A stretch of DNA of 64,000 nt, taken from NCBI RefSeq assembly GCF_000417875.1, contig NW_006920884.1, positions 306,257 through 370,256 of the forward strand, written 5' to 3'. This DNA comes from Pseudozyma flocculosa PF-1. Taxonomy: Eukaryota; Basidiomycota; Ustilaginomycetes; Ustilaginales; Ustilaginaceae. The notes below the pieces were generated by a model. It did not search any database, was not told the origin of the DNA, and saw only the letters and a program-made list of their open reading frames with translations. The stretch's first letter is position 1, and each line of letters opens with the position of its first letter. The position numbers and the translations under genes were made by a program. Positions 1 to 64,000 of this stretch are shown here, in pieces.

Positions 1-2445
1 AAGTCGAGCCGTAGGTCGGGGTGTCTCGACTCTGTCGCTCTATGCGAAGGTGTTGATGGTGGTGGCGGCGGCTCAAGATGAAAGCAAGAGGGTCGATTGT
101 CCGAGGAGACGATGAGCGAGGGGGCCACTGTGGCGCCAGACCTTGAGCGGGACGAGGAACGGAGAGGGCGGGTCGGTGCTGGCTGCGTTGGTACTAGATA
201 GGGCCGGGTTCGGCGTAGGTGAAGATGCAAGCAAAGGCTGAACCGGGGAAACCACGAGGGCGAGATGTACGTGGGAGAGAGAGTCTGCGCGAGAGGTACG
301 AGGTAGTGTGGAGATGGTGGAGAGGTCGAAGACAGAGTGGGTCGGTCGGGCGAGTAACCTGGCAAGGCTGCCGCGGTGGGGCCGGAGGTGTTGATGGCCT
401 GCCTGGCAGGGCGCCGGCCTCTCTCCCGGTCCTCGCTCTGGCGTCAGGAAAATTTCCGCCGTACCGTATCTGAACCGCCATGCCATGCCGTGCCGTGCCT
501 CACCATCCCTCTGTCTCCTTTCCCCTCCACGCACCCACGCAAGCACGCACGCTCACCTGCTGGCGCTCCCTCTCTCGATGCGGCTGCCGCGAAGACGGGC
601 GAGAGGGTGGTGAGACGTGGATTGCCGCCGCCGCCAAGAAGAGGAGATAGAGCTAGAAGACGGCGAGCGAGCCTAGGCACCTCGAAGGAGTGCAGTCAGT
701 CAGCCAGCGTCGGCCACGCTGCTGCTGCTTGCTTTCTTTGCCTGCAGGCATCGGCGATTCCGCTTGCAGCGAGGTCTGCTCGCCGTCTGACTGCCTCTTT
801 CCTGCCTGCCTTGCTTGGCCTGGCGGTGATTGCCGAAACCTCTGGGGCTGTGCGTGCTCTCTCGCCATGACGGACGATCTTCATCATCAGGCAGGCAGCC
901 GGTCCCCTCCCGCCGCCAGTTCGACCGGATACCAGCCATCCATATGGCCGTCTGCCGCCACACCGCTCCCGTTCGCTACTCGCCAACGTCGTCGCTCGTC
1001 GTACCGGGACGGCAGCGTCTGGACGTCGGCTCAGCTCGAGTGAGAGAGTAGAGGTGGCGACCGAGGACGTCGCGAACCAAAGCCTCCGGCCACAAAGACG
1101 AGAGAGAAGAGAAAGCAGGGCAGGGGCCTTAGCTTGGCGGCGCCGGCCCGCTTCCCGTACGTTGAACCCTGGCCTGGCCTCTTGCGCTGCTTCTGTCCCT
1201 ACCCGTTGTTGCTCGCTTCGATGCAGCTCCCGTCGACGGATTTCCAGGGCCCTTTGCTTGCGGCGGCACTACATCGGTCGGGGCCTCTCCACCGTCCTGC
1301 TCTGCTCGGCCAAGGCAGCGTTCGGACCTCGCCTACCTTGCTCGCGATCCGGGACCACATCCGCAGAACCCGTCCCAGCTCTGGACCCCCCGTTTTTCGA
1401 GCCTGGCTGGGCGAACGGGTGAGCCGACCGTCGACGTCGACTCCCGTCCGGACAGCATGCGCTCGAAAGCGTCGGCGTCGGCGTCGTCGTTGTTGTCGTT
1501 GTCGGCGGCGGCGGGCTGTTCAATATTAATCAAAGCATGGTGACGCATTATTGCCCAGCCCAGCCGCGCAGGCTGCAGCGTGCCGGCCGCCCACCTACCT
1601 GCCTGCCTGCCTGCGTGTGGGCCTTCTGCAGTCGGCGTCCAAGGTCCGACCATCGAGCTGGCAGACAGCAGAAAGGGCCCTCGACTGGCGCCGGAGGGCA
1701 GGATTACATAACCTGGCCAAGTGGCCGGTGCGGAACCGAGAAGGGCGTTCACGTTCTCGCCGTCGCCTGCCGCAGCCTCGACCCTCTGCGTTCGGTTCCG
1801 CTTCCGTCTCTGGCTGCTGCTTGCATCGACCTCGACCTCGACCTCGACCTTGACCTTTACCACCGCCATGCTACTCCTGTCTGGCGACCTGCTCACGGCC
1901 ATGTGCGCTCTGTTTTTCTAGCAATCGTGCGGCGGCTTTCTGATTCTGCCATGGACCACCCCGCTCCCCCCGGGAAAACGACACTACATGAGAAGGAGAA
2001 GGGCGTGTGTGTGTGTTTGCGTGTGTGCGTGCACGTTTGCGTGCGGAGAATACATGGTTGGAAATGGGAACGACGAAAAAGGGCATCCCGGGGTTTAGGA
2101 GGTCGATGATCGTAGCACGGGATCGTCAAGCCGCCTTTTTTGTGGTTGTTGTTTGGTGGGTTGGACGGTGCGACCGAGGCGAAGGATGCGGATTCGCCAG
2201 GGCGCAGGAGGGCATGGTCGCGCACGGGTTGGGCGCAGAGTAGAGAGGCATGCGTGTGCTGAGAGAGGGTGTAGGATATCCAAGGTCAAACAACGACTAC
2301 ATAACACCCGATCCGTCCACGACTGTTCGCCGGCCGCATCCTGGAGATCGACCGCCGGCAGGGCACGGTCGACGTGAGGACGAGGGGCAGCGGACCGTCA
2401 AGAGACGGGACAGGGTGCGTGCGCGCGCTGTGTGAGGCGAGCGCC
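1..2445. other. Left-edge intergenic region, leader-like
   Basis: No coding region can be supported here. Read on the minus strand, about 150-330 is a C/T-rich tract typical of a fungal 5' leader, with no ATG before the window edge, so a minus-strand gene may begin just outside the left boundary. The stretch also holds runs of CCTG/TGCC around 1596-1615, a hexamer tract of the ACCTCG type at about 1826-1860, and a TG-rich tract near 2005-2045. The long frames here depend on TTG/GTG starts and low-complexity composition and match no family I know. Confidence 0.5.
1826..1860. repeat. ACCTCG hexamer tract
   Basis: About five near-perfect copies of a six-base unit lie head to tail in non-coding DNA. 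On the minus strand the tract would read as alternating Val-Glu/Val-Lys codons, which explains a spurious frame there. Confidence 0.75.
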
Positions 2446-4300
2446 TTAGACGGCCGTGAGGGGAGCGGGCTCCTTGAACTCGGACGACTTGGCCTTGACG
2501 CCGGCGTCCTCGGTGCCGGCGTTGTTGGCGCCACCGTGGAGCTCGATGAGCTTGCCGAGCTCGAACTTGGGCTTCTTGAGGACCTTGCATCGTCGGATGT
2601 GGACGTCCTTGAGCGGGTAGATGCCTTGCGTGGCCTTCTCAATCTCGCGTCCCATCACCTCGGGGATGAGCTTGGCGACGAGCTCGCGGATGTCGCACGA
2701 CGACGCCTCGCGCTGGATGATCTCGAACATCTTCTTGCGGATGGCGCGGACCTGCGACGACTGCGCGTAGGTCGTCTTCTTGACCTGGTTGGCGCGGCGG
2801 CGGGTGAAGGCGATGCAGAAGATGCGGAGGAGGTAGCCGTCGGTCGTCTTGACGTCGACGTGGGCCTCGATCAGCGTCTGCCACTTGCGGACGAGCGAGC
2901 GGATCTTGTCCGAGGTGAAGTCCATGCCGTGGAAGTTGGTGAGGCAGGTGCGGCCCTGGACCTCGTCAACGCGCAGCTGGAACTTGCGGTACGACTGCTC
3001 ATCGTCCTTGTTGAGGTCGGCGAGCGAAGCCTCAACGATACGGCCCTTGAGCGAGTCGTTGGCGTTCTCTGTTGTGGTGATTCAAGAGCGGACACGAGGG
3101 CGGGAGGGCGGCTGTCAGAGACCTCGCTCCCGAAGCAGTGGCTGATCCTCCCTCGTGCTTCTCCGCCACAGCCTTTCCCTTGCCGTCCCACAGATCTTCG
3201 TGTGAAGCGCCTCGGCTGTCGGCTGTGACCCTTCTCCTCCGGCATCCTGGACATCTCGACCCCATGGCGCTGACTCCCCATCGCCTGTTCACTCTGCCAT
3301 CAACATCAGCGTTAGACACTCACTCAGACCCTGGGAGCGGTTGACAAGGGTCTTGCCAACGTTCCTGTTCTCGAAGAAGATGGGGGCCTTGACATCGTAC
3401 CAGTCCTTGCGGGTGAAGGGGTCGACGGCGCGCTTCTTGTTGCCACGGCCCTTGGAGAGCTTCTTGTTCTTTCCGACAGCTGCAGAACAAGGCACACCAG
3501 GATGCAGGGAGCGATAAGGTCAGCGACACGCCGCAGAAAGCAGAATGCCGGAGCTTGGCAGCGCGGGCCCCGACGAGGACGTGATGTGATGCGGCGCGCT
3601 AGCGAGTGCTGATAGCGTCGGATGCTGGGCGTGTGCAGGAATGCGAAGGGTGTGTCGAGGGTCGTCGGAGCACGCCCCGCCGCGTTAAAGATGGAATGGC
3701 CGTGCCTCTCCAAACGGGCGACTCCGGACGGTTTCCACCTGAGCCGAAGAGTGCTCTTCCGACAGAGCGAGACGTCCTTTGGTCGACAGGACCTTGCCAC
3801 GCTGTCGAGAGGCGGAGCCTTCACCCCGCCCGTTTGTTCAACCTCTTCTGCCGCTAATTCCCCCATCTCTGTAGACCGGACGCCCAGCCTGGAAAGCTGG
3901 TTTGGAGTCCAGCGAGCGGAGCCTCCTCCGCTAGCCTGAACCAAAGAAGATGTCGCTTTGGCCGGAAGAGGTCGAGGCCGGCAAGTCGGAAACGGGTCGA
4001 GAAGGAGCCGGCTCGGCGTGGTGCGACGCCCGCCTTGCAGACTAGGATGAAGTGCCGCTGCGAGCAGCATGACACCAGCAGCAATGTAGCGTCGTCTACG
4101 GGTCGGTCGTTCGGTCGTTCGGTCGATTGGTCGATTGATAGGGCGGGCGCAAAGCGGTGTCGTCTCCCCAGTCGAGCATTACGAGCTTGGCCTCGGGTCG
4201 TGGCGGTGATGGGTGCTGCCGGCGTCGAGCGTGTCGGTCGTCGGGGGCCGCGCTAGACTGCGATGTGGATGCTGCCACGGCGTCTGCGACACTCACCCAT
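2446..4300 (-). CDS. RPS1: 40S ribosomal protein eS1 (Rps1/Rps3a)
   Basis: Cytosolic small-subunit ribosomal protein, about 260 residues. Three exons are inferred: 4297-4300 (just ATG plus one G), 3324-3479 and 2446-3068. The first intron runs 3480-4296 (donor GTGAGT, acceptor CAG) and the second 3069-3323. Phases join cleanly to give [12 protein letters not shown], then the family blocks [21 protein letters not shown] and [10 protein letters not shown], and the C-terminal third with [15 protein letters not shown]. Length fits the family (about 255). The start codon sits alone in a four-base coding exon followed by an intron of about 0.8 kb, an arrangement common for fungal ribosomal protein genes. 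The gene is divergent from eS7, so the two probably share the intervening promoter. Identity is very secure; the first exon rests on splice logic. Confidence 0.95.
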
Positions 4301-5038
4301 CTTGAATCAATGTGTGCTTGAGGTGAAGACGTTGGTGGGGTGGAGACGGTTCGGAGAGAAGGCGACGGCGTACTCGACGTCCTCCCCTCCTCGGTCGCCC
4401 GCGCCCGCGCCTGCACCGTCTCCCGCCTGCGCCTGCCTGCCCGAGCTGGGCGGGCGGCCCCTCCCTCCCCTTGACCTCGGCGCCGAGCAGGCCTCTTGCT
4501 GTGTCCAGGCCTCGCACCCGCCCTTCCTGCTTGGACTTGAGATGGCCTGGCTTGGCCTGGCGCTGGCCTGGCGCTGGCTGGCGTGCGCCGCCCTTGGCTT
4601 CAGCCGTCAGGTGGCTGGCCTGAAGCGGGGAGTGACCCAGCTCGCTCTCGTTTGGGAAAAAAAATTGCCACGGCCGAGCGTGCACGTGAGGAGGCCCCAG
4701 AGAACTGGAAAAAATCGAGGCGGCCAGCCCAGCTCGGAATTTCGCAAAGACCCGGGTGCCGTGCCAGCCAGGGGGAGCGGTCGTCGCCCGAACGAGAGGC
4801 TGGCTTGGCTGGCTGGCCCAGCTGTGCAGAGGCGGTGCCTGGCAGGCGCAGGCTGGCTGTTGGCGGAGACGAGGCAAACGTTGGCAGGCCGGGGCAAGCT
4901 GGCCACGCCGGCGCGGGCGCGGGCGGCCGGGGCCAGGAAGTCGCACCTTGGGCAGCGCCAGCGCTGTCGTCGTCGTCGACACCACACCGTATCCGCCCCT
5001 CCCTCTCCTCCCGTCCCATTCCCGGCATCATCCTCAAG
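4301..5038. promoter_or_regulatory. Shared divergent promoter of eS1 and eS7
   Basis: This is the space between the eS1 start codon and the inferred end of the non-coding first exon of eS7. Its centre is dense in short CCTGG/TTGGC/GCTGG words in both orientations (about 4540-4620 and 4795-4870), flanking A-rich runs at about 4655-4665 and 4705-4715. Equivalent words recur upstream of other genes in this window. A bidirectional ribosomal-protein promoter is the natural reading. Factor identity is not known to me. Confidence 0.55.
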
Positions 5039-6006
5039 GTAAGTGTCGACGGCAACGGCTGGCACCATCGGCACGCTGCGCTCCTACGGATCCAACACCC
5101 CACGGCTACGACGCAGTCCACCAGCGAACGGCAACCCAGGCCGGCCGACACTTTGCATCACCTTGCGCGGTCCGACAATCACCTCGACCCCGACAGAACG
5201 ACCGCTCATATACGTCGAGTCGACATCAGCCCCGCCACAGCATCTCAGAGACACCCGACACACCCCTGCTGGATGACTGTTGCGGCACCATGCATGCGGT
5301 CATCCTCGTTCACGTCGAAAGACGAGCCAATCTGCGCCGGGACCGGTAGCTTCCGCTGGGCGAAGCCGCAAATTGAGCAGGATGGGGACGAATGCTGTCG
5401 CTCGAGGGATAGAGGCCATGGAGACGACGATGGAGTCAGCTCGGGACGAGCGCACGCGGGAGGTTGGTCTTGGCTAGACTGCGCCGACCTGGCGCACGGC
5501 GTACCAGCTCCCGCTCGGCCGTCACCTCCAAGGTCACGCTCGCGTCAGGCCATCTGGGCACGCGGCCTCGAAGGTCGGACGACCACATGCTGTAGTGCGC
5601 AGCACAGAGCACGGATGGGGGCAGGCTAGGAAGATTGGACGGGCTGGGTGGAGCTAGTATGGCTGCGCGCCTCAACGGGACCAAGGGACGAAATCGGAGT
5701 CGAGCGACGAGTGCAACCGTCACGGCTGGCAGCTGGAGCATCGGAGACTCGGCGGACTCTGGGCGGAGAGCGTCTTTAGCCGGCCGCACACCGTACGACT
5801 TCTACCTGGAAACGACACGAAGCGCCGACCCATCTCGATCCGACTCGCCCAGCCACGCCTTTTCCACCACGTCGACAGGATTCGCACCAGCTATCACTCC
5901 CGAACGACGTCCGCGGCGCCGTCGCGATGGATCTTGCCCTCACCTCAGACGAGCCAGGACGCTGACGCCTCGGCCTTGTTCTGAACCCTCACGACCCCCT
6001 CTGCAG
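5039..6006 (+). other. Predicted 5' leader intron of eS7
   Basis: A consensus donor (CAAG then GTAAGT) occurs at 5039, and a strong pyrimidine tract with CTGCAG ends at 6006, nine bases before the eS7 ATG. Possible branch sequences of the CTGAC/CTCAC type precede the acceptor. The interval has no recognisable coding content and I saw no snoRNA C/D box pair. A long leader intron is typical of ribosomal protein genes, but transcript evidence is needed. Confidence 0.5.
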
Positions 6007-6015
6007 ACCGTCAAT

Positions 6016-6855
6016 ATGGCTTCCGTCCAGAACAAGATCTTCCGCACGGCGAACGCCCCCACTGGTCCTGCCAGCGAGACCGAGACGGTCGTCGCCCAGG
6101 CCATCCTTGACCTCGAGGCCAACGTCCCCGAGCTCAAGTCTGAGCTCCGCCCCCTCCAGATCTCGGCCGCCAAGGAGGTCGACGTCAAGGGCGGCAAGAA
6201 GGCTATTGTCATCTTCGTCCCCATGCCCCAGCTCAAGGCCTTCCACAAGATCCAGCAGAGGTGAGTTGCAGCGCGGCGCGCGATCAGCATGCGACGGAAG
6301 ACGTCGAGGCGAGAGACGACCAAGGAGGGGCCTATACTCGTGCGGTGGCTAGGGACGCGGTCGGACAAGGACGCCGGTCGTTGGACCGGGTCATGAGGCA
6401 GAGAGAAAGAGGCCGGGAGGTCGCTTGCTGCACGGCAGCCCAACCCTCGGACATGCCGCTGACGATTGCCCTCGTTCCTCTTCTGCGTGATCGCCTTGTC
6501 TCCACCGCTCAGGCTCACCCGTGAGCTCGAGAAGAAGTTCTCGGACCGCCACGTTGTCTTTGTCGGCCAGCGACGAATCCTCCCCAAGCCCGGCCGCAAC
6601 GTCCAGAGCAAGCAGATGCGCCCGCGCAACCGCACCCTGACCGCCGTCCACGAGAACATCCTCGAGGACCTCGTCTACCCCTCGGAGATCGTTGGCAAGC
6701 GCACCCGCGTCGCCACCGACGGCAGCAAGCTGATCAAGTGCTTCCTTGACTCCAAGGACGCCACTTCGCTCGAGTACAAGCTCGACAGCTTCAGCAGCGT
6801 CTACAAGAAGCTGACGGGCCGCGACGTCACCTTCATGTTCAGCAGCGACAACTAA
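6016..6855 (+). CDS. RPS7: 40S ribosomal protein eS7
   Basis: Cytosolic small-subunit ribosomal protein of about 195 residues. Exon 1 is 6016-6260 and exon 2 is 6513-6855. The intron 6261-6512 has donor GTGAGT and acceptor CTCAG, and an arginine codon is split across it. Exon 1 gives [10 protein letters not shown] and [20 protein letters not shown]. Exon 2 gives [17 protein letters not shown], then RILPKP, the basic [13 protein letters not shown] block and a [12 protein letters not shown] end, all diagnostic of eS7. Family length is about 190. The ATG is the first after the predicted leader intron. The gene is transcribed away from eS1, with which it very likely shares a promoter. Confidence 0.97.
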
Positions 6856-8458
6856 GCGGCACACCCCAACCCGCCGCGCGCCAGCATAGAGAGGAAGATG
6901 GGGGGAGGCTTGCGTCGACGACTCCTTCGAAAGGTCCCTCTGGCAGCGACGATCGAGGTCTCCCCGGGCTGGCTGACCGCCACCGCGACCTCGGGATCCT
7001 CGGTCGCTTGACCCATCGCTTGCCTGCCTCCCCCCCTCGAGCTCTTCGACCGGGCCTTTCGTTGTCACCACCCCCTGATGTACTTGTCTCGACGCAAAAA
7101 AAAGAAACCCAGCCATTCTTGCCACACGACCCCTGCCGCCTGCCGCCCTCTCTCTCTCTCTTTCCTGTCCTACCATGCTCCGGAGCCGCAACGCATCGGC
7201 GTACGACTTTCGTCGCCTTCGTCCGCCGCGCCTTCTGGTGGAAGGCAAGTCGTCGTCAAGAAGCACCTTTGATTCCGCGCGCCTGGTCCGTCGATTCGGC
7301 AAGACGTCCCTATGTGACGACAAGTCGCTGGGCGAAGCTGCCACGCAGCGACATGGTCGTCGCACTTCTCTTCCAAGACCAGATTGCGGGAGGGGACCAC
7401 CTCGGCCTCGCTGTCAGCACACACCATAGTCTCATATCCACCCACTGCCGTCTACTGTATCGAGGAGCGGCCACTTCCTTCGCTCTCCAAAACGCCCCCA
7501 TCCCCATGCATTTCCCGAATCCATGCATCCACGCTCGTCTGATCCAGCTGTGCTGGCATGCCTTTGCGGGAGTCGGTGTACGTATCTTCAGCCGGCGTGC
7601 GTATCGGTGGCAGGATGGTCGTAGGCCGAAGAGGGTGCAGGAAGGCTGCACAACAGCGGCACCAGCCTGGGGCCCGGGTCTCGGAAGATGCAGGTTCGCG
7701 TTTTCGGTTGAGGCCGAAACCCTCGAGCGAAAGCCGCCGTTCGGCAGACGGCGGGCCAGGCCAAGGCGGGGCGGGAGAAGGAGAAGTACCGCCGTAGGCT
7801 AGGCAGGCTAAGTTGGCGTCGGGCAGGCATCTCTCCCACGGCCCGAGCCGGGCTGCGCTCGAGCGCAGCAAGCAGCTGAGCTTGCGGTTGGCTTGCTGCA
7901 CTCGGGCCGATCCGATGCCATGACAACCACCAACATACATCGTATCGTCGCAGCCCAACCCGACCCAGCCAAACCTTCTCGAGCCTGCCCGCGCAGCTTG
8001 CCTCGCCCGTCTCAACCCCCCTTCCGGCGCCCGCCAGCTACCTGACGGACTCGTACGCAGCATCGAAACGTATCGATCCCGATCCCGACCGGATCCCCGC
8101 ACTGTGCTCGGACCTCGACCCCGCCGCCGATTGTGTTCACGCGTAGGCCATCATCCACGCCGCGGCTACGACCCTGCTGCCGCCAAACGATCATCGACAG
8201 GACAGTCCCCACCGACCAAACCTTCACCGAGCCGTGACACTGCTGCCGAGCCGTCGGTGCTGCACGGAGATCTTCACCTTTCTGTCGTGCCAGAGCATCG
8301 TAGCGCCATCATGTTGGCGTGACCACCGGCAGCAGCAGCACCCGCCGCCGCCGCGGCAGCAGCAGCAACAGAGGAGATATACATCTAGAGATCTGCGGAC
8401 GATCTCATAGAAGAACAGCTGCTCGGACAAGCTAGGGCCACATCGGGACTGCGCTTGA
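6856..8458. other. Intergenic region upstream of the RasGAP gene
   Basis: No supported gene. The left part is the eS7 3' region. A CT-rich tract with short A runs (about 7095-7175) and several Cys/Arg-rich spurious frames follow. The only ATG close to the RasGAP reading frame, at 8311, meets a stop after three codons. If the RasGAP gene has a 5' exon, it must lie in this stretch, but I could not place it. Confidence 0.45.
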
Positions 8459-11400
8459 GCTCTTGGCTGCTCGCCCATTGGGTCGGCCTTCTCTTGGCCC
8501 ACGACTGCGGAACTTTGCTTCCGAGATCACTCGCCCTACACCACATCGTTTGCAGCCCGCGGCCGCCGCCCGCGGCCCATCGCCAAGCTGTCGCATCCAC
8601 TGTGGCCCGACTACCACGTCGCTCTCTCGTCTGCTGCCGAAGAGGCATGGCCTCGATCGTCAGCGGCGGGAGAAGATGGCGGCGAAACACACGCAGCTGC
8701 TGCTGCTGTTGCCCCTGCCAATCAGCAGGATGGCGCTGCCCACGCCGACGCATCAGCCTATCATCGAGCGCAGCCGCGGCGCCTGCAGCATGGCAACGAC
8801 GAGCAGCAGCTGCAGCCTCCCGCTCTGACGGATCCGAGCCAACCTTTGAGCCTCAGCGGCATCTCGGAGCGCTCTCGACGACCTCCACCACACCCGGCAC
8901 CTTTGAGGTTCTCTTCGCCGCCGCTGCCCTCGTCGTCATCACCCTCTGCAGGCAGTCGTGCCGCATCGCGCCCAGTTCCGACCGACTCACTCTCACCATC
9001 TGCTGAAGGCGACGATCCCCGCACACAGATCGGCGACGACCTGGCACACGCTGCGCACGCTCCTACTGCAAGCTTCGACCGGGGCGATCGGCCGTGGGCC
9101 AGACCGTCGCCGTCTCTGCTCGCCCAACAGGACGGTTTCGACCGCAGCACCGTCCGACGATATCCCTCTGACGGCACCCGATCCGAGCAGCAACGGACTC
9201 GACCTGTGCTGCGGCTGCCCGCGGCCAACGATTCGCAGTACCCGCATACCCAGTCGGGCCACGCCGCCGGCACCTTGATCACCACCATCACTGCCGGTCG
9301 GTCGAGCGCGTCCGGCCCCACTTCGTCAGCATCGGGTGCGATATCCGCCTCGCCCACCTCGCCAACGCCTTCACTGCTCTCGCGAGGCCTCGGGAGCCAG
9401 CTGCGGAGCGCTGTTCGCAGCTCCATGTCGGCAAAGGCCGATTCGAGCGAGGCAACAGCACCACCGACGTTGGCCTCGGACCACCCGTCTGCCGCTCGCG
9501 TGGCATCCTTGCCCTCGCGCATTGGCGGCGTCCTTTTGTCCAGCAGCGGCGGTCCGAGCTCGCGCGATTACAATGCCGCCCACCGTGCCAGCCTCGAAAC
9601 GTCTTCTGAAGCCGCTGGCAGCGGCAGTAGAAGCAGTGCCACCATCACATCGCACCTCACTACCCTCTCTGCCGACGGCAGTGCTCCGGAACCAGCTTCC
9701 TCGGCGTCTTCGCCCCCGGTTTCTACGCTTTCGTCATCCGACAGGGATCATCGCGAGCCCCTGTCTGCAAAAGCCTCTTCGGCGCTGCGCAAGCTGCACG
9801 GCCATCGCCAACCCGCCGCCGCGACCGCATCGAGCACCCAGCAGCAGCAGCAGCAGCAGCAGCGGCCCGAGGCGAACCCATCCGAAGACATGTTTTCTTC
9901 CGCTTCCCACTATTTCAGCTCGGGGGGTCGGCAGCGGTCCGGCTCCGGATCCATCCTGGGCACGCGCAGAGGCCATGGAGAGGCAGAGGTCACAGCCACC
10001 GTCTCTCTGTGGCAACCGGCCATCACCAAGCACGGCTCGTCCGGCCTGTCCAAGGCACCTCTGCTCAGAGACGTGAGTAGAGTGGCGAGGACCGGTGACG
10101 GCAGCCGACATTCGGAAGCCGAAGACCGCCGTCCGCCACCTTCCAGCTTACGCTCTCAATTCTGACAATCGTGCGTCTTGGGCCCCACCTTTGCCGCCAA
10201 ACAGGTCCCCAACGTCAAGCAGAGGCTGTCCAAGAGGGGCTCCTCGAGCTCCAAGGCTGACGTCGGCCCCGCATCAGGCTTCGACCGTGCCATTATGCTC
10301 AAGCAGACCAGTTCCTCGTGGCTGCGCGAGAAGCCCAGCCGTACGCGTCTGTCGCTGCCGCAGTCATCGACGTCGAGCAACGGCAGCTGGCGCAGGGCAA
10401 CGGTGCTCTTCCGCGACAATGGCGTCCTCTCCATCTTCAACGAGGACAATGCGCTGCTGCATTCGATCCAATGCTCCAACCTCTCGGCCACCGATATCCG
10501 CAGCGTCGAGGATTCCCTCTTTGGCCGGCCAAACGTGCTCGGCATCTTTGCCCGCCCCTCGAGCTTCGTAGGCGCCCGAGCGGCTTCGCCGCCTTCCTCG
10601 TCGGTCTCGACGTCGAGCGCTTTCAGCGCCACGCCACCTTCGACCCCGATCAGGCAGGAGCCCATCTTCCTCCACCTGACCTCGGCGTCCAGGCTGCAGT
10701 ACTGGCGCACGCTGCTCAAAATCTTTGCCCAGCCCGAGGTCTTTGGCCCGCCCGGCTCGGCCGTGCTCGGCGGCACCCACCGACGCTTCCGACAGATTGA
10801 GTTGACCATTTTTGAGGCCAAGAGCATCATGCCCAAGTTGCCTGTCGACACGACGGGCCACCACCACTTGCAGTCGCACGACAACTTCTACCAGGAAGGC
10901 TACAACTCGGCCGGCGTGTCTCCGAGCTTGTCAAACCGCGAGCTGCCCTATAGCCCGCATCTCCGCAGCAGCGCGCTCGACAGGGCCAAGCCAGGACGGT
11001 CCTCTTTCGATGCCGACACTTCGCTGCAGCAGGTCAACAGCTCGACGACCGACGACCGGATACAACGCGGTCTTGATCGGGGCGAAGCCGGGTCGCCAAT
11101 GGCAGGCGGTGCATCGGGCAGGGGTACGCCCATCCGCGAAGAGGGCGAGGCGGGTCGGATCGACGACGATGGAAGGCAAAGCCGAGCCGCCTCGATCAAC
11201 GATGCTGCATCGATCAACGCCAGCGAAGTGAGCTCGATCGACGACCTCGTCAGCGGGCCGGTCACTGGTCTCGCTGGAGCAAGCAGGTTCACGTCGACAG
11301 ACGCGCAGCATTCCTCTTCGCAGCCGCAGTCGTCTGCAACGCGGCAACGGATCGGCTCGCCGCGGATGCAACCGCCGCGCAGCTTCCGCAGTCGGGAAAA

Positions 11401-14188
11401 GGACCTCTTTACGGCGGCCGCCTTTGACCGCTACTGCCGCATACTCATGAATGGCGAGGTGGTAGCCAGGACGCAGCCGCGCTTCAACGGTGGCGGGAGC
11501 GATGCCGCCTACAACGTTGAGAAGTTCAAGCTGATTGATCTTCCCGACGTCGAGAGCTTCACCGTCGAGGTGCTCCACGCCACGCAGAAGAGCAGCAGCA
11601 CCACTGGCAGCCCCACCTCGCAGGCCGGCGCCTCGCAGAAGTTTGTGCTCCTCGGCATCGTCGAGGTGCCGATCGACAGCCTGAGGCGGGGCGAGGAGAT
11701 CGAGGGCCGCTTCCCCATCTGGTCCATCGCCGCTGTCCACGGAGGCACGGGCGAGGCGGGCGACAAGTCGATGCCCTTTCACAAGGGCATGGTGGGCGAG
11801 CTCAAGATGTCGATCAAGCTGCGCGAGGAGACGATCCTGCCACTGTCCGTCTACCGCGAGATTGACGACCGGCTGCACGCTCCCGACGCGCCGGAGCTGA
11901 TCCAGGGCCTGGCAAAGTATCTCAGCGAGGAGTCCGTGGTGCCACACCTGGTCGACTTCTACGCAGCCTCGGGCTCGATCACCGAGCGCCTCGCTGCACT
12001 CGCCGACCTGGAGAGCGCATCGTGGGGCGAGCGGGTGGAGCCCGAGATGCTCTTCCGCGCCAACACGCTGCTCTCGCGCTCCGTCGACCACTTCCAGCGC
12101 CTGCTGGCGCTGCCGTGGTTGGACAGCTGCGTCGGCACCATCGTCCGGGCCTTGTGCGACGACTTCCGGCCTTCTCAGAACGGCGTCGATGGACCGGGCA
12201 TGCCGCCGATGGCGAGCGTCGACGGCCAGTTCGACTCTGCCGCGGTCAACCGGTCGCCCGCCCTGAGCGGCTGGTCGTCGGACCTGCCTCTAACGATCGA
12301 GGTGCTGCGCAAGCTGAGCGAATCGCTCTGGGAGAGCATCTACGCCCAGCGCCACCGATGCCCGCCGGAGCTGCGCACCGTGCTGAGCGACATCCGCGTC
12401 AAGGTCAACCGTCGCTACGCAAAGTCCAAGTCGACGCGGCCAGGCATCCAGGGCGTGGGCGCCTTTATCTTTCTCCGCCTCTTCTGCGCCGCCCTCAACG
12501 CGCCTCAGCTCTACGGTCTGACGCCATGCCAGCCCAGTCGGACGTCTCAGCGCAAGCTGCTTCTCCTGTCCAAGGTGCTGCTCGCCCTCGCCAACAAGAA
12601 GATGTCTTTCGACAAGGACAAGGATCGCGACCTGCTGCCGCTCAACGACTTCCTCACCACCTACGGACCGGCCTTCGACGACTACATCACCGTCGTCTCC
12701 ACGGAGCCGCCCAAGCTGCAAAAGGCGCGCCTGCTCGGCATATCGTACGACGACGACGGCGAGCTGCAGCGGTCTGCGCAGAGGAAGCTCGACATGATGC
12801 CCGTGCTGCACAAGGAGTCGATCCCGGCGCCGCCCTACATGCTCGATCGGCCGCTCGCGCTGGCGTCCTTTGTGGCGTTTGTCGTACGGACGGCCGAAGA
12901 GAGGCTCTACGACCTCGACGGCCGTAGCGAGGATGACGGGACGCCGTACCGGTCCGACGCCCGAGGTCCAGAGGCCGACATGCTCAAGCGCAAGACGTCC
13001 GATCTCGACCGCCGTGTCGACCAGCTCATTGACCTGTGCTGCGAAGTCGAGGCTCATGCCGGCAGATTTATCGAGGCGGCCGGATACAACCCGCAGCCGA
13101 TTCGCAGCACACGGCACATTCTTAGCCCGCTGAGGCCGGGCGATGTGACGAGGCTTGGGTCGGTGGTGACGACGGGCAACGCACTGCCTCCGTTCCCGCA
13201 CATCCCGTCGCCGCCCTCTGCCGACCTGACCTCGAACCTCGGCAAGGGTCGGGCGGATCGTTCACCGCACCGATCGCCCTCGGCGAAGCGGACGAGGAGC
13301 GCCACGATCACCGCCTCGCCGTACCGATCGCCCGGCCGGGCAGACGCTTCCGGGTCGCCGAGGAGAGGCAACGTGGCCCTGGAAAGCTCTGGGCGGGACC
13401 AGCCGCTGTTCGCCCCCGCTCCCGATGGACGAGACGACGTCGGGCCGTTTTCGCCGCCCGGATCGTCGGAGCGGAGCACCACTTCCGTCGATCGTTACCC
13501 CTCACGCTCGGCCCATGCTGCCTTGGCAAGAAGCATCGCGAGGGTGAGCGAGGAGGATCAGCCCGCCGAGGCTTCCGAGCACGAGCAGCGCCCACCGCCC
13601 CTGGTCTATGACAGCGGACTCGAGGCATCTCGGCAGCTCAACGCACTTGGTCGACCTCCCACCACCACCGGCAGCAATGATCCGCTGCTGATGATCGAGG
13701 AGGACGGATCGACCTTTGAGCCTGTCTACCCGCCGGCGACTTTGCTGTCGTCTTCCACGCAGCCCGACAAGGGCGGTATCGCAGCGGCAGGGGCAGATGC
13801 AGATGCAGCATCGACCGGCTTGGCAGTCGGTCCGAGCGTCGGCGCCGGGGCAAGCGGGGCGACGCGGCGGCACAGCTCTCGCTCGGCCTCGGTGACGCCC
13901 AAGACGAGCGGGGTGATGCTGGGTGCGGTACGGCGGCACTCTGCCGAGCTGGCCAAGAAGGGAGGGCTCGGCCTCTCTTCGGCCATCGCGGCGGGTTTGG
14001 AGGAGCTGACGCTCGAGGATCAGAGGTCCACCTTCCGACCCTCGACGGGCGTGCATGACGGCGGCATCGGAGAGGCGCCCGGATTCGTAAGGCCCTCGAC
14101 CGCTACGAGCAGCAGCACGCAGGGAGTCGGCCATGGGTCTGCAGGTGGTGGCCCCGAGAAGAAGAAAAAGTGGTGGAGACCGGGCTAG
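8459..14188 (+). CDS. RasGAP with PH-like and C2 regions (Bud2 type)
   Basis: GTPase-activating protein for a Ras-family GTPase. By domain order it resembles Bud2, the GAP for Rsr1/Bud1 in bud-site and polarity control. Two exons are visible: 8459-10072 and 10205-14188, with a 132-base intron (GTGAGT, ACAG) between intact codons. The first part is disordered, with a Gln run near 9840. A PH-like segment lies at about 10376-10731 and a C2-like region at about 10787-11860. The GAP domain covers about 11890-12700: LFRANTL carries the arginine finger (codon 12056-12058), and FIFLRLFCAALNAP (about 12464-12505) matches the FLR block. A disordered tail follows. The frame is open from 8459 after a TGA, but its first ATG is at 9425, so either an upstream exon is missing or translation starts there. 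Bud2 and other RasGAP assignments remain open. Confidence 0.85.
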
Positions 14189-14644
14189 CCATCGAGGCGA
14201 GCGGACGGCCCGTCGTCGAGCTGATGGACGATCCAGATGGCGACGCCACCGAGCGGAGGGTCGCCGACTTGGGCCAGTCTGCAGCGACCATGACTATGAA
14301 CTCATGCACTGCAAGTCGATTGTGATCTCAACGAGACGACAATGTCACGACGATGGCGACGACCGCTCTTGTATCGGCCCAGTTGGATGCCGGACCGAGC
14401 AGCTGTGCCACGCACGCAAGCCCCGAGTAGGTTCAGAAGATGGCGGCGAGGACGGCGACGGCCTGAGAGGACCGTCAACCAGTCCTTGCCACATGAAGGC
14501 ATTGGCACAAGGTGACAGTGGCGACTGCGATTCAGCCCCGCGGTCGGTGGCACCCCCTTCATCCCGAACGCGGAGGTGTCCCCTCCGACAACATCGTGTC
14601 GGGGCTGGCGTTATGAGTGGGGCCGCCAGTACTGCCACGGCTCC

Positions 14645-14696
14645 TCCTCAAAGCGCGCGGCGGTCCCAAATCCTCAAAGCGCACGGCGGTCCCACA
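14645..14696. repeat. 26-bp tandem direct repeat
   Basis: Two adjacent 26-bp units, 14645-14670 and 14671-14696, begin TCCTCAAAGCGC and differ at only two positions. A third unit starts (TCCTCA at 14697) and decays. The pair lies about 100 bp upstream of the TATA box of the secreted-protein gene, so it may be a duplicated upstream activating site. Confidence 0.85.
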
Positions 14697-14791
14697 TCCT
14701 CATCGCTTGGTGTCGCCACGCCCGGCGTCCCGACTAATCAGGAGGGCCGTAGAATGGCCGTGCTTGGACCATGACCTGGCTGGCGTGAAGG

Positions 14792-14797
14792 TATAAA
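14792..14797 (+). promoter_or_regulatory. TATA box
   Basis: TATAAA in the context GGTATAAAACC, 156 bases before the ATG of the secreted protein at 14953 and followed by a pyrimidine-rich leader without ATG. Confidence 0.75.
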
Positions 14798-14952
14798 ACC
14801 TAGCATCTTCTCGCACCACCTCGATCTCTGCTCCCCATCCTCTCTTACCCGTCCTTGCCCAATCCACTCTACGTTCCCTCGTCCACCCCTGTCTCTCTCT
14901 CTCAACGTACGCTACCACTCCCTACGCCCACGCTGTCCATCCTACTTGCAAG

Positions 14953-15711
14953 ATGAACATCAAGCTCCTCTTTAGCATCACGATCCTTTCGCTGTGCCTT
15001 CACCACAGCTTCGCCGCGCCCACCGGCACCGGCAAGGACCTCCGGGAGGTCGAGGTGGGACCCTTTGACCGGGTGGACGAGTCGCACTCCCTCCTTGAGC
15101 TCGAGAACGAGCTGCGTCGCGACGACGACGAAGAGGCCGAGTCCGCCGCCAAGCACGGCCGTGACGAGGCTGGCAAGGAGGTGAGCACTTTTCCAGGCAA
15201 GAGGAAGCCGCTGAAGGGACCGCCCTGATGAATTTGAGCCCGTTTCCCTGGGAGCCGATGTGTTCAGGCTGCGCGCCACGAGATCCATCGCCACCTCGAC
15301 GTCGATGGCTCCACAAAGGACGAAGACGAGGGCCAGCTCCGTCCTGCCAAAGGTCCGACCGGCGACTTGTCGGCCTTTGAAGCCAATGCGCTGCTCGAGT
15401 TTGCGCCGCACCAGCTGCGGAAGCGGGTGCTCACCGGCGACATGCTCACGGAGCTACACAACATCCTGGACAGTTCGCTGCGCCACATCAACTCTGGCAC
15501 CTTCAACGAGGCCCACGTCCAGGCCCTTCAGGAGGGACGATGGCTTCTCCGCAACCATGCTACCCTGACCAACGCCGAGAGGGACGAACGCCTGGAAGGC
15601 GTTCGGCAGCTCCTCGCCATCCTCGATCGTCAGAGCGGTTCCGGCCAGGCAACGACTCGCCAGGCTGGATCGGGCTCCCGCCGAGGATCGCGTCGCGGGC
15701 GCAGAGACTGA
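14953..15711 (+). CDS. Small secreted protein, candidate effector
   Basis: Predicted 223-residue secreted protein of unknown function. Exon 1 is 14953-15180 and exon 2 is 15268-15711. The intron has donor GTGAGC and acceptor TTCAG, with phase 0. The first 21 residues (MNIKLLFSITILSLCLHHSFA) form a classical signal peptide ending before AAPTG. An acidic spacer follows, then a helical region in exon 2 with LRKRVLTG, LHNILDSS and EGRWLLRNH blocks, and an Arg/Gly/Ser tail that is strongly basic. The mature part contains no cysteine. I recognise no family. A helical region with a similar RW-centred arrangement appears in the two other secreted proteins of this window. The TATA box 156 bp upstream and the short leader suggest regulated expression. 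Effector status is an inference from secretion and size. Confidence 0.8.
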
Positions 15712-15991
15712 GCCTCGGGCCAGGCGTCCTTGCGGAGCCCGGCGTGGCTGCAAACGCCGGCCTTGACCGGCGGTTAATGCACGTGCGACGGCCCACGATG
15801 TCCTCGACACGCTTGCTGTGAAGGCACTGGGGCAGATTGTCGTCGGTCCGGCCTTCGTCGCCATGACAGCCGTCAAATCTCTGCCATTCTCACAATACCG
15901 TCTTCTGAGTCCCTTCTATGCCGATCAGGCAAGCAGCCACACTAGTCCAACGCTCAAACGATAGGGCTGAGCTGGCCTTTCCGTTACTCGT

Positions 15992-16008
15992 CCCCCCCCC
16001 CCCCCCCC
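15992..16008. repeat. C homopolymer of 17
   Basis: Uninterrupted run of 17 C followed by T5 in non-coding DNA. Its exact length may be affected by sequencing. Confidence 0.8.
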
Positions 16009-17191
16009 TTTTTCCTCATCTCCCCATCCTACCTCTAGTTTTCCTCCCTCACATGCACTCGTCCCTTTTCACTGCTATGCATCGACGTCCCCCAATTCAC
16101 TGTTTGGCCACCTCGCTGTGCGATGCTCGTCATCGTAGCGTGACCGTACCGTCTCCATGCCACCGTATGACGCTGCGGAAAGCCAGCCGTCTGTCCCAGT
16201 GGCTCGTCCCGTGCCCGCCCTCGCAGATGCGCGTCGGCCGCCTTTTACCTTTCTTCGCAGGCCAAAACTCTGGAGAGCAAGGCTCGTGTCAGATCCGGAC
16301 TGACCAACGTTACCACGGCAGACAGGCATGAGCGGACCTCCGACTCGGTCGGTAACTCGCCGAAACTTTCTCGGACCCAACAAGCGACAGAGGCGCAGGG
16401 CCCTGCGAATCCTGAGTCGCCTGGTGGGCCGCAACGCTGGGTGAACGTCGACCGCGTCCGACGCGTTCAGCTCGTCCAGCGCGCCGATCGCGTCCACTTC
16501 TCGACCCGACCACGCCAACTGCTCGGTCATGACGCCTGCAGCGGTCCATATCATGACGGAAGCCGAGAGCCTGCTCAACATCCCAGTCCCATTCGTCGTC
16601 GCGCCTACCCACTCGCGGCGATCCGACGGCTCTTTTAGGACCTGCTCCGTTTCGGGCCCTCGTCCGCGCACAGACCACCTCGATTCGACACTTTTTCCTC
16701 CCCGCCACCCGCCGCGCCACGGCGACAAAATCGCCCTCCACCGCCCGTGCCTCCCGATCCGCTTGTCCCGCCCCTCCTCCCGCTGCGGTGCAGCCTCACC
16801 CCGCTTGAAGTCGGATCGATCCTTTCAGCTTTCCCCATCTGAGACGGCGTCTGACGAGCGCGACTGCTCCATCGGACTGCTCTGGCATCGCGCTGTGGAG
16901 AGCACGTTGGCGGCCCGGATAGCTTGATCTGCCTGCCTGAAGAGGGGCATCGACTCCAAGAGCAGGGCAGAGACACGTGCTCGCCGGTCCGGTCGAGTGT
17001 CAAGGGTGATGCGCCTCCCGCGACGTCGGATCGCGCTCCGTGTCGTGGGAGCTGCTGAGCTCGACCTTGCGCGTGCCATCGGGCTCGAGCGGACGCACGG
17101 CCGGGTTGGGATGATGTTCCACGGTTGACGTGCGATTGTATTACAGATGAGATGGATGAGAGTATAGCTGGAGCGTGCTTTTGAATACACA

Positions 17192-17215
17192 AGAGAGAGA
17201 GAGAGAGAGAGAGAG
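17192..17215. repeat. GA microsatellite
   Basis: About twelve uninterrupted AG/GA dinucleotides in the intergenic space downstream of SAM synthetase. Confidence 0.85.
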
Positions 17216-17910
17216 GGAGGACTGAACGACTGCAGGAGGAGGAGAAGGAAAAGGTTATGCCGAAAGGGAAGGAGCTCGGGATGGAGCGCCCACCGGCCCC
17301 GCCTGTGGCGCGGGTGGCAGGCGGTACAGCCGAAGAAGTGTAAAGGGTGGAAGGAACTAACACATGGTGAGAAGCGAGAAAGTGGTCATCCACCGTCGTC
17401 CAAGAAGAAAAAAAGGGGGGGTTCGACGACGATGTGGATGGGGAATCTAGAGGCGTGCGTGTCGTATTGCGGTGACTGTCGTTCGACGAGGACCTCGTGT
17501 CCATCCGTCCGCTCTGGCTTTCGGGTGCGCCGAGGGGCGAAGGGGAGGCGTGGCCGTCGTTTTGGGTGCGTGCGTGCGATGGGAGCGAGCGGGCGGCCGA
17601 CAGGAGAGAGGGGGATGGAGAAGAGTGCAGGGATCGCGTTGGTGCGTGCAAGCGTGGAAGACCGAGACGGAACGAGACGAGAAAGAGGAGTCTTGACCTA
17701 AAGGGGGACGATGTTGAATGGTCCAGGGCGAAGTGAAAGAGGGAAGGGGGAGGGGGAGGGGGCCGGGGGGCAAGGGGTCTTGCGGTGGCTGCTCTAGACC
17801 GTGCGAAGCCTCCTCAGCACCATCGGGAGGCCAGCTCGAGTCTTGTGCCGCCGCCACAGACAAGGTCCGCGGGGCAGGCCAGGGTCTGGGCGCCAAGGGC
17901 GGCTACCAGC

Positions 17911-19436
17911 TTAGAACTGGAGCTTCTTGGGCTGCTCCCAGCTGAACTCGGGCCTGCCGAAGTGGCCGCCGGCGGCGGTGGCAAGGTACTGGGGCTTCTG
18001 GAGGCCGAGGTCCTTGACAATGACACCGGGGCGCAGGTTGAAGTTGGAGCGGATGATCTGGACGAGCTCGGCGTCGGGCTTCTTGCCGGTGCCGTACGAG
18101 TCGACAAACACCGAGAGCGGGTCGGCGACACCGATGGCGTACGAGAACTGGACGAGGACGCGGCGGGCGAGGCCGGCGGCGACGAGCGACTTGGCGACCC
18201 AGCGGGCAGTGTAGGCGGCCGAGCGGTCGACCTTGGAGAAGTCCTTGCCGGAGAAGGCACCACCGCCGTGGGCGCCCCAGCCGCCGTAGGTGTCGACGAT
18301 GATCTTGCGGCCCGTGACGCCGGCGTCTCCCTGGGGACCGCCGATGACGAAGCGGCCGGAGGGCTGGATGTGGTAGACGGTCTTGGCGTCGAGGAGGTTG
18401 GCGGGGATGACCTTCTTGACGATCTTGTCCATGATCTCCTTGCGCAGGTCCTCGGTCGAGATCTCCTCGGCGTGCTGGGTCGAGATGACGACGGTGTCGA
18501 CGCGGACGGGGACGGTGGCGCCGCCGTCCTTCTTGTACTGGACGGTGACCTGGGTCTTGGAGTCGGGGCGGAGCCATCCGAGCGTGCCGTCGCGGCGGGC
18601 GGCCGACATGGCCAGGTTGAGCTTGTGCGAGAGCATCAGGGTGAGGGGCATGAGCTCCTCGGTCTCGTCGGTGGCGTAGCCAAACATGATGCCCTGGTCA
18701 CCGGCACCGTGGTCCTCGAGCGAGCCGTGGTCGAGGCCCTGGGCAATGTCGGGCGACTGCTGCTCGATGGCGACGAGGACGTTGCAGGTCTTGTAGTCGA
18801 AGCCCTTCTCGGAGCTGTCGTAGCCAATCTTCTTGATCGTGTTGCGGATGACCTTCTGGTAGTCGATCTGGGCCTTGGTGGTGATCTCACCAAAGACCAT
18901 GATCATGCCCGTCTTGGTGGCCGTCTCGCAGGCAACCTTGGAGTTGGGGTCCTGCTCCAGGCAGGCGTCCTGTGCAGGTGCGGGCGGGGCAGCAAGACCG
19001 AGCAGGAGCGTGCGGGGATCGACAAGGCGGTCGAAGTCGTCAGCACTCGCTCCGAGCACCATCGCAATTCGGAGTCCGGCCGCCGGCTTGGCCCATGACA
19101 AAGGATCTGCGCTACTCACGAGGATGGCATCCGAGACCTGGTCGCAGATCTTGTCGGGGTGACCCTCACCGACCGACTCGCTGGCCGTCGGCAACCACGG
19201 GAAAGAAGATACAGGAGACGACGGACACGGCAAGTCAGCCAACACGCTCGCTCGGAACGCGGACCGATCACGTCGCCCGTCGGCCGGAGTGCGGACCGAC
19301 GGAGGGTCGGGGCGGTGGTCCTGGATCGTTGGTTTGTCGGCCGGCTCCGATGCCGGTGCGGGTCCGTTGTCAAAACTCACGAGGTGAAGAGGAAGTGGCC
19401 CTCGGGGAGGACGTTGGCAGTGGCGGTGACAGACAT
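17911..19436 (-). CDS. SAM1: S-adenosylmethionine synthetase
   Basis: Methionine adenosyltransferase, which makes S-adenosylmethionine from ATP and methionine in the cytosol. Three exons: 19381-19436, 19120-19180 and 17911-18969, all with GTGAGT donors and CAG/ACAG acceptors. They encode about 391 residues, the usual fungal length. The spliced N-terminus reads [19 protein letters not shown], the hallmark ATP/methionine-binding start, split twice by introns. Further signatures are GHGAGDQG-type GAGDQG at residues 127-132 and the P-loop-like GGGAFSGKD, both intact, and the C-terminal [11 protein letters not shown]. Retaining intron 2 happens to keep a long frame open, but it would insert about 48 residues that are foreign to the family. 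The gene diverges from mitochondrial uS4m. The long pyrimidine-rich upstream region on its coding strand fits a highly expressed gene. Confidence 0.97.
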
Positions 19437-20756
19437 GGTGTATGGATGGTGATGGGGGAAATGTCCGATACAGAGGTGATGGAGTGACGGAAGGGGAGAA
19501 GGGGTGGTGATGAGAGACGGACGACAACGAGGCAGGTGGGCGGGCAGTCGGGTTAAAGAGGCCAGGCCAGGGAGCGAGGCGAGGCAGAGGCGAGGCGAGG
19601 CAGAGGCGGACCAGCGAGAAGAACACGGACGCACGGCAGGACAGGAGCAGGAGCAGGAGCAGGGGCAGGGCCAGAGGCAGCCAGCCGGTTGGGGAGGCCT
19701 GCGGTGAATCACGCACGCCTCGTCTCTGGCTGGCGGGGCCTGCTCGAGGCAGGCCGGGCAACGCACGCGCACAACCCGCACGCACGACCGAACAAAAGCG
19801 GGCAGGCAGGGTGTCAGGCAGGCGGGACGAGGCGGCGACGACGACGACGACGGGAAGAAGAGAAAAAATGGTCTGATGGCGGCCTGCCGCTCGCCTGCTG
19901 CAACGCGCCAGAGGCAGGCCAGGCCAGGAAGATTTGCGCATCTTTTTGGTGCATGCTCCCTGGCCTGCCTCGCTCGTTCTCCGCGCCTCGCACGCACCGC
20001 CTCTCCTCTTCTCGCAGCAGACGTACGTGTAGATACGGTAGAGAGATGGAGGCAGGCAGACGGCGTGCAAGAGTGCGATGCAGCTGCACAGGCCTTCGCT
20101 CGTCCATCGACGGCCGTCATCCTCGCTGGAAGGCAAGAGAAGACAAAGAACGGCGAGCCGCGCAACGAGCACAGATCAGTTTTCAGAAGAACCGCTCCGT
20201 CGCTCGTACTGCGTCGATCCGAACGGCGCGGCGGACTGTCCGGCTGGAACGTGTCAGGTCAGTCCAGGGCCTGCCAGGCAAGGAGAGGCGACACAGGCAG
20301 CAGCAGGTGAGGCAGAGCTGCAGGTGCGCTGCGCTGCAGCCAAATTGCGTGCTCGAGCTTGCTCGGCCAGCGGGCGTGGCCGCTTCCTCGATGGCCGTCG
20401 ATTCCGAAATCGGCGCGGCCCGATGTCCGAGCTCAGCCGTACGAGACAACGGGCTCCCGATCCAGCTCACGTGGGTGGACTTGTCAGGTTTTTGCTCGAG
20501 CCGCCGCTGCGGGAAGAGTCGGTGCTCGAAGGAGAGGCCTTGCTAAGCTCTTCTTCGCGATCCCCTCACTACCGCTGCCTCGACCCGGATCACCTCCACC
20601 GCGACTCGCACCGCCTCTCCAGCTGCTCTGCATCCACCCTCAACCAGCATTACCGCCGAGGACGAAGTCGAGCTCCAAGGAACGAGCCAGAGCGAGGTTC
20701 GGCCCGCATCCTAGACTCCTCAACCACCGGCTCTCCCTCAGCCCCACATTGCAATC
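19437..20756. promoter_or_regulatory. Divergent promoter of SAM synthetase and uS4m
   Basis: About 1.3 kb with no supported gene between two divergent start codons. Near SAM synthetase it contains C/T-rich leader sequence (minus strand), a run of CAGGAG units at about 19640-19665, and repeated GCAGGC/GGCCAGG/CCTGGC words at about 19745-19975. These resemble the words in the eS1/eS7 promoter. Confidence 0.5.
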
Positions 20757-22217
20757 ATGAGGAAGGCAAGAGTCTTTAGCCACGAGGTGGTCATGCCACG
20801 CATGGTGAGTCGCGCAACGGGCGTCTCTCAGATCCGCTGCCGCTTCACCCGCCTTCTGACCTCCTCTCTCCTTCCCCCCTTGTTGCCACTACGACAGTCC
20901 TGGTCCCCCAAGAACCTGTACAACCTGATCGCGCGGTCCACGGTTCCCTACCATGCATCACAGACCTCGTTCACCAAGACGGCGCTGACAATGTACCAGC
21001 AGCGCTGGCGATCCAAGCGCTTCCTCCGCGCCTATCACGGCGACTGGATCCCAGAGAAGCGCTTCAAGCGTTGGTTCCTCCCCACCGACCTGCCCCGCTT
21101 CCAGCCGCCGCAGGTCTCGACCGCATCGACCTCGGGCTCCTCGACCGGGCCCAAGATGGGCGGCGCGTTCGACCGCGCCATGCGCCTCCGGACATCCGTC
21201 AAGGGCAGCGGCGGACCCGGTCAGAACGGCACGCCGCAGATGGAAAAGATGCCCACCGCCTCGCTCTTCATGCGCGACGTCGAGCGGAGGTTGGACGTCG
21301 TCGTCTTCCGCTGCTGCTTTGCCAGGAGCGCATACGAGGCCAGGGCCCTCGTCGTCCAGGGCAAGGTCTCGCTCAACGGCAAGAAGTGCTCTGATCCCAA
21401 CGTCCAGCTCAACCCGGGCGACCTGATCAGCATCGAGCCCGAGGCGGTCCCGATGCTCTCGAAGGAGTTGGAGAAGAAGGCGCTCAAGGCGCTCGCCGCA
21501 GAGGTCGCGACCGGAGAGGGAGCATCGGGTAGCCAGCCGGCAGAGGGTAGCGAGGCAGCAGAGGCGTCGGAGGCGTCGGAGGCCGCCGTCGAGCAGAGCA
21601 GCGGCGAGAGCGACAGCGCACCAGCTTCCACAGAAGCTGCCGAAGGCGAGGGCGAGGGCGAGGGCGACAAGAAGGCTGCTGCCGCCGCCGAATCTTCCGA
21701 GGCCGCCGACGCTGCCACCACCGACAAGGGCAAGGCAAGGCCGAAGACTCCCCAACCAAAAGTGCTGCCTCCGGGCGTTCGACCCTTCAACCTGCCGCCC
21801 TACGCTGCGCCCTTCCTCTTCATCCCGCCATACCTCGAGACGTCCTTCACCACCTGCTCGGCCATCTACATCCGCCACCCGACCATTGTGCCGCACCGGG
21901 ACCGCGAGACGGGCGTGTGGAGCTTCCGCACCGACCTGCCGTCGCCCTACCCGGCGGGCGGCGAGCTCTACTCGATGGCCTGGGAGCTCTACGTCCGCAA
22001 CTCGCCGCGCGTCCGCGGCCAGGCGAGGAGGATCAAGGTCGAGGGCCGCGTCGGCAGGAACGGCTTCGTCAGTGCTAGGGCGAGGGACCTCGACAGGAAG
22101 AGGGTGGCCCTTAGGAGAGGATGGGGAAGGACCAAGGAGGTTCGTGGGTGGAGGAAGACGATCGACGTGGCACACGTCAACGCCGCTCCTGCTACCACGA
22201 CCCGGACCCGAGCCTAG
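20757..22217 (+). CDS. NAM9: Mitochondrial small-subunit ribosomal protein uS4m
   Basis: Mitochondrial ribosomal protein of the S4 family (yeast Nam9). Exon 1 is 20757-20804 (16 codons) and exon 2 is 20898-22217, giving about 455 residues. The 93-base intron (GTGAGT, ACGACAG) is a multiple of three and lacks an in-frame stop, so unspliced RNA would add 31 residues. Removing it joins PRM to SWSPKNLYNL, matching the family N-terminus. The RNA-binding S4 domain is at about 21270-21440, with ERRLDVVVFRCCFA, EARALVVQGKVSLNGKK and a PGDLISIE end. A long Ala/Glu/Ser acidic insert (about 21480-21735) follows. A conserved C-terminal block then has RPFNLPPYAAPFLFIPPYLE. The insert is unusual in length but low in complexity. 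Confidence 0.92.
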   Translation: MRKARVFSHEVVMPRMVSRATGVSQIRCRFTRLLTSSLLPPLLPLRQSWSPKNLYNLIARSTVPYHASQTSFTKTALTMYQQRWRSKRFLRAYHGDWIPEKRFKRWFLPTDLPRFQPPQVSTASTSGSSTGPKMGGAFDRAMRLRTSVKGSGGPGQNGTPQMEKMPTASLFMRDVERRLDVVVFRCCFARSAYEARALVVQGKVSLNGKKCSDPNVQLNPGDLISIEPEAVPMLSKELEKKALKALAAEVATGEGASGSQPAEGSEAAEASEASEAAVEQSSGESDSAPASTEAAEGEGEGEGDKKAAAAAESSEAADAATTDKGKARPKTPQPKVLPPGVRPFNLPPYAAPFLFIPPYLETSFTTCSAIYIRHPTIVPHRDRETGVWSFRTDLPSPYPAGGELYSMAWELYVRNSPRVRGQARRIKVEGRVGRNGFVSARARDLDRKRVALRRGWGRTKEVRGWRKTIDVAHVNAAPATTTRTRA

Positions 22218-22396
22218 ACGACGACGACGAGGTCGGGCGGTCGGGCAGCGTCTGTCGCGCCCCGCAGTGGCTAGGAGGACGAGAGGGCCCGGCCAACTCT
22301 GTAATCTACGACGCGGATCAGAGAGCGGCATACAGATCCAACGACTCGACAACATCGACCGCCAGTCGAGCGTTCGGCGCAGCTTGTCACTCCCGG

Positions 22397-23254
22397 TCAG
22401 TCTGTGTGCGAAGATGACGGCGGTGGCGATGGCGGCGGCTGCGACGACGACGACGCGTCCCAGCGACCTCTCTTGCGACTGCGCCTGAGGCTCTCGGCCG
22501 CATCGATCCAAGCATCGAGCATACGCTGCGCGCGCTGGATCCTGAGACGCTCCAGCTCCGAGATGTGGACGAGGCCGGCGCGGGCTGCCCAGTCGTCGAA
22601 GTCGAGACGCCACCAGCGGATGTCTTCGAGCGGGGGCGGGTCGTGGCGGCCAAAGGCGTCGATCTCGTCGAGGATGTCGCGGATCCGCTCAAACAGGAGC
22701 AGCTCCTGCTCGTGCGCTATGGCGACGCCCTTGGCCAACGCGCGCTTGAGTGGCGGAGGATGCTCGACTGGCCAGGCTGGAAGTGGATCCGAGTGCAGTG
22801 AAGTGCTCGACCCGTCGTCGTCGTCGTCTTGAGGACTAGCGGAAGTGTGCATCTCTGCCCCTGTCTCGGCCCTTTGAACGATTCTCGGCCTCTCGTGCGG
22901 AGCGTGTTCGACGGCATGCGTTCGTGTGCGAGGCAAAGAGCTGGACAGGCTGCTCAGCTTCCTCGGCGGGCGAAGGGCCTGACTTCGACGGGGCTCGTCC
23001 GCTGCGAACCGCTCGAGCGACTGTCCGCTATCCATCTCGTGGATCCACCTGCTCAGCATAATGTGGTGGACTTCCTCTTCAGCCTCCACGTCATTCGAGG
23101 GCTGATGACGACGAGGATGCTCTTGGTCTGAGCGGCGGCTCGGTTCGTATGGCGATGACACCTGCTGCGCAGCTCGAGCTGCCGAGGGCATCTGCAAGAT
23201 GCAGGGCCCTCCGACGAGGTAGAGGAGCAGCAGCCGTGAGAACGCCGTCCACAT
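22397..23254 (-). CDS. Secreted helical protein, candidate effector
   Basis: Single-exon gene for about 285 residues, starting at the ATG at 23254. The first 28 residues (MWTAFSRLLLLYL, then GGPCILQMPSAARA) make a convincing signal peptide. The mature chain contains no cysteine, is rich in Arg/Glu/Ser and has a DDDDD stretch. Its C-terminal part is helical: LKRALAKG, LLFERIRDILDEID, PLEDIRWWRLDFDDWAARAG and RMLDAWIDAAESLRR. Longer in-frame readings upstream start at a non-ATG codon and are ignored. Stops are only 179 bp from the convergent uS4m gene. Together with the next gene it forms a small same-strand group of secreted proteins. No known family is recognised, so function is unknown. Confidence 0.72.
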   Translation of the reverse strand: MWTAFSRLLLLYLVGGPCILQMPSAARAAQQVSSPYEPSRRSDQEHPRRHQPSNDVEAEEEVHHIMLSRWIHEMDSGQSLERFAADEPRRSQALRPPRKLSSLSSSLPRTRTHAVEHAPHERPRIVQRAETGAEMHTSASPQDDDDDGSSTSLHSDPLPAWPVEHPPPLKRALAKGVAIAHEQELLLFERIRDILDEIDAFGRHDPPPLEDIRWWRLDFDDWAARAGLVHISELERLRIQRAQRMLDAWIDAAESLRRSRKRGRWDASSSSQPPPSPPPSSSHTD

Positions 23255-24207
23255 CCTCGTATCGTCAAGCGAGGCGTGGCGATGTATGGAGGCGCGATAC
23301 GGAGGGCGGGGTGAGCAAGGAGGATGGAGCAAATGGAAAAGGCAGGGTGAGCAAGAAAGAGATCGAGGAGTTGAAGGAAGGAGGGGGCGTCTGCGGGTCG
23401 GGAAACAAGGGAAAGGAGAGCCGTCGGCCCACACCTCATTTCACTTGTTCGATCCGCCGGCATCGGCAGTGCGGGGCACGTCCTGACAGACCACCGGAAA
23501 GGACTCCCTGCCTGCTCCTTTCCCACGATCGAGTGTCGCAGCGGGGCGTCCCGATGCTTGAGCAAGGCTCAAACAAGACCACGAAGGCGCGGGGGNNNNN
23601 NNNNNNNNNNNNNNNNNNNNNNNNNNNNNNNNNNNNNNNNNNNNNNNNNNNNNNNNNNNNNNNNNNNNNNNNNNNNNNNNNNNNNNNNNNNNNNNNNNNN
23701 NNNNNNNNNNNNNNNNNNNNNNNNNNNNNNNNNNNNNNNNNNNNNNNNNNNNNNNNNNNNNNNNNNNNNNNNNNNNNNNNNNNNNNNNNNNNNNNNNNNN
23801 NNNNNNNNNNNNAACCGAAGCCGGTCGTCGTTGCCGCTGGCAGTCCCGCGCTGCTAACCGGAGCGACGTCATTCCGACGCGGTGGGGGTTTCATACCGTC
23901 CCTGAAATCGCAGTCAGTCGTGGCGTGCGGAGAGATACAGGCGCAGGCGCTGGACAGGTGCCTTTGGAAGGTCGAGCAAAGAGGAGAGTTCACAATGGCG
24001 CACATCCATTCCGCTTCGAGCGGAAAGCTGTGGCGACGTACGAAAGAGAAGCATCACAGTGCCAGCTCGTCGGGGGGCTCAGCACATTCGGATTGGAAGG
24101 AGCGGATTGATGAAAAGGCGTCGAGTCGAGGCGAAGAAGCCGTCTCCGCGGGGCGAGACAGGAGGGCTAGGTTCGCCACACGTTTCTTCTGCTTCCACCG
24201 GGCCTCC
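23255..24207. other. Intergenic region containing an assembly gap
   Basis: Space between two same-strand secreted-protein genes. Minus-strand C/T-rich leader sequence adjoins the gene on the left. I saw no clear TATA box. The middle is unknown sequence. Confidence 0.5.
23596..23812. other. Assembly gap of 217 N
   Basis: A run of N breaks the promoter region between two secreted-protein genes. Nothing can be said about content, and a further small gene cannot be excluded. Confidence 1.
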
Positions 24208-24845
24208 TCACTTGGCCGTCCTTCCAGACGAGGAACCGGCAGCGTTGACGGTGTGGAGCCAACGACGCAGCTGATCGTCCGAGGGCCGGCTAGCAGCGCT
24301 ACCCTGGTCGCGCTCCAGGCCAGCAACGATGCGAGGCGGCTTGTAGCCGCGTCGTCCGGCCAGGCGGTCCTGGTTCGAGGTGGAAGGGAAGAAGCCTTCG
24401 ATCTCCTGGATCCTGGCTTCCAGGACCTGCTTGAGCAGCGCATTGTCGCTCGAGGCCAGTCCGGCCTGGTAGGCGTGCCACCTCGCCTCGAGGGGCACCT
24501 CGACGCCCGTCTTGTCCCAGTTGTACAGCGCGATCAGCTTGGCCCTGCTGCTCATTCCGAGGGGGAAGTACTCGGCACCCCGAGCGAGGTCCTCGACCGG
24601 GGGGAAGCGTCGTTCCAGAACGACGGCGCGGTGGGGCTGCGCAACGTACGAGCGGGATAGCAGAGCGAGTCCGAGACGGTGGATCGAGTCAGATTGTCGT
24701 GAAGCCCGGCGAGCAAGGCCTCTCTCGATCGACTTACGTGCGGCACCTCGACATCGACGTCGCTGGCGACGGGGAGAGCGACGGCTCCGCCGACGAAGAT
24801 GCAGAGCGACACGAGCGCAATCAGGTACGAGGAGACGAGCTTCAT
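24208..24845 (-). CDS. Small secreted protein, candidate effector
   Basis: Predicted 178-residue secreted protein. Exon 1 is 24738-24845 and exon 2 is 24208-24636. The 101-base intron has donor GTAAGT, a CTGAC branch-like site and acceptor GCGCAG, joining in phase 0. Exon 1 encodes a signal peptide (MKLVSSYLIALVSLCIFVGG, then AVALP). The mature part has no cysteine and contains YFPLGMSSRAKLIALYNWD, PLEARWHAYQAGLASSDN and LLKQVLEARIQEIEGFF, then a basic Ser/Gly tail. A TATA box lies 146 bp upstream, almost the same spacing as for the secreted protein at 15 kb. No family is recognised. Small size, secretion, TATA promoter and proximity to another secreted protein suggest an effector-like role, which is inference. 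Confidence 0.8.
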
Positions 24846-26040
24846 CTTGGGCTTGAGTGTAACCCTGAGCGGGGAGCGAGGAGGTGCTGCGAGGGCTTGA
24901 TCGGGGGGGCTGGAAGGAGAGTTTCAGAGAGCGAGGGCGGCTTGGATGGTCTACGGTGAGCAGACGTCGCCGCGGCCCTCGCTCTTTTATACACCTTCCG
25001 AGGCCAGCATCTATCGTCTCCTGTCGGGCAGGCCACCGGCGTGACAGAGCAGGCAGAGGTCGAAAAGCAATCGTCGGCCGCGGCTCGCTCGACGAGGAAG
25101 GTGGCAAGAAGGGATGATCCAAGGAATCGAGTCGGCGCGCTCCGTGCGTCTTGATCCAGGCCAAGATCGATCCGGCTTGGCTCGGCGTGCACCCTCATTC
25201 ATCTTGGGTTGTCCTCGATGTCGCCAGAAGCCGCTCGGACACGGATGCATCCGCGGAACGATCCGTTGCCCCCTTGCCTTCTGGCTCGGCACCTCGGCCG
25301 CGTCCTTGCGCCGTCCGCTCGTCGCCTCGGCCGCACCAGCTTCGCGGCCAAAGCAGCGAGACGGCCTCGTTACCCGTCGGGAAGCTACCGCAGGATCGGC
25401 GCTGTGTGCGTGGGTGGCTCTGCCGTGCCGCGGATGCACTGGCGATGAGACCGGGCACTTTCGGGCGGTCGCCACCGATGTCGAACAACGATCGTGTCCA
25501 ACCGGCACAGGTGTGCAGGTGGCGCCGGTGGGCGGGCCCGTTGCCCTTGACAGCGATTTGTCTGGGAGGTGGCTTGCTTGGTCTTCATTGTGGTCGAGCC
25601 AAGCACTCAGCCCCGAGACCGCTCTTCATGAGGAATCGTCTCGGCGCTTCGACCGGAGCTCGACCGAGAAAAGAGTGGAACAGGGGCGATGTGGTGGTGG
25701 TGCTGGAGGGGTAGGTCTCGTCGCAAGGCAGATCGGTACGGCACAGCATTGCACAGCACGGCACAGACGCAGGCCGAGTCGCCATACATGGGAGCAATGG
25801 AAGCGCAAGGGTATGCAGGATTATCACGGAGGGACCATCGCCCTCGGAGACTGGCGCTATCTAGTCGTACAGGGGCCCGTGTCTTGTTTAAATCGAGAGG
25901 TTGCACCGGAACTGGTCGATGAAGGAGGCAGGGAACGGCATGGACAGAGCAGAGGGAAAGGGAAAGGTGGCGCGGGCGCGAGCCGCGGCAACACGGCGGG
26001 CATTGGGTCAATGCTGCGACCGTGATGATAGTCGCAGTGG
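24846..26040. other. Upstream region of secreted-protein gene and 3' side of Bem1
   Basis: Contains the TATA box above and an ATG-initiated frame (25114-26025, plus) that lacks family features and runs antisense through the promoter. A cluster of GCACAGC/GGCACAG repeats sits near 25738-25770. No gene is supported. Confidence 0.5.
24985..24991 (-). promoter_or_regulatory. TATA box
   Basis: Minus-strand TATAAAA within GTGTATAAAAGAGC, 146 bases upstream of the ATG at 24845, with a C/T-rich leader between. Confidence 0.75.
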
Positions 26041-28303
26041 CTACTCCGCGTAGAGCATGACCTTGCCGCCCTTTTCGGTAACGTCTCTGAGCCACCTCGC
26101 CAGCTCCTCGTCGTTGCGGATGCGGCCTGCGCCGTCGTCGCGCGTGTAGAGCGCCTGGACGCCGTCGCCGATGCGCTCGCGGACCTTTTCGAGAAGCGAG
26201 TCAAACGGCGGCTGCGGCGGCATACGCAACGCAAACACCATCTCCTTGTCGTGCAACGGCGACACTTTGATGCGGTGATACGCCGGCGTCGCCGCTCCGC
26301 TCGCTGCCGGCGCCGCCGCTGGCAGAGAAGGATGGGAAGGCGCCCGTGCGTGCGACGACGAGGTGCGAGGAGACGACGACGTCGTGGTGCGAACGTGGGC
26401 GTCTGAGCCCAGCGAGAGGTTGCGTGTCGAATCGAGCAGCGTGTCGACTCCAGACGTGCCGCTCGACCGCCCGACGGGTTGATCCTCGCTGTATTTGCTG
26501 CGGTTCAGGCACAAGGGGGGCGAAATACGAGACGAAAGGCTTGGTCAGCAAGGTGCCTACCTGGAAGCAGCGCCGTCGGTGACCCTGGACAGGATCGTCC
26601 CGGACTCACTGGATGCCGTTGCTGTGGAGCGCCTCTTTTGTCGGCTGCGAGTGGTGTTGCGACGATGATGAGATTGACGGGTGCGCCTGGTGACCGCCTC
26701 CGCTGTAGGCGCTTGCGGAGCCCCTCGCCTCGCCCGCCGCAGCCTGGCTACCCCCGCGCGCCGGGTGTGTGGTGCAATGGTCACCGGGTCTCGGCTCAAA
26801 GAAGAGGCGCACCAGCTCGCTGCGCATGATGTACTCGGGCAGGGCGCACAGCTCCACAATGTACTGGTCCAGGTCCACCCTCCTCTGCGACGTCACCAGG
26901 TCGTCGACCTCATCGAGCGGGCCAGGCATCAGCGGCAAGATGCGCTCGCTGGAGTGGCCGTTGTCGTCCGTCTCGCGGCCAGCCTCGGAGGGGAAGTGGT
27001 CGAGGAGCGCAATCTGGAACTCGTAGAAGTCCTCGTAGAGACGGTAGAGGATCAGGTCGCGCTCCTCGCCCTCTGGCGCGCGTGGAGCGTGGAGAGGCGC
27101 AGAGTCCGAGGGGCCGGCGACGTGGGTGGCCTGGATGCGGAACCAGTAGTCGCCCTGCTCAAAGTGGAAAGAGTCGACGGCCGCAGAGGTGATGATGCCC
27201 GTCGGTAGCGGCTCTCCCGGCGACATGCCAGGCGGCAGCTCCGACATCGGGTCCATCCCGGCGGCCGCAGCAGCTGGCGACGAAGAGTGACCATCGTGGT
27301 TGTGCGCATATTGCCCTCCCAGGGGACCGCCAGAAGAGTCGTAAAGGCCGTCCTTGGGCGGAGGTGTGGGGAGGTCCTGCTGCTGATGGAGCTGGCTGAA
27401 GGAGTGGGTGCCGAAGCTGGTGCTGCTACCCGCCGACGGATTGCCGTAGGGCGAGATGCCGGCCTGATGGTGAGGTGGCTGCTGCGGCTGTGGGAAGTCG
27501 AAACGGCCCAGGGGGATGGTGTTCTTCTTGTACTCGGCCGTCATCTTCTTCCACTCCTCGACCTTGGGCACGACGCCGCTCTCGATCAGCTCCTGGACGT
27601 CCTCGACGGGCCGTCCGGTCACCAGGTCCTTGATCTCGACAAAAGTGACGGGGATCAGGCCGGGTCCGCCGAGGCGGCCGATGGGCTTTGCGACGAACCA
27701 CTCGTAGTTGGACTGGGCGATGACGATGATGGGCTCGCCGGCCTTTGCCTCGAGCTCGTCGGCGCGCTCGGCGACGAAGTTGTACTTGACCACCGCATAG
27801 AGTCCTCCGCCGCCCGCCGCGCCTCCCTTTCCCGCAACGGCCGCGCCAGCTGCTCGGCCGTACATGCTCGACGCGGTGGGTCCGGCCGCCTGCTGGGACG
27901 CGAAGTTGGGCGATGTGGGACCGCCGCTGCCCAGGGTCGGAGAGACGGCGCCCGGGCCTGCTGCGCTGGTGGCGGCGGCCCTGCTGCTCTTGGACAGGAC
28001 GTCAAAGTGCGAGGCGGGGACCAGGCCGCGGGCGTTGGAGATGGGGTTGCAGGCCTCGAACCAGTCCGGGTTGGTGCTCGATTCGGAGGTGACGTGGAAG
28101 AAGTCGCCCTTGTGGAAGGAGAGCTCGTGGGGCGCGGTGGAGCGGTAGTCTTTGATGGCGCGGATGACGAGCTTGGGTGGCTGGATGGTGACGGCGCTCT
28201 TGACGCCGGTAAAGGTGCTGGGTGACTGCGCGGATCCAGCCGGCTTGCCGCCGGAGCTGCGGTCCTTGTTGAGGGAGCGTCGGAACTCTTTCAGGCCCTT
28301 CAT
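26041..28303 (-). CDS. BEM1: Bem1-like polarity scaffold (SH3-SH3-PX-PB1)
   Basis: Cytoplasmic scaffold that in yeasts links Cdc42, its exchange factor and PAK kinases at growth sites. Three exons: 26610-28303, a 24-base microexon 26561-26584, and 26041-26497. Phases fit exactly, giving ...SNGIQ-VTDGAAS-SKYSEDQ, for about 724 residues. SH3-1 is at residues 46-105 (RAIKDYRSTAPHELSF). SH3-2 is at 168-226 (LYAVVKYNFVAERADELEAK). A Gln/Pro/Ser spacer follows, then PX at about 374-505 (RLYEDFYEFQ, RRVDLDQYIVELC). PB1 is at about 643-724 (HRIKVSP, then RNDEELARWLRD), matching Bem1 domain order. It is longer than yeast Bem1 (551) because of linkers. A Bud2-type RasGAP, another polarity component, lies 12 kb away. 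The ATG is the first in frame and is followed by a basic N-terminus. Confidence 0.93.
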
Positions 28304-30433
28304 GGTGACTGCCAGTGAGCGCTTCGCCCGTGTCCCCCGAGCGGATTCGGCTTTGGTGTGGTGCGGTGCGGTACGCTGTCAGGTGCGGCCGCCAAGTGCC
28401 GGTTGATGTTTCGGCCTGCCTCCGGAGGCGATGCGGTGGTCGGATTGGGCAGCCGTGGTGCTTGTCGTCGGAGCGGAAGACGGCCGTAGCGTGGGGAAGT
28501 CTCAGTCTGGAACACGGATCTCCCGAGAGCGCGACGATGCTGGCGGGTGGCGGAGTGGACAGTAAGACTGTTGGCAGAAATCGCAGCAAGCAGCACAGGA
28601 AGAGGGTCGGCGATCCTGGGCGAGGCGGAGCAGAGCAATATCGAGCGCAGATGCACGAGCGGTGTGGGCGTAGTCCAGGGCGGGTAGGTCGTGAGTCGTG
28701 ATCGCAGCTGTCGCGGTCGGACGATCCGAAGCGGGTGATGATGCGTGCGGCGGCGGTGGTGGTGGTGGTGGGCCGATGCCGACCGACTCAAAAAAGGCTC
28801 GGAGGTCGGCAATGGGCCGCGCGAGGTCCTGGTTTGGCCAAGCAGGCAGGCAGGCAGGCCACGCCTAGGCCAGACAGACGGGGGTCGCGCGCGCGCGTGC
28901 GCGAGGGTTGCCTGAGGCAGGCCTCTGGTATGCGTGGCCCGGGCCTCTGTTTCCAGCGTTCCGGGTCGAGAACCACAGCCAGCCGGCCTCTTGGCAAGTC
29001 GCACGCTGCCGCCCCTTTGTGGGTCGGTTGCTCAAGGAGCAAGCCAAGGTGGCGCTCGCGATATCGTCGTCCGAACGCCGTGGGGCGAGGAACGCATCGT
29101 CTGCCGACCGAAGCGGTCTGGCGGGGCGACGGCGTCGAGGCTCGCCTGCTCGTACGTAGTCAGGGGCCGGGCGATGGATGTTCAACGCCCTCACCCTCGC
29201 CCCCCGCCGCGCTGACCCTCTGCTGGAAGGGCCAAGCAGGCCCACGCCGGAGTTGAAATGAAAAACCAGAAGAAAAGCCAGGAAAATTCCACGCGGCGAG
29301 CAGACCGCCAGCATCTCAGCATCGTATCTCTTCGCGACCTGCCCACGCTGCTTGCTTGTGTGCCTCCGTCGTTGCCGGCGCCCAGCCGACCATATTCGCC
29401 TCTCTTTCCCTGCCATGCATCGCTCCCCTTGACGTGCAGGAGCAGTGCGCAAGGAGGGTCAGCGAGAGAGCCCGGCCAGTACAGTGCCGATCCCGACACT
29501 AACTATGTCGCGGTGCCTGCTGTTGGAAGGACGCCGGTGGCACGATCAGATGGCGGGGTGCACGAGTGGTAGAAGTCCAGCTGCAGCCGTGCGCAGGACG
29601 CAATTCTCTCGCCACCGACGCCACGGCAAAGGGAGACGATCCGAGCGATACGTCTCGAGGGCCGCGAAGCTGTCTTTCGCTACAGCAGCAGCGGCACGAG
29701 TTTAACGGAACGGCACGAGGCAGATGGTGGCGATTGCGGTCCTACCCTTCATCAAGTCGCATCCCTTTGTGCGCCTCGCGCCGGCGCCGAGCTCGAGTAT
29801 TGGTCACATGTATGCAGTCGTGAAGTCGACGTCAAAGGGGCTGACTTGCCCACGCCAATGTGGCGATACAGACAAAGGGGAAGGGACATCGAAAAGGAGT
29901 CGCGATGAAAAAGGCAGCCTCGATCGATCCTTGTCAACAGAGAGACGAGTGGCTGCCGGCGTTGATTAGAGTGTCGTCCAGGTGCTTGACGTCCAGAGAG
30001 GAGTACCTCTAACCTAACGAGTGGCGGTCCAACATGGCGCCGCTTGCCTTTCATCGGGCCTCCGGCTCGATGTCGCTGCAAGCCCTCACCTCGTCTGGCC
30101 ACAGCCACGGCAGATTGTGGCCACTGCGCCTCCGCCCCCCTGTATAGGCTCGCCCGATTGCATCGAGCGTCCTCCAAGGACCGTCGAACACCCGATCCTT
30201 CCGGCTGACGATTTCCGCCGACGCTGACGCCGGTACGAAACGCAGCCCGGCCTTTACTCTGGACATCCCAAAGGTGTCCACGTACACGGAGTGCTGCGAC
30301 CTCCGAAGAGAGGCGATGGCGATACAGCGAGGATCCTTACCGTAACGCCTTGTCTCTCACCGATCCCATACGATAGCAGAGGCCGGGGCTCGTTGATATC
30401 GTCAATCGGAACTCAAGTGCACTGGGAGCGGCG

Positions 30434-30440
30434 TATATAA
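30434..30440 (+). promoter_or_regulatory. Orphan TATATAA element
   Basis: GCGTATATAACGGG is the strongest TATA-like element in this 4 kb stretch. The next plus-strand ATG is 284 bases downstream (30724) and opens an unremarkable frame. It may drive a non-coding RNA or a small unrecognised gene, or it may be chance. Confidence 0.3.
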
Positions 30441-32314
30441 CGGGAGCTTGGGGGTAAAACGTGACTGTACTCGGCAGAGAGACGCTGCTGTGGGCGTGCT
30501 TTGCTGGTCTCAGATCAGAACACGCGCACCGATCCGCCTCTGCCCTTGCCAGACCGCTGTCAGACTCCGCTCGTGTGCTCCTGGACGTCTGTGCTGGAAG
30601 CCTTGGCGTGTCGCTCCATTCGCTGAAAATCTACCGGTAGCTGCGCTCAGCGCCCGTCCTCGCCAGCGGCAACCGGTGTGCTTCAGAAACGGACAAGGCG
30701 GGTCTGACGAGCCTAGAGCAGGAATGAAGCTGACATCTGTATTGCGTACTGACAAAGACTGGCACGATAGAAGGATCCGTACGTACGTATGGCGCCTCGA
30801 TGAGCGTAAGCCCGAAGACCGCCAGCAATTTGAGCGCGCGGAAGCCGGCAGCTTGTGCCATGAGGAGGCCCGTCTGGTCGTTAGGGAGCGTAGGAACCAT
30901 GCGCCTGCCACCGATCCAGGCACATGTGCGAAGTGCAGGCTGGGCAACATCGGCCGTGGAGTATCCTGACAGCCGTCTAGCCACAGTGTAGTCAGACGAT
31001 GCTCGCGATCGTCCTGCTGCACCGGCAGGCGAGCACCATCCCTATCGCCCAGGAGAAGTCCCAAAGCTACCGTGCGTAACGGGTGCTCCCTCGAGCGAGG
31101 GTCGAGATCCGGCCTGGGATCTCGGGGCGGCGCCTTTGACCGGGGTCGGCCCAGGCCCGACGGCGTGCCGCCTCGGCTAGCCTGGCATCTATTTTGGTTG
31201 TATTTGCGGGTTTCGCCTAAGCTCGAGATTCGAATACCCGGGCCAATCGCTTTTCAAGTCGACGGCAGCCAGCCAATACAAATCGGATCGACGGGCGAGC
31301 GGTGCCGCCGCCCTGATGGCTCGCTGCTGCTGCGTTCCTCGGCGTAACCGGCCGGCTTGCGTTTTTTCCTGCGCTGCAGATGGTGCCGGCTCCCGCAGCC
31401 TGACCTGCCGCCTGCCTGCCGGAGCATGTCGATTCGTCGCGTTTGGTGGCTTTTGCTTTGCTTGCTTGCTGGCCCTAGCCTCCTGCTTGGGCGGGCTCGT
31501 TGCGGCGGGACCTCCGGCCTCCTGCTTCGGCGCGGCATCTCGCGCCTGCTCGCTTCTCCCTGCTTGGTGCCGCCGATGCCGCCTCCAGCCCCGCTGGTCC
31601 GCCCCGCCGCCTTGCGGCTTGCCCCTTGCCTTAACTTCTGGTCTGCCCGCTGGGCCCGGCCGCCTGAGCCTCGTCTCGAGGCCGCGCAGATCCGCAAAAG
31701 CCAACGCCCTCGTTCCCAGCAGGTGCATGCGTGTGCGGCGTGCGTGTGTTTTTGGGGCACTACCCTAGACGCTGCGGGCGCTGCCGCCGGCGGGTGGTGC
31801 CTGCCGTTGGCCTGCTTGCTCAGCGCCATTCACCGCCAGGACGGCTTGCCTTCGCTGGCCTGCCGCGCTGCCTGGGCTGCCTTCAGGCAGAATGGACGGC
31901 TGATCGTCGTGGCCGCGTAGCCCATCATGCTTCGTCGTCGTCGGCGGCGGCGGCGGCGACGATGGCAGCACGGGAGACCCAAGGCAAGAGGCATGCGAGC
32001 CTGACCTGTCCCTGGCCTTGGCCAGCGCTATTTCCATCGACGTTGTTTGCGCTCCCGCCGGCACCTTTCCTCCTCGTTCTCCCCCCTCATCCCTCCCTCA
32101 CCTTCCGGCCACCAACCCATATCACTCCCGCATTCCCCTCGCAATCAAACAGGCTTGACGTCTCCCTTTGATTTCCCCCCTTCATCATCCGCCTCTTCTC
32201 TTCCACCACCTCGCCTCCAGAACGTCTCCCCGCAACCACTCCCCTCCTCACGTCGTTCGAACCCCTCCCTCTCCTTATCGACAAGCTCGACGCCTTCCCC
32301 TCGATACTAACCCG

Positions 32315-32332
32315 CCCCCCCCCCCCCCCCCC
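32315..32332. repeat. C homopolymer of 18
   Basis: Uninterrupted run of 18 C about 50 bases before the GH128 start codon, in its C/T-rich leader. Confidence 0.8.
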
Positions 32333-32383
32333 ACCCCACCACCGTCTCTCACTCGACCTCACTCTTTCCGGAATTGCAGCACC

Positions 32384-33526
32384 ATGAAGTTCCTCGGCTC
32401 CACCGTCCTCGTCGCGGCCATGCTGGCCAGCGCCTCGTTTGTTGCCGCCTCGGGCCACAACGATGTTCACGCCCCCGCCCTGCGCCGACACAATTCTCAC
32501 CACCACAACCACAAGAAGTCTTCCTGCTCCGCCAGCGCTGGCGCCGGCGGCAAGAAGACGCACAAGAACAAGAAGAGCAGCTCCGACAACGGCGCCGCCG
32601 CCTCCGCCACCAACAACGCCGCCAAGAACGCCGCCAAGGACTTTGCCAAGTCGTCGTCCTCGTCCTCGTCTTCGAGCGAGGAGCACTCGGCCAAGTCTTC
32701 CTCCTCGTCCGAGTCGTCCTCGTCGTCGTCGTCTTCTTCGTCCTCGTCCTCGTCGAGCAGCTCGCCCAACAAGAAGGGCGGCAAGGCCGGCCTGTGCTGG
32801 GCCAACGCCAACGGCATCCCCATCGACAACTTCATGGGCGGCGACGTCTCGTGGGCCTACAGCTGGAGCGACACGCCCGGCTGGGACGGCTTCCCCATCG
32901 ACGAGCTCATGTACTGCCCCATGCTCTGGGGCTACAAGAACGAGGCCACCTTCAAGAAGAACGTCGTCCAGAACCAGAACGGCAAATTCAACAAGCACAA
33001 GTGCGCCATGGGCATGAACGAGGTCAACCAGAAGGGCCAGTCGATCATGAGCGCCGCCGAGGGATGCAAGCTCATGCGCGAGAACCTCATGCCCCTCAAG
33101 GACAACGGCTGGTACATCATCGGACCCTCGACCACCAACGCGCCCGACGGAAAGACTTGGTACCAGGACTTCCAGAAGACCTGCCCCGACGTCTTCAACA
33201 AGATCGACGCCATCGCTCTCCACTACTACGCCACCGACGTCAACGACTTCAAGAAGTACATCCAGGACTGGCACGAGACTTTCGGCAAGGACCTCTGGAT
33301 CACCGAGTTCGCCTGCCAGAACTTCAGCGGGGGTGCTCAGTGCTCCAAGGACGAGGCCTGGCAGTTCGGCCAGACCATCACCTCCTGGATGAACTCCCAG
33401 AGTTACGTTAAAGGATTCAGCCCCTTCGCGGTGCTTCAGGATCTTCAGGGAGTGTCGGAGGTCAACAGGCTGTCGAACGGCAACAACCCGACGTCGCTCT
33501 TCCGCATGCTGACGGGTGCGCTTTAA
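32384..33526 (+). CDS. Secreted GH128 beta-glucanase with Ser-rich linker
   Basis: Single-exon gene for a 380-residue secreted glycoside hydrolase of the family 128 / Asl1-like fold, expected to act on beta-1,3-glucan in the cell wall or outside the cell. A signal peptide covers about residues 1-22 (MKFLGSTVLVAAMLASASFV). A His-rich and basic stretch follows, then a poly-Ser linker (about 90-127) expected to be O-glycosylated, then the catalytic domain from GLCWAN. The NE pair N212-E213 (MGMNEVN) fits the acid/base, and E308 in WITEFA fits the nucleophile. HYYATD and a SYVKGFSPFAV block agree with the family. The ATG directly follows a TTGCAG, so a leader intron is possible. Substrate is inferred from family knowledge. 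Confidence 0.9.
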   Translation: MKFLGSTVLVAAMLASASFVAASGHNDVHAPALRRHNSHHHNHKKSSCSASAGAGGKKTHKNKKSSSDNGAAASATNNAAKNAAKDFAKSSSSSSSSSEEHSAKSSSSSESSSSSSSSSSSSSSSSSPNKKGGKAGLCWANANGIPIDNFMGGDVSWAYSWSDTPGWDGFPIDELMYCPMLWGYKNEATFKKNVVQNQNGKFNKHKCAMGMNEVNQKGQSIMSAAEGCKLMRENLMPLKDNGWYIIGPSTTNAPDGKTWYQDFQKTCPDVFNKIDAIALHYYATDVNDFKKYIQDWHETFGKDLWITEFACQNFSGGAQCSKDEAWQFGQTITSWMNSQSYVKGFSPFAVLQDLQGVSEVNRLSNGNNPTSLFRMLTGAL

Positions 33527-34412
33527 GCGCGGCGCGGTAGACGATGATTTTCGTAGCGCGTTGGACGCGTCTTTTCCCGGGGCGGGTGGAGTCGGTTGGG
33601 TTCCCGGTTGGAGGTCATCGAGGTCCCTGGTGGATCCCGACCAAGATCGGGGCCTGATTGCCATGCCCAATCCCCATAGACGCCGTCGTCGGCTTTTACC
33701 CTCCCTGGTTCGCGTCTCGGTAGTCAAGCGGGAATAGCCCGCCTCTCTCCTTTTCTCGGATCTCTGTCTCTCTTCCTCTACATCCCTGGTGGATCGGGTT
33801 TCCATTTTGTCTTCTCTCTCCCCCCTCTTTCAATCTGCAACGAAAGCAACGGAGGCCGACGCACCAAAGGCCCAGGAGCGCTGTGCGCCCGGGCCAGTCG
33901 CCCCGCCTTTTCTCCTCTGCCCCACCACCGCGTCGCTTCTTCCTGCGTGCATCCGGCCGCGTGCTGGTCCTTCTTCTGCGGTGGGCGTCGTCGTAATTGG
34001 CCTGTCAGAATAAGGCACACCAAGTGACGTCGTGAGATTGCTTTTGTGGGCGTACAAGTGCTGTCAACGGCCTGTGCGTTGCGTGCGGGGAGCGGGCTCG
34101 AGCGTGACGGCTTGCCATGCTTTCTGGTGCGGTTCCTGATGCCAGTCTATGTATTGACGGTGGCCCTTACCCCCACACGAACGCTCTCGACAGGCGGGGA
34201 CATCGACGAGGCGCGGTCCAGGAACAAGCCAGCCTTACCTGGGACCCGGCTGACTTCTCTGCCCACTCTCTCGTCGCCCTGCCGCACCGCTCGCGACCCT
34301 TCGAACCTGTATGGCTTCTATGATTGCTCCGTCCCGCTGCTCTTTCGACGAGAATTGAGTGCTACAGCTCCTTCACGCACATCGACTGTCGACACCTCTA
34401 GACACCCCCCCG
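33527..34412. other. Convergent intergenic region
   Basis: 3' flanks of GH128 (plus) and the mitochondrial fusion gene (minus). I see no gene, repeat or structured element that I can support. Confidence 0.5.
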
Positions 34413-37400
34413 CTACGCATCGACGCTCTGCTCGCCCTGGCTACCGCCGGTGAAGCGCGCGACGCGCTGCCGGATGCCGTCCCAGAGCTCGGGCTTGCAG
34501 CCCATGGCGAGGAGCATGACGGCGGGCAGGTGGATGAGGCTGACCCAGAAGCACCACTTTGCGGCCTTCTGCGTGCCCTCGCTCCAGAAGCGCCAGGCGG
34601 CGTGGGCCATGGCGACGTTGGGCGGCAGGCTGAGCACGGCGTACGCCAGCGGGTGCACGATGCCGCTGTAGGGCAGCAGCACCGAGCAGACGGGGATCAT
34701 GGCCAGCGCGTACCGCAGCGACACGCGCCGGTTGAGCGCCGGATCCGTCACGGCCATCATGCGGTACCCACCTCGGGCGTACTCGGCGCGCAGCGTATGG
34801 GCGAGCGAGTTAAAATGCGGAAATTGCCACGCAAACAGCAGCGCCGCCAGCGCCCAGCCGCCCAGGTCGGACGCGTGGTGAAGCGTGCCCGTGCACGCCG
34901 CCCAGCCCATAAGCGGCGGCAGCGCTCCGACGACGGCGCCCACCCACGTGTTGGCGATGCTCATCCGCTTCATGGGCGTGTAGGTGAACGAGTAGAGGCC
35001 GATGTTGAGCGCGCCCAGGGCCGCCGTCAGCGGGTTAACCATGACGCCCAGCAGGCCGATGCCGCCGACCGCCGAGGCCGACGCAAACGAAAACGCGTGC
35101 AGCGGCGTCACGGCGCGGCTCGGCATGGGTCGCGCCCGGGTGCGCGCCATCTGGGCGTCGTAGGGCGCCTCGACCAGCTGGTTGAGGCTGTTGGCCGCCG
35201 CCGAGCACATGGCCATGCCCGCCGTCAGCGCCAGCAGCGTCACGACGGGCGAGCCGGACGCCACCGTCAGCGCGGGCGGACACAGCGCGTAGCCCGCCAT
35301 GCCCGTCAGCACGACGAGAAACGTCAGACGCGACTTGGACAGCTGCTTGTAGATCTTGGGCAGCGTCGCCGCCGACAGCGGCGGCACGGGCCGGTAACTT
35401 GTCATCGACAGGGGCGACGACGACGACGACGACAACGACTGCTGGATCGCGGTGCGAGACCGCGCGTCGACCACCGTCGGGTCGTCCGAGGCCGGCGCAA
35501 ACCTCGACACGTCCATGGGCAGCGCCGGCGGCGAAGCGTCGCCGCGCCGCCTCGCCGACGTCGAAAACATGCGCCGCGACGCGCCCGTCGGGTTGGTGGC
35601 AGTGCGGCCCGACGTGGGCACTCCGCGCGCCCCCGCACCCGCGCCGAGCCGGGTGCGCAGGGCGCGGTACTTGCTCCAGATGGCGTCGCCGTCGACGTAG
35701 CATCCCTTGAGCCAGCGAGTCACCTCGCCCACCTGGTCGGCGTTCCACTCGAAGCCGGTGCGCGAGTGGAGGACGCGGCGGTTGTCAAAGACGACGCACT
35801 CGCCCTCCTGCAGCTGCTTCTGGTAGCGGAACTCGGGGTCGAGCGTCAGATCGGCGAAGCGCTTGAGCGCCGCGTAGAAGCGCTCGCGGTCCTCGGCGGT
35901 GGCGAGATGCGGCGTCGGGTGGAGCGGCAGCGGCGACTGGAACGGCGGCGAGTAGTTGACCGCGCTCAGCCGGGGCATCGTCGAGCCGTGCAGCGGCGGG
36001 CCGGCGTGACCCTCGGTGTCGTGGGCCAGCTCAAAGGTGGGGTGCGTGAAGCGGTAGTGGCGCCCGCCGTGGACGTAGTGGAAGCCGACGGGCACGCGCG
36101 TCAGGATCTCCCACAGCGCGCGGTCCTCGTGCCACATGCGCTCGGCCACCTTGAAGCTGTCGACAAAGATGCTGGCGCCGCCCGTGACGCGGTTGCGCAG
36201 CATGTGGAGGAACTGGAAGCGCGGCGGGTTCTGGAAGTAGAGCAGGTCCATGTGGAGCCCGAGGTCGAGGTTGGTGTAGGCGATGTTGTCCGACGACGGC
36301 TTCGACTGGACGTCCCACAGCTCGCCGTAGAACGTGTGGCGGATCTCGCCCATGAGCGACGCCAGCTCGCGCAGCGTCGCCGCCTCGGGCCCGGCCTCGG
36401 TGCCCGTCTTGACCGTCGGGACGCCCGTAACGAACGCGAAGCCGTCGCGGATCGTCGCCTCAGTGAGCGCGTACAGCGCCTCGTCGCGCGCCTCTTCGAT
36501 CGCCGCCACGTCAATGCCCTCGGCGGCGTTGCCCGGCGGCCGGATGGCGTGGTAGGGGATCCGTGCCGGCCGTGCCATGGCCCCGAGCGCGAGGGCGATG
36601 CTCGCCTCGACCGGGTCCGCCTTGGCCTCGGCGCTCCACGGCTGCGACGAGAACTCGGTCAGGTCCTTGCCCGCCCACGTCTGCGGCACCGCCATCACGT
36701 CCATGTGCGTCTGGGCGTAGAGGTCCGGCAGGGCGTGATGCAGCAGGAAGGAGACGGGGAAGTCGGAGACGTGCGACTCGTCGGCCGCCGCGGGCTGCTG
36801 GAAGAGGGCGGTGAAGGCGTTGAAGACGGCGTGCTCCTTGGCGAATGTGACGCGGAGCACGTGCTCGCTGCTGCCGCCGCCGCCAGGGATCTCGCGCGTG
36901 GTGAGGATGGGCGGGTGTTGGGCGTCGAGCAGCGGCACGTCGAGCGGCACGTCGCTGGTGTGGAAGAGCTTCTGCTTGTTGCTGGCGTGCACGCTGCCCT
37001 TGGATTGACAGGCGTCGCGAAGCCATACGTGGTCAAAGTGGAACGGCGGCAGGCCTAGGCTCTCGGAGCGGATGGCCACGCTGGTCGGGTGGAGCTCGAT
37101 GGCGATATCGGTTTCCGGGATGGTCAGCGGCTCCGAAGACGCCTTCGACGAGCGGACCGCCGCCTGCGAGAGCGGCGCCGCGGTCCGCAGGCTGCGCAAC
37201 CCCACCGTGGAGATGGCCGACTGCCAGGATGGGCGAGGGACAGGCGAGCGGCTCTTGGCCTCGCGTTGCCGGCGGCGGCCCGCCGACAGGCTAGCCAGGC
37301 TTCGATGCAGTCCGACCCCCGCCATGCCGCGGGGTGCGGCTGACCAGACCGAAGCGGCGGCCGCCCGGGCCATCGAGGGAGCGGCTCGGAAGCGCACCGA

Positions 37401-38641
37401 GGCGCCCAGGGCCAGGACGGGCCACGCAGAGAGGACGCGGCCCTCGGCCGCCCAGCCCAGCGAGGCGGGGGCTCCGACGCTGGCCGACGCCGGCGGCTCT
37501 CCGGCGAGGTGTGCGGCCTCCTTGTTGGCCGCCTTGTTGGCGGCGGCGGCGTCGTCGTCGCGGGTCATGTAGTCGGCGATGGCGAGGTTGGCTGCCACGA
37601 TGGCGGCGATGCCAAACACGAGGAAGAGGCTGCGGCGCGTGGCGTCCCACTTGACGTTCTGCTCGATCTCGGTCTTGAGGTCCGAGAGGCTGATGGTGAA
37701 GCGGTTGTGGAGGTCCTGGATCTCCTGCTCGACGATGTTCTGCTCGTCCTTGGACTCGGCCTTGCGGTTGTTCATGTCGACCTGGATGTCGTGCTTGAGG
37801 CGCTCGACGTCCTCCTTCATCTTTTGCTCGAGCGCGTCGACCTCGCGCTGCAGCAGCGTCGTGATGCTGCGCAGCGCGGCCGCATCGTTGCGAGCGCGCA
37901 CCTGGACCTCGGTCTGCAGCTCCGACAGGGCGGCGCTGAAGAGGTACGCCTGGTTCTCGACGTCACCCTTGTTAAGGCAGGCCTGCGCCGTCTGACTGCC
38001 CCGCCGCGTGATGAGGAAGCGGGCATGCTCCATAATGGCCTGCGCCGGATCGTGCCGGCGCGAGATCTGGAGGGCCATCTCTTCCGCTACTCGACCGTCG
38101 ATCTCATCCACCGACATCGCACTGGCCTCGCCGTGGCTCTCGCGGGACGGCTCGGACCGTGGTGCAGATCCCTTTCGGAAGGCATCGGCCGTCCAGCCGC
38201 CCTCCTCTAGTCGCTTGACAAAGGCGTGGGTGTCGAAGGGCACCTCGAGGCTGCGGAGCGCCTGGGCAGGAGCGTGGAGCTCAAGCCTCGGATCATACTG
38301 GACATTGACCGTCGTGGCCCCCGTCGAGGTGTCGCTGCCACCAGCCCCTGATCCGTCTGCCTCGGTCGTGGCGTCGGTCGAGCTCGCGCGCTGCTCGGAC
38401 GCGGGCCCAGGCGAGGACTGCGACGAGCTATTGGGTTGCGAGCGCCTCCCCGCTGCTGTCCACGCAGTCTCGGGCGAAGTGGCAGTCTCTGCCTCTGGGG
38501 GCAGGATGGTGGTGTCGCTGCGCCCGCCGCTGAGGGCGTTGATCGCGCCCGCCGCGACCACTGTCGAGGCCTTCTTGTTCTGTGACTGTGCATGGTAGAA
38601 GCGCTGCTTGAGCAGATCCTCGTGCGACGAGCCAGCCAAGG

Positions 38642-38679
<38 letters not shown>

Positions 38680-39068
38680 GGTTGGGATGGCGCCTCTGCC
38701 TCGCTCGAAGAAGAGGCCTGCGGTGTCCCGGCTTCGCCCACGGCCGCATCTGAGCGAGGCTGATCTGGTGGCGGAGGATTGGAGCGAGTGTCGGTCACCC
38801 GCACAGAGTACGGCGCTGCGCCGGCGTCGCTCTGCTGTGCTTCAGACTTCTGCTTGGTCGGGGCATCCTCGAGAGAGGTGCTCGACTGCTGCTGCGCCGT
38901 CGAGGCGTGCCGCTGCCGCGGCGACGCAGTCCGCAGGTGTGTGCCCGGAAGCACGCTACGTGGTCGAGGCTGCCATGAGGTCGAAGACGAAGAGGGCAAG
39001 GGCCCGGCCAGCCGTAGGGCAGAGGAGACGACGGAAGCGCCGGTCGTCGATGAGCGATGGAGTCGCAT
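34413..39068 (-). CDS. Triple mitochondrial fusion: DUF1640/MCUR1-like + Aim17-like dioxygenase + COX10
   Basis: One uninterrupted frame of 1551 codons from ATG 39068 holds three complete proteins. Residues 1-270 are a presequence-like Arg/Ser start and a disordered part with a Gln run (about 38641-38684). Residues 278-503 are a DUF1640 (Fmp32/CCDC90/MCUR1) module: coiled coil, then one membrane segment (SLFLVFGIAAIVAANLAIADY). Residues 651-1142 are a gamma-butyrobetaine-dioxygenase-like enzyme with FDHVWLRDAC, iron ligands H939/D941 (LHMDLL) and H1101 (VLHSRTGF). Residues 1222-1541 are protoheme IX farnesyltransferase (COX10), with the N1293...D1304 prenyltransferase block NQLVEAPYDAQMARTRARP and multiple membrane spans. 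Junctions (504-640 and 1143-1221) contain no stop and no GTRAGT donor, and they resemble mitochondrial presequences. Homologues I know of are separate proteins. An assembly error cannot be excluded, but it would have to remove two stops in frame. Confidence 0.88.
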
Positions 39069-39811
39069 CGCCGCCCAGTGGCGACTTTGCCGGCAGCGTG
39101 GCGCGCCTATTCAGGAGGCTCCTTGCTGGCCAGTCGACGACAACAGAGAGAGGCCTTTGTTGGGGCCGTCGGTGGGACGATGTACCGAGGGCAGGTTGCA
39201 GCGCTGGCGGGACCGGATGGGAAGAGTGCGAAGACGCTGGCTAGGTTTGCTGACCACGGTGCTGCGATGCTGCGATGCTGCGCAGCCGAGCAGCTGATGC
39301 GCCCGACGCAGTTGGCGAGTGCAGATGATCCAGACGACTGGACGAGCAGGGCGGCGCACGCGCAAGTGAGGGTTGCTTGATGATGGTGGGGCGGCGAGGG
39401 CAGGAGGATGAGGAGGAGGAGGAAGAGGAGGAGGAGGGCGAGAAGCGCTGGATCCGAAAGAGTGCGAGCGGGGCATCGCTTTCGCCTGCCTTTCAGCCGT
39501 CGAGCCGGCAAACGGCAAAAGGGACCGCACCGCGGGCCAACCTGCCGGGCCCCCTCTCTTTTCGGCCGGCTGGGCTGACCCGGCGTGAGGGGGGCTCCCT
39601 CACCTCCCGCTCTTTGATGGATTCCTCGCTCGAGATCGACGAACTCATCTACGCTCGAATCTCTGTAGTCGTCTCGACGAGTCTCCAGGGTTGCTATGAT
39701 GGTACAGTGCAGGCGCATGCGCGGGGTATAGAGAATGAACGGGCCGTTGCCCGCCGTCGGAGGCACAGCTGGCCGTCATCACACGGGCCGGCGAGGAGCC
39801 CTCTTTGCGCC
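39069..39811. other. Upstream region of the fusion gene
   Basis: Same-strand spacer between the Gemin2 stop codon and the fusion-gene ATG. It includes a GAGGAG-rich tract (39402-39440, C/T-rich on the coding strand, leader-like). No other gene is supported. Confidence 0.5.
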
Positions 39812-41370
39812 TCAGCCAGCGGTCTTCTTGAGGTCGGCGATGGCGTCGTCCCACAGGTCCGTCTGACCCCAGATGCCAGCAATGGCCGTCACGACCATCC
39901 AGGCTCCGATCTCCCCTGGGTGCACCCTGTCCGCTGCCTCTGGCGATGCAGTGCGGGGAGAGCCTGATGACGAGTCCCCCGCGCTGGCCTCCGCAGGTGC
40001 TGCTGTCGTCGGTGTCGCCGCCGAGCCGCCGTTGGATGATGCGGCAAGTCTCTTCTTTCGGCTCTTCAGCGCCTTGTTCCTGATCCTGCTGATCGAGATG
40101 GCCGTGATGCAGGCCCGAGCGAGGGTGCGCAGCACGCTGATCTGCTCGCTCACCAGTCGCGAGTCGAGCCAGGCGAGCAGCGCAAAGAGCCAGCGGGCGT
40201 GCAGCGGGTGGATGACGGGCGTGTCCTGCCGCACGACGCCGTCGACCGCCGGCTGCTGCCCGCGCGCCTCGTCGTAGGGCGTCGTCAGGTGCAGACCCGG
40301 CGAGAGCCACGAAGGGAAAGCGTCGAGGATGCCAAGGACGTGGTCCTGAGCCTCGTCAATCATCGCATAGGGGGGGGGCCTCCGGCGCGGTCAGCAAGGG
40401 TTGCCCCGACAAATGGATCCTGCCGCGATGCAGCCAGTCTCACTCACCGTGTTGAGCCTTCGAAGCGCTCCTCCCGACGGCTCCTTGATGCTGGAACCGG
40501 GAGTGTCCGCCTCCTCGGCAGCGTCCGAATCGCCCAGGTCCATATCGTCATCTTCGCGGTCGCTCGGCGGCTTGATCGCGGCCGACGACGAGGCTTTCGC
40601 TCCCTCCTTTGCCGCCTCACCGTCGGCAGCGGGCGGCGTGCCGTGGATCCAGGCGTACCAGCCGTCGGCGTTTCCAGGCCTCGGCAGGCGATCCTGAACG
40701 TATGCGACCTTTTCCATCGGCGCGTTGCTCAGAGACTGTGGCGTGAGGCGCAGAAGGAATGTCGTGTCAGCCCGAGGGAAGGACGAGCGGGAAACCCCCA
40801 GGCCGCGCCCAGAGAAGCGAGATACATACCTCTCGCATGTTGCGGAACTTGTCCAGGAAAGCGAGCCGCCAGTCCTCGGACGGCATCGAAAGGGACCGCA
40901 GCAGATTCGCTGTCCTGTCGCGTGCGGTGGCGTCCTCTGCAAGAGCAGGGGCTACCACCACGTCATCGTCCTGCGCCGCATAGGGGTTGTTTGGCGCGTA
41001 GAAGATGGAGGGGTGCGACGCTGCTTCCATCCTGCCGGATTCAAAAGGAACATACGCAGGGCTCAGCGCTCGGTCAAGATCTTCTCCAGCGCGACGGCTC
41101 GCCTTTTGCTCACCTCACCGTGGCCAGGTACTGTTCGCCGTCGAGTGGTATTCCGTCAAAGTCGACGGGAAGCTCGGCGACGGGCAGAGACTGGTTGCCA
41201 TAGGTCTCTCGCGGGTCATTGTAGTCGAAGCCATCGTCCGAAAAATCGGCTTTGGACGCTCCATCGCCGTTGCTGTTGCCACCGCCATTGACGCTGGGTC
41301 CGCCATTGCGTTCTGCCGGCCTCGACGTGTATCGCCTCTTCTTGCTGGGTTGCGAAGACATGCGGAACAT
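39812..41370 (-). CDS. GEMIN2: Gemin2/SIP1 (Brr1) family protein
   Basis: Homologue of Gemin2, the SMN partner that holds Sm proteins during spliceosomal snRNP assembly. Four exons are inferred: 41114-41370, 40830-41031, 40448-40735 and 39812-40345, for about 426 residues. The diagnostic N-terminal block LPVAELPVDFDGIPLDGEQYLATVR spans exons 1-2. DWRLAFLDKFRNMRE ends exon 2, and exon 4 has ARWLFALLAWLDSRLVSEQISVLRTLARACI, the C-terminal helical core. The exon 4 acceptor is taken as GGCTCAG at 40346, behind a run of nine C. An earlier acceptor at the C run would require a one-base shift. Start is ATG 41370, or 41361 three codons later. An acidic and Ser-rich spacer replaces part of the middle region. 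The gene is divergent from uS14m over 628 bp. Confidence 0.85.
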
Positions 41371-41998
41371 GACGGCGTACGCAGGCGGCCGCGCAGCGTG
41401 CGCGACCGAGAGAAGGGCCGGGACGATTGCGTCCTTGAACAGCGATAGAGCGAGGCTGTCTCTAGCGTCGCCGTGTCAGGCACCGAGCGGGGGCGGGTCG
41501 TTCGAAGGAAGCTGGAGGAGGGCGCGGTTGGTGGTGAAGAGCAAAATGAGGGCCCATCAAGCTTCTCAAAAAAAGCAGAGGCGCGCACGGGCAGCGGGTG
41601 GAGGGCCGGGTCAGGCACATTTTTTCCGGAGCACGGAGGCGGATTCCAGCCTGGAAACAGCTTCTCGGCACTTTGCAGAGCAGCTACGGACCTTCTGGCC
41701 GACTCATTCGGCCTGTTGTAAGGGCCGTCTCAGCAGTCATCCTTGTAGGAATGCCTGCTCAGCACTGGAACATCACCGCATCAAGGGGAGAAGAGGGGGG
41801 AGGGGGAAAAGGAGGAGGAGGGGCGGATGCGGTCGATTGAGCCCAGGTCGGAAGGGTCGGCGCGGATCCGAAAATCGTGCTTGCGTGGACGAAGGAACTC
41901 CTGCCGGGTGCCTAGGCGGGATCCGCTTCTTCGCCGCTCTCCACCATCCCCTCGACGATCCGCCACCCGACAACCGCACGTCGCCGCACACTTCAGAC
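41371..41998. promoter_or_regulatory. Divergent promoter of Gemin2 and uS14m
   Basis: 628 bp between two divergent start codons, presumed shared promoter. It contains an A-rich run near 41568-41575 and GGAGG-rich sequence near 41790-41825. No TATA box was seen. Confidence 0.5.
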
Positions 41999-42568
41999 AT
42001 GCCGGTCCGACCCAACGCAAGAGTCCTGTAGGTCTATGATGTACGGACTTGGCGTCTGCATGGCCCTCGGTGACTGACTGGACACCACTGCTGCACCACG
42101 CCTCGTTCTCTGTCGCAGCCGGGACATGGCCACCCGCCAGGCGGTCGAGTCCAACGAGCTCATCCGCAGGGCGTTCAAGTACGTCGCTAGGAACACGACG
42201 CTCCCGCAGAGGGTCCGCCACCAGGCCCAGCTTCAGCTCAACCAGTTCCCGCAAAAGACCCGCCCCACGTCGGTGTCCAACCGCTGCACCGAGACCGGTC
42301 GGGGTCGTGGTATCATTGGCGACTTTGGCCTCTGCAGGGTGAGTTGCCTAGACGTGCTGATGCGACATTTGAAGCAGTAGCGGCGGCGATCGACTTGCTG
42401 CCACCTTGCGCATGCGGACCGACGACTCCAAAGACAAGCCAGCCCGTCCATGCCCGCTCACTGACCATCATCTGCCCCTCGTTCGCTGTCTTTGCAATCC
42501 CACAGTACCAGTTCCGTCTCAAGGCGCTCGCCGGAGAGCTTCCCGGTGTTGAGAAGGCCACATGGTAG
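41999..42568 (+). CDS. MRP2: Mitochondrial small-subunit ribosomal protein uS14m
   Basis: Mitochondrial S14-family ribosomal protein (yeast Mrp2), about 103 residues. Exons are 41999-42027, 42119-42338 and 42506-42568, with donors GTAGGT and GTGAGT and acceptors GTCGCAG and CCACAG. The splice joins give NARVLRDMATRQ, then AFKYVARNTTLPQRVRHQAQLQLN, NRCTETGRGRG and DFGLCR-YQFRLKALAGELPGV, ending EKATW. This fits the family end to end. The first coding exon is only 29 bases. Length is close to yeast (115). It lies in convergent orientation to another mitochondrial ribosomal protein, bL19m. Confidence 0.95.
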
Positions 42569-42973
42569 ATGCATCTGCAGCTCCGAATTCCAGGAAGGGC
42601 CAGGGGCCCTGATGCTCCGCCCATTCTACTCTTTGGCGGTGGCGAGACCCGACCTCGGACTGCTCGCTCGCTCTCGGCTTCTCTGCCCGTCGGCCTGACG
42701 CTCTCCAGCATCGCAGCGCTTCGTCAGAGCCATGTACCATTATCGCACGACCCACTGCAGCAACGCGACAGTCCAACTCTCTACGGCTGGTCCTGAGTCG
42801 ATGCCGACGGACGGACTGACCCTGTCGGCGACGGAGACGCACACACGAAGAAGAGCAGGCGACGATGGCAAGCAACGCAGAATGCGCTGTGACGGGGGAT
42901 TCCTGATGACCATGCAAACAAGGCTGACCCCGGCTCCGGGACAAGAGACGGCCGGTGCCAGGAAGCCAGGCGC
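42569..42973. other. Convergent spacer between uS14m and bL19m
   Basis: About 400 bp of 3' flanks. Nothing else is supported. Confidence 0.5.
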
Positions 42974-43844
42974 CTACCGACGACCCACTCTCCTCTTGGA
43001 GAGCTCCTTCTCCCTCTTCTCCTCGAGCAGCCTCTGTTGCTTGATGACGTTGCCGATGCCGGCGAGCCTCCTGTCGTCGTCGCGGAGGTAGTAGAGCTTG
43101 GCCCGGCGTGTCCTGCGCAGCTTGCCCGACTTGTCGTTCTTGCCCGCCACGGCCTTCTGCACCACGCGGACGTCCTTGAGCAACGGCGAGTAGAGGTTGA
43201 ATCGCATCTCGACGCCGAGCTTGACCACCAGGTTGCGCAGCACAAACGACGTCGACACGCCGCGACGTCGGATGGCGAGGAGGACGCCCGAGAAGGACGA
43301 GAAGCCCGTCTTGAGCGGCGAGGTCCACGTCTCTACGACGAGGACCGAGCCGGGAGGGATGCGGTCCGGCGAGTCGCGGTCAAACAGCTTGGTCAGGCGG
43401 TTGTCCGGGTCGTAGCGCGCCCGGAGGTCGGCATGGACGCGCGGCATGACGCCGTTGAAGATGGTCTTGGGAGCTGGTGGCGGCTTCTTGCCCACCTTGG
43501 TCGACTGGAACTGGGGTTGCCCGGGCACGATGGCGTTGTCGGAGAAGGGGTAAGGTTTGGCTGCGGGGGGACAACGGCGATGAGGAACAGGTCAGAGGCA
43601 AGAGCCAGCGGAGTGTCAGCATGCGTCGAGAGGATGCGGTCGGCGCCTAGGACCCCGGCGTGGGACGGGCGGCATGCTAACCTGGCGTGTGCTTGGCATT
43701 GTCCTGCTTTGATGTGGTCGAGAGCAGCCGCCTGGAGGTCGACGGGCCGGCTTCGCAGGAGGTCCGCGCCGCAACAGCCGCAGAGGAGCTGCTCAGATTG
43801 AGCGAGCGGAAGAGCGACGCAAGCTGTCGCTGCGACGAAGCCAT
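42974..43844 (-). CDS. IMG1: Mitochondrial large-subunit ribosomal protein bL19m
   Basis: Mitochondrial L19-family protein (yeast Img1), about 249 residues. Exon 1 is 43682-43844 and exon 2 is 42974-43560, joined through an alanine codon (donor GTTAGC, acceptor CCGCAG). The N-terminus is a mitochondrial presequence (MASSQRQLASLFRSLNLSSS, later SRRLLSTTSK). The conserved core contains RIPPGSVLVVETW, FSSFSGVLLAIRRRGVSTSFVLRN, GVEMRFNLYSPLLKDV and RRAKLYYLRDD. The ATG at 43844 is chosen because it heads the presequence. An upstream in-frame start is not ATG. The donor is weaker than its neighbours in this window. It shares a divergent promoter region with Not3. Confidence 0.94.
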
Positions 43845-44587
43845 GGTGATGCTGCCGCGGTGGGGTCGCGGGTCGGACGACAAGTGATGGCGCGGAGCAG
43901 CACTAGTGGCCGGTCGAAGTCGGTCTGTACCGAGGCGGACGGGGAAAAGCTCGACCTAGGATTGAGCTACAGCTGGCTGGTGATGTTCTAGCGATATAGC
44001 GATGGAACGTGGCTGAACGGGTTCGGTTGGTCGAGATATGGCTGGGTCGACAAAGGGTGCGATGGGGGTGAGTGTTGGTGATGGCGGCGAGAGCGACCAG
44101 GGGCGGTGGGTAACGGCAAGCCAAGAGCGGCAGCGGCGGCGGCCCCGTTTTTTCTTCGCGCGGCGCCTCTCCCGCCCGAGAAAATGTGAGCGGGGTGATC
44201 GCATTGGTCCCTGGCCGCTGGCTAGCTGGGTCCAGGCGCAGCCAGCCAGCAGCCTTCCCCCACCGCCATTCACATCACCTTAACCCGACCATCACCATCG
44301 CCACCGCCACCGCCATCACCGTCACCATCGCCATCGCCATCACCACCATCATCCGATTCCAAACCTAGCACATCGAAACGCTCCGCTCAGGCTGGATCGA
44401 GCGCCCATCCGGAGCACCGATAACGCCATCACTTCCGCCGCCAACCTCCACCGCCTCGACGCAGCCTCCACCTCCGTTGGCTGGCGTCACCCTATCCTCC
44501 CCAACACCTGGCTTCAGCGGCTCGTATCTCTCCGCTGAAAGTCGCAATCCTTTCCTCTGCGAACACCAGCCGCTTGCACCAGTCACG
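43845..44587. promoter_or_regulatory. Divergent promoter of bL19m and Not3
   Basis: 743 bp between divergent start codons. The right part (about 44275-44355) is a tandem-like CACCATCGCCACC tract in the Not3 leader. No TATA box was recognised. Confidence 0.5.
44280..44355. repeat. CAC/CAT/CGC trinucleotide-like tract
   Basis: Degenerate repetition of CACCATCGC and CACCGCCAT units in the leader of the Not3 gene. Confidence 0.65.
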
Positions 44588-47500
44588 ATGGCGGCAAGAA
44601 AGTTGCAAAGTGAGGTTCGGCACGGGCCACATCGACCATCCGGCATGGAAGACCTTGCGGCGACTTGCTTGATGCCGGTGGATGATCCGACGCACGGCTC
44701 CAACGGCCATGGCGACTTGCTTTGTCTGGCCGGCGATGTCGATTGCTGACGCTCCGAGCTTGTACCATTGCCCTGCCCTGCCCTGCCCTGATCTCTCCTT
44801 GCTTGGCCCTGCCCTCCTCCGCAGCCGAGATCGACCGGACCTTGAAGAAGGTCGCGGAAGGTGTCGAGATCTTCGAGGGCCTCTATGAGAAGCTTCAGCA
44901 GTCGTCGAATCACACGCAGAAGGAGAAGCTCGAGTCCGACCTCAAGACTCAGATCAAGAAGCTGCAAAGGCTCCGGGATCAGATCAAGACCTGGCTGCAG
45001 AGCAACGATATCAAGGACAAGAAGCCGCTGCTCGACAATCGCAAGCTCATTGAGACGGTGAGTCGCCTTAGCAGCATCTGGTCCGGGCGGACCGCCTCGT
45101 TCCAAGCCCTGGGCGGCCCCCACTGACCCTCTCGTCGCTCTTCCCTGCGTCTGTCAATGTTGCTCTTACTGCAGCAAATGGAGCGGTTCAAGGCGTGCGA
45201 AAAGGAGATGAAGACCAAGGCCTTCTCGAAAGAGGGCCTTATAGCAGCCGCCCGGCTAGACCCGCGCGAGAAGGCCAAGATGGAGATGTCCGACTGGCTC
45301 TCGGGCATGGTCGACGAGCTCTCAAGACAAGTCGAGACGACCGAGGCCGAGATCGAGGTCACGCTCGGCTCCAGCAAGAAGAAGAAGGGCAGCGCTAAAG
45401 ACGAGCGAGTCTCGGCCATGGAGAACCAGAACGACCGGCGAAATTGGCACATCTCCAGGCTCGAGATCCTCCTTCGGATGCTCGAGAACGGCAACCTCGA
45501 AACGGATCGCGTCGAGGGGATCAAGGACGACATCGCCTACTTTGTCGAGAGCAATGCTGTGAGTCGATCGAGCCTGGCCTGCGTCGGCGGTCCACCGACG
45601 CGGTCGGAGCGGCACCGAAGCCGATCGAGCGCTGACCGTCTTGACGCCTTCGTTGGTCTGTCCGGTGCCTCTGCCCTGCCCCGCGCGCTCGGTGCTTGCT
45701 GCAGGAAGAGGACTTTGAGGAGGACGAAGGCATCTATGACGAGTTCAACCTCGACGACGAGGAAGAGGCGTTCGGTCTGAAGGATAACGACGACCTCCAA
45801 AGCAGCCACGACGGCGCATCTCTCGCTGACGGTGAGTCGCGTCGAAGAGCGAGCCACGACGCGCCCGTGACATCGCTGCTCGCGTTGCTGAAGCCGATGT
45901 GTATTCCTGCCGCGCTGCATGCCGTCCTGTTCCGGATGATCCAGTCGACGCCTCGCCGAAACCAAACGCCACGCCATCAAAGGCGAGGCGAGACAGCGAG
46001 GTCGAGATGAAGAAGGACGAGTCGCCGGCACCGTTGGCAAAGAAGGTCTCGAAAAAGCAGCCGAGCGAGCCACCAGCATTGCCAAAGGAGAAGGCGGTGC
46101 CAGCCGCCAACTTTGCGCAAGCGAAAGCTCCGACGTCACAGGCTTCGGTCACCTCACCACCAAAGGCACCGAGCGCCGCACCGCTTCCGCCGATCCGATA
46201 CGCGGCCGCCGCCGCGGCAGCCGTCGCACCTACCGCCACGTCCAACAGCACCGCGCAGCCGGGCGCGCCAGGGTCCAGCACAGATCCAACGGCGGCCTCT
46301 CCGCCGCCATCATCTGCGGCGGGCACCGCGGATCAGCCTTCGGAAGCGACGACGGCCGCATCCCCGGCACTCTCGAACGCGCACAGCGTGTCGCAGCAGG
46401 CATCTGCCGCCTCGCATCCGACATCGGTTCATTCGACACCGGCGGTGGACCACGCCAAGGCGGCGTCGCAGCTGGCTGAGAGCGGCAAGGATCTAGGAGC
46501 ACGCGCTGCGTCCCCCGCACCGCCAGGCCTCGCCAAGGCAGAGACCCCGGCGACCGCAGCGGCGTCGACCACCAACGGAAACGGCAACGGCGCCGAAGNN
46601 NNNNNNNNNNNNNNNNNNNNNNNNNNNNNNNNNNNNNNNNNNNNNNNNNNNNNNNNNNNNNNNNNNNNNNNNNNNNNNNNNNNNNNNNNNNNNNNNNNNN
46701 NNNNNNNNNNNNNNNNNNNNNNNNNNNNNNNNNNNNNNNNNNNNNNNNNNNNNNNNNNNNNNNNNNNNNNNNNNNNNNNNNNNNNNNNNNNNNNNNNNNN
46801 NNNNNNNNNNNNNNNNNNNNNNNNNNNNNNNNNNNNNNNNNNNNNNNNNNNNNNNNNNNNNNNNNNNNNNNNNNNNNNNNNNNNNNNNNNNNNNNNNNNN
46901 NNNNNNNNNNNNNNNNNNNNNNNNNNNNNNNNNNNNNNNNNNNNNNNNNNNNCAGGAGTGGTCCAGCCCGCCGGCGGTGGAGCGGGGACACCGGCGCAGC
47001 AGGCGGCGGCGCAAAAGCAGGCGGGCACCGAAGCAAGGCTGCCGAGCTCGCTGACCGACCTAGTGTCGTCGTTCGAGTCGGCCAAGCAAAAGTCGATGCG
47101 CCGGGACAGCAACCTGACGTCGGTGCACAAGTCGCTCGAGTCGAGCTTCATGAACGTGCCCGAGCCGCTCGACTCGGACAAGCCCAAGTACTACGTGCCC
47201 AAGAACCCGTTCCCGACGCCGGCCTACTACCCGCAGGCGCCCGCGTCGGTGTTCGACAACCCGGCGCTCTATTCCAAATTCGACGTCGAGACGCTCTTCT
47301 ACATCTTCTACTACCAGCAAGGCACCTACCACCAGTACCTGGCGGCCAAGGAGCTCAAGAAGCAGAGCTGGCGCTTCCACAAGCAGTACCTCACCTGGTT
47401 CCAGCGCCACTCGGAGCCGCAGGCCATCACCGACGAGTACGAGCAGGGCGTCTACGTCTACTTTGACTGGGAGGGCTCGTGGTGCCAGCGGAAGAAGAGC

Positions 47501-47669
47501 GACTTCCGGTGAGTGTGCTGCCGTCTCCGCCGCCGCCGCCGCCGCCGCCAATGCCGTTGACCGCGAGGTCGCACACAGAAACTGACGAGTGCCGCGGGCC
47601 GGCGTACCCCTCCTCGCGCATCTTTTCTCTCCCCACAGATTCGAGTACCGGTGGCTCGAGGACAACTGA
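44588..47669 (+). CDS. NOT3: CCR4-NOT complex subunit Not3/Not5
   Basis: Subunit of the CCR4-NOT deadenylase and transcription-regulatory complex. Six exons: 44588-44609, 44825-45057, 45175-45558, 45705-45831, 45945-47508 and 47639-47669. All phases agree. The first exon is 22 bases (MAARKLQ and one base), continuing with [19 protein letters not shown], the Not3 N-terminal coiled coil. [26 protein letters not shown] [20 protein letters not shown] and an acidic DDEEEAF block follow. A long Ala/Pro/Ser linker contains a run of 355 N. The C-terminal NOT box has [36 protein letters not shown] and YVYFDWEG, and ends [11 protein letters not shown] across the last intron. Length is about 786 if the gap estimate is right. 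The frame is preserved on both sides of the gap. Confidence 0.95.
46598..46952. other. Assembly gap of 355 N inside Not3 exon 5
   Basis: Unknown sequence within the low-complexity Ala/Pro/Ser linker of Not3. A repeat-rich linker is a likely cause. The number of missing residues is uncertain. Confidence 1.
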
Positions 47670-50600
47670 ACACCTCGTCGTCCCGTTTGGCGCCACCCGG
47701 ATCGCTGTCGATGCAGCCCGGCACCGCGACAGACCTGTAGCATTCTCCCAACGAGGCACGCCGCTCGTCGGCATTCCTCGCATCTTTCCGCGACTCGACA
47801 ACGGCGACTCGCTCGGCCGGCGTGCGGCCAAGCCTGCTTCCTCTACGTCGAGCAAGAAGCGGCACCACCACCGCGCGCCGGCCGACATCAAGCCGTTTGT
47901 AATCGTATCCCGTTCCTTGGCCTTCACGGTGAAATCACGCCTCCCTTTACCCATCGCCGGTCGTCATCGCTGTCGTTGTTGTCGACGTCGCCTTCCCACG
48001 TTCCCGTCCTTTGACCTGGGATTCTTCGGGAGTCTGCTTCCGAAGGGTTCGCCGCGGCATCGATGGGCGGCCCATTGATCAGGTGAGGTGTAGAGACCGT
48101 GCCGACTTCCCTGGCCCGCCTCGACGCGCCCGCGTGACTCTGTTGAGGGGCGCTGTGATGCTAGGCCCGATTATAGACCCAACTAGGGGAGAGGAGACCG
48201 CCTGCATCCATACTAGACGCGCAGCGTTGGCAAGCAAGCACGGCCCGCCTGGCGGTGCCGCGGTCCGTCGTCTGCGGCACCGCCTTTGGATCGTTGCATA
48301 GGCCTTTGCAGGCTTCATCTGTATCACCGCACCATGGTCGGATGTCTCGGAGCCTTTGATCCGGGACTTTGTTGAAGCTGATCTCGCCTTCACGGAGCGG
48401 CGACCCGATGGTGCAAAATGAGCAAGATGGTCAAGCTCCCGACATCCTCACTTCTCGGGACGGCTACTGGACTTTCATTGGGCGTCGAGGATGACTGACA
48501 TCCGACCCTCGATCTCATCTCGTCGTCGTCCTCACTCTGGGTACTGGGCGTAGCGTTCTCCATCTAGGCTGACCTGAACCTGAACGTGAAAGGGAGCAGT
48601 GAGTCTTGTCTGCTCAGTCCCTCGGTCTTGCTACTTCCGCACCGCCGCATACCTGAGCTCGCAGCGCAACAGATTAAAGCACCTCCGACGCATCGCAACC
48701 TTCCCCCTGCGCGGCGAAAGTTGGCGCATGGACACACACAAGCTCGACACGGTGCGTGGTGACAGATCCGAGGTGTCGGCGGGAAGAACGAGAGCCGGCA
48801 ACCGCGCAGACCAAGCTAAGCTCAAGCTGTTTGGTACACATATAGCTTCAGGCGAGGGTGGCGCTATATTGCCACTCTATCCTATGCAATGCAGAAGCAA
48901 GCTCTGCGGCAGAGTGGGTTGGCCAGCGCACCCGCACGCACGTCTGTAGGGCCATGGTACGGCAGGCGGGCGGGCCGGCCGGCACCTAACGGTTGTCAAG
49001 TGGTGGTGTCTCGACTCGAACGTCTTAACTTCCTGGTTCAAGCTACGACGCCCCCAAACGGCTTCCACGGCGAGCCGTGACCTGATCCCGCAAAGTCACA
49101 GCTGGCAAGGCACCCAACCCACCCAAAAGCGAGCCGGTCGCGGAGATCCGACGAAAGAGATGGGACCTAGGCGTAAGGCAACCAACGGTACGGTAGGTGT
49201 GTGGCAGCACACCAGGTTACCTACGTCACGTTCCTTGTTTGTTGTTGTCGTTGCTGACGGAGTTTGCGTGCCCACAGCCTTGCTTGCTTGCTTGCGCCGC
49301 ACGGCTAGCGCAGAAGGCGGCGCCATGGCAACCGAATCCACCGGAAGCCGGTCCTGCTGGTCGTCTCTCCGTACTTGTCTCCGATGGAAACCGGGAAGAC
49401 GGGGGAGGTTTCGAGGTGTGCGCACGCCAGCGATAGCCGGTTGGCCAGCAAGCAGGCCAGGTGCGCAAGCTAAGGATACGGTGCCCAGTCCCTTCCTTTG
49501 TCGCCGTCCGTTCCGCAGCTGGACACCCGCAGCAGAACAGAGTGTGTGTAGAACGTGCGTCTTCATGGACCAGGCGTTCAGATACGCCCACCAGCATCTC
49601 CGACGCACGGACGCACACACGCACGCTGCGCTCTTCAGCCGCAACGTAACCGGCCCGCATGCCGCACGTCCTGCTGTATGTAGGTCGATGTGCTGTCGAT
49701 CCCTCGTTTGCGTCCTATCTCCCCCGCTTTCCACCTCATGTGTGGCTTCCCACTCTTACTCCAATTCATCGAGCAGGCCTAACTAGGGCTCATCTAAGAA
49801 GGATGGGTGGCTATTTCCGTCGCTCCCCGCCTCTCGCCTCTGAGCCACAGCCGTTTTGGTACGGTCATGGGGCGCGGCAAGCTAAGGTCGAGGCTAGCGG
49901 CCCGGTTCCTATCCAATCAAGGATTGGCAGTTTAAGAGCTTGCGACCGGTATGCTCGCAATTTAGTCGGAGTCATGGCTAGGCCAGGGCGCCTCAATCGA
50001 CTCCGGGCAAGCGATGAGGGTTCCATGAGAATCCTCCGGCGGTGCCTGCGAATCACGCACAAACGGAGCGCGCCGCCGGACCTCCTCTGCGTATGAGAGA
50101 GGCTCTCTGCTGGCCGTCCAAGGCAAGCTACGGCGGTGATCAGTCCTACCTCTGCCTCCTCGCCAGCAGCCTGTCGTCACCACCTTTCTCTCTCTCTCTC
50201 GATCGGCAAGGTCGAGCTTGCTGCTTGCGGGCAGGGCGTCTGGCGAGATGTCCGCCGCCGCTGCACCACGCTGCTTGCTGTCAGGGGACAAGCACATGTG
50301 CAAGCAAAGCAAGGCAAGCACCCCCTCGTACGTCCCTCTCACGTTGGACGAGATGCAGATCTCAGGGGGCCAGGGGCTCGGACGTCACACGCCCGACATA
50401 CTTGGAAAACAGTGTCCAGCCCATCCTAGCCGTGCGCCCGCAGACGATGCGATGTGCTGGGTAGGCAGGTACATCGAGGTACCTGGGTACCGGTATGCTG
50501 GGCGTCACTAGGTACTCTTTCGTCCCTTGGTTCTGGCAACTGCCGCAGCGGCACTGACGCGGCCGAGGGGTCTGGCAGGCCAGCCTGCTCGCACGCTGTG

Positions 50601-51290
50601 GAGCAGACCGGCCCGCTACAGATGGCTCACGCCTTGACCGGGGCGCTGCCTCGGAACGTTCTGCGAGCGCTGCCGCAGCAGCTGCGACCAGAATGGCCCC
50701 AGAGAACAATACGGGCAGGGCTCTGAATGGGGCCGAGTGCAAGGCGCCCCTAGGCAAGGCTTTGCCGCACGAGGCCAGGTCAATTGCGAATTCACACAAC
50801 ACGGGGTCCCCAGCAGACGAGCAGGCGATGCGGAAGCGAGAGGGGAGTGGCGAGTCAGACTCGCCACCACATACAGTACATCATGTAGCTGCTGCTGCTG
50901 CCTGCGCCGCTACGAACCAATTTAACAGGCTGAGCTCGTGTTGATCTACGGGCGGACGTCGTGTGGCTTGCGACGGTACATACGCTACGGCGATCGTCGG
51001 CGCACCACCACGTCCACTGGGGCTGCCTTACGGTTTGACCAGGTCAAGGGGCCGAGGAGCGAGGACCGGGCAGGGTTATCCTGCCGAGCTGACAGTGCCT
51101 TACCTAGCTGTACCTAGCGAGGAGGTGAATTTGGCTGCGCCCAACCCCTCTCTGACCGACGTTCGGCAAAACCGAGGTCAGTGGAGCGACCGAGCGAGCC
51201 AACCAGCAAGCTAAGCAGGGCAGGCTCAGCTCGTCACGCTCGCCACGTTTGACGAGGGGTAACGGATCAGCCGTGCGTGCGGCTGGGTCG

Positions 51291-51311
51291 CTTGCTTGCT
51301 TGCTTGCTTGC
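51291..51311. repeat. CTTG tetranucleotide tract
   Basis: Five head-to-tail copies of CTTG in non-coding DNA. Confidence 0.85.
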
Positions 51312-53717
51312 CGCCCCATATGCACCCGCACATGCACGTGGGCGTGCAGGCGATCCTGCAAAACACCGACCGACGCACGGCGCCAAGGCCTCGCAAGCCG
51401 GCCTGGCAAGCACACCAGCAGCAAAGAAGCCAGCCAAGAAGAGGTGCCCACCTACCCGCTCGCCTGTCTCATCATCTTCCCAGCCTTAGCTTGATTGGCC
51501 TGTCTTGACTCTTTGCCACCACCACCACGCGCTATCTCCCCTCGCCACCACCCCGACCCGTCACGCTCACCCAGGCACGGCGTCTTCCGTGTAGGCACCG
51601 CAGTACCTACAGTAGCCTGGCCTGGCCTGGCCTGTAGCTGCCTGTACGCCTGGCTGCCTCCTGCTTGCGTGGCCGGCATTGCTGGTCTCGGCAGTCGACG
51701 ACCCCGCAGCGGCCCAATGAGCCGCGCTGCTGCCCAGGACTAAGACAAGCAGGGCGATCGAGGCGAGCTCAAGCTCGCTCGCTCGCTCGCCCGCCCTTCT
51801 CCAGTGATCTGGAACGGCCAAGAGCTCCAAGACGTCTGTGGACCCATCGCATATCGACATCGTCGCTCTACGGCGACTTACAGTAGCTTCTTGGCTTGCC
51901 TTGACGCCGCCACATCTTTCGAGCCAATCACTGAGCCCCCTTTGCTACGCAGCCTCGTCGATAAAATGGGCGAGTTCCGAGCGACACCGTCCATCGCTTG
52001 CGCTTGATCTTTGCCACGAGACGGATCGTCCACGCCGAGACTCCACGGACTCATCGGCGATGACCTCGCACATGGTCGTCTGTGCCGGTCGCCAAGCACA
52101 CTGCGCCGAGCGCCCACTCTGACATGGCCCTGCCCGATCGACATCCGCAGCCTAGCCTGCTGTGCTTGCTTTTCGAGGGCGTGACACATGCTCGCCTCGT
52201 CTTGCAGACAACCTCGGACGTCTGGCAGCCGGCCGCCGTCAGGGAGCTGCCGTGCGTGCTCAGCCGCGATCTTTGCGGTCATGCCCCACAGGACCCTGCC
52301 TGCCCGGTGGTTGCGAGACGGTCACCCCGGCGCCGCATCCGCACGAGGACGAGGACGGGGAAACATCGATCATGCCGACCGGCCGCCGACAACGCCCTAG
52401 CCTGCCTGCTCGCTTGCCTGCCTGCCCACCTGCGCCGTAACCTCCAGCGATGGCTCAACACCTTGTCCCGCCCCGGTCCCCGGAAGCACAGTCGCAGTAC
52501 GGGAGGGTTCCGCAGCATCGGGTTATTCACAACGAGCGCGGCAAGGCACGCTGTGCAGGTCCTCGCCATACGAGCTAGGGCTAGACGCGACGTGGCCTCC
52601 TGGGCACGCATCGGCGACAACCGCAGCAGCAGATGGTGCTTTGCCGGTTCCTGGCGGGTACGCCTTGGCCCCCATCCGATTTGCCGTGAGTGGTTCGTCC
52701 CGTATCGCCAGCACCACGGACGACGATTGACGATGTCCCACCGATACAGGCTAGTGTGCTACCTTTTGCCTTGAATCACACACTACCCCCTTCGCTCGGG
52801 TCTCACCCATTCATCGTGTGCACAGTGGTGTGTAATTGGTCGCCGATCTCGATCGGCGGAGCCCTGTGATCGGTTCTGGTACTCACACGCCTGACCCTGT
52901 CCGTGGTGCGGCGTGCCATTGGAGACAGCTGTCGCAGGCACGACCCAACGCCCACCACTGCGGTGCTTGGCAAGCGGCGTCGACGGTGAGGGGATGCACG
53001 CTCGGGGTTGCCGCGGCAGCATGACGGTCTCGCTGCACACGGGCCCCATACATATGTTCCGACTCGGTCGAGCCGCCCGCTTCGGACCAGGCGGTGCCAT
53101 CATTGTGCTCGGCCTGTCAGCCTTTGGGTCGGTCCCGTCTGCGGCATTCATGAGCGGTGGCAGTACGTGTCAGCTCAATCCGTCTATCTGCTCATTGAGC
53201 GCTGACCGCCTACCGCTCGGATCGCAAGCGGCGCCACGCCCTTGAGCGAAAACCCACACATGCCCGACAGCGGGACGAAGGAGCGGGCTGGCGGGAAGTT
53301 GTCACAGATTCGTCTATGGGCCTGTGGATTTCCGGTCCTGGGTTCATGACAAGCACGTAGAGAGCAGAAGTGATAAAGCAAGGTATTGCCCCCTTGGGCT
53401 GAGGCGGTCATCGTACGGAGCTAAACTCACTCTCCAGCTGATAGCGAGCGAGCGAGTTCACGTCGTTCGGCGAGCGCCGGCCCCCCACGTTACGTCGGTT
53501 CGGGCCGAGATCGAGGGTCGCTTCTTGCGCCCTGCCCAGAGTAGCCTCGGCGAGGGCAGCCCGGCCAGCCAGCCGGCCGGCCAAGATGCTGGGCGTAAAA
53601 CTGCCGACCGACGACGCCGACGCCGCCCCGCTAGTGCGCTCCTGGCGAGACACCGCGTTTCAGGGTGCGCCAGCAGCTGCCGGTACACGAGCAGGCCAGG
53701 CTAGGGTGGAAAGAAAC

Positions 53718-53727
53718 CCTGGCCTGG

Positions 53728-53759
<32 letters not shown>

Positions 53760-53760
53760 G
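53718..53760. repeat. CCTG tetranucleotide tract
   Basis: About ten near-perfect copies of CCTG (with GGCCTGGCCTG at its start) in the gene-poor region. It is the longest such tract in the window. Confidence 0.88.
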
Positions 53761-55116
53761 GCTCGCAGCCCTCGAGGTCACCAGCCTGCGTGAGCAACTT
53801 TTTGCCCGCCGCCGGGTGAAACGAGGCACGCCCGCTACAGCGGAACGGCACGGCACGGCCGGCCGGCCGGTTGGGTCTGCTCGAGCAAGCAAGAAACGTC
53901 ACGAGGCCGACCGTTGCCTCATCTCGACCCGATCATGTACGGCGCAGACCAGCGAGACCGGCGTTGAGTAGGCCGCGCGCACCATCGCCACCATAGGCGG
54001 AGAACGACCGACGCTCTCAACGGTCAGCCTCGCCGTCAACTGGCTCTCTCGCCGATCATTTCACTTGCTCCAGGCAGGTGTGGGTGGCACGCGCGACGGG
54101 CAGCCATGAAGATGTACAGTTAGAGGGCGTTTGCAGATACAGTGGCCTGTGGCTTCTGGGGTTTCTCATGCTGAACTCGTCCCCCGACGATCCTGTACGG
54201 CGATGTTTGCCACCTGCTGCTGCTGCTGCTGCTGCTGCGCCTACGTACGACGACAGACAAGCTAGGGCGAGGCGAGGATGACTGCGTGTTTAGCCGTCCA
54301 AGCGGGGTTCGCCTGGCGACGCGCGAGGCTTCGGCTCGAGGGCTGCAGCACCTTGAGCGCAGCGCTTGCTTGCTGCCTGTTGACGGGGGCGGGTCCGCTG
54401 CTGGCCTGACCTGCGTCGCCGCCGGAGCCCCCCTCTGGAGCTTGCTTTTGACAAGCATCGATCCATCACCAGGTGGCTGGTGGCGAGCTCCGCCTAGCGT
54501 GCGCGAGAATCAAATAACGGAACACCCCCCAGGCGCCCTATGTACTGCGACCGTCCCCCGCAAACGACATCACCTGGCGCGCCCAGTTGTCCTTGATGAC
54601 CCTGCCTATGCTGGGTATGTACCGGTTCTTGCACCGGTAGCCTGGCCTACCTGCTTGCTTCCCGCTCGTGGAGGGGGTCGGGTAACCACGCACCTCGCCG
54701 GCCGTCTTCGCCGCGCTGCCCGCGTGCCTCGCCCGCACACCTCACTCAGCCTCCTGCAGACGGGCAGGCGCCGGGGGCGGTCCGAGGAAGTCGTATCGGC
54801 GCGGTGCGTGCGGTTTCGCTCGAGGCGCGCTGCGCTGCGTGGCCGTTGCCTTCCAAAGCGCCGTCTAGCGTTGATTTTCCAACGCCCGCGCATGGAGCGA
54901 GGCCCCTTTGTCCCGGCGCTCGCCGCCTGCCCGGCTGCTTGCCTGCTCAACGACTCTCTCTCGCTCGCTCGCTCGCTCGCACGCCCGCTCGCCCATCACC
55001 CTGATCTGGGATGCTTGGATGCATGCTTGCTTGCTTAGCTTTGTGTTGTCCGGCAGGCCGCCGTCGTCCCGCCCCGCGTTTGAGTTGCCCACCTCGGATG
55101 GGCGCCGTCCTATTCT

Positions 55117-55160
55117 CCTGCTGCCGCTGCTGCTGCTCTTGCTGCTGCTGCTGCTGCCGC
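55117..55160. repeat. CTG trinucleotide tract
   Basis: CTG units with a few substitutions. In one frame the tract would read as poly-Leu and in another as poly-Cys, producing spurious frames. Confidence 0.75.
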
Positions 55161-56303
55161 TACAAGCCCGCGGCTCCCTCCGCTCGCAACGAGGTGCAGC
55201 TCTGCGTCAAGCTCGCTGCTCGACGGGCCCTTCCTTCGTCACGCCGCCGCCGCCGCCGCCACCGCCGCCTCCGCTTCCTGGGTGCAGCCAGGCCCACCTC
55301 TGGGCCCGCTCGCTCGCTCGCTCTCAGCCACCTCGACCTAACCCCGCTGCCCCAAGTGGCCGCCGCCACGCTCCGTCTCGACCTCGCCTCAGCCTCTAAT
55401 GGCTCCCGCTCCGTCCTCTTTCCCTCTTCCCCTCACACTCTTCAACCCCATCATCCCCATCATCCCCATCATCCTCACCATCACCTCCGCCGCCCTCATC
55501 GACCCCCTCTCGATCCTCTGCCGCCTGCTTATCGCCTACAGAGAGCATCATCCCGCTATACCTTCACTCGCCTTTGCCCAGTACGCCGTTGGCAGCTCAC
55601 GACACCGCCGTCTCCACTCGCCTCGCCACTGCCTGGGCACTGCCTGCATCTCCCCCGCACCTGGAGGACGGACCCCTGCGCACCGGAATCGACCACGACA
55701 CGGCTCAGCCAGCAGCATCTCCTTTGCTAACGTTCGAGGCTCGCCGATTCGACCTTGGGCTATCCGGCTCTAGATACATCGTCGCTGCCCCTGCGCTCTC
55801 CCCCACGCGCCTTCGACCTTCATTGTGCTTCTGCTTGTCGCCAGCCGACGCCCTTTGCTTGCATCGCACTCGCCACCCGACTGACGGCGGCGCTTCATAC
55901 CCGACCTTGCCGCCGACCTGACCGAGCTCCTGCAGAGTCGTCAAACCGGCTGTTATCCAGGTCGTCACCCTGCGACTCGACAGATCACGGGCACGCCGCT
56001 ACTTTCACCAAACCCGCCGAGCGAGACGAAAATCGACGGCGACCTCCGAGTGACGCAGCCTTCTTGCACTGTTCGCTCTCGCAGTAGCCTCTCTTTCGAC
56101 CATCGCTGTTCTCGATCCTTCATCTCGACCAATCCATCTGCTCCTTCCGACGCCTCGACCAGGCCTGGACGGACAGCCTCCTTGCGACTGCACGTCCGCG
56201 CTGCGAACCCGACCTCTTGTACAGCGTCGCTGCCCGCTCGAACGGACAAACAAGCCTCGCCGACATCGGCTGCCCCGCTCGTCGGGACCACAGGGTGCGG
56301 AGC

Positions 56304-59069
56304 ATGTCGTTAAAGTTCCTCTCCCGCTTGCGGGACAAGGAGAGGTCGCCTGCCAAGCCGAAACCGCTTCCGCCACTGCCATCACCCATCATGGCGCCAA
56401 GAACGGGCACCGAGATCGACATTTCAGAAATTCAAGTCATCTGTTGGGACGCCGAATCCACGAAGCGCGACTCGTCCACAGCAAAAGCTCGCGTCCAGGA
56501 TGCGATCGCTTCAGAAAGCCCAAAGACGCCCCTCTACGAGGCCTTCACCCAGAACAGAGGGAGCAGCTCCTCGTCCTCAGCAGAGGCGGGCCCCAGCAGG
56601 CAGCCCTCGAACCCGCAGCTCGCTACGACTACCTCTGTGCTCGACCGCCCGAGGGTCATCTCGACCCGTCTTGAACCAGAGGTCCCACCGCGCATCCACT
56701 CCAAGCCCTCGACCTCGACCCTGGACACCCGTGAGGAGCTCCGATCGCCCGAGACCGAAGCTTCGCCCACAAAAAAGGCCGGTCCGTCTCTTACGAAGCG
56801 GAAGCCGGCCTCGTCGAGGCAGGCCAGGCCAACGACGGCGGGCGAGCCATCCTCCAAGGCATTCTACCGCACCGACACCATGCAATCAGTCGGCAGCGTA
56901 GTCTCTCTGACCAGCGTCGTGGACGACGTCGAACACATTGGCGCCGGATCCAAGGCACGAAAAGGCTCGTTCGGTCTGGCCAAGAAGGCGTCGATGCACT
57001 TCTTCCGCAAGGCCAAGTCGCCGTCGACGGCGGACGCGAGGGGCTCGTCGGAATCTTCGGGCGGCTCGCACGAGGATCATCAGCCGCACCTGGCAAGGAG
57101 GAGCCGGAGCTCCTCGATGACCTCGCTCTCGTCGGCCGTCTTCAACCTTCGCACCAAGGAGAAGCCGCCAAGCCTTCCGATCTCCCACCACGGCCTCACC
57201 GGCGGCTCTGTCGGCCGCCACGTTGGCGAGAACCGCCCGCCAACTTCGTGGAAGCCCGCGTCGGCCTCGACCGAGACGAGCCCTCAGATTCCCTCGCTGG
57301 CCTATGCGTCCGAGACGGAGCTGAGCGGGAGCAAGGAGCAGGCAGACGGGAAGCCGCAAAGGTCCAAGGCCAGGAGCGCCATTGCCCGGGCTCGCAGCAT
57401 CAAGAAGGCAGCATCATCGCATCGGGCCAAGAGCGGATCTGAAGGCTCGACCGCCACGAGTCCGACCGTGTCTGAGACGGCGGCTGGTACGTTTTCCTCC
57501 ATCGCAACCGCGCCAGCGCAAAGCTTTGCGTCAAACGAAAAGGAGGTGCTCGCGGAGCGGGCCGTCACCGTCAGCTCTCCTGGGCTGCCGACCGTCTCGC
57601 TGCCCGGATCGACCTCGTCGAACGAAGCGCAGCAGCAATCGCTCAACGGGCTCATGGCGACCAAGCTGTTCCAGCAGCTCGGTCCTCCTCCCTCTGGGCT
57701 GGATGCGTCGGCGTTCGAGAGGCGCGTCGAGATTGTGCTCGAGTACATCGACAGCCGTTGCGCGATCGCGGCGGAGCTGGCAAAGAAGCCGCACTCGCCC
57801 ACCAGCCCGCGCAGCAGCCTCCCTCCTCCCAGCCGACAGCCAATCCTCCGACGCGGACTGTCGGTTGCCTCGACCGAGGACGAGTTCGACAAGATTGAAT
57901 GCCAGTTCGAGCAGGAGATGCTGCAGATGCTTGCTCGCGGAGCCTGCGAGAGATCCGTGAGTGTGGCTCCGAACGAGATCGCATGCGCCGAATTGATGTG
58001 CGCTGCGGTACTGACCGGCGCCCTGTGCCCTCCCGTGTCCTCTTTTACCTGGCGGAACCTGCAGAGCGTCGAAGAGCTGAAGCTCGACGCCGTCTTCCTC
58101 GAGGCCCGCCGCCGAACCGGAGTCGGCCACGCCCGCACTCATTTCCAGCTCTTCTCCGACAGCACCTCGACCGCCAGCCCGCTCTTGACCCCGGATGGTC
58201 GAGGATGGGCCAACGGCGCTGGTCTCGGCACCTCGCCGCGGATGACATCGTCGGGCGTCGGCGCTGCCCTGCACGGCGACACGTTGACCGGTCTGGCGAT
58301 GCCGCTACGTCCGGCTCCGAGGCGTAGGAAGCGGCCGACGACGGCACCCGAAACCCAGGGGCCGGTGCCCGGGTTCGGCCACCTGCCACCTTCGCCGCCT
58401 GCCCCGCAGTTCGGGGGCGCGGCGTCTGGCACCCTGTCTGCGTTTGCTGGCACTTCGCACTTCCCGCGTTCTCCCGCGCCCAGCTTCCAGTCGATGCAAG
58501 CCTCGGACGATTCGCACGACTACGCCTCGAGGGATGGGCACGGTCTGGGCTTCGAAATTGTGCGACCTGGCGGCTGGACGCACGATGCGGACGGCAAGAC
58601 GCCTGCGGGTCTCTTCACTCCCCAGTCGTTCAGCGCGAGATCGCCACCTTCGGCGCCGCTGTCGCACGACCACCACTCTTCTCGCAGCAGCCAGGGGCAC
58701 GGAGGACGCGGCTCGGGGTCCCTGCAGTCGAGCGTGCCACCGCCGTCGCTCTACGGCAGCGGCAGCGGCAGCGGCACCGTGGGCACCTATCCGAGCTTCT
58801 ACCGACGAGGCTCGAGCGACCGCGACAGCAGCAGCAGCCACACGACACGGAGCGTGCGCTCGCCCATGACGACGACGATGAGCTACGGGCGGTGGAGCAG
58901 CCGGCTGAGCGCGGGTACGCGCAACTCGCAGGACACCAATGAGACCGCCGACACGACCGAGTCGACGCTGGCGGGGGGCAGCAGCCACGTCTCAGCAGCC
59001 GAGCCGATGGCGCTGTGCGGAATCGAGAAGGCAGCCTACAGGATGCCGCAGGGCAGCGTTGCAAGCTAG
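56304..59069 (+). CDS. Large disordered protein of unknown function
   Basis: Single-exon gene of 921 residues starting at ATG 56304 (MSLKFLSRLRDKERS). An in-frame non-ATG extension upstream is ignored. The N-terminus is basic with PKPLPPLPSP, a possible SH3-binding stretch. The rest is mostly Ser/Thr/Pro/Arg-rich disorder with many SP/TP sites. Two more ordered islands stand out. One is a basic region near residues 218-235 (KARKGSFGLAKKASMHFFRK). The other is a helical part near residues 455-650: FERRVEIVLEYIDSRCAIAAELAKK, then DEFDKIECQFEQEMLQMLARGACE and ACAELMCAAVLTGALCPP. I recognise no family. It sits downstream of the 8.6 kb gene-poor region, and its leader is long and C/T-rich, which suggests complex regulation. 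A cortical or signalling adaptor would fit the composition, but that is speculation. Confidence 0.8.
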   Translation: MSLKFLSRLRDKERSPAKPKPLPPLPSPIMAPRTGTEIDISEIQVICWDAESTKRDSSTAKARVQDAIASESPKTPLYEAFTQNRGSSSSSSAEAGPSRQPSNPQLATTTSVLDRPRVISTRLEPEVPPRIHSKPSTSTLDTREELRSPETEASPTKKAGPSLTKRKPASSRQARPTTAGEPSSKAFYRTDTMQSVGSVVSLTSVVDDVEHIGAGSKARKGSFGLAKKASMHFFRKAKSPSTADARGSSESSGGSHEDHQPHLARRSRSSSMTSLSSAVFNLRTKEKPPSLPISHHGLTGGSVGRHVGENRPPTSWKPASASTETSPQIPSLAYASETELSGSKEQADGKPQRSKARSAIARARSIKKAASSHRAKSGSEGSTATSPTVSETAAGTFSSIATAPAQSFASNEKEVLAERAVTVSSPGLPTVSLPGSTSSNEAQQQSLNGLMATKLFQQLGPPPSGLDASAFERRVEIVLEYIDSRCAIAAELAKKPHSPTSPRSSLPPPSRQPILRRGLSVASTEDEFDKIECQFEQEMLQMLARGACERSVSVAPNEIACAELMCAAVLTGALCPPVSSFTWRNLQSVEELKLDAVFLEARRRTGVGHARTHFQLFSDSTSTASPLLTPDGRGWANGAGLGTSPRMTSSGVGAALHGDTLTGLAMPLRPAPRRRKRPTTAPETQGPVPGFGHLPPSPPAPQFGGAASGTLSAFAGTSHFPRSPAPSFQSMQASDDSHDYASRDGHGLGFEIVRPGGWTHDADGKTPAGLFTPQSFSARSPPSAPLSHDHHSSRSSQGHGGRGSGSLQSSVPPPSLYGSGSGSGTVGTYPSFYRRGSSDRDSSSSHTTRSVRSPMTTTMSYGRWSSRLSAGTRNSQDTNETADTTESTLAGGSSHVSAAEPMALCGIEKAAYRMPQGSVAS

Positions 59070-60044
59070 CCGGTCCCCGGCTCCCTCGTGCATTGTGCCT
59101 TCCACTGCCCTGCCCCGTCCCGCCCCTCCGACGCCGAAGGGGCCTCGAGGTTGGCGACGTGCCACCGCTCGCTCATCAACGCTATCCGAACGCGGTGCGA
59201 GCACCGAGACTCGCCTCTTTGCCAGCTGTATAATGATACCACCTGGGCCGGCTGCGCCTGTCGGCCCCTGCCTCTCTTTACCCCTCGTGCCCTCTGTATC
59301 ATCCACGATTCGCCGCCGATACCACGCTTCCACGGAGCGAGCCGAGCCCAGCTCGAGATCCCTCTTTTCAAACCTGCTGGGTGCTAGCAGAGTGGCTGCC
59401 TTGGATTGAGAGGGTGGGCAGCAGATGACTATGGCCCGAGGCGCTCGCTGGCTGAGCGCGCCGGGCGAGGAGATCGAGCCAAGGTCTGGCTTGGCCTGGC
59501 CGAGTCAGGCGTGGCCCAACTTGGCCGGGCGTGCCGCAGGGGCCACGCCAAGAGTGAGCGAGCAGGCAGAAAAGGCAGCGCAAGCGTGCATGTGGAGTTG
59601 CGGCGGCCGGCCTTGCTTGGCCTTCCTGGCCTGCTGGCGGGTCGAGCCAGCCAGGGGGGAAGACGTTGGAGCTGGCCTGGCCTGGCCTGGCCAGACGAGG
59701 GGCCGTCAGGGTCCGCCAGCCCCTCCCTCGCAGGTCGATGCTTGCTGCGCTTCTGTCTCTGCCCTCTCCTCTCTCTCCCCCTTTCCTCCACCACCACCAC
59801 CATCACACTAGCAGTCGCTCGTCCCGTCTCGGTCCCGCCCCAGCATCCCTGCTGCTATAGCCCACTTGCCCCCTAAGCAGCTAGACGATTCACGCTCAGT
59901 CACTCGCCCGCTTCATCGCCTCGCCCACGCCGCTCCACGTCACCCGGCCACGTCATTGTCCACCCCGCGCCGCGCCCTAGTCTAGACACCATCCTCATAC
60001 CCTCGGTCTCGTCGCGACACATCCTCCACGTCTCCATTGCAGCT
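59070..60044. promoter_or_regulatory. Promoter region of the JAMM deubiquitinase gene
   Basis: No gene is supported. It contains dense CTTGGCC, GCCTGGCC and TGGCCTTCC words at 59485-59530 and 59610-59690, followed by a C/T-rich leader reaching the ATG at 60045. These words are the same kind seen in the eS1/eS7 promoter. Confidence 0.5.
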
Positions 60045-62338
60045 ATGCCATCCAGGCACCCTCCCATACCCTCCATCTTCTCCAAAGTACCGTCCTCTTC
60101 CTCGTCCAGCGCACGCTCCAGCCCGCACAACGCCTCTCCCGTCTCCCTAGCTCCCGTCCGCCCTCTTTCGATAGCCGAGCTGGCCGACAAGGCCAACCAG
60201 GCCAGCGATGCGCTCCCATTCAGCCCCGCCATTCCCATACGCCGCTACCTCAACGGCGCCAACACCCTACGCAGGCAGGCCGCCGTCTACAACCGCGAGG
60301 GCGACAGAGAGTCGGAGTTCGTCTGCCTCGTCAAGTGCGCCCGGCTCCTCATCGAGCTCCTCCCCAGCAGCCACCCGCAGTACAAGTCGCTCGACCCAGA
60401 GACGCGCGCCGCCGTCAAAAGAGACGGCCAGGAACTCCTCGACGCCATCTCGGACGCAAAGTCGGCCCTCGCCAACAGGTACGAGGCCTGGAACGCCCTC
60501 GATCCCGAAGCAAAGGCCGCATACAGGCAGGCCGGATCGGACCTCGGCGGCGGTGGCGGCAGCAGCCGGTCGAGAGCCGACTCGAGGAGCTCTAGGGAAG
60601 GCTCTGCGACGTCCAACTCGACTCCAAAGCCCTCGTCAGCATCGAATGCGCCTCCACCGCCATCGCCACGGCGTTCGCACAGACCCGCCGCTTCCACATC
60701 CGCCCCTGCCTCTGCGAGGCCAAAAGAGGAGCCCAGCATCCCCTTCAAGAAACCGGACCGCGGAGACGATGGCTTCGACGTCCGCCGCATCCTTGGCTTT
60801 GGCAAGTCCTCGGCCGATGCTAGCGGCAGCAGGCAACGGTGGGTCACGATGCGCGGACATGAGCGGCAGCCCGAGAGACATGCTCGTTGCAACGCATAGC
60901 TGAACAGTCGACTTCTTCGCTTCCTCATCCTTTTTTTCGCCGGCTGATCAGGCGCGATGCCCCGGCCGAGATCCCCTACCAGCCTCCGACGGCATCCACA
61001 GCCTTTACCAGCTCTCCGCTCGACCCCTTCGTCCATCCGCACAGCAAGGCCAAGCCCAAGCCGGGCTCGAGCGGGTCCAAGAGGGCACCGGACATCAAGA
61101 ACATCTCGTATCCGATACTCCAGTCCAAGCCAAGCTCACGGATGAGCATACATCAGACCCAGCAGGGCTTTGCGCCCAGCTCCAGCGCCACCGCAAGGTA
61201 CTACCAGACGCTGCGGACCAGCGAGACGGCCAGTCAACCCGGCAGCGGGTCCGGCAGCAGCAGCGGCAGAGGCGACCACACCGGCCATGGCCATGGCACT
61301 ACGGCCGCTATGCCTGACCCATGGACGCACCATTCCAGCATGCCCTTCCCCGTCCCAGGCGCCCCTGCCCTGCCACCACCTCCACCGCGGCCCACACCTC
61401 CTCCGCCTCCGCACGCATCCTACGCCCAGATGCCTGTGGCCCAGCCGACGGGCCCTGCGCCCCCCACCCTGCAGCCAAAGCCGCGCTCGTTGCGAGGACC
61501 GCTGCCGGCGGTGCCGGCGTATCCGCAGGGCATGCCGCTGCCGCAGGGCGTGTCGCGCGACGCTCACGGGCCGGCCATGCCGACGCTGACGCCGCACACG
61601 CCGCACACGCCGACGCCGTCGTCTTCGGCGGCTGCATCCAACGTGCTCGCGCAGGCGGTGCAGCAGATGACGCTGGGCACAGGGGGCCGCAGCCAGGCCC
61701 TGAGCCGCGAGGCCGCCTCGCTCCTCGCTGCCGCCGCCAAGCCCGAGCCAGACGAGCCGATCCGCTCCTACACCGAGGGCGGCCAGCCGCTGCGCAGCCT
61801 GCTGGTGCCCGAAGAGGTCATTGGGGCCTTCGTGGGCATGTCGGACCCCAACACGCGCGCCAACCTCGAGACGTGCGCGCTGCTCCAGGGCCGGCTGGAG
61901 CGCAACCGGTTCCGCGTGAGCCATCTCGTCTTCCCCCAGCAGACGGCCACGTCGGACAGCTGCACGACGAGCAACGAGGAGGAGATTATGGCGTTCCAGG
62001 AGGCCAACGACCTCATCACGCTCGGCTGGATCCACACTCACCCGACGCAGAGCTGCTTCCTCAGCAGCCTCGACCTGCACACGCACGCCGGCTACCAGAT
62101 GATGCTGCCCGAGGCCATCGCCATTGTCTGCTCGCCCGCGCACGAGCCCAGCTTCGGCCTGTTTCGCCTGACGGACCCCACCGGCCTGCGCACCGTCGTC
62201 GACTGCCGGCAGCCCGGCCTCTTCCACCCGCACGTCGCCGAAGACGGCAGGGACCTGGCGCTCTACACCGATGCCATCTACGGCCATGTTGCCCTGATTG
62301 GCGGCATCGGCCTCGAGATTGTCGACCTGCGCAAGTAG
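60045..62338 (+). CDS. SST2: AMSH/Sst2-type JAMM deubiquitinase
   Basis: Zinc-dependent deubiquitinase of the AMSH family, expected to cleave Lys63-linked ubiquitin at endosomes. Exon 1 is 60045-60838 and exon 2 is 60952-62338. The intron 60839-60951 has donor GTGGGT and acceptor ATCAG behind a T-rich tract, and an arginine codon is split. About 726 residues. The N-terminal helical MIT/USP8-dimer-like region has IRRYLNGANTLRRQAAVYNREGD, LVKCARLLIELLPSHP-type and WNALDP elements (about 40-165). A Pro-rich middle follows, with runs of Pro near 175 codons into exon 2. The JAMM motif is H626-T-H628-P...S636-S-L-D639, and the upstream catalytic Glu lies in ANLETCALLQGRLERN. SCFLSSLDLHTHAGYQ is typical of AMSH. 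The stop codon is 49 bp from the convergent Dicer stop. Confidence 0.93.
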
Positions 62339-62387
62339 CAGAGGTCGGCGGCGGTCGGCCGGCCCTCTCTCTCTCCGTCCCCTTTCT
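62339..62387. other. Very short convergent spacer
   Basis: Only 49 bp separate the stop codons of the JAMM gene (plus) and Dicer (minus). Normal 3' untranslated regions would overlap, so complementary transcripts are expected if both genes are expressed together. Confidence 0.7.
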
Positions 62388-64000
62388 TCAGTGCTGGCGG
62401 CGGCCCTTCTTGCAGCTGCAGCGTACGACGTCGACCATCTTGGGCGGCGTCCTGGCCGCGATCTCCGGGAACGACGTCGACGCATCGAACGGCCGCATCC
62501 AGCGCATCGCCTTGATCACTGCGCGGAACGTGGGCAGCGAGACCTGCCCGACGACGCAGCGCTCCGACTCCTGCTCTTCGGCGTCGCTCGCGTCGCCCTT
62601 GTCGTCGTGGCCGCCGTAGCCGCCGTTCTCGGCATCGAGGCTGTCCCGGGCGGCGATGGACGCGGCCACGGCAGAGCGCTGCGGGTAGGCCATCGTCCTC
62701 TTGGCCTGGATCAGCGCCTGTCGCTGGACATGGGAGCGGATCCTCTCGGTCGTCTCGGCCAGGAGCACGCCGTGCGAGTAGATGCGGCATCGCACCGCTT
62801 CCGCGCCCATCTCGGCCATCCGTGCGGCCCGGTCGCTGCCATCGCTGTCGCCGTCGTCGCCGCTGTTGCCACCGCTGTTGCCGCCGCTGTCGCCACCGCT
62901 GCCGCCACCGTTGCCGCGGCCAGCGTCCGACAGGTACCGCAGTCCTTCTTGGCCCGGCCCGACGCTGTAGGCAAACTGGATGGCCAGCCCCCAGCCGGAG
63001 CACTTTCGCTTGCCCGTCAGCAGGCTGGTCAGCACCTTGATGTTGGGTACGACGGCCAGCTCGGGCGTGCACCACCGGCGCAGGAAAGGCCAGTAGACGT
63101 GCTCAAAGACGCGCTCGGCCCGGTCAAAGTCGAAGCGGGCATCGACCAGCACGGCGCCGAGGCTCGACTCGACGACGTCGGCGACGGCTTTCGGGTTGCG
63201 CGTCGTCCACCAGTACTGCCTCGGCTCGCCACCGCCGTTGCCGCCGCCGCCGCGACCGAGCTCGGCCCTGTCCTCTTCGGCGCGCCGCAGCTGGCGGACG
63301 GCGTCGGTGTAGGTCGAGACGGCCTCCTTGAGCGGCGCCGAGTGGCTGGCGATGAAGCTGGTCAGGTCGAGCACCTCGCACAGCGCCGAGAGCGTGGCGT
63401 TCGAGACCATGTTGCTCTTGAGCGCCGTCGCCTCGCCCTCGTCGAGATGCGGGTAGAGGCGGCGGATCTTGAGGATGACGCAGTAGTCGAGGAAGGCGTC
63501 TCCCAGGTACTCGAGGCGCTGGTACGAGGGCAACACCGAGGCGAGCAGCGACGGGTGAGTGAAGGCCTCGAGGGCGAGGTGCGGCGCGGCAAACGTGTAG
63601 TCGAACACCCGTTCGAGGTGCGACAGCGCCGACGTGTCGACGCGCGAGCGCCAGCTCGGGTCCGGCGGCGGCGAGAGGGCCGTCAGCTGCCCGTGGAACG
63701 ACGACGGGCCGGCGATATCGTCGGGCAGGATGCCGATCGAGACGGCCGTCTGCAGCACGCCGGCGATGCCCGAGTGGACGAGCGAAGCGCCGAGCAGCGC
63801 CTCGACCATGTCGGACAGCGCCTTGCAGGGCACCACGTCCCGCGCCGCGACGGGCACGGCAGCGTCGACGTCAACGAGGCGCTGGGCCAGCGTCAGGTCG
63901 GCGTCGTCGGGCGTAGTCCGGATCGTCGGAAGTCCGGCGTCGTCGGCGGCGTTGTCGGCGGGACCTCCGGCACCGGCGTTGGCGGTCCGGATGCCAGGTG
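62388..64000 (-). CDS. DCL: Dicer, C-terminal part (runs off the right edge)
   Basis: Partial gene, with the 5' end beyond the window. The frame is open to base 64000 and encodes about 537 residues, with no intron seen. First comes the tail of RNase IIIa (PCKALSDMVEALLGASLVHSG). RNase IIIb is complete, with FTHPSLLAS and QRLEYLGDAFLDYCV followed by KAVADVVESSLGAVLVD. All four expected acidic residues (E and D in EYLGDAFLD, D and E in ADVVES) are present, so catalysis is plausible. NIKVLTSLLTGK and GWGLAIQFAYS may start a divergent double-stranded-RNA-binding region. A Gly/Asn/Ser/Asp-rich insert of about 30 residues (genomic 62830-62935) interrupts it before VRCRIYSHGVLLAETTERIRS. The end is CSCKKGRRQ. 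Two RNase III domains in tandem exclude a bacterial-type RNase III. Confidence 0.92.
   Translation of the reverse strand, partial: PGIRTANAGAGGPADNAADDAGLPTIRTTPDDADLTLAQRLVDVDAAVPVAARDVVPCKALSDMVEALLGASLVHSGIAGVLQTAVSIGILPDDIAGPSSFHGQLTALSPPPDPSWRSRVDTSALSHLERVFDYTFAAPHLALEAFTHPSLLASVLPSYQRLEYLGDAFLDYCVILKIRRLYPHLDEGEATALKSNMVSNATLSALCEVLDLTSFIASHSAPLKEAVSTYTDAVRQLRRAEEDRAELGRGGGGNGGGEPRQYWWTTRNPKAVADVVESSLGAVLVDARFDFDRAERVFEHVYWPFLRRWCTPELAVVPNIKVLTSLLTGKRKCSGWGLAIQFAYSVGPGQEGLRYLSDAGRGNGGGSGGDSGGNSGGNSGDDGDSDGSDRAARMAEMGAEAVRCRIYSHGVLLAETTERIRSHVQRQALIQAKRTMAYPQRSAVAASIAARDSLDAENGGYGGHDDKGDASDAEEQESERCVVGQVSLPTFRAVIKAMRWMRPFDASTSFPEIAARTPPKMVDVVRCSCKKGRRQH

What the first reader, a model, noticed from the sequence alone, without database searches (positions are those of the whole stretch)
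34413..39068. Three mitochondrial proteins fused in one 1551-codon open frame
A DUF1640/MCUR1-like coiled-coil membrane protein, an Aim17-like 2-oxoglutarate dioxygenase and COX10 follow one another in the same frame, with no stop codon and no consensus intron at either junction. Each module is complete and keeps its key residues: the iron-binding HxD...H triad in the enzyme and the NQLVEAPYD-type prenyltransferase block in COX10. The homologues I know are encoded separately. A head-to-tail chain of three proteins of the same organelle could be a new multifunctional protein. It would couple haem A synthesis to an oxygen-dependent dioxygenase and an inner-membrane anchor.
Basis: partly seen in the sequence, partly recalled or inferred. 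Interest (0 to 1): 0.92.

Follow-up and report, generated by a model that had tools for sequence, protein, structure and literature searches.

The report
Three-in-one mitochondrial polyprotein of smut fungi
One gene in smut fungi encodes three separate mitochondrial proteins in a single chain, joined by stretches that look like the tags mitochondria normally cut off, so the cell probably makes one long protein and then cuts it into three.

Summary
The 1551-codon frame at 34413-39068 (-) holds CCDC90/MCUR1-like, TauD/GBBH-like dioxygenase and COX10 modules. It is no local accident: 16 relatives (11 named, 5 unnamed) carry the same three modules in the same order. No second COX10 was found in this genome.

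The reading as one standing multifunctional enzyme is probably wrong. Both junctions look like retained mitochondrial presequences: basic, acid-poor, fast-evolving, predicted disordered. They carry R-x-F-S/H-S/T sites close to the published optimum for the mitochondrial processing peptidase (MPP): 16 in junction 1 and 13 in junction 2 over 17 chains, none in seven other segments. The window's own junction 1 lacks it.

The doubled form RR-x-[FY]-[HSTA]-[ST] has 0 matches past residue 150 in 212 non-fused homologues. Related lineages have a COX10 chain and a dioxygenase chain with other partners and presequence-like joints.

Best reading: a tripartite precursor cut by MPP, like yeast Arg5,6. No cleavage was observed. 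The open frame alone is not significant at this GC content.

The parts
34413..39068 (-). Whole precursor ORF, 1551 aa, about 167 kDa
   Evidence: 16 three-module homologues
37428..39068 (-). Module 1 with its N-terminal extension and post-TM tail (residues 1-547)
37590..38237 (-). CCDC90/MCUR1-like (DUF1640) domain, residues 278-493
   Evidence: Pfam PF07798, E 1.6e-46
37563..37634 (-). Single transmembrane segment of module 1, residues 479-502
   Evidence: Kyte-Doolittle scan; 23 of its 24 positions are invariant or nearly so in A1
37131..37427 (-). Junction 1, residues 548-646: presequence-like spacer before the dioxygenase
   Evidence: 17-chain mean 2.7% D+E, 15.4% K+R, 22% identity to the window; pLDDT under 50 for residues 500-636. 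In the window itself only the loose motif (HRSLAS), not the strict one
35697..36527 (-). 2-oxoglutarate dioxygenase domain (TauD/GBBH-like), residues 848-1124; iron triad H939, D941, H1101
   Evidence: Pfam PF02668, E 3.5e-49; triad invariant in 17
35502..35651 (-). Junction 2, residues 1140-1189: presequence-like spacer before COX10
   Evidence: 17-chain mean 4.7% D+E, 12.2% K+R, 34% identity; pLDDT under 50 for residues 1144-1192
35559..35576 (-). Predicted MPP site RRM|FST, residues 1165-1170, in junction 2
   Evidence: R-x-F-[HS]-T in junction 2 of 12 of 17 chains; matches published P1'-P3' optimum FHT/FST with Arg at -2/-3 (PMC10450427)
34539..35270 (-). COX10 / heme O synthase (UbiA) domain, residues 1267-1510
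   Evidence: Pfam PF01040, E 2e-53; TIGR01473 above cut-off
34359..37058 (+). Antisense 899-codon open frame (GTG start), judged a shadow of the coding strand
   Evidence: no Pfam family at E 0.01; coding-strand GC3 0.86-0.95 in the five segments measured

Best explanation
The gene encodes a tripartite mitochondrial polyprotein precursor. One mRNA gives one chain, whose N-terminal presequence starts import. The two junctions are the presequences that the dioxygenase and COX10 had as separate proteins, kept in frame after the genes fused. In the matrix MPP cuts the chain at these internal presequences (in the window best seen as RRM|FST at residues 1165-1170). This releases an inner-membrane CCDC90-like protein, a soluble 2-oxoglutarate dioxygenase and the multi-pass haem O synthase COX10, in 1:1:1 supply. 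Shown here: the architecture, its conservation, and the composition and motif placement of the junctions. Inferred: import as one chain, cleavage by MPP, and separate function of the products.
For: (1) 16 of the 19 hits of the whole-ORF search are three-module chains at 57-72% identity; 6 of the 11 named species were looked up and all are Ustilaginomycetes, of three orders. (2) The three-module COX10s group together (15 rows, 99/92) and so do their dioxygenases (15 rows, 85/99; below the tool's mark for firm support). (3) Junction composition is presequence-like (J1 15.4% K+R, 2.7% D+E; J2 12.2%, 4.7%), whereas another variable stretch of the same chains, residues 149-270, is net acidic (5.7%, 9.8%). 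(4) R-[not D,E,P]-F-[HSTA]-[ST] occurs 16 times in J1 (10 of 17 chains), 13 times in J2 (13 of 17) and 0 times in the seven other segments; 1000 shuffles of J1 and J2 give means of 0.29 and 0.21 hits and never more than 3. (5) RR-x-[FY]-[HSTA]-[ST] is internal in 15 of 16 three-module relatives; past residue 150 of 212 non-fused homologues (70,528 residues) it has 0 matches. (6) The motif is close to the engineered sites S10 RGGGRRAFHT and S10S RGGGRRAFST used for MPP cleavage in designed polyproteins (PMC10450427); P0001 reads GGRRGFST, P0007 GGRRSFST. (7) In 15 of 17 chains the last Met before the last (loose) J2 motif lies 67-137 residues upstream, inside the dioxygenase, and J1 has no Met in 2 of 17; a COX10 started separately would lack this presequence in those 15. 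(8) Two other chains, one with COX10 and one with the dioxygenase, have different partners, form their own clades (100/99, 100/100) and have presequence-like joints. (9) Junctions predicted disordered, modules folded. (10) No second COX10 found in this genome.
Against: No protein, RNA or N-terminus data. In the window's own J1 and in that of T. frezii (P0001) the strict motif is missing; P0001 lacks even the loose one. The loose motif is not specific: it also hits the dioxygenase module in 17 of 17 chains and module 1 in 16 of 17. The strict single-Arg motif is not wholly absent from controls: 8 hits past residue 150 in 8 of 212 homologues, six of them at residues 151-153. The motifs were written down after the junctions had been seen, though they follow published preferences. 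Violaceomyces (P0003) lacks the doubled-Arg form, and so do the 3 HMGL-dioxygenase chains. J1 lies C-terminal to a membrane segment whose far side in yeast Put7 may face the intermembrane space (PMC7519068), so for MPP to reach J1 the chain must be drawn into the matrix first. Met residues exist in J1 in 15 of 17 chains, so internal starts are not excluded there. Some relatives' gene models are faulty (P0015 truncated, P0016 with conserved blocks missing), and no DNA of the relatives was available. The structure model is of moderate quality (mean pLDDT 70.3, pTM 0.47).
Confidence: 0.77

Rival explanations
1. One standing multifunctional protein: the three modules stay joined, and the junctions are flexible linkers that couple haem A synthesis, the dioxygenase and a membrane anchor.
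For: One frame, conserved order in 17 chains; catalytic residues kept; no cleavage data exist.
Against: Linkers are basic, acid-poor and hold MPP-like motifs found in none of the seven other segments. One TM and no second one seen before COX10 gives a topology conflict. Relatives' chains with other partners have similar joints.
Confidence: 0.12
2. Three closely packed genes with separate starts (own promoters or internal AUGs) whose frames merely run into each other.
For: At this GC content each junction stretch is open in about half of dinucleotide shuffles; J1 contains a Met in 15 of 17 chains.
Against: Architecture kept in 17 chains; in 15 of 17 no Met lies between the dioxygenase and the last J2 motif; RGVPTSGRTATN in J2 is the same in the window, P0001 and P0002, which points to translation.
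Confidence: 0.08
3. Assembly or gene-model artefact.
For: Some relatives' models are faulty (P0015, P0016); no DNA of the relatives was seen.
Against: The window ORF is read directly from DNA. The same architecture comes from several sources (ncbi, ena, lgn) and several genera.
Confidence: 0.02

Closest known systems
Arg5,6 of Saccharomyces cerevisiae (two arginine enzymes from one precursor cut by MPP)
   Same: One nuclear ORF encoding separate mitochondrial proteins, cut internally by MPP (passages of PMC12585908 and PMC8835746; original paper Friedl 2020 not held).
   Different: Two enzymes of one pathway there; here three proteins, one anchored and one multi-pass in the inner membrane, with no shared pathway proven. 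Cleavage not shown here.
Rice RPS14-SDHB chimaeric precursor
   Same: Natural mitochondrial polyprotein said to be processed by MPP (statement in PMC10450427, passage).
   Different: Arose by relocation of rps14 into an intron of sdh2 (PMC1543663, start of abstract in the listing); two parts only.
Engineered MPP-cleaved polyproteins (S10/S10S linkers)
   Same: The 10-residue peptide RGGGRRAFHT between modules suffices for MPP cleavage, and its FST version was also used (PMC10450427). P0001 GGRRGFST and P0007 GGRRSFST differ from S10S at one position over these eight residues.
   Different: Designed, not natural; a single or doubled short site, whereas here the spacers are about 50-100 residues long.
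COX10 / heme O synthase
   Same: Module 3 passes TIGR01473.
   Different: Found without the other modules in e.g. Tilletia (P0027, P0029-P0031).
Put6/Put7 (yeast MCUR1 homologues) and Fmp12/Aim17
   Same: Put6/Put7 belong to the DUF1640 family of module 1 (PMC7519068); Fmp12/Aim17 is a putative 2-oxoglutarate dioxygenase like module 2 (PMC5348986). Both are reported to affect mitochondrial proline use in yeast.
   Different: Separate genes in yeast; orthology of the modules to them was not tested.

Membership tests
MPP-processed mitochondrial polyprotein (Arg5,6 type) | One ORF with two or more complete mitochondrial protein modules | tested here: met
MPP-processed mitochondrial polyprotein (Arg5,6 type) | Internal presequence-like segments with Arg -2/-3 sites between modules | tested here: met
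   weak for junction 1 of the window and T. frezii
MPP-processed mitochondrial polyprotein (Arg5,6 type) | N-terminal presequence for import | tested here: inconclusive
   the stretch aligned with residues 1-148 averages 10.3% K+R and 7.2% D+E in the 16 of 17 chains that have it; no targeting predictor available
MPP-processed mitochondrial polyprotein (Arg5,6 type) | Cleavage at the internal sites in mitochondria | not testable with these tools
   needs N-terminomics or import assay
COX10 / heme O synthase | TIGR01473 above cut-off | tested here: met
   243.7 bits against 210.3
COX10 / heme O synthase | Conserved UbiA block NQLVEAPYDAQM | tested here: met
   N1293, N1296-E1300, P1302-M1307 invariant in 17
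CCDC90/MCUR1-like (DUF1640) | PF07798 coiled-coil domain followed by one TM | tested here: met
   158.8 bits; TM 479-502
Gamma-butyrobetaine dioxygenase (TIGR02409) | Equivalog score above cut-off | tested here: not met
   194.4 bits against 414.75, so not filed as BBOX
Trimethyllysine dioxygenase (TIGR02410) | Equivalog score above cut-off | tested here: not met
   152.9 bits against 268.3
TauD/GBBH-like Fe(II)/2OG dioxygenase | PF02668 and HxD...H triad | tested here: met
   H939, D941, H1101 invariant in 17
Aim17/Fmp12 | Orthology to yeast Fmp12 | not tested

The most novel reading that the evidence does not exclude
Ustilaginomycotina have repeatedly turned N-terminal presequences into in-frame spacers, so that fused mitochondrial genes act as a eukaryotic substitute for an operon: CCDC90-dioxygenase-COX10 in Ustilaginomycetes, another protein with COX10 in Microstromatales, and HMGL with the dioxygenase in an unnamed lineage, all cut by MPP into fixed-ratio products. 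The three-part chain would then be, as far as I know, the first natural mitochondrial polyprotein with three products and the first carrying integral membrane proteins.
Probability: 0.5. Interest if true: 0.82.

Novelty: new variant of a known kind. Interest (0 to 1): 0.72.

Why it matters
Few nuclear-encoded mitochondrial polyproteins appear in what I could read: Arg5,6 and rice RPS14-SDHB. A conserved three-part one that carries the only COX10 found in the genome would show that presequences can become spacers, and that internal MPP cleavage can be essential. Natural junctions that nearly match a peptide engineered in 2023 for mitochondrial polyproteins (PMC10450427) make the cleavage directly testable, and offer naturally selected sites for design. 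The fusion also puts an MCUR1-family protein, whose role is disputed (respiratory complex IV or proline metabolism; PMC7519068), on one precursor with haem O synthase and a dioxygenase. But partners differ between lineages, so a shared pathway should not be read off the fusion alone. It may also explain why single dioxygenases of Malassezia and Tilletia bear the name 'heme o synthase' or the like.

Tried and rejected
Open frame as proof of translation: rejected as weak, since 457 and 482 of 1000 shuffled junction stretches stay open. Loose motif R-x-[FYLHWMI]-[HSTA]-[ST]: dropped as a discriminator because it also hits module 1 in 16 of 17 chains and the dioxygenase in 17 of 17. MMU163 family (PF17119) as the name for the partner in Microstromatales: only a sub-threshold match in 1 of the 8 such chains scanned (P0018, E 0.0075; P0023 was not scanned), and PF17119 finds nothing in this genome (where the controls did not ring either), so 'MMU163-like' is a weak label. 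A protein search with that partner did find a separate gene here at C27, ORF 499 aa. The antisense 899-codon frame gave no family. Malassezia P0034 (LYRM-like + COX10; LYRM match below cut-off, no junction motif), Clydaea P0108, Coemansia P0123 and Darwinula P0100 were not counted as support nor as controls, since they may be gene-model fusions. Papers: no paper held all three of COX10, Ustilago and fusion; further searches gave nothing on this chain in the rows listed; the library lacks most subscription journals.

Rows dropped: P0015, P0016 and P0036 from both trees (truncated, faulty or fragment models); P0140 and P0179 from the dioxygenase tree (anchor pattern not found). The trees hold chosen rows, not all hits. 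In one search one row each fell out of the N- and C-terminal segments (under 10 residues). A1 holds the window and 16 of the 19 hits; A2 holds 32 sequences chosen by hand. Searches list the best 120 of 503 and 367 hits.

The odds did not change.
Full report
WHAT IS THERE. The minus-strand frame 34413-39068 runs 1551 codons from ATG to stop. Pfam places a CCDC90-like domain at 278-493, TauD at 848-1124 and UbiA at 1267-1510, all far above their cut-offs. The last module passes the NCBIfam heme O synthase model; the dioxygenase does not reach the equivalog cut-offs for gamma-butyrobetaine or trimethyllysine dioxygenase, so its substrate is unknown.

IS IT MORE THAN CHANCE. In this genome the open frame at the junctions says little: 457 of 1000 dinucleotide shuffles of codons 506-646 and 482 of 1000 of codons 1140-1235 stay open, since the junction DNA is 76-79% GC, while the whole frame stays open in 0 of 200. 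The comparative evidence is decisive. A search of about 5.8 billion proteins with the whole ORF (7992 candidates scored) gave 19 hits; 16 have all three domains, at 57-72% identity. Eleven are named: Thecaphora frezii (72%), Violaceomyces, Testicularia, two Sporisorium, two Ustilago, Moesziomyces, Pseudozyma, Melanopsichium and Kalmanozyma; five are unnamed. Six of the eleven were looked up and all are Ustilaginomycetes: Urocystidales, Violaceomycetales and Ustilaginales. Trees of chosen rows put the three-module COX10s together (15 rows, 99/92) and the three-module dioxygenases together (15 rows, 85/99, short of the tool's mark for firm support), which fits one origin.

OUTSIDE THE GROUP the modules are apart. 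Dioxygenase proteins without a COX10 domain are found in Malassezia, Tilletia, Exobasidium, Acaromyces and Ceraceosorus and COX10 proteins without the dioxygenase in Tilletia. Ceraceosorus and Sympodiomycopsis are Exobasidiomycetes. In this genome UbiA matches lie in two places only: this ORF and a second (L002) whose translation I read as COQ2 from recall of the family. So no second COX10 was found. A second CCDC90-like gene, split over several frames, lies at C19:296340-297041. Other TauD matches lie elsewhere.

THE JUNCTIONS. Junction 1 (residues 548-646) and junction 2 (1140-1189) are fast-evolving stretches between conserved modules: mean identity to the window 22% and 34%, against 72% and 82% for dioxygenase and COX10. 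They are basic and acid-poor: 15.4% K+R with 2.7% D+E, and 12.2% with 4.7%. Another variable stretch of the same chains, residues 149-270, is 5.7% K+R with 9.8% D+E, so this is not simply what variable stretches of this protein look like. AlphaFold2 (mean pLDDT 70.3, pTM 0.47) gives pLDDT under 50 for ORF residues 500-636 and, with small gaps, 1144-1226, while COX10 is mostly above 90 and the dioxygenase mostly 60-94 with dips to 36.

THE CLEAVAGE MOTIF. A published study of yeast MPP gives Arg at -2 or -3 and FHT or FST at P1'-P3' as preferred, and found that RGGGRRAFHT suffices to cut a polyprotein; it also used RGGGRRAFST (PMC10450427: passages, section 6). In the 17 chains R-[not D,E,P]-F-[HSTA]-[ST] occurs 16 times in junction 1 (10 of 17 chains), 13 times in junction 2 (13 of 17) and not once in the seven other segments. 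Shuffling the residues of each segment 1000 times gives means of 0.29 and 0.21 hits for the junctions and never more than 3. The exact optimum R-x-F-[HS]-T is in junction 2 of 12 of 17 chains and in junction 1 of 2 of 17, and nowhere else in the chains. As an outside control I took 212 fetched homologues not counted as fusions. Past residue 150 (70,528 residues) the doubled form RR-x-[FY]-[HSTA]-[ST] has 0 matches; the single-Arg form has 8, in 8 proteins, six of them at residues 151-153. In their first 150 residues the counts are 8 and 18. The doubled form is internal in 15 of 16 three-module relatives. These patterns and the 150-residue line were fixed after I had seen the junctions; the published preference is independent of that. 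A looser pattern is not specific and was not used as the case, except to place the last junction 2 motif.

NOT ALL OF IT FITS. The window's junction 1 has only the loose motif and T. frezii's has none. Violaceomyces lacks the doubled-Arg form. The best-supported site in the window is RRM|FST at 35559-35576.

SEPARATE STARTS. For COX10 to be started separately with the presequence seen, a Met is needed just before it. In 15 of 17 chains the nearest upstream Met is inside the dioxygenase, 67-137 residues before the last junction 2 motif; the exceptions are P0009 (15 residues) and P0014 (5). Junction 1 has no Met in P0008 and P0014, but has one or more in the other 15. So internal starts are unlikely for COX10 and not excluded for the dioxygenase.

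OTHER CHAINS WITH OTHER PARTNERS. Nine relatives (P0017-P0025; the three named ones, Sympodiomycopsis, Jaminaea and Parajaminaea, are Microstromatales) have COX10 behind a different protein, the same one in all nine. Eight of nine carry an internal RR-x-[FY]-[TAS]-T site in the joint. They form a clade apart (100/99). The partner is a separate gene in this genome, C27, ORF 499 aa. Three unnamed sequences (P0135, P0137, P0141) have an HMGL domain before the dioxygenase, with joints reading RRYASTS, RRHASTS and KRHASTS. These do not match the doubled form (0 of 3) and 2 of 3 match the loose one in the joint. They too are a clade apart (100/100) and lie next to Exobasidiomycete dioxygenases (94/97). 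In this genome HMGL-like and TauD matches do not overlap. Fusion therefore seems to have happened at least three times in relatives, with presequence-like joints.

HOW IT MOST LIKELY WORKS. The chain is imported as one precursor and cut by MPP at the internal presequences, giving three proteins. This also removes a topology problem. The scan finds one membrane segment at 479-502 and none between it and COX10. Yeast Put6/Put7, of the module 1 family, have their soluble N-terminal part in the matrix (PMC7519068), and UbiA-type enzymes start on the matrix side (recalled). In an uncut chain both cannot easily hold. How junction 1 itself reaches the matrix is open: the chain may be pulled in whole and module 1 inserted afterwards (inference).

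FUNCTIONAL LINK. In yeast, loss of the MCUR1 homologues Put6 or Put7 impairs proline use (PMC7519068, abstract), and loss of the dioxygenase Fmp12/Aim17 improves growth on proline (PMC5348986, abstract, discussion and a passage). An earlier claim of a complex IV role for the MCUR1 family is disputed in PMC7519068. Co-supply of modules 1 and 2 for proline oxidation, with COX10 for the respiratory chain that takes the electrons, is a possible reason for the fusion. It is conjecture, weakened by the different partners in other lineages.

NOVELTY. Known natural cases seen in the papers are Arg5,6 and rice RPS14-SDHB. Searches for this chain in the held library found nothing. Databases hold the proteins under COX10, dioxygenase or hypothetical names. 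I rate it a new variant of a known kind.

Noticed in passing
P0138, P0140, P0142, P0147, P0150 (Malassezia), P0129 (Ceraceosorus), P0148, P0149 (Tilletia): Dioxygenases with only a TauD domain listed are named 'heme o synthase', 'cox10-farnesyl transferase' or 'Protoheme IX farnesyltransferase' in public records, probably by transfer from the fused chain.
   Followed up: partly
P0017-P0025: COX10 of Microstromatales and unnamed kin sits behind a different protein, the same in all nine, with an RR-x-[FY]-[TAS]-T joint in 8 of 9; the partner is a separate gene on C27 here.
   Followed up: yes
P0135, P0137, P0141: HMGL-dioxygenase chains of an unnamed lineage, with presequence-like joints.
   Followed up: partly
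P0034: COX10 of Malassezia sp. CBS 17886 is annotated with a long N-terminal part bearing a sub-threshold LYRM2-like match; may be a gene-model fusion.
   Followed up: no
G000 C19:296340-297041 (L004-L006): A second CCDC90-like gene, split over several frames, lies elsewhere in the genome; possibly the partner of module 1, as Put6 and Put7 are partners in yeast (PMC7519068).
   Followed up: no
window 34359-37058 (+): 899-codon antisense open frame overlapping the ORF; no Pfam family, likely a shadow of high-GC3 coding DNA.
   Followed up: yes
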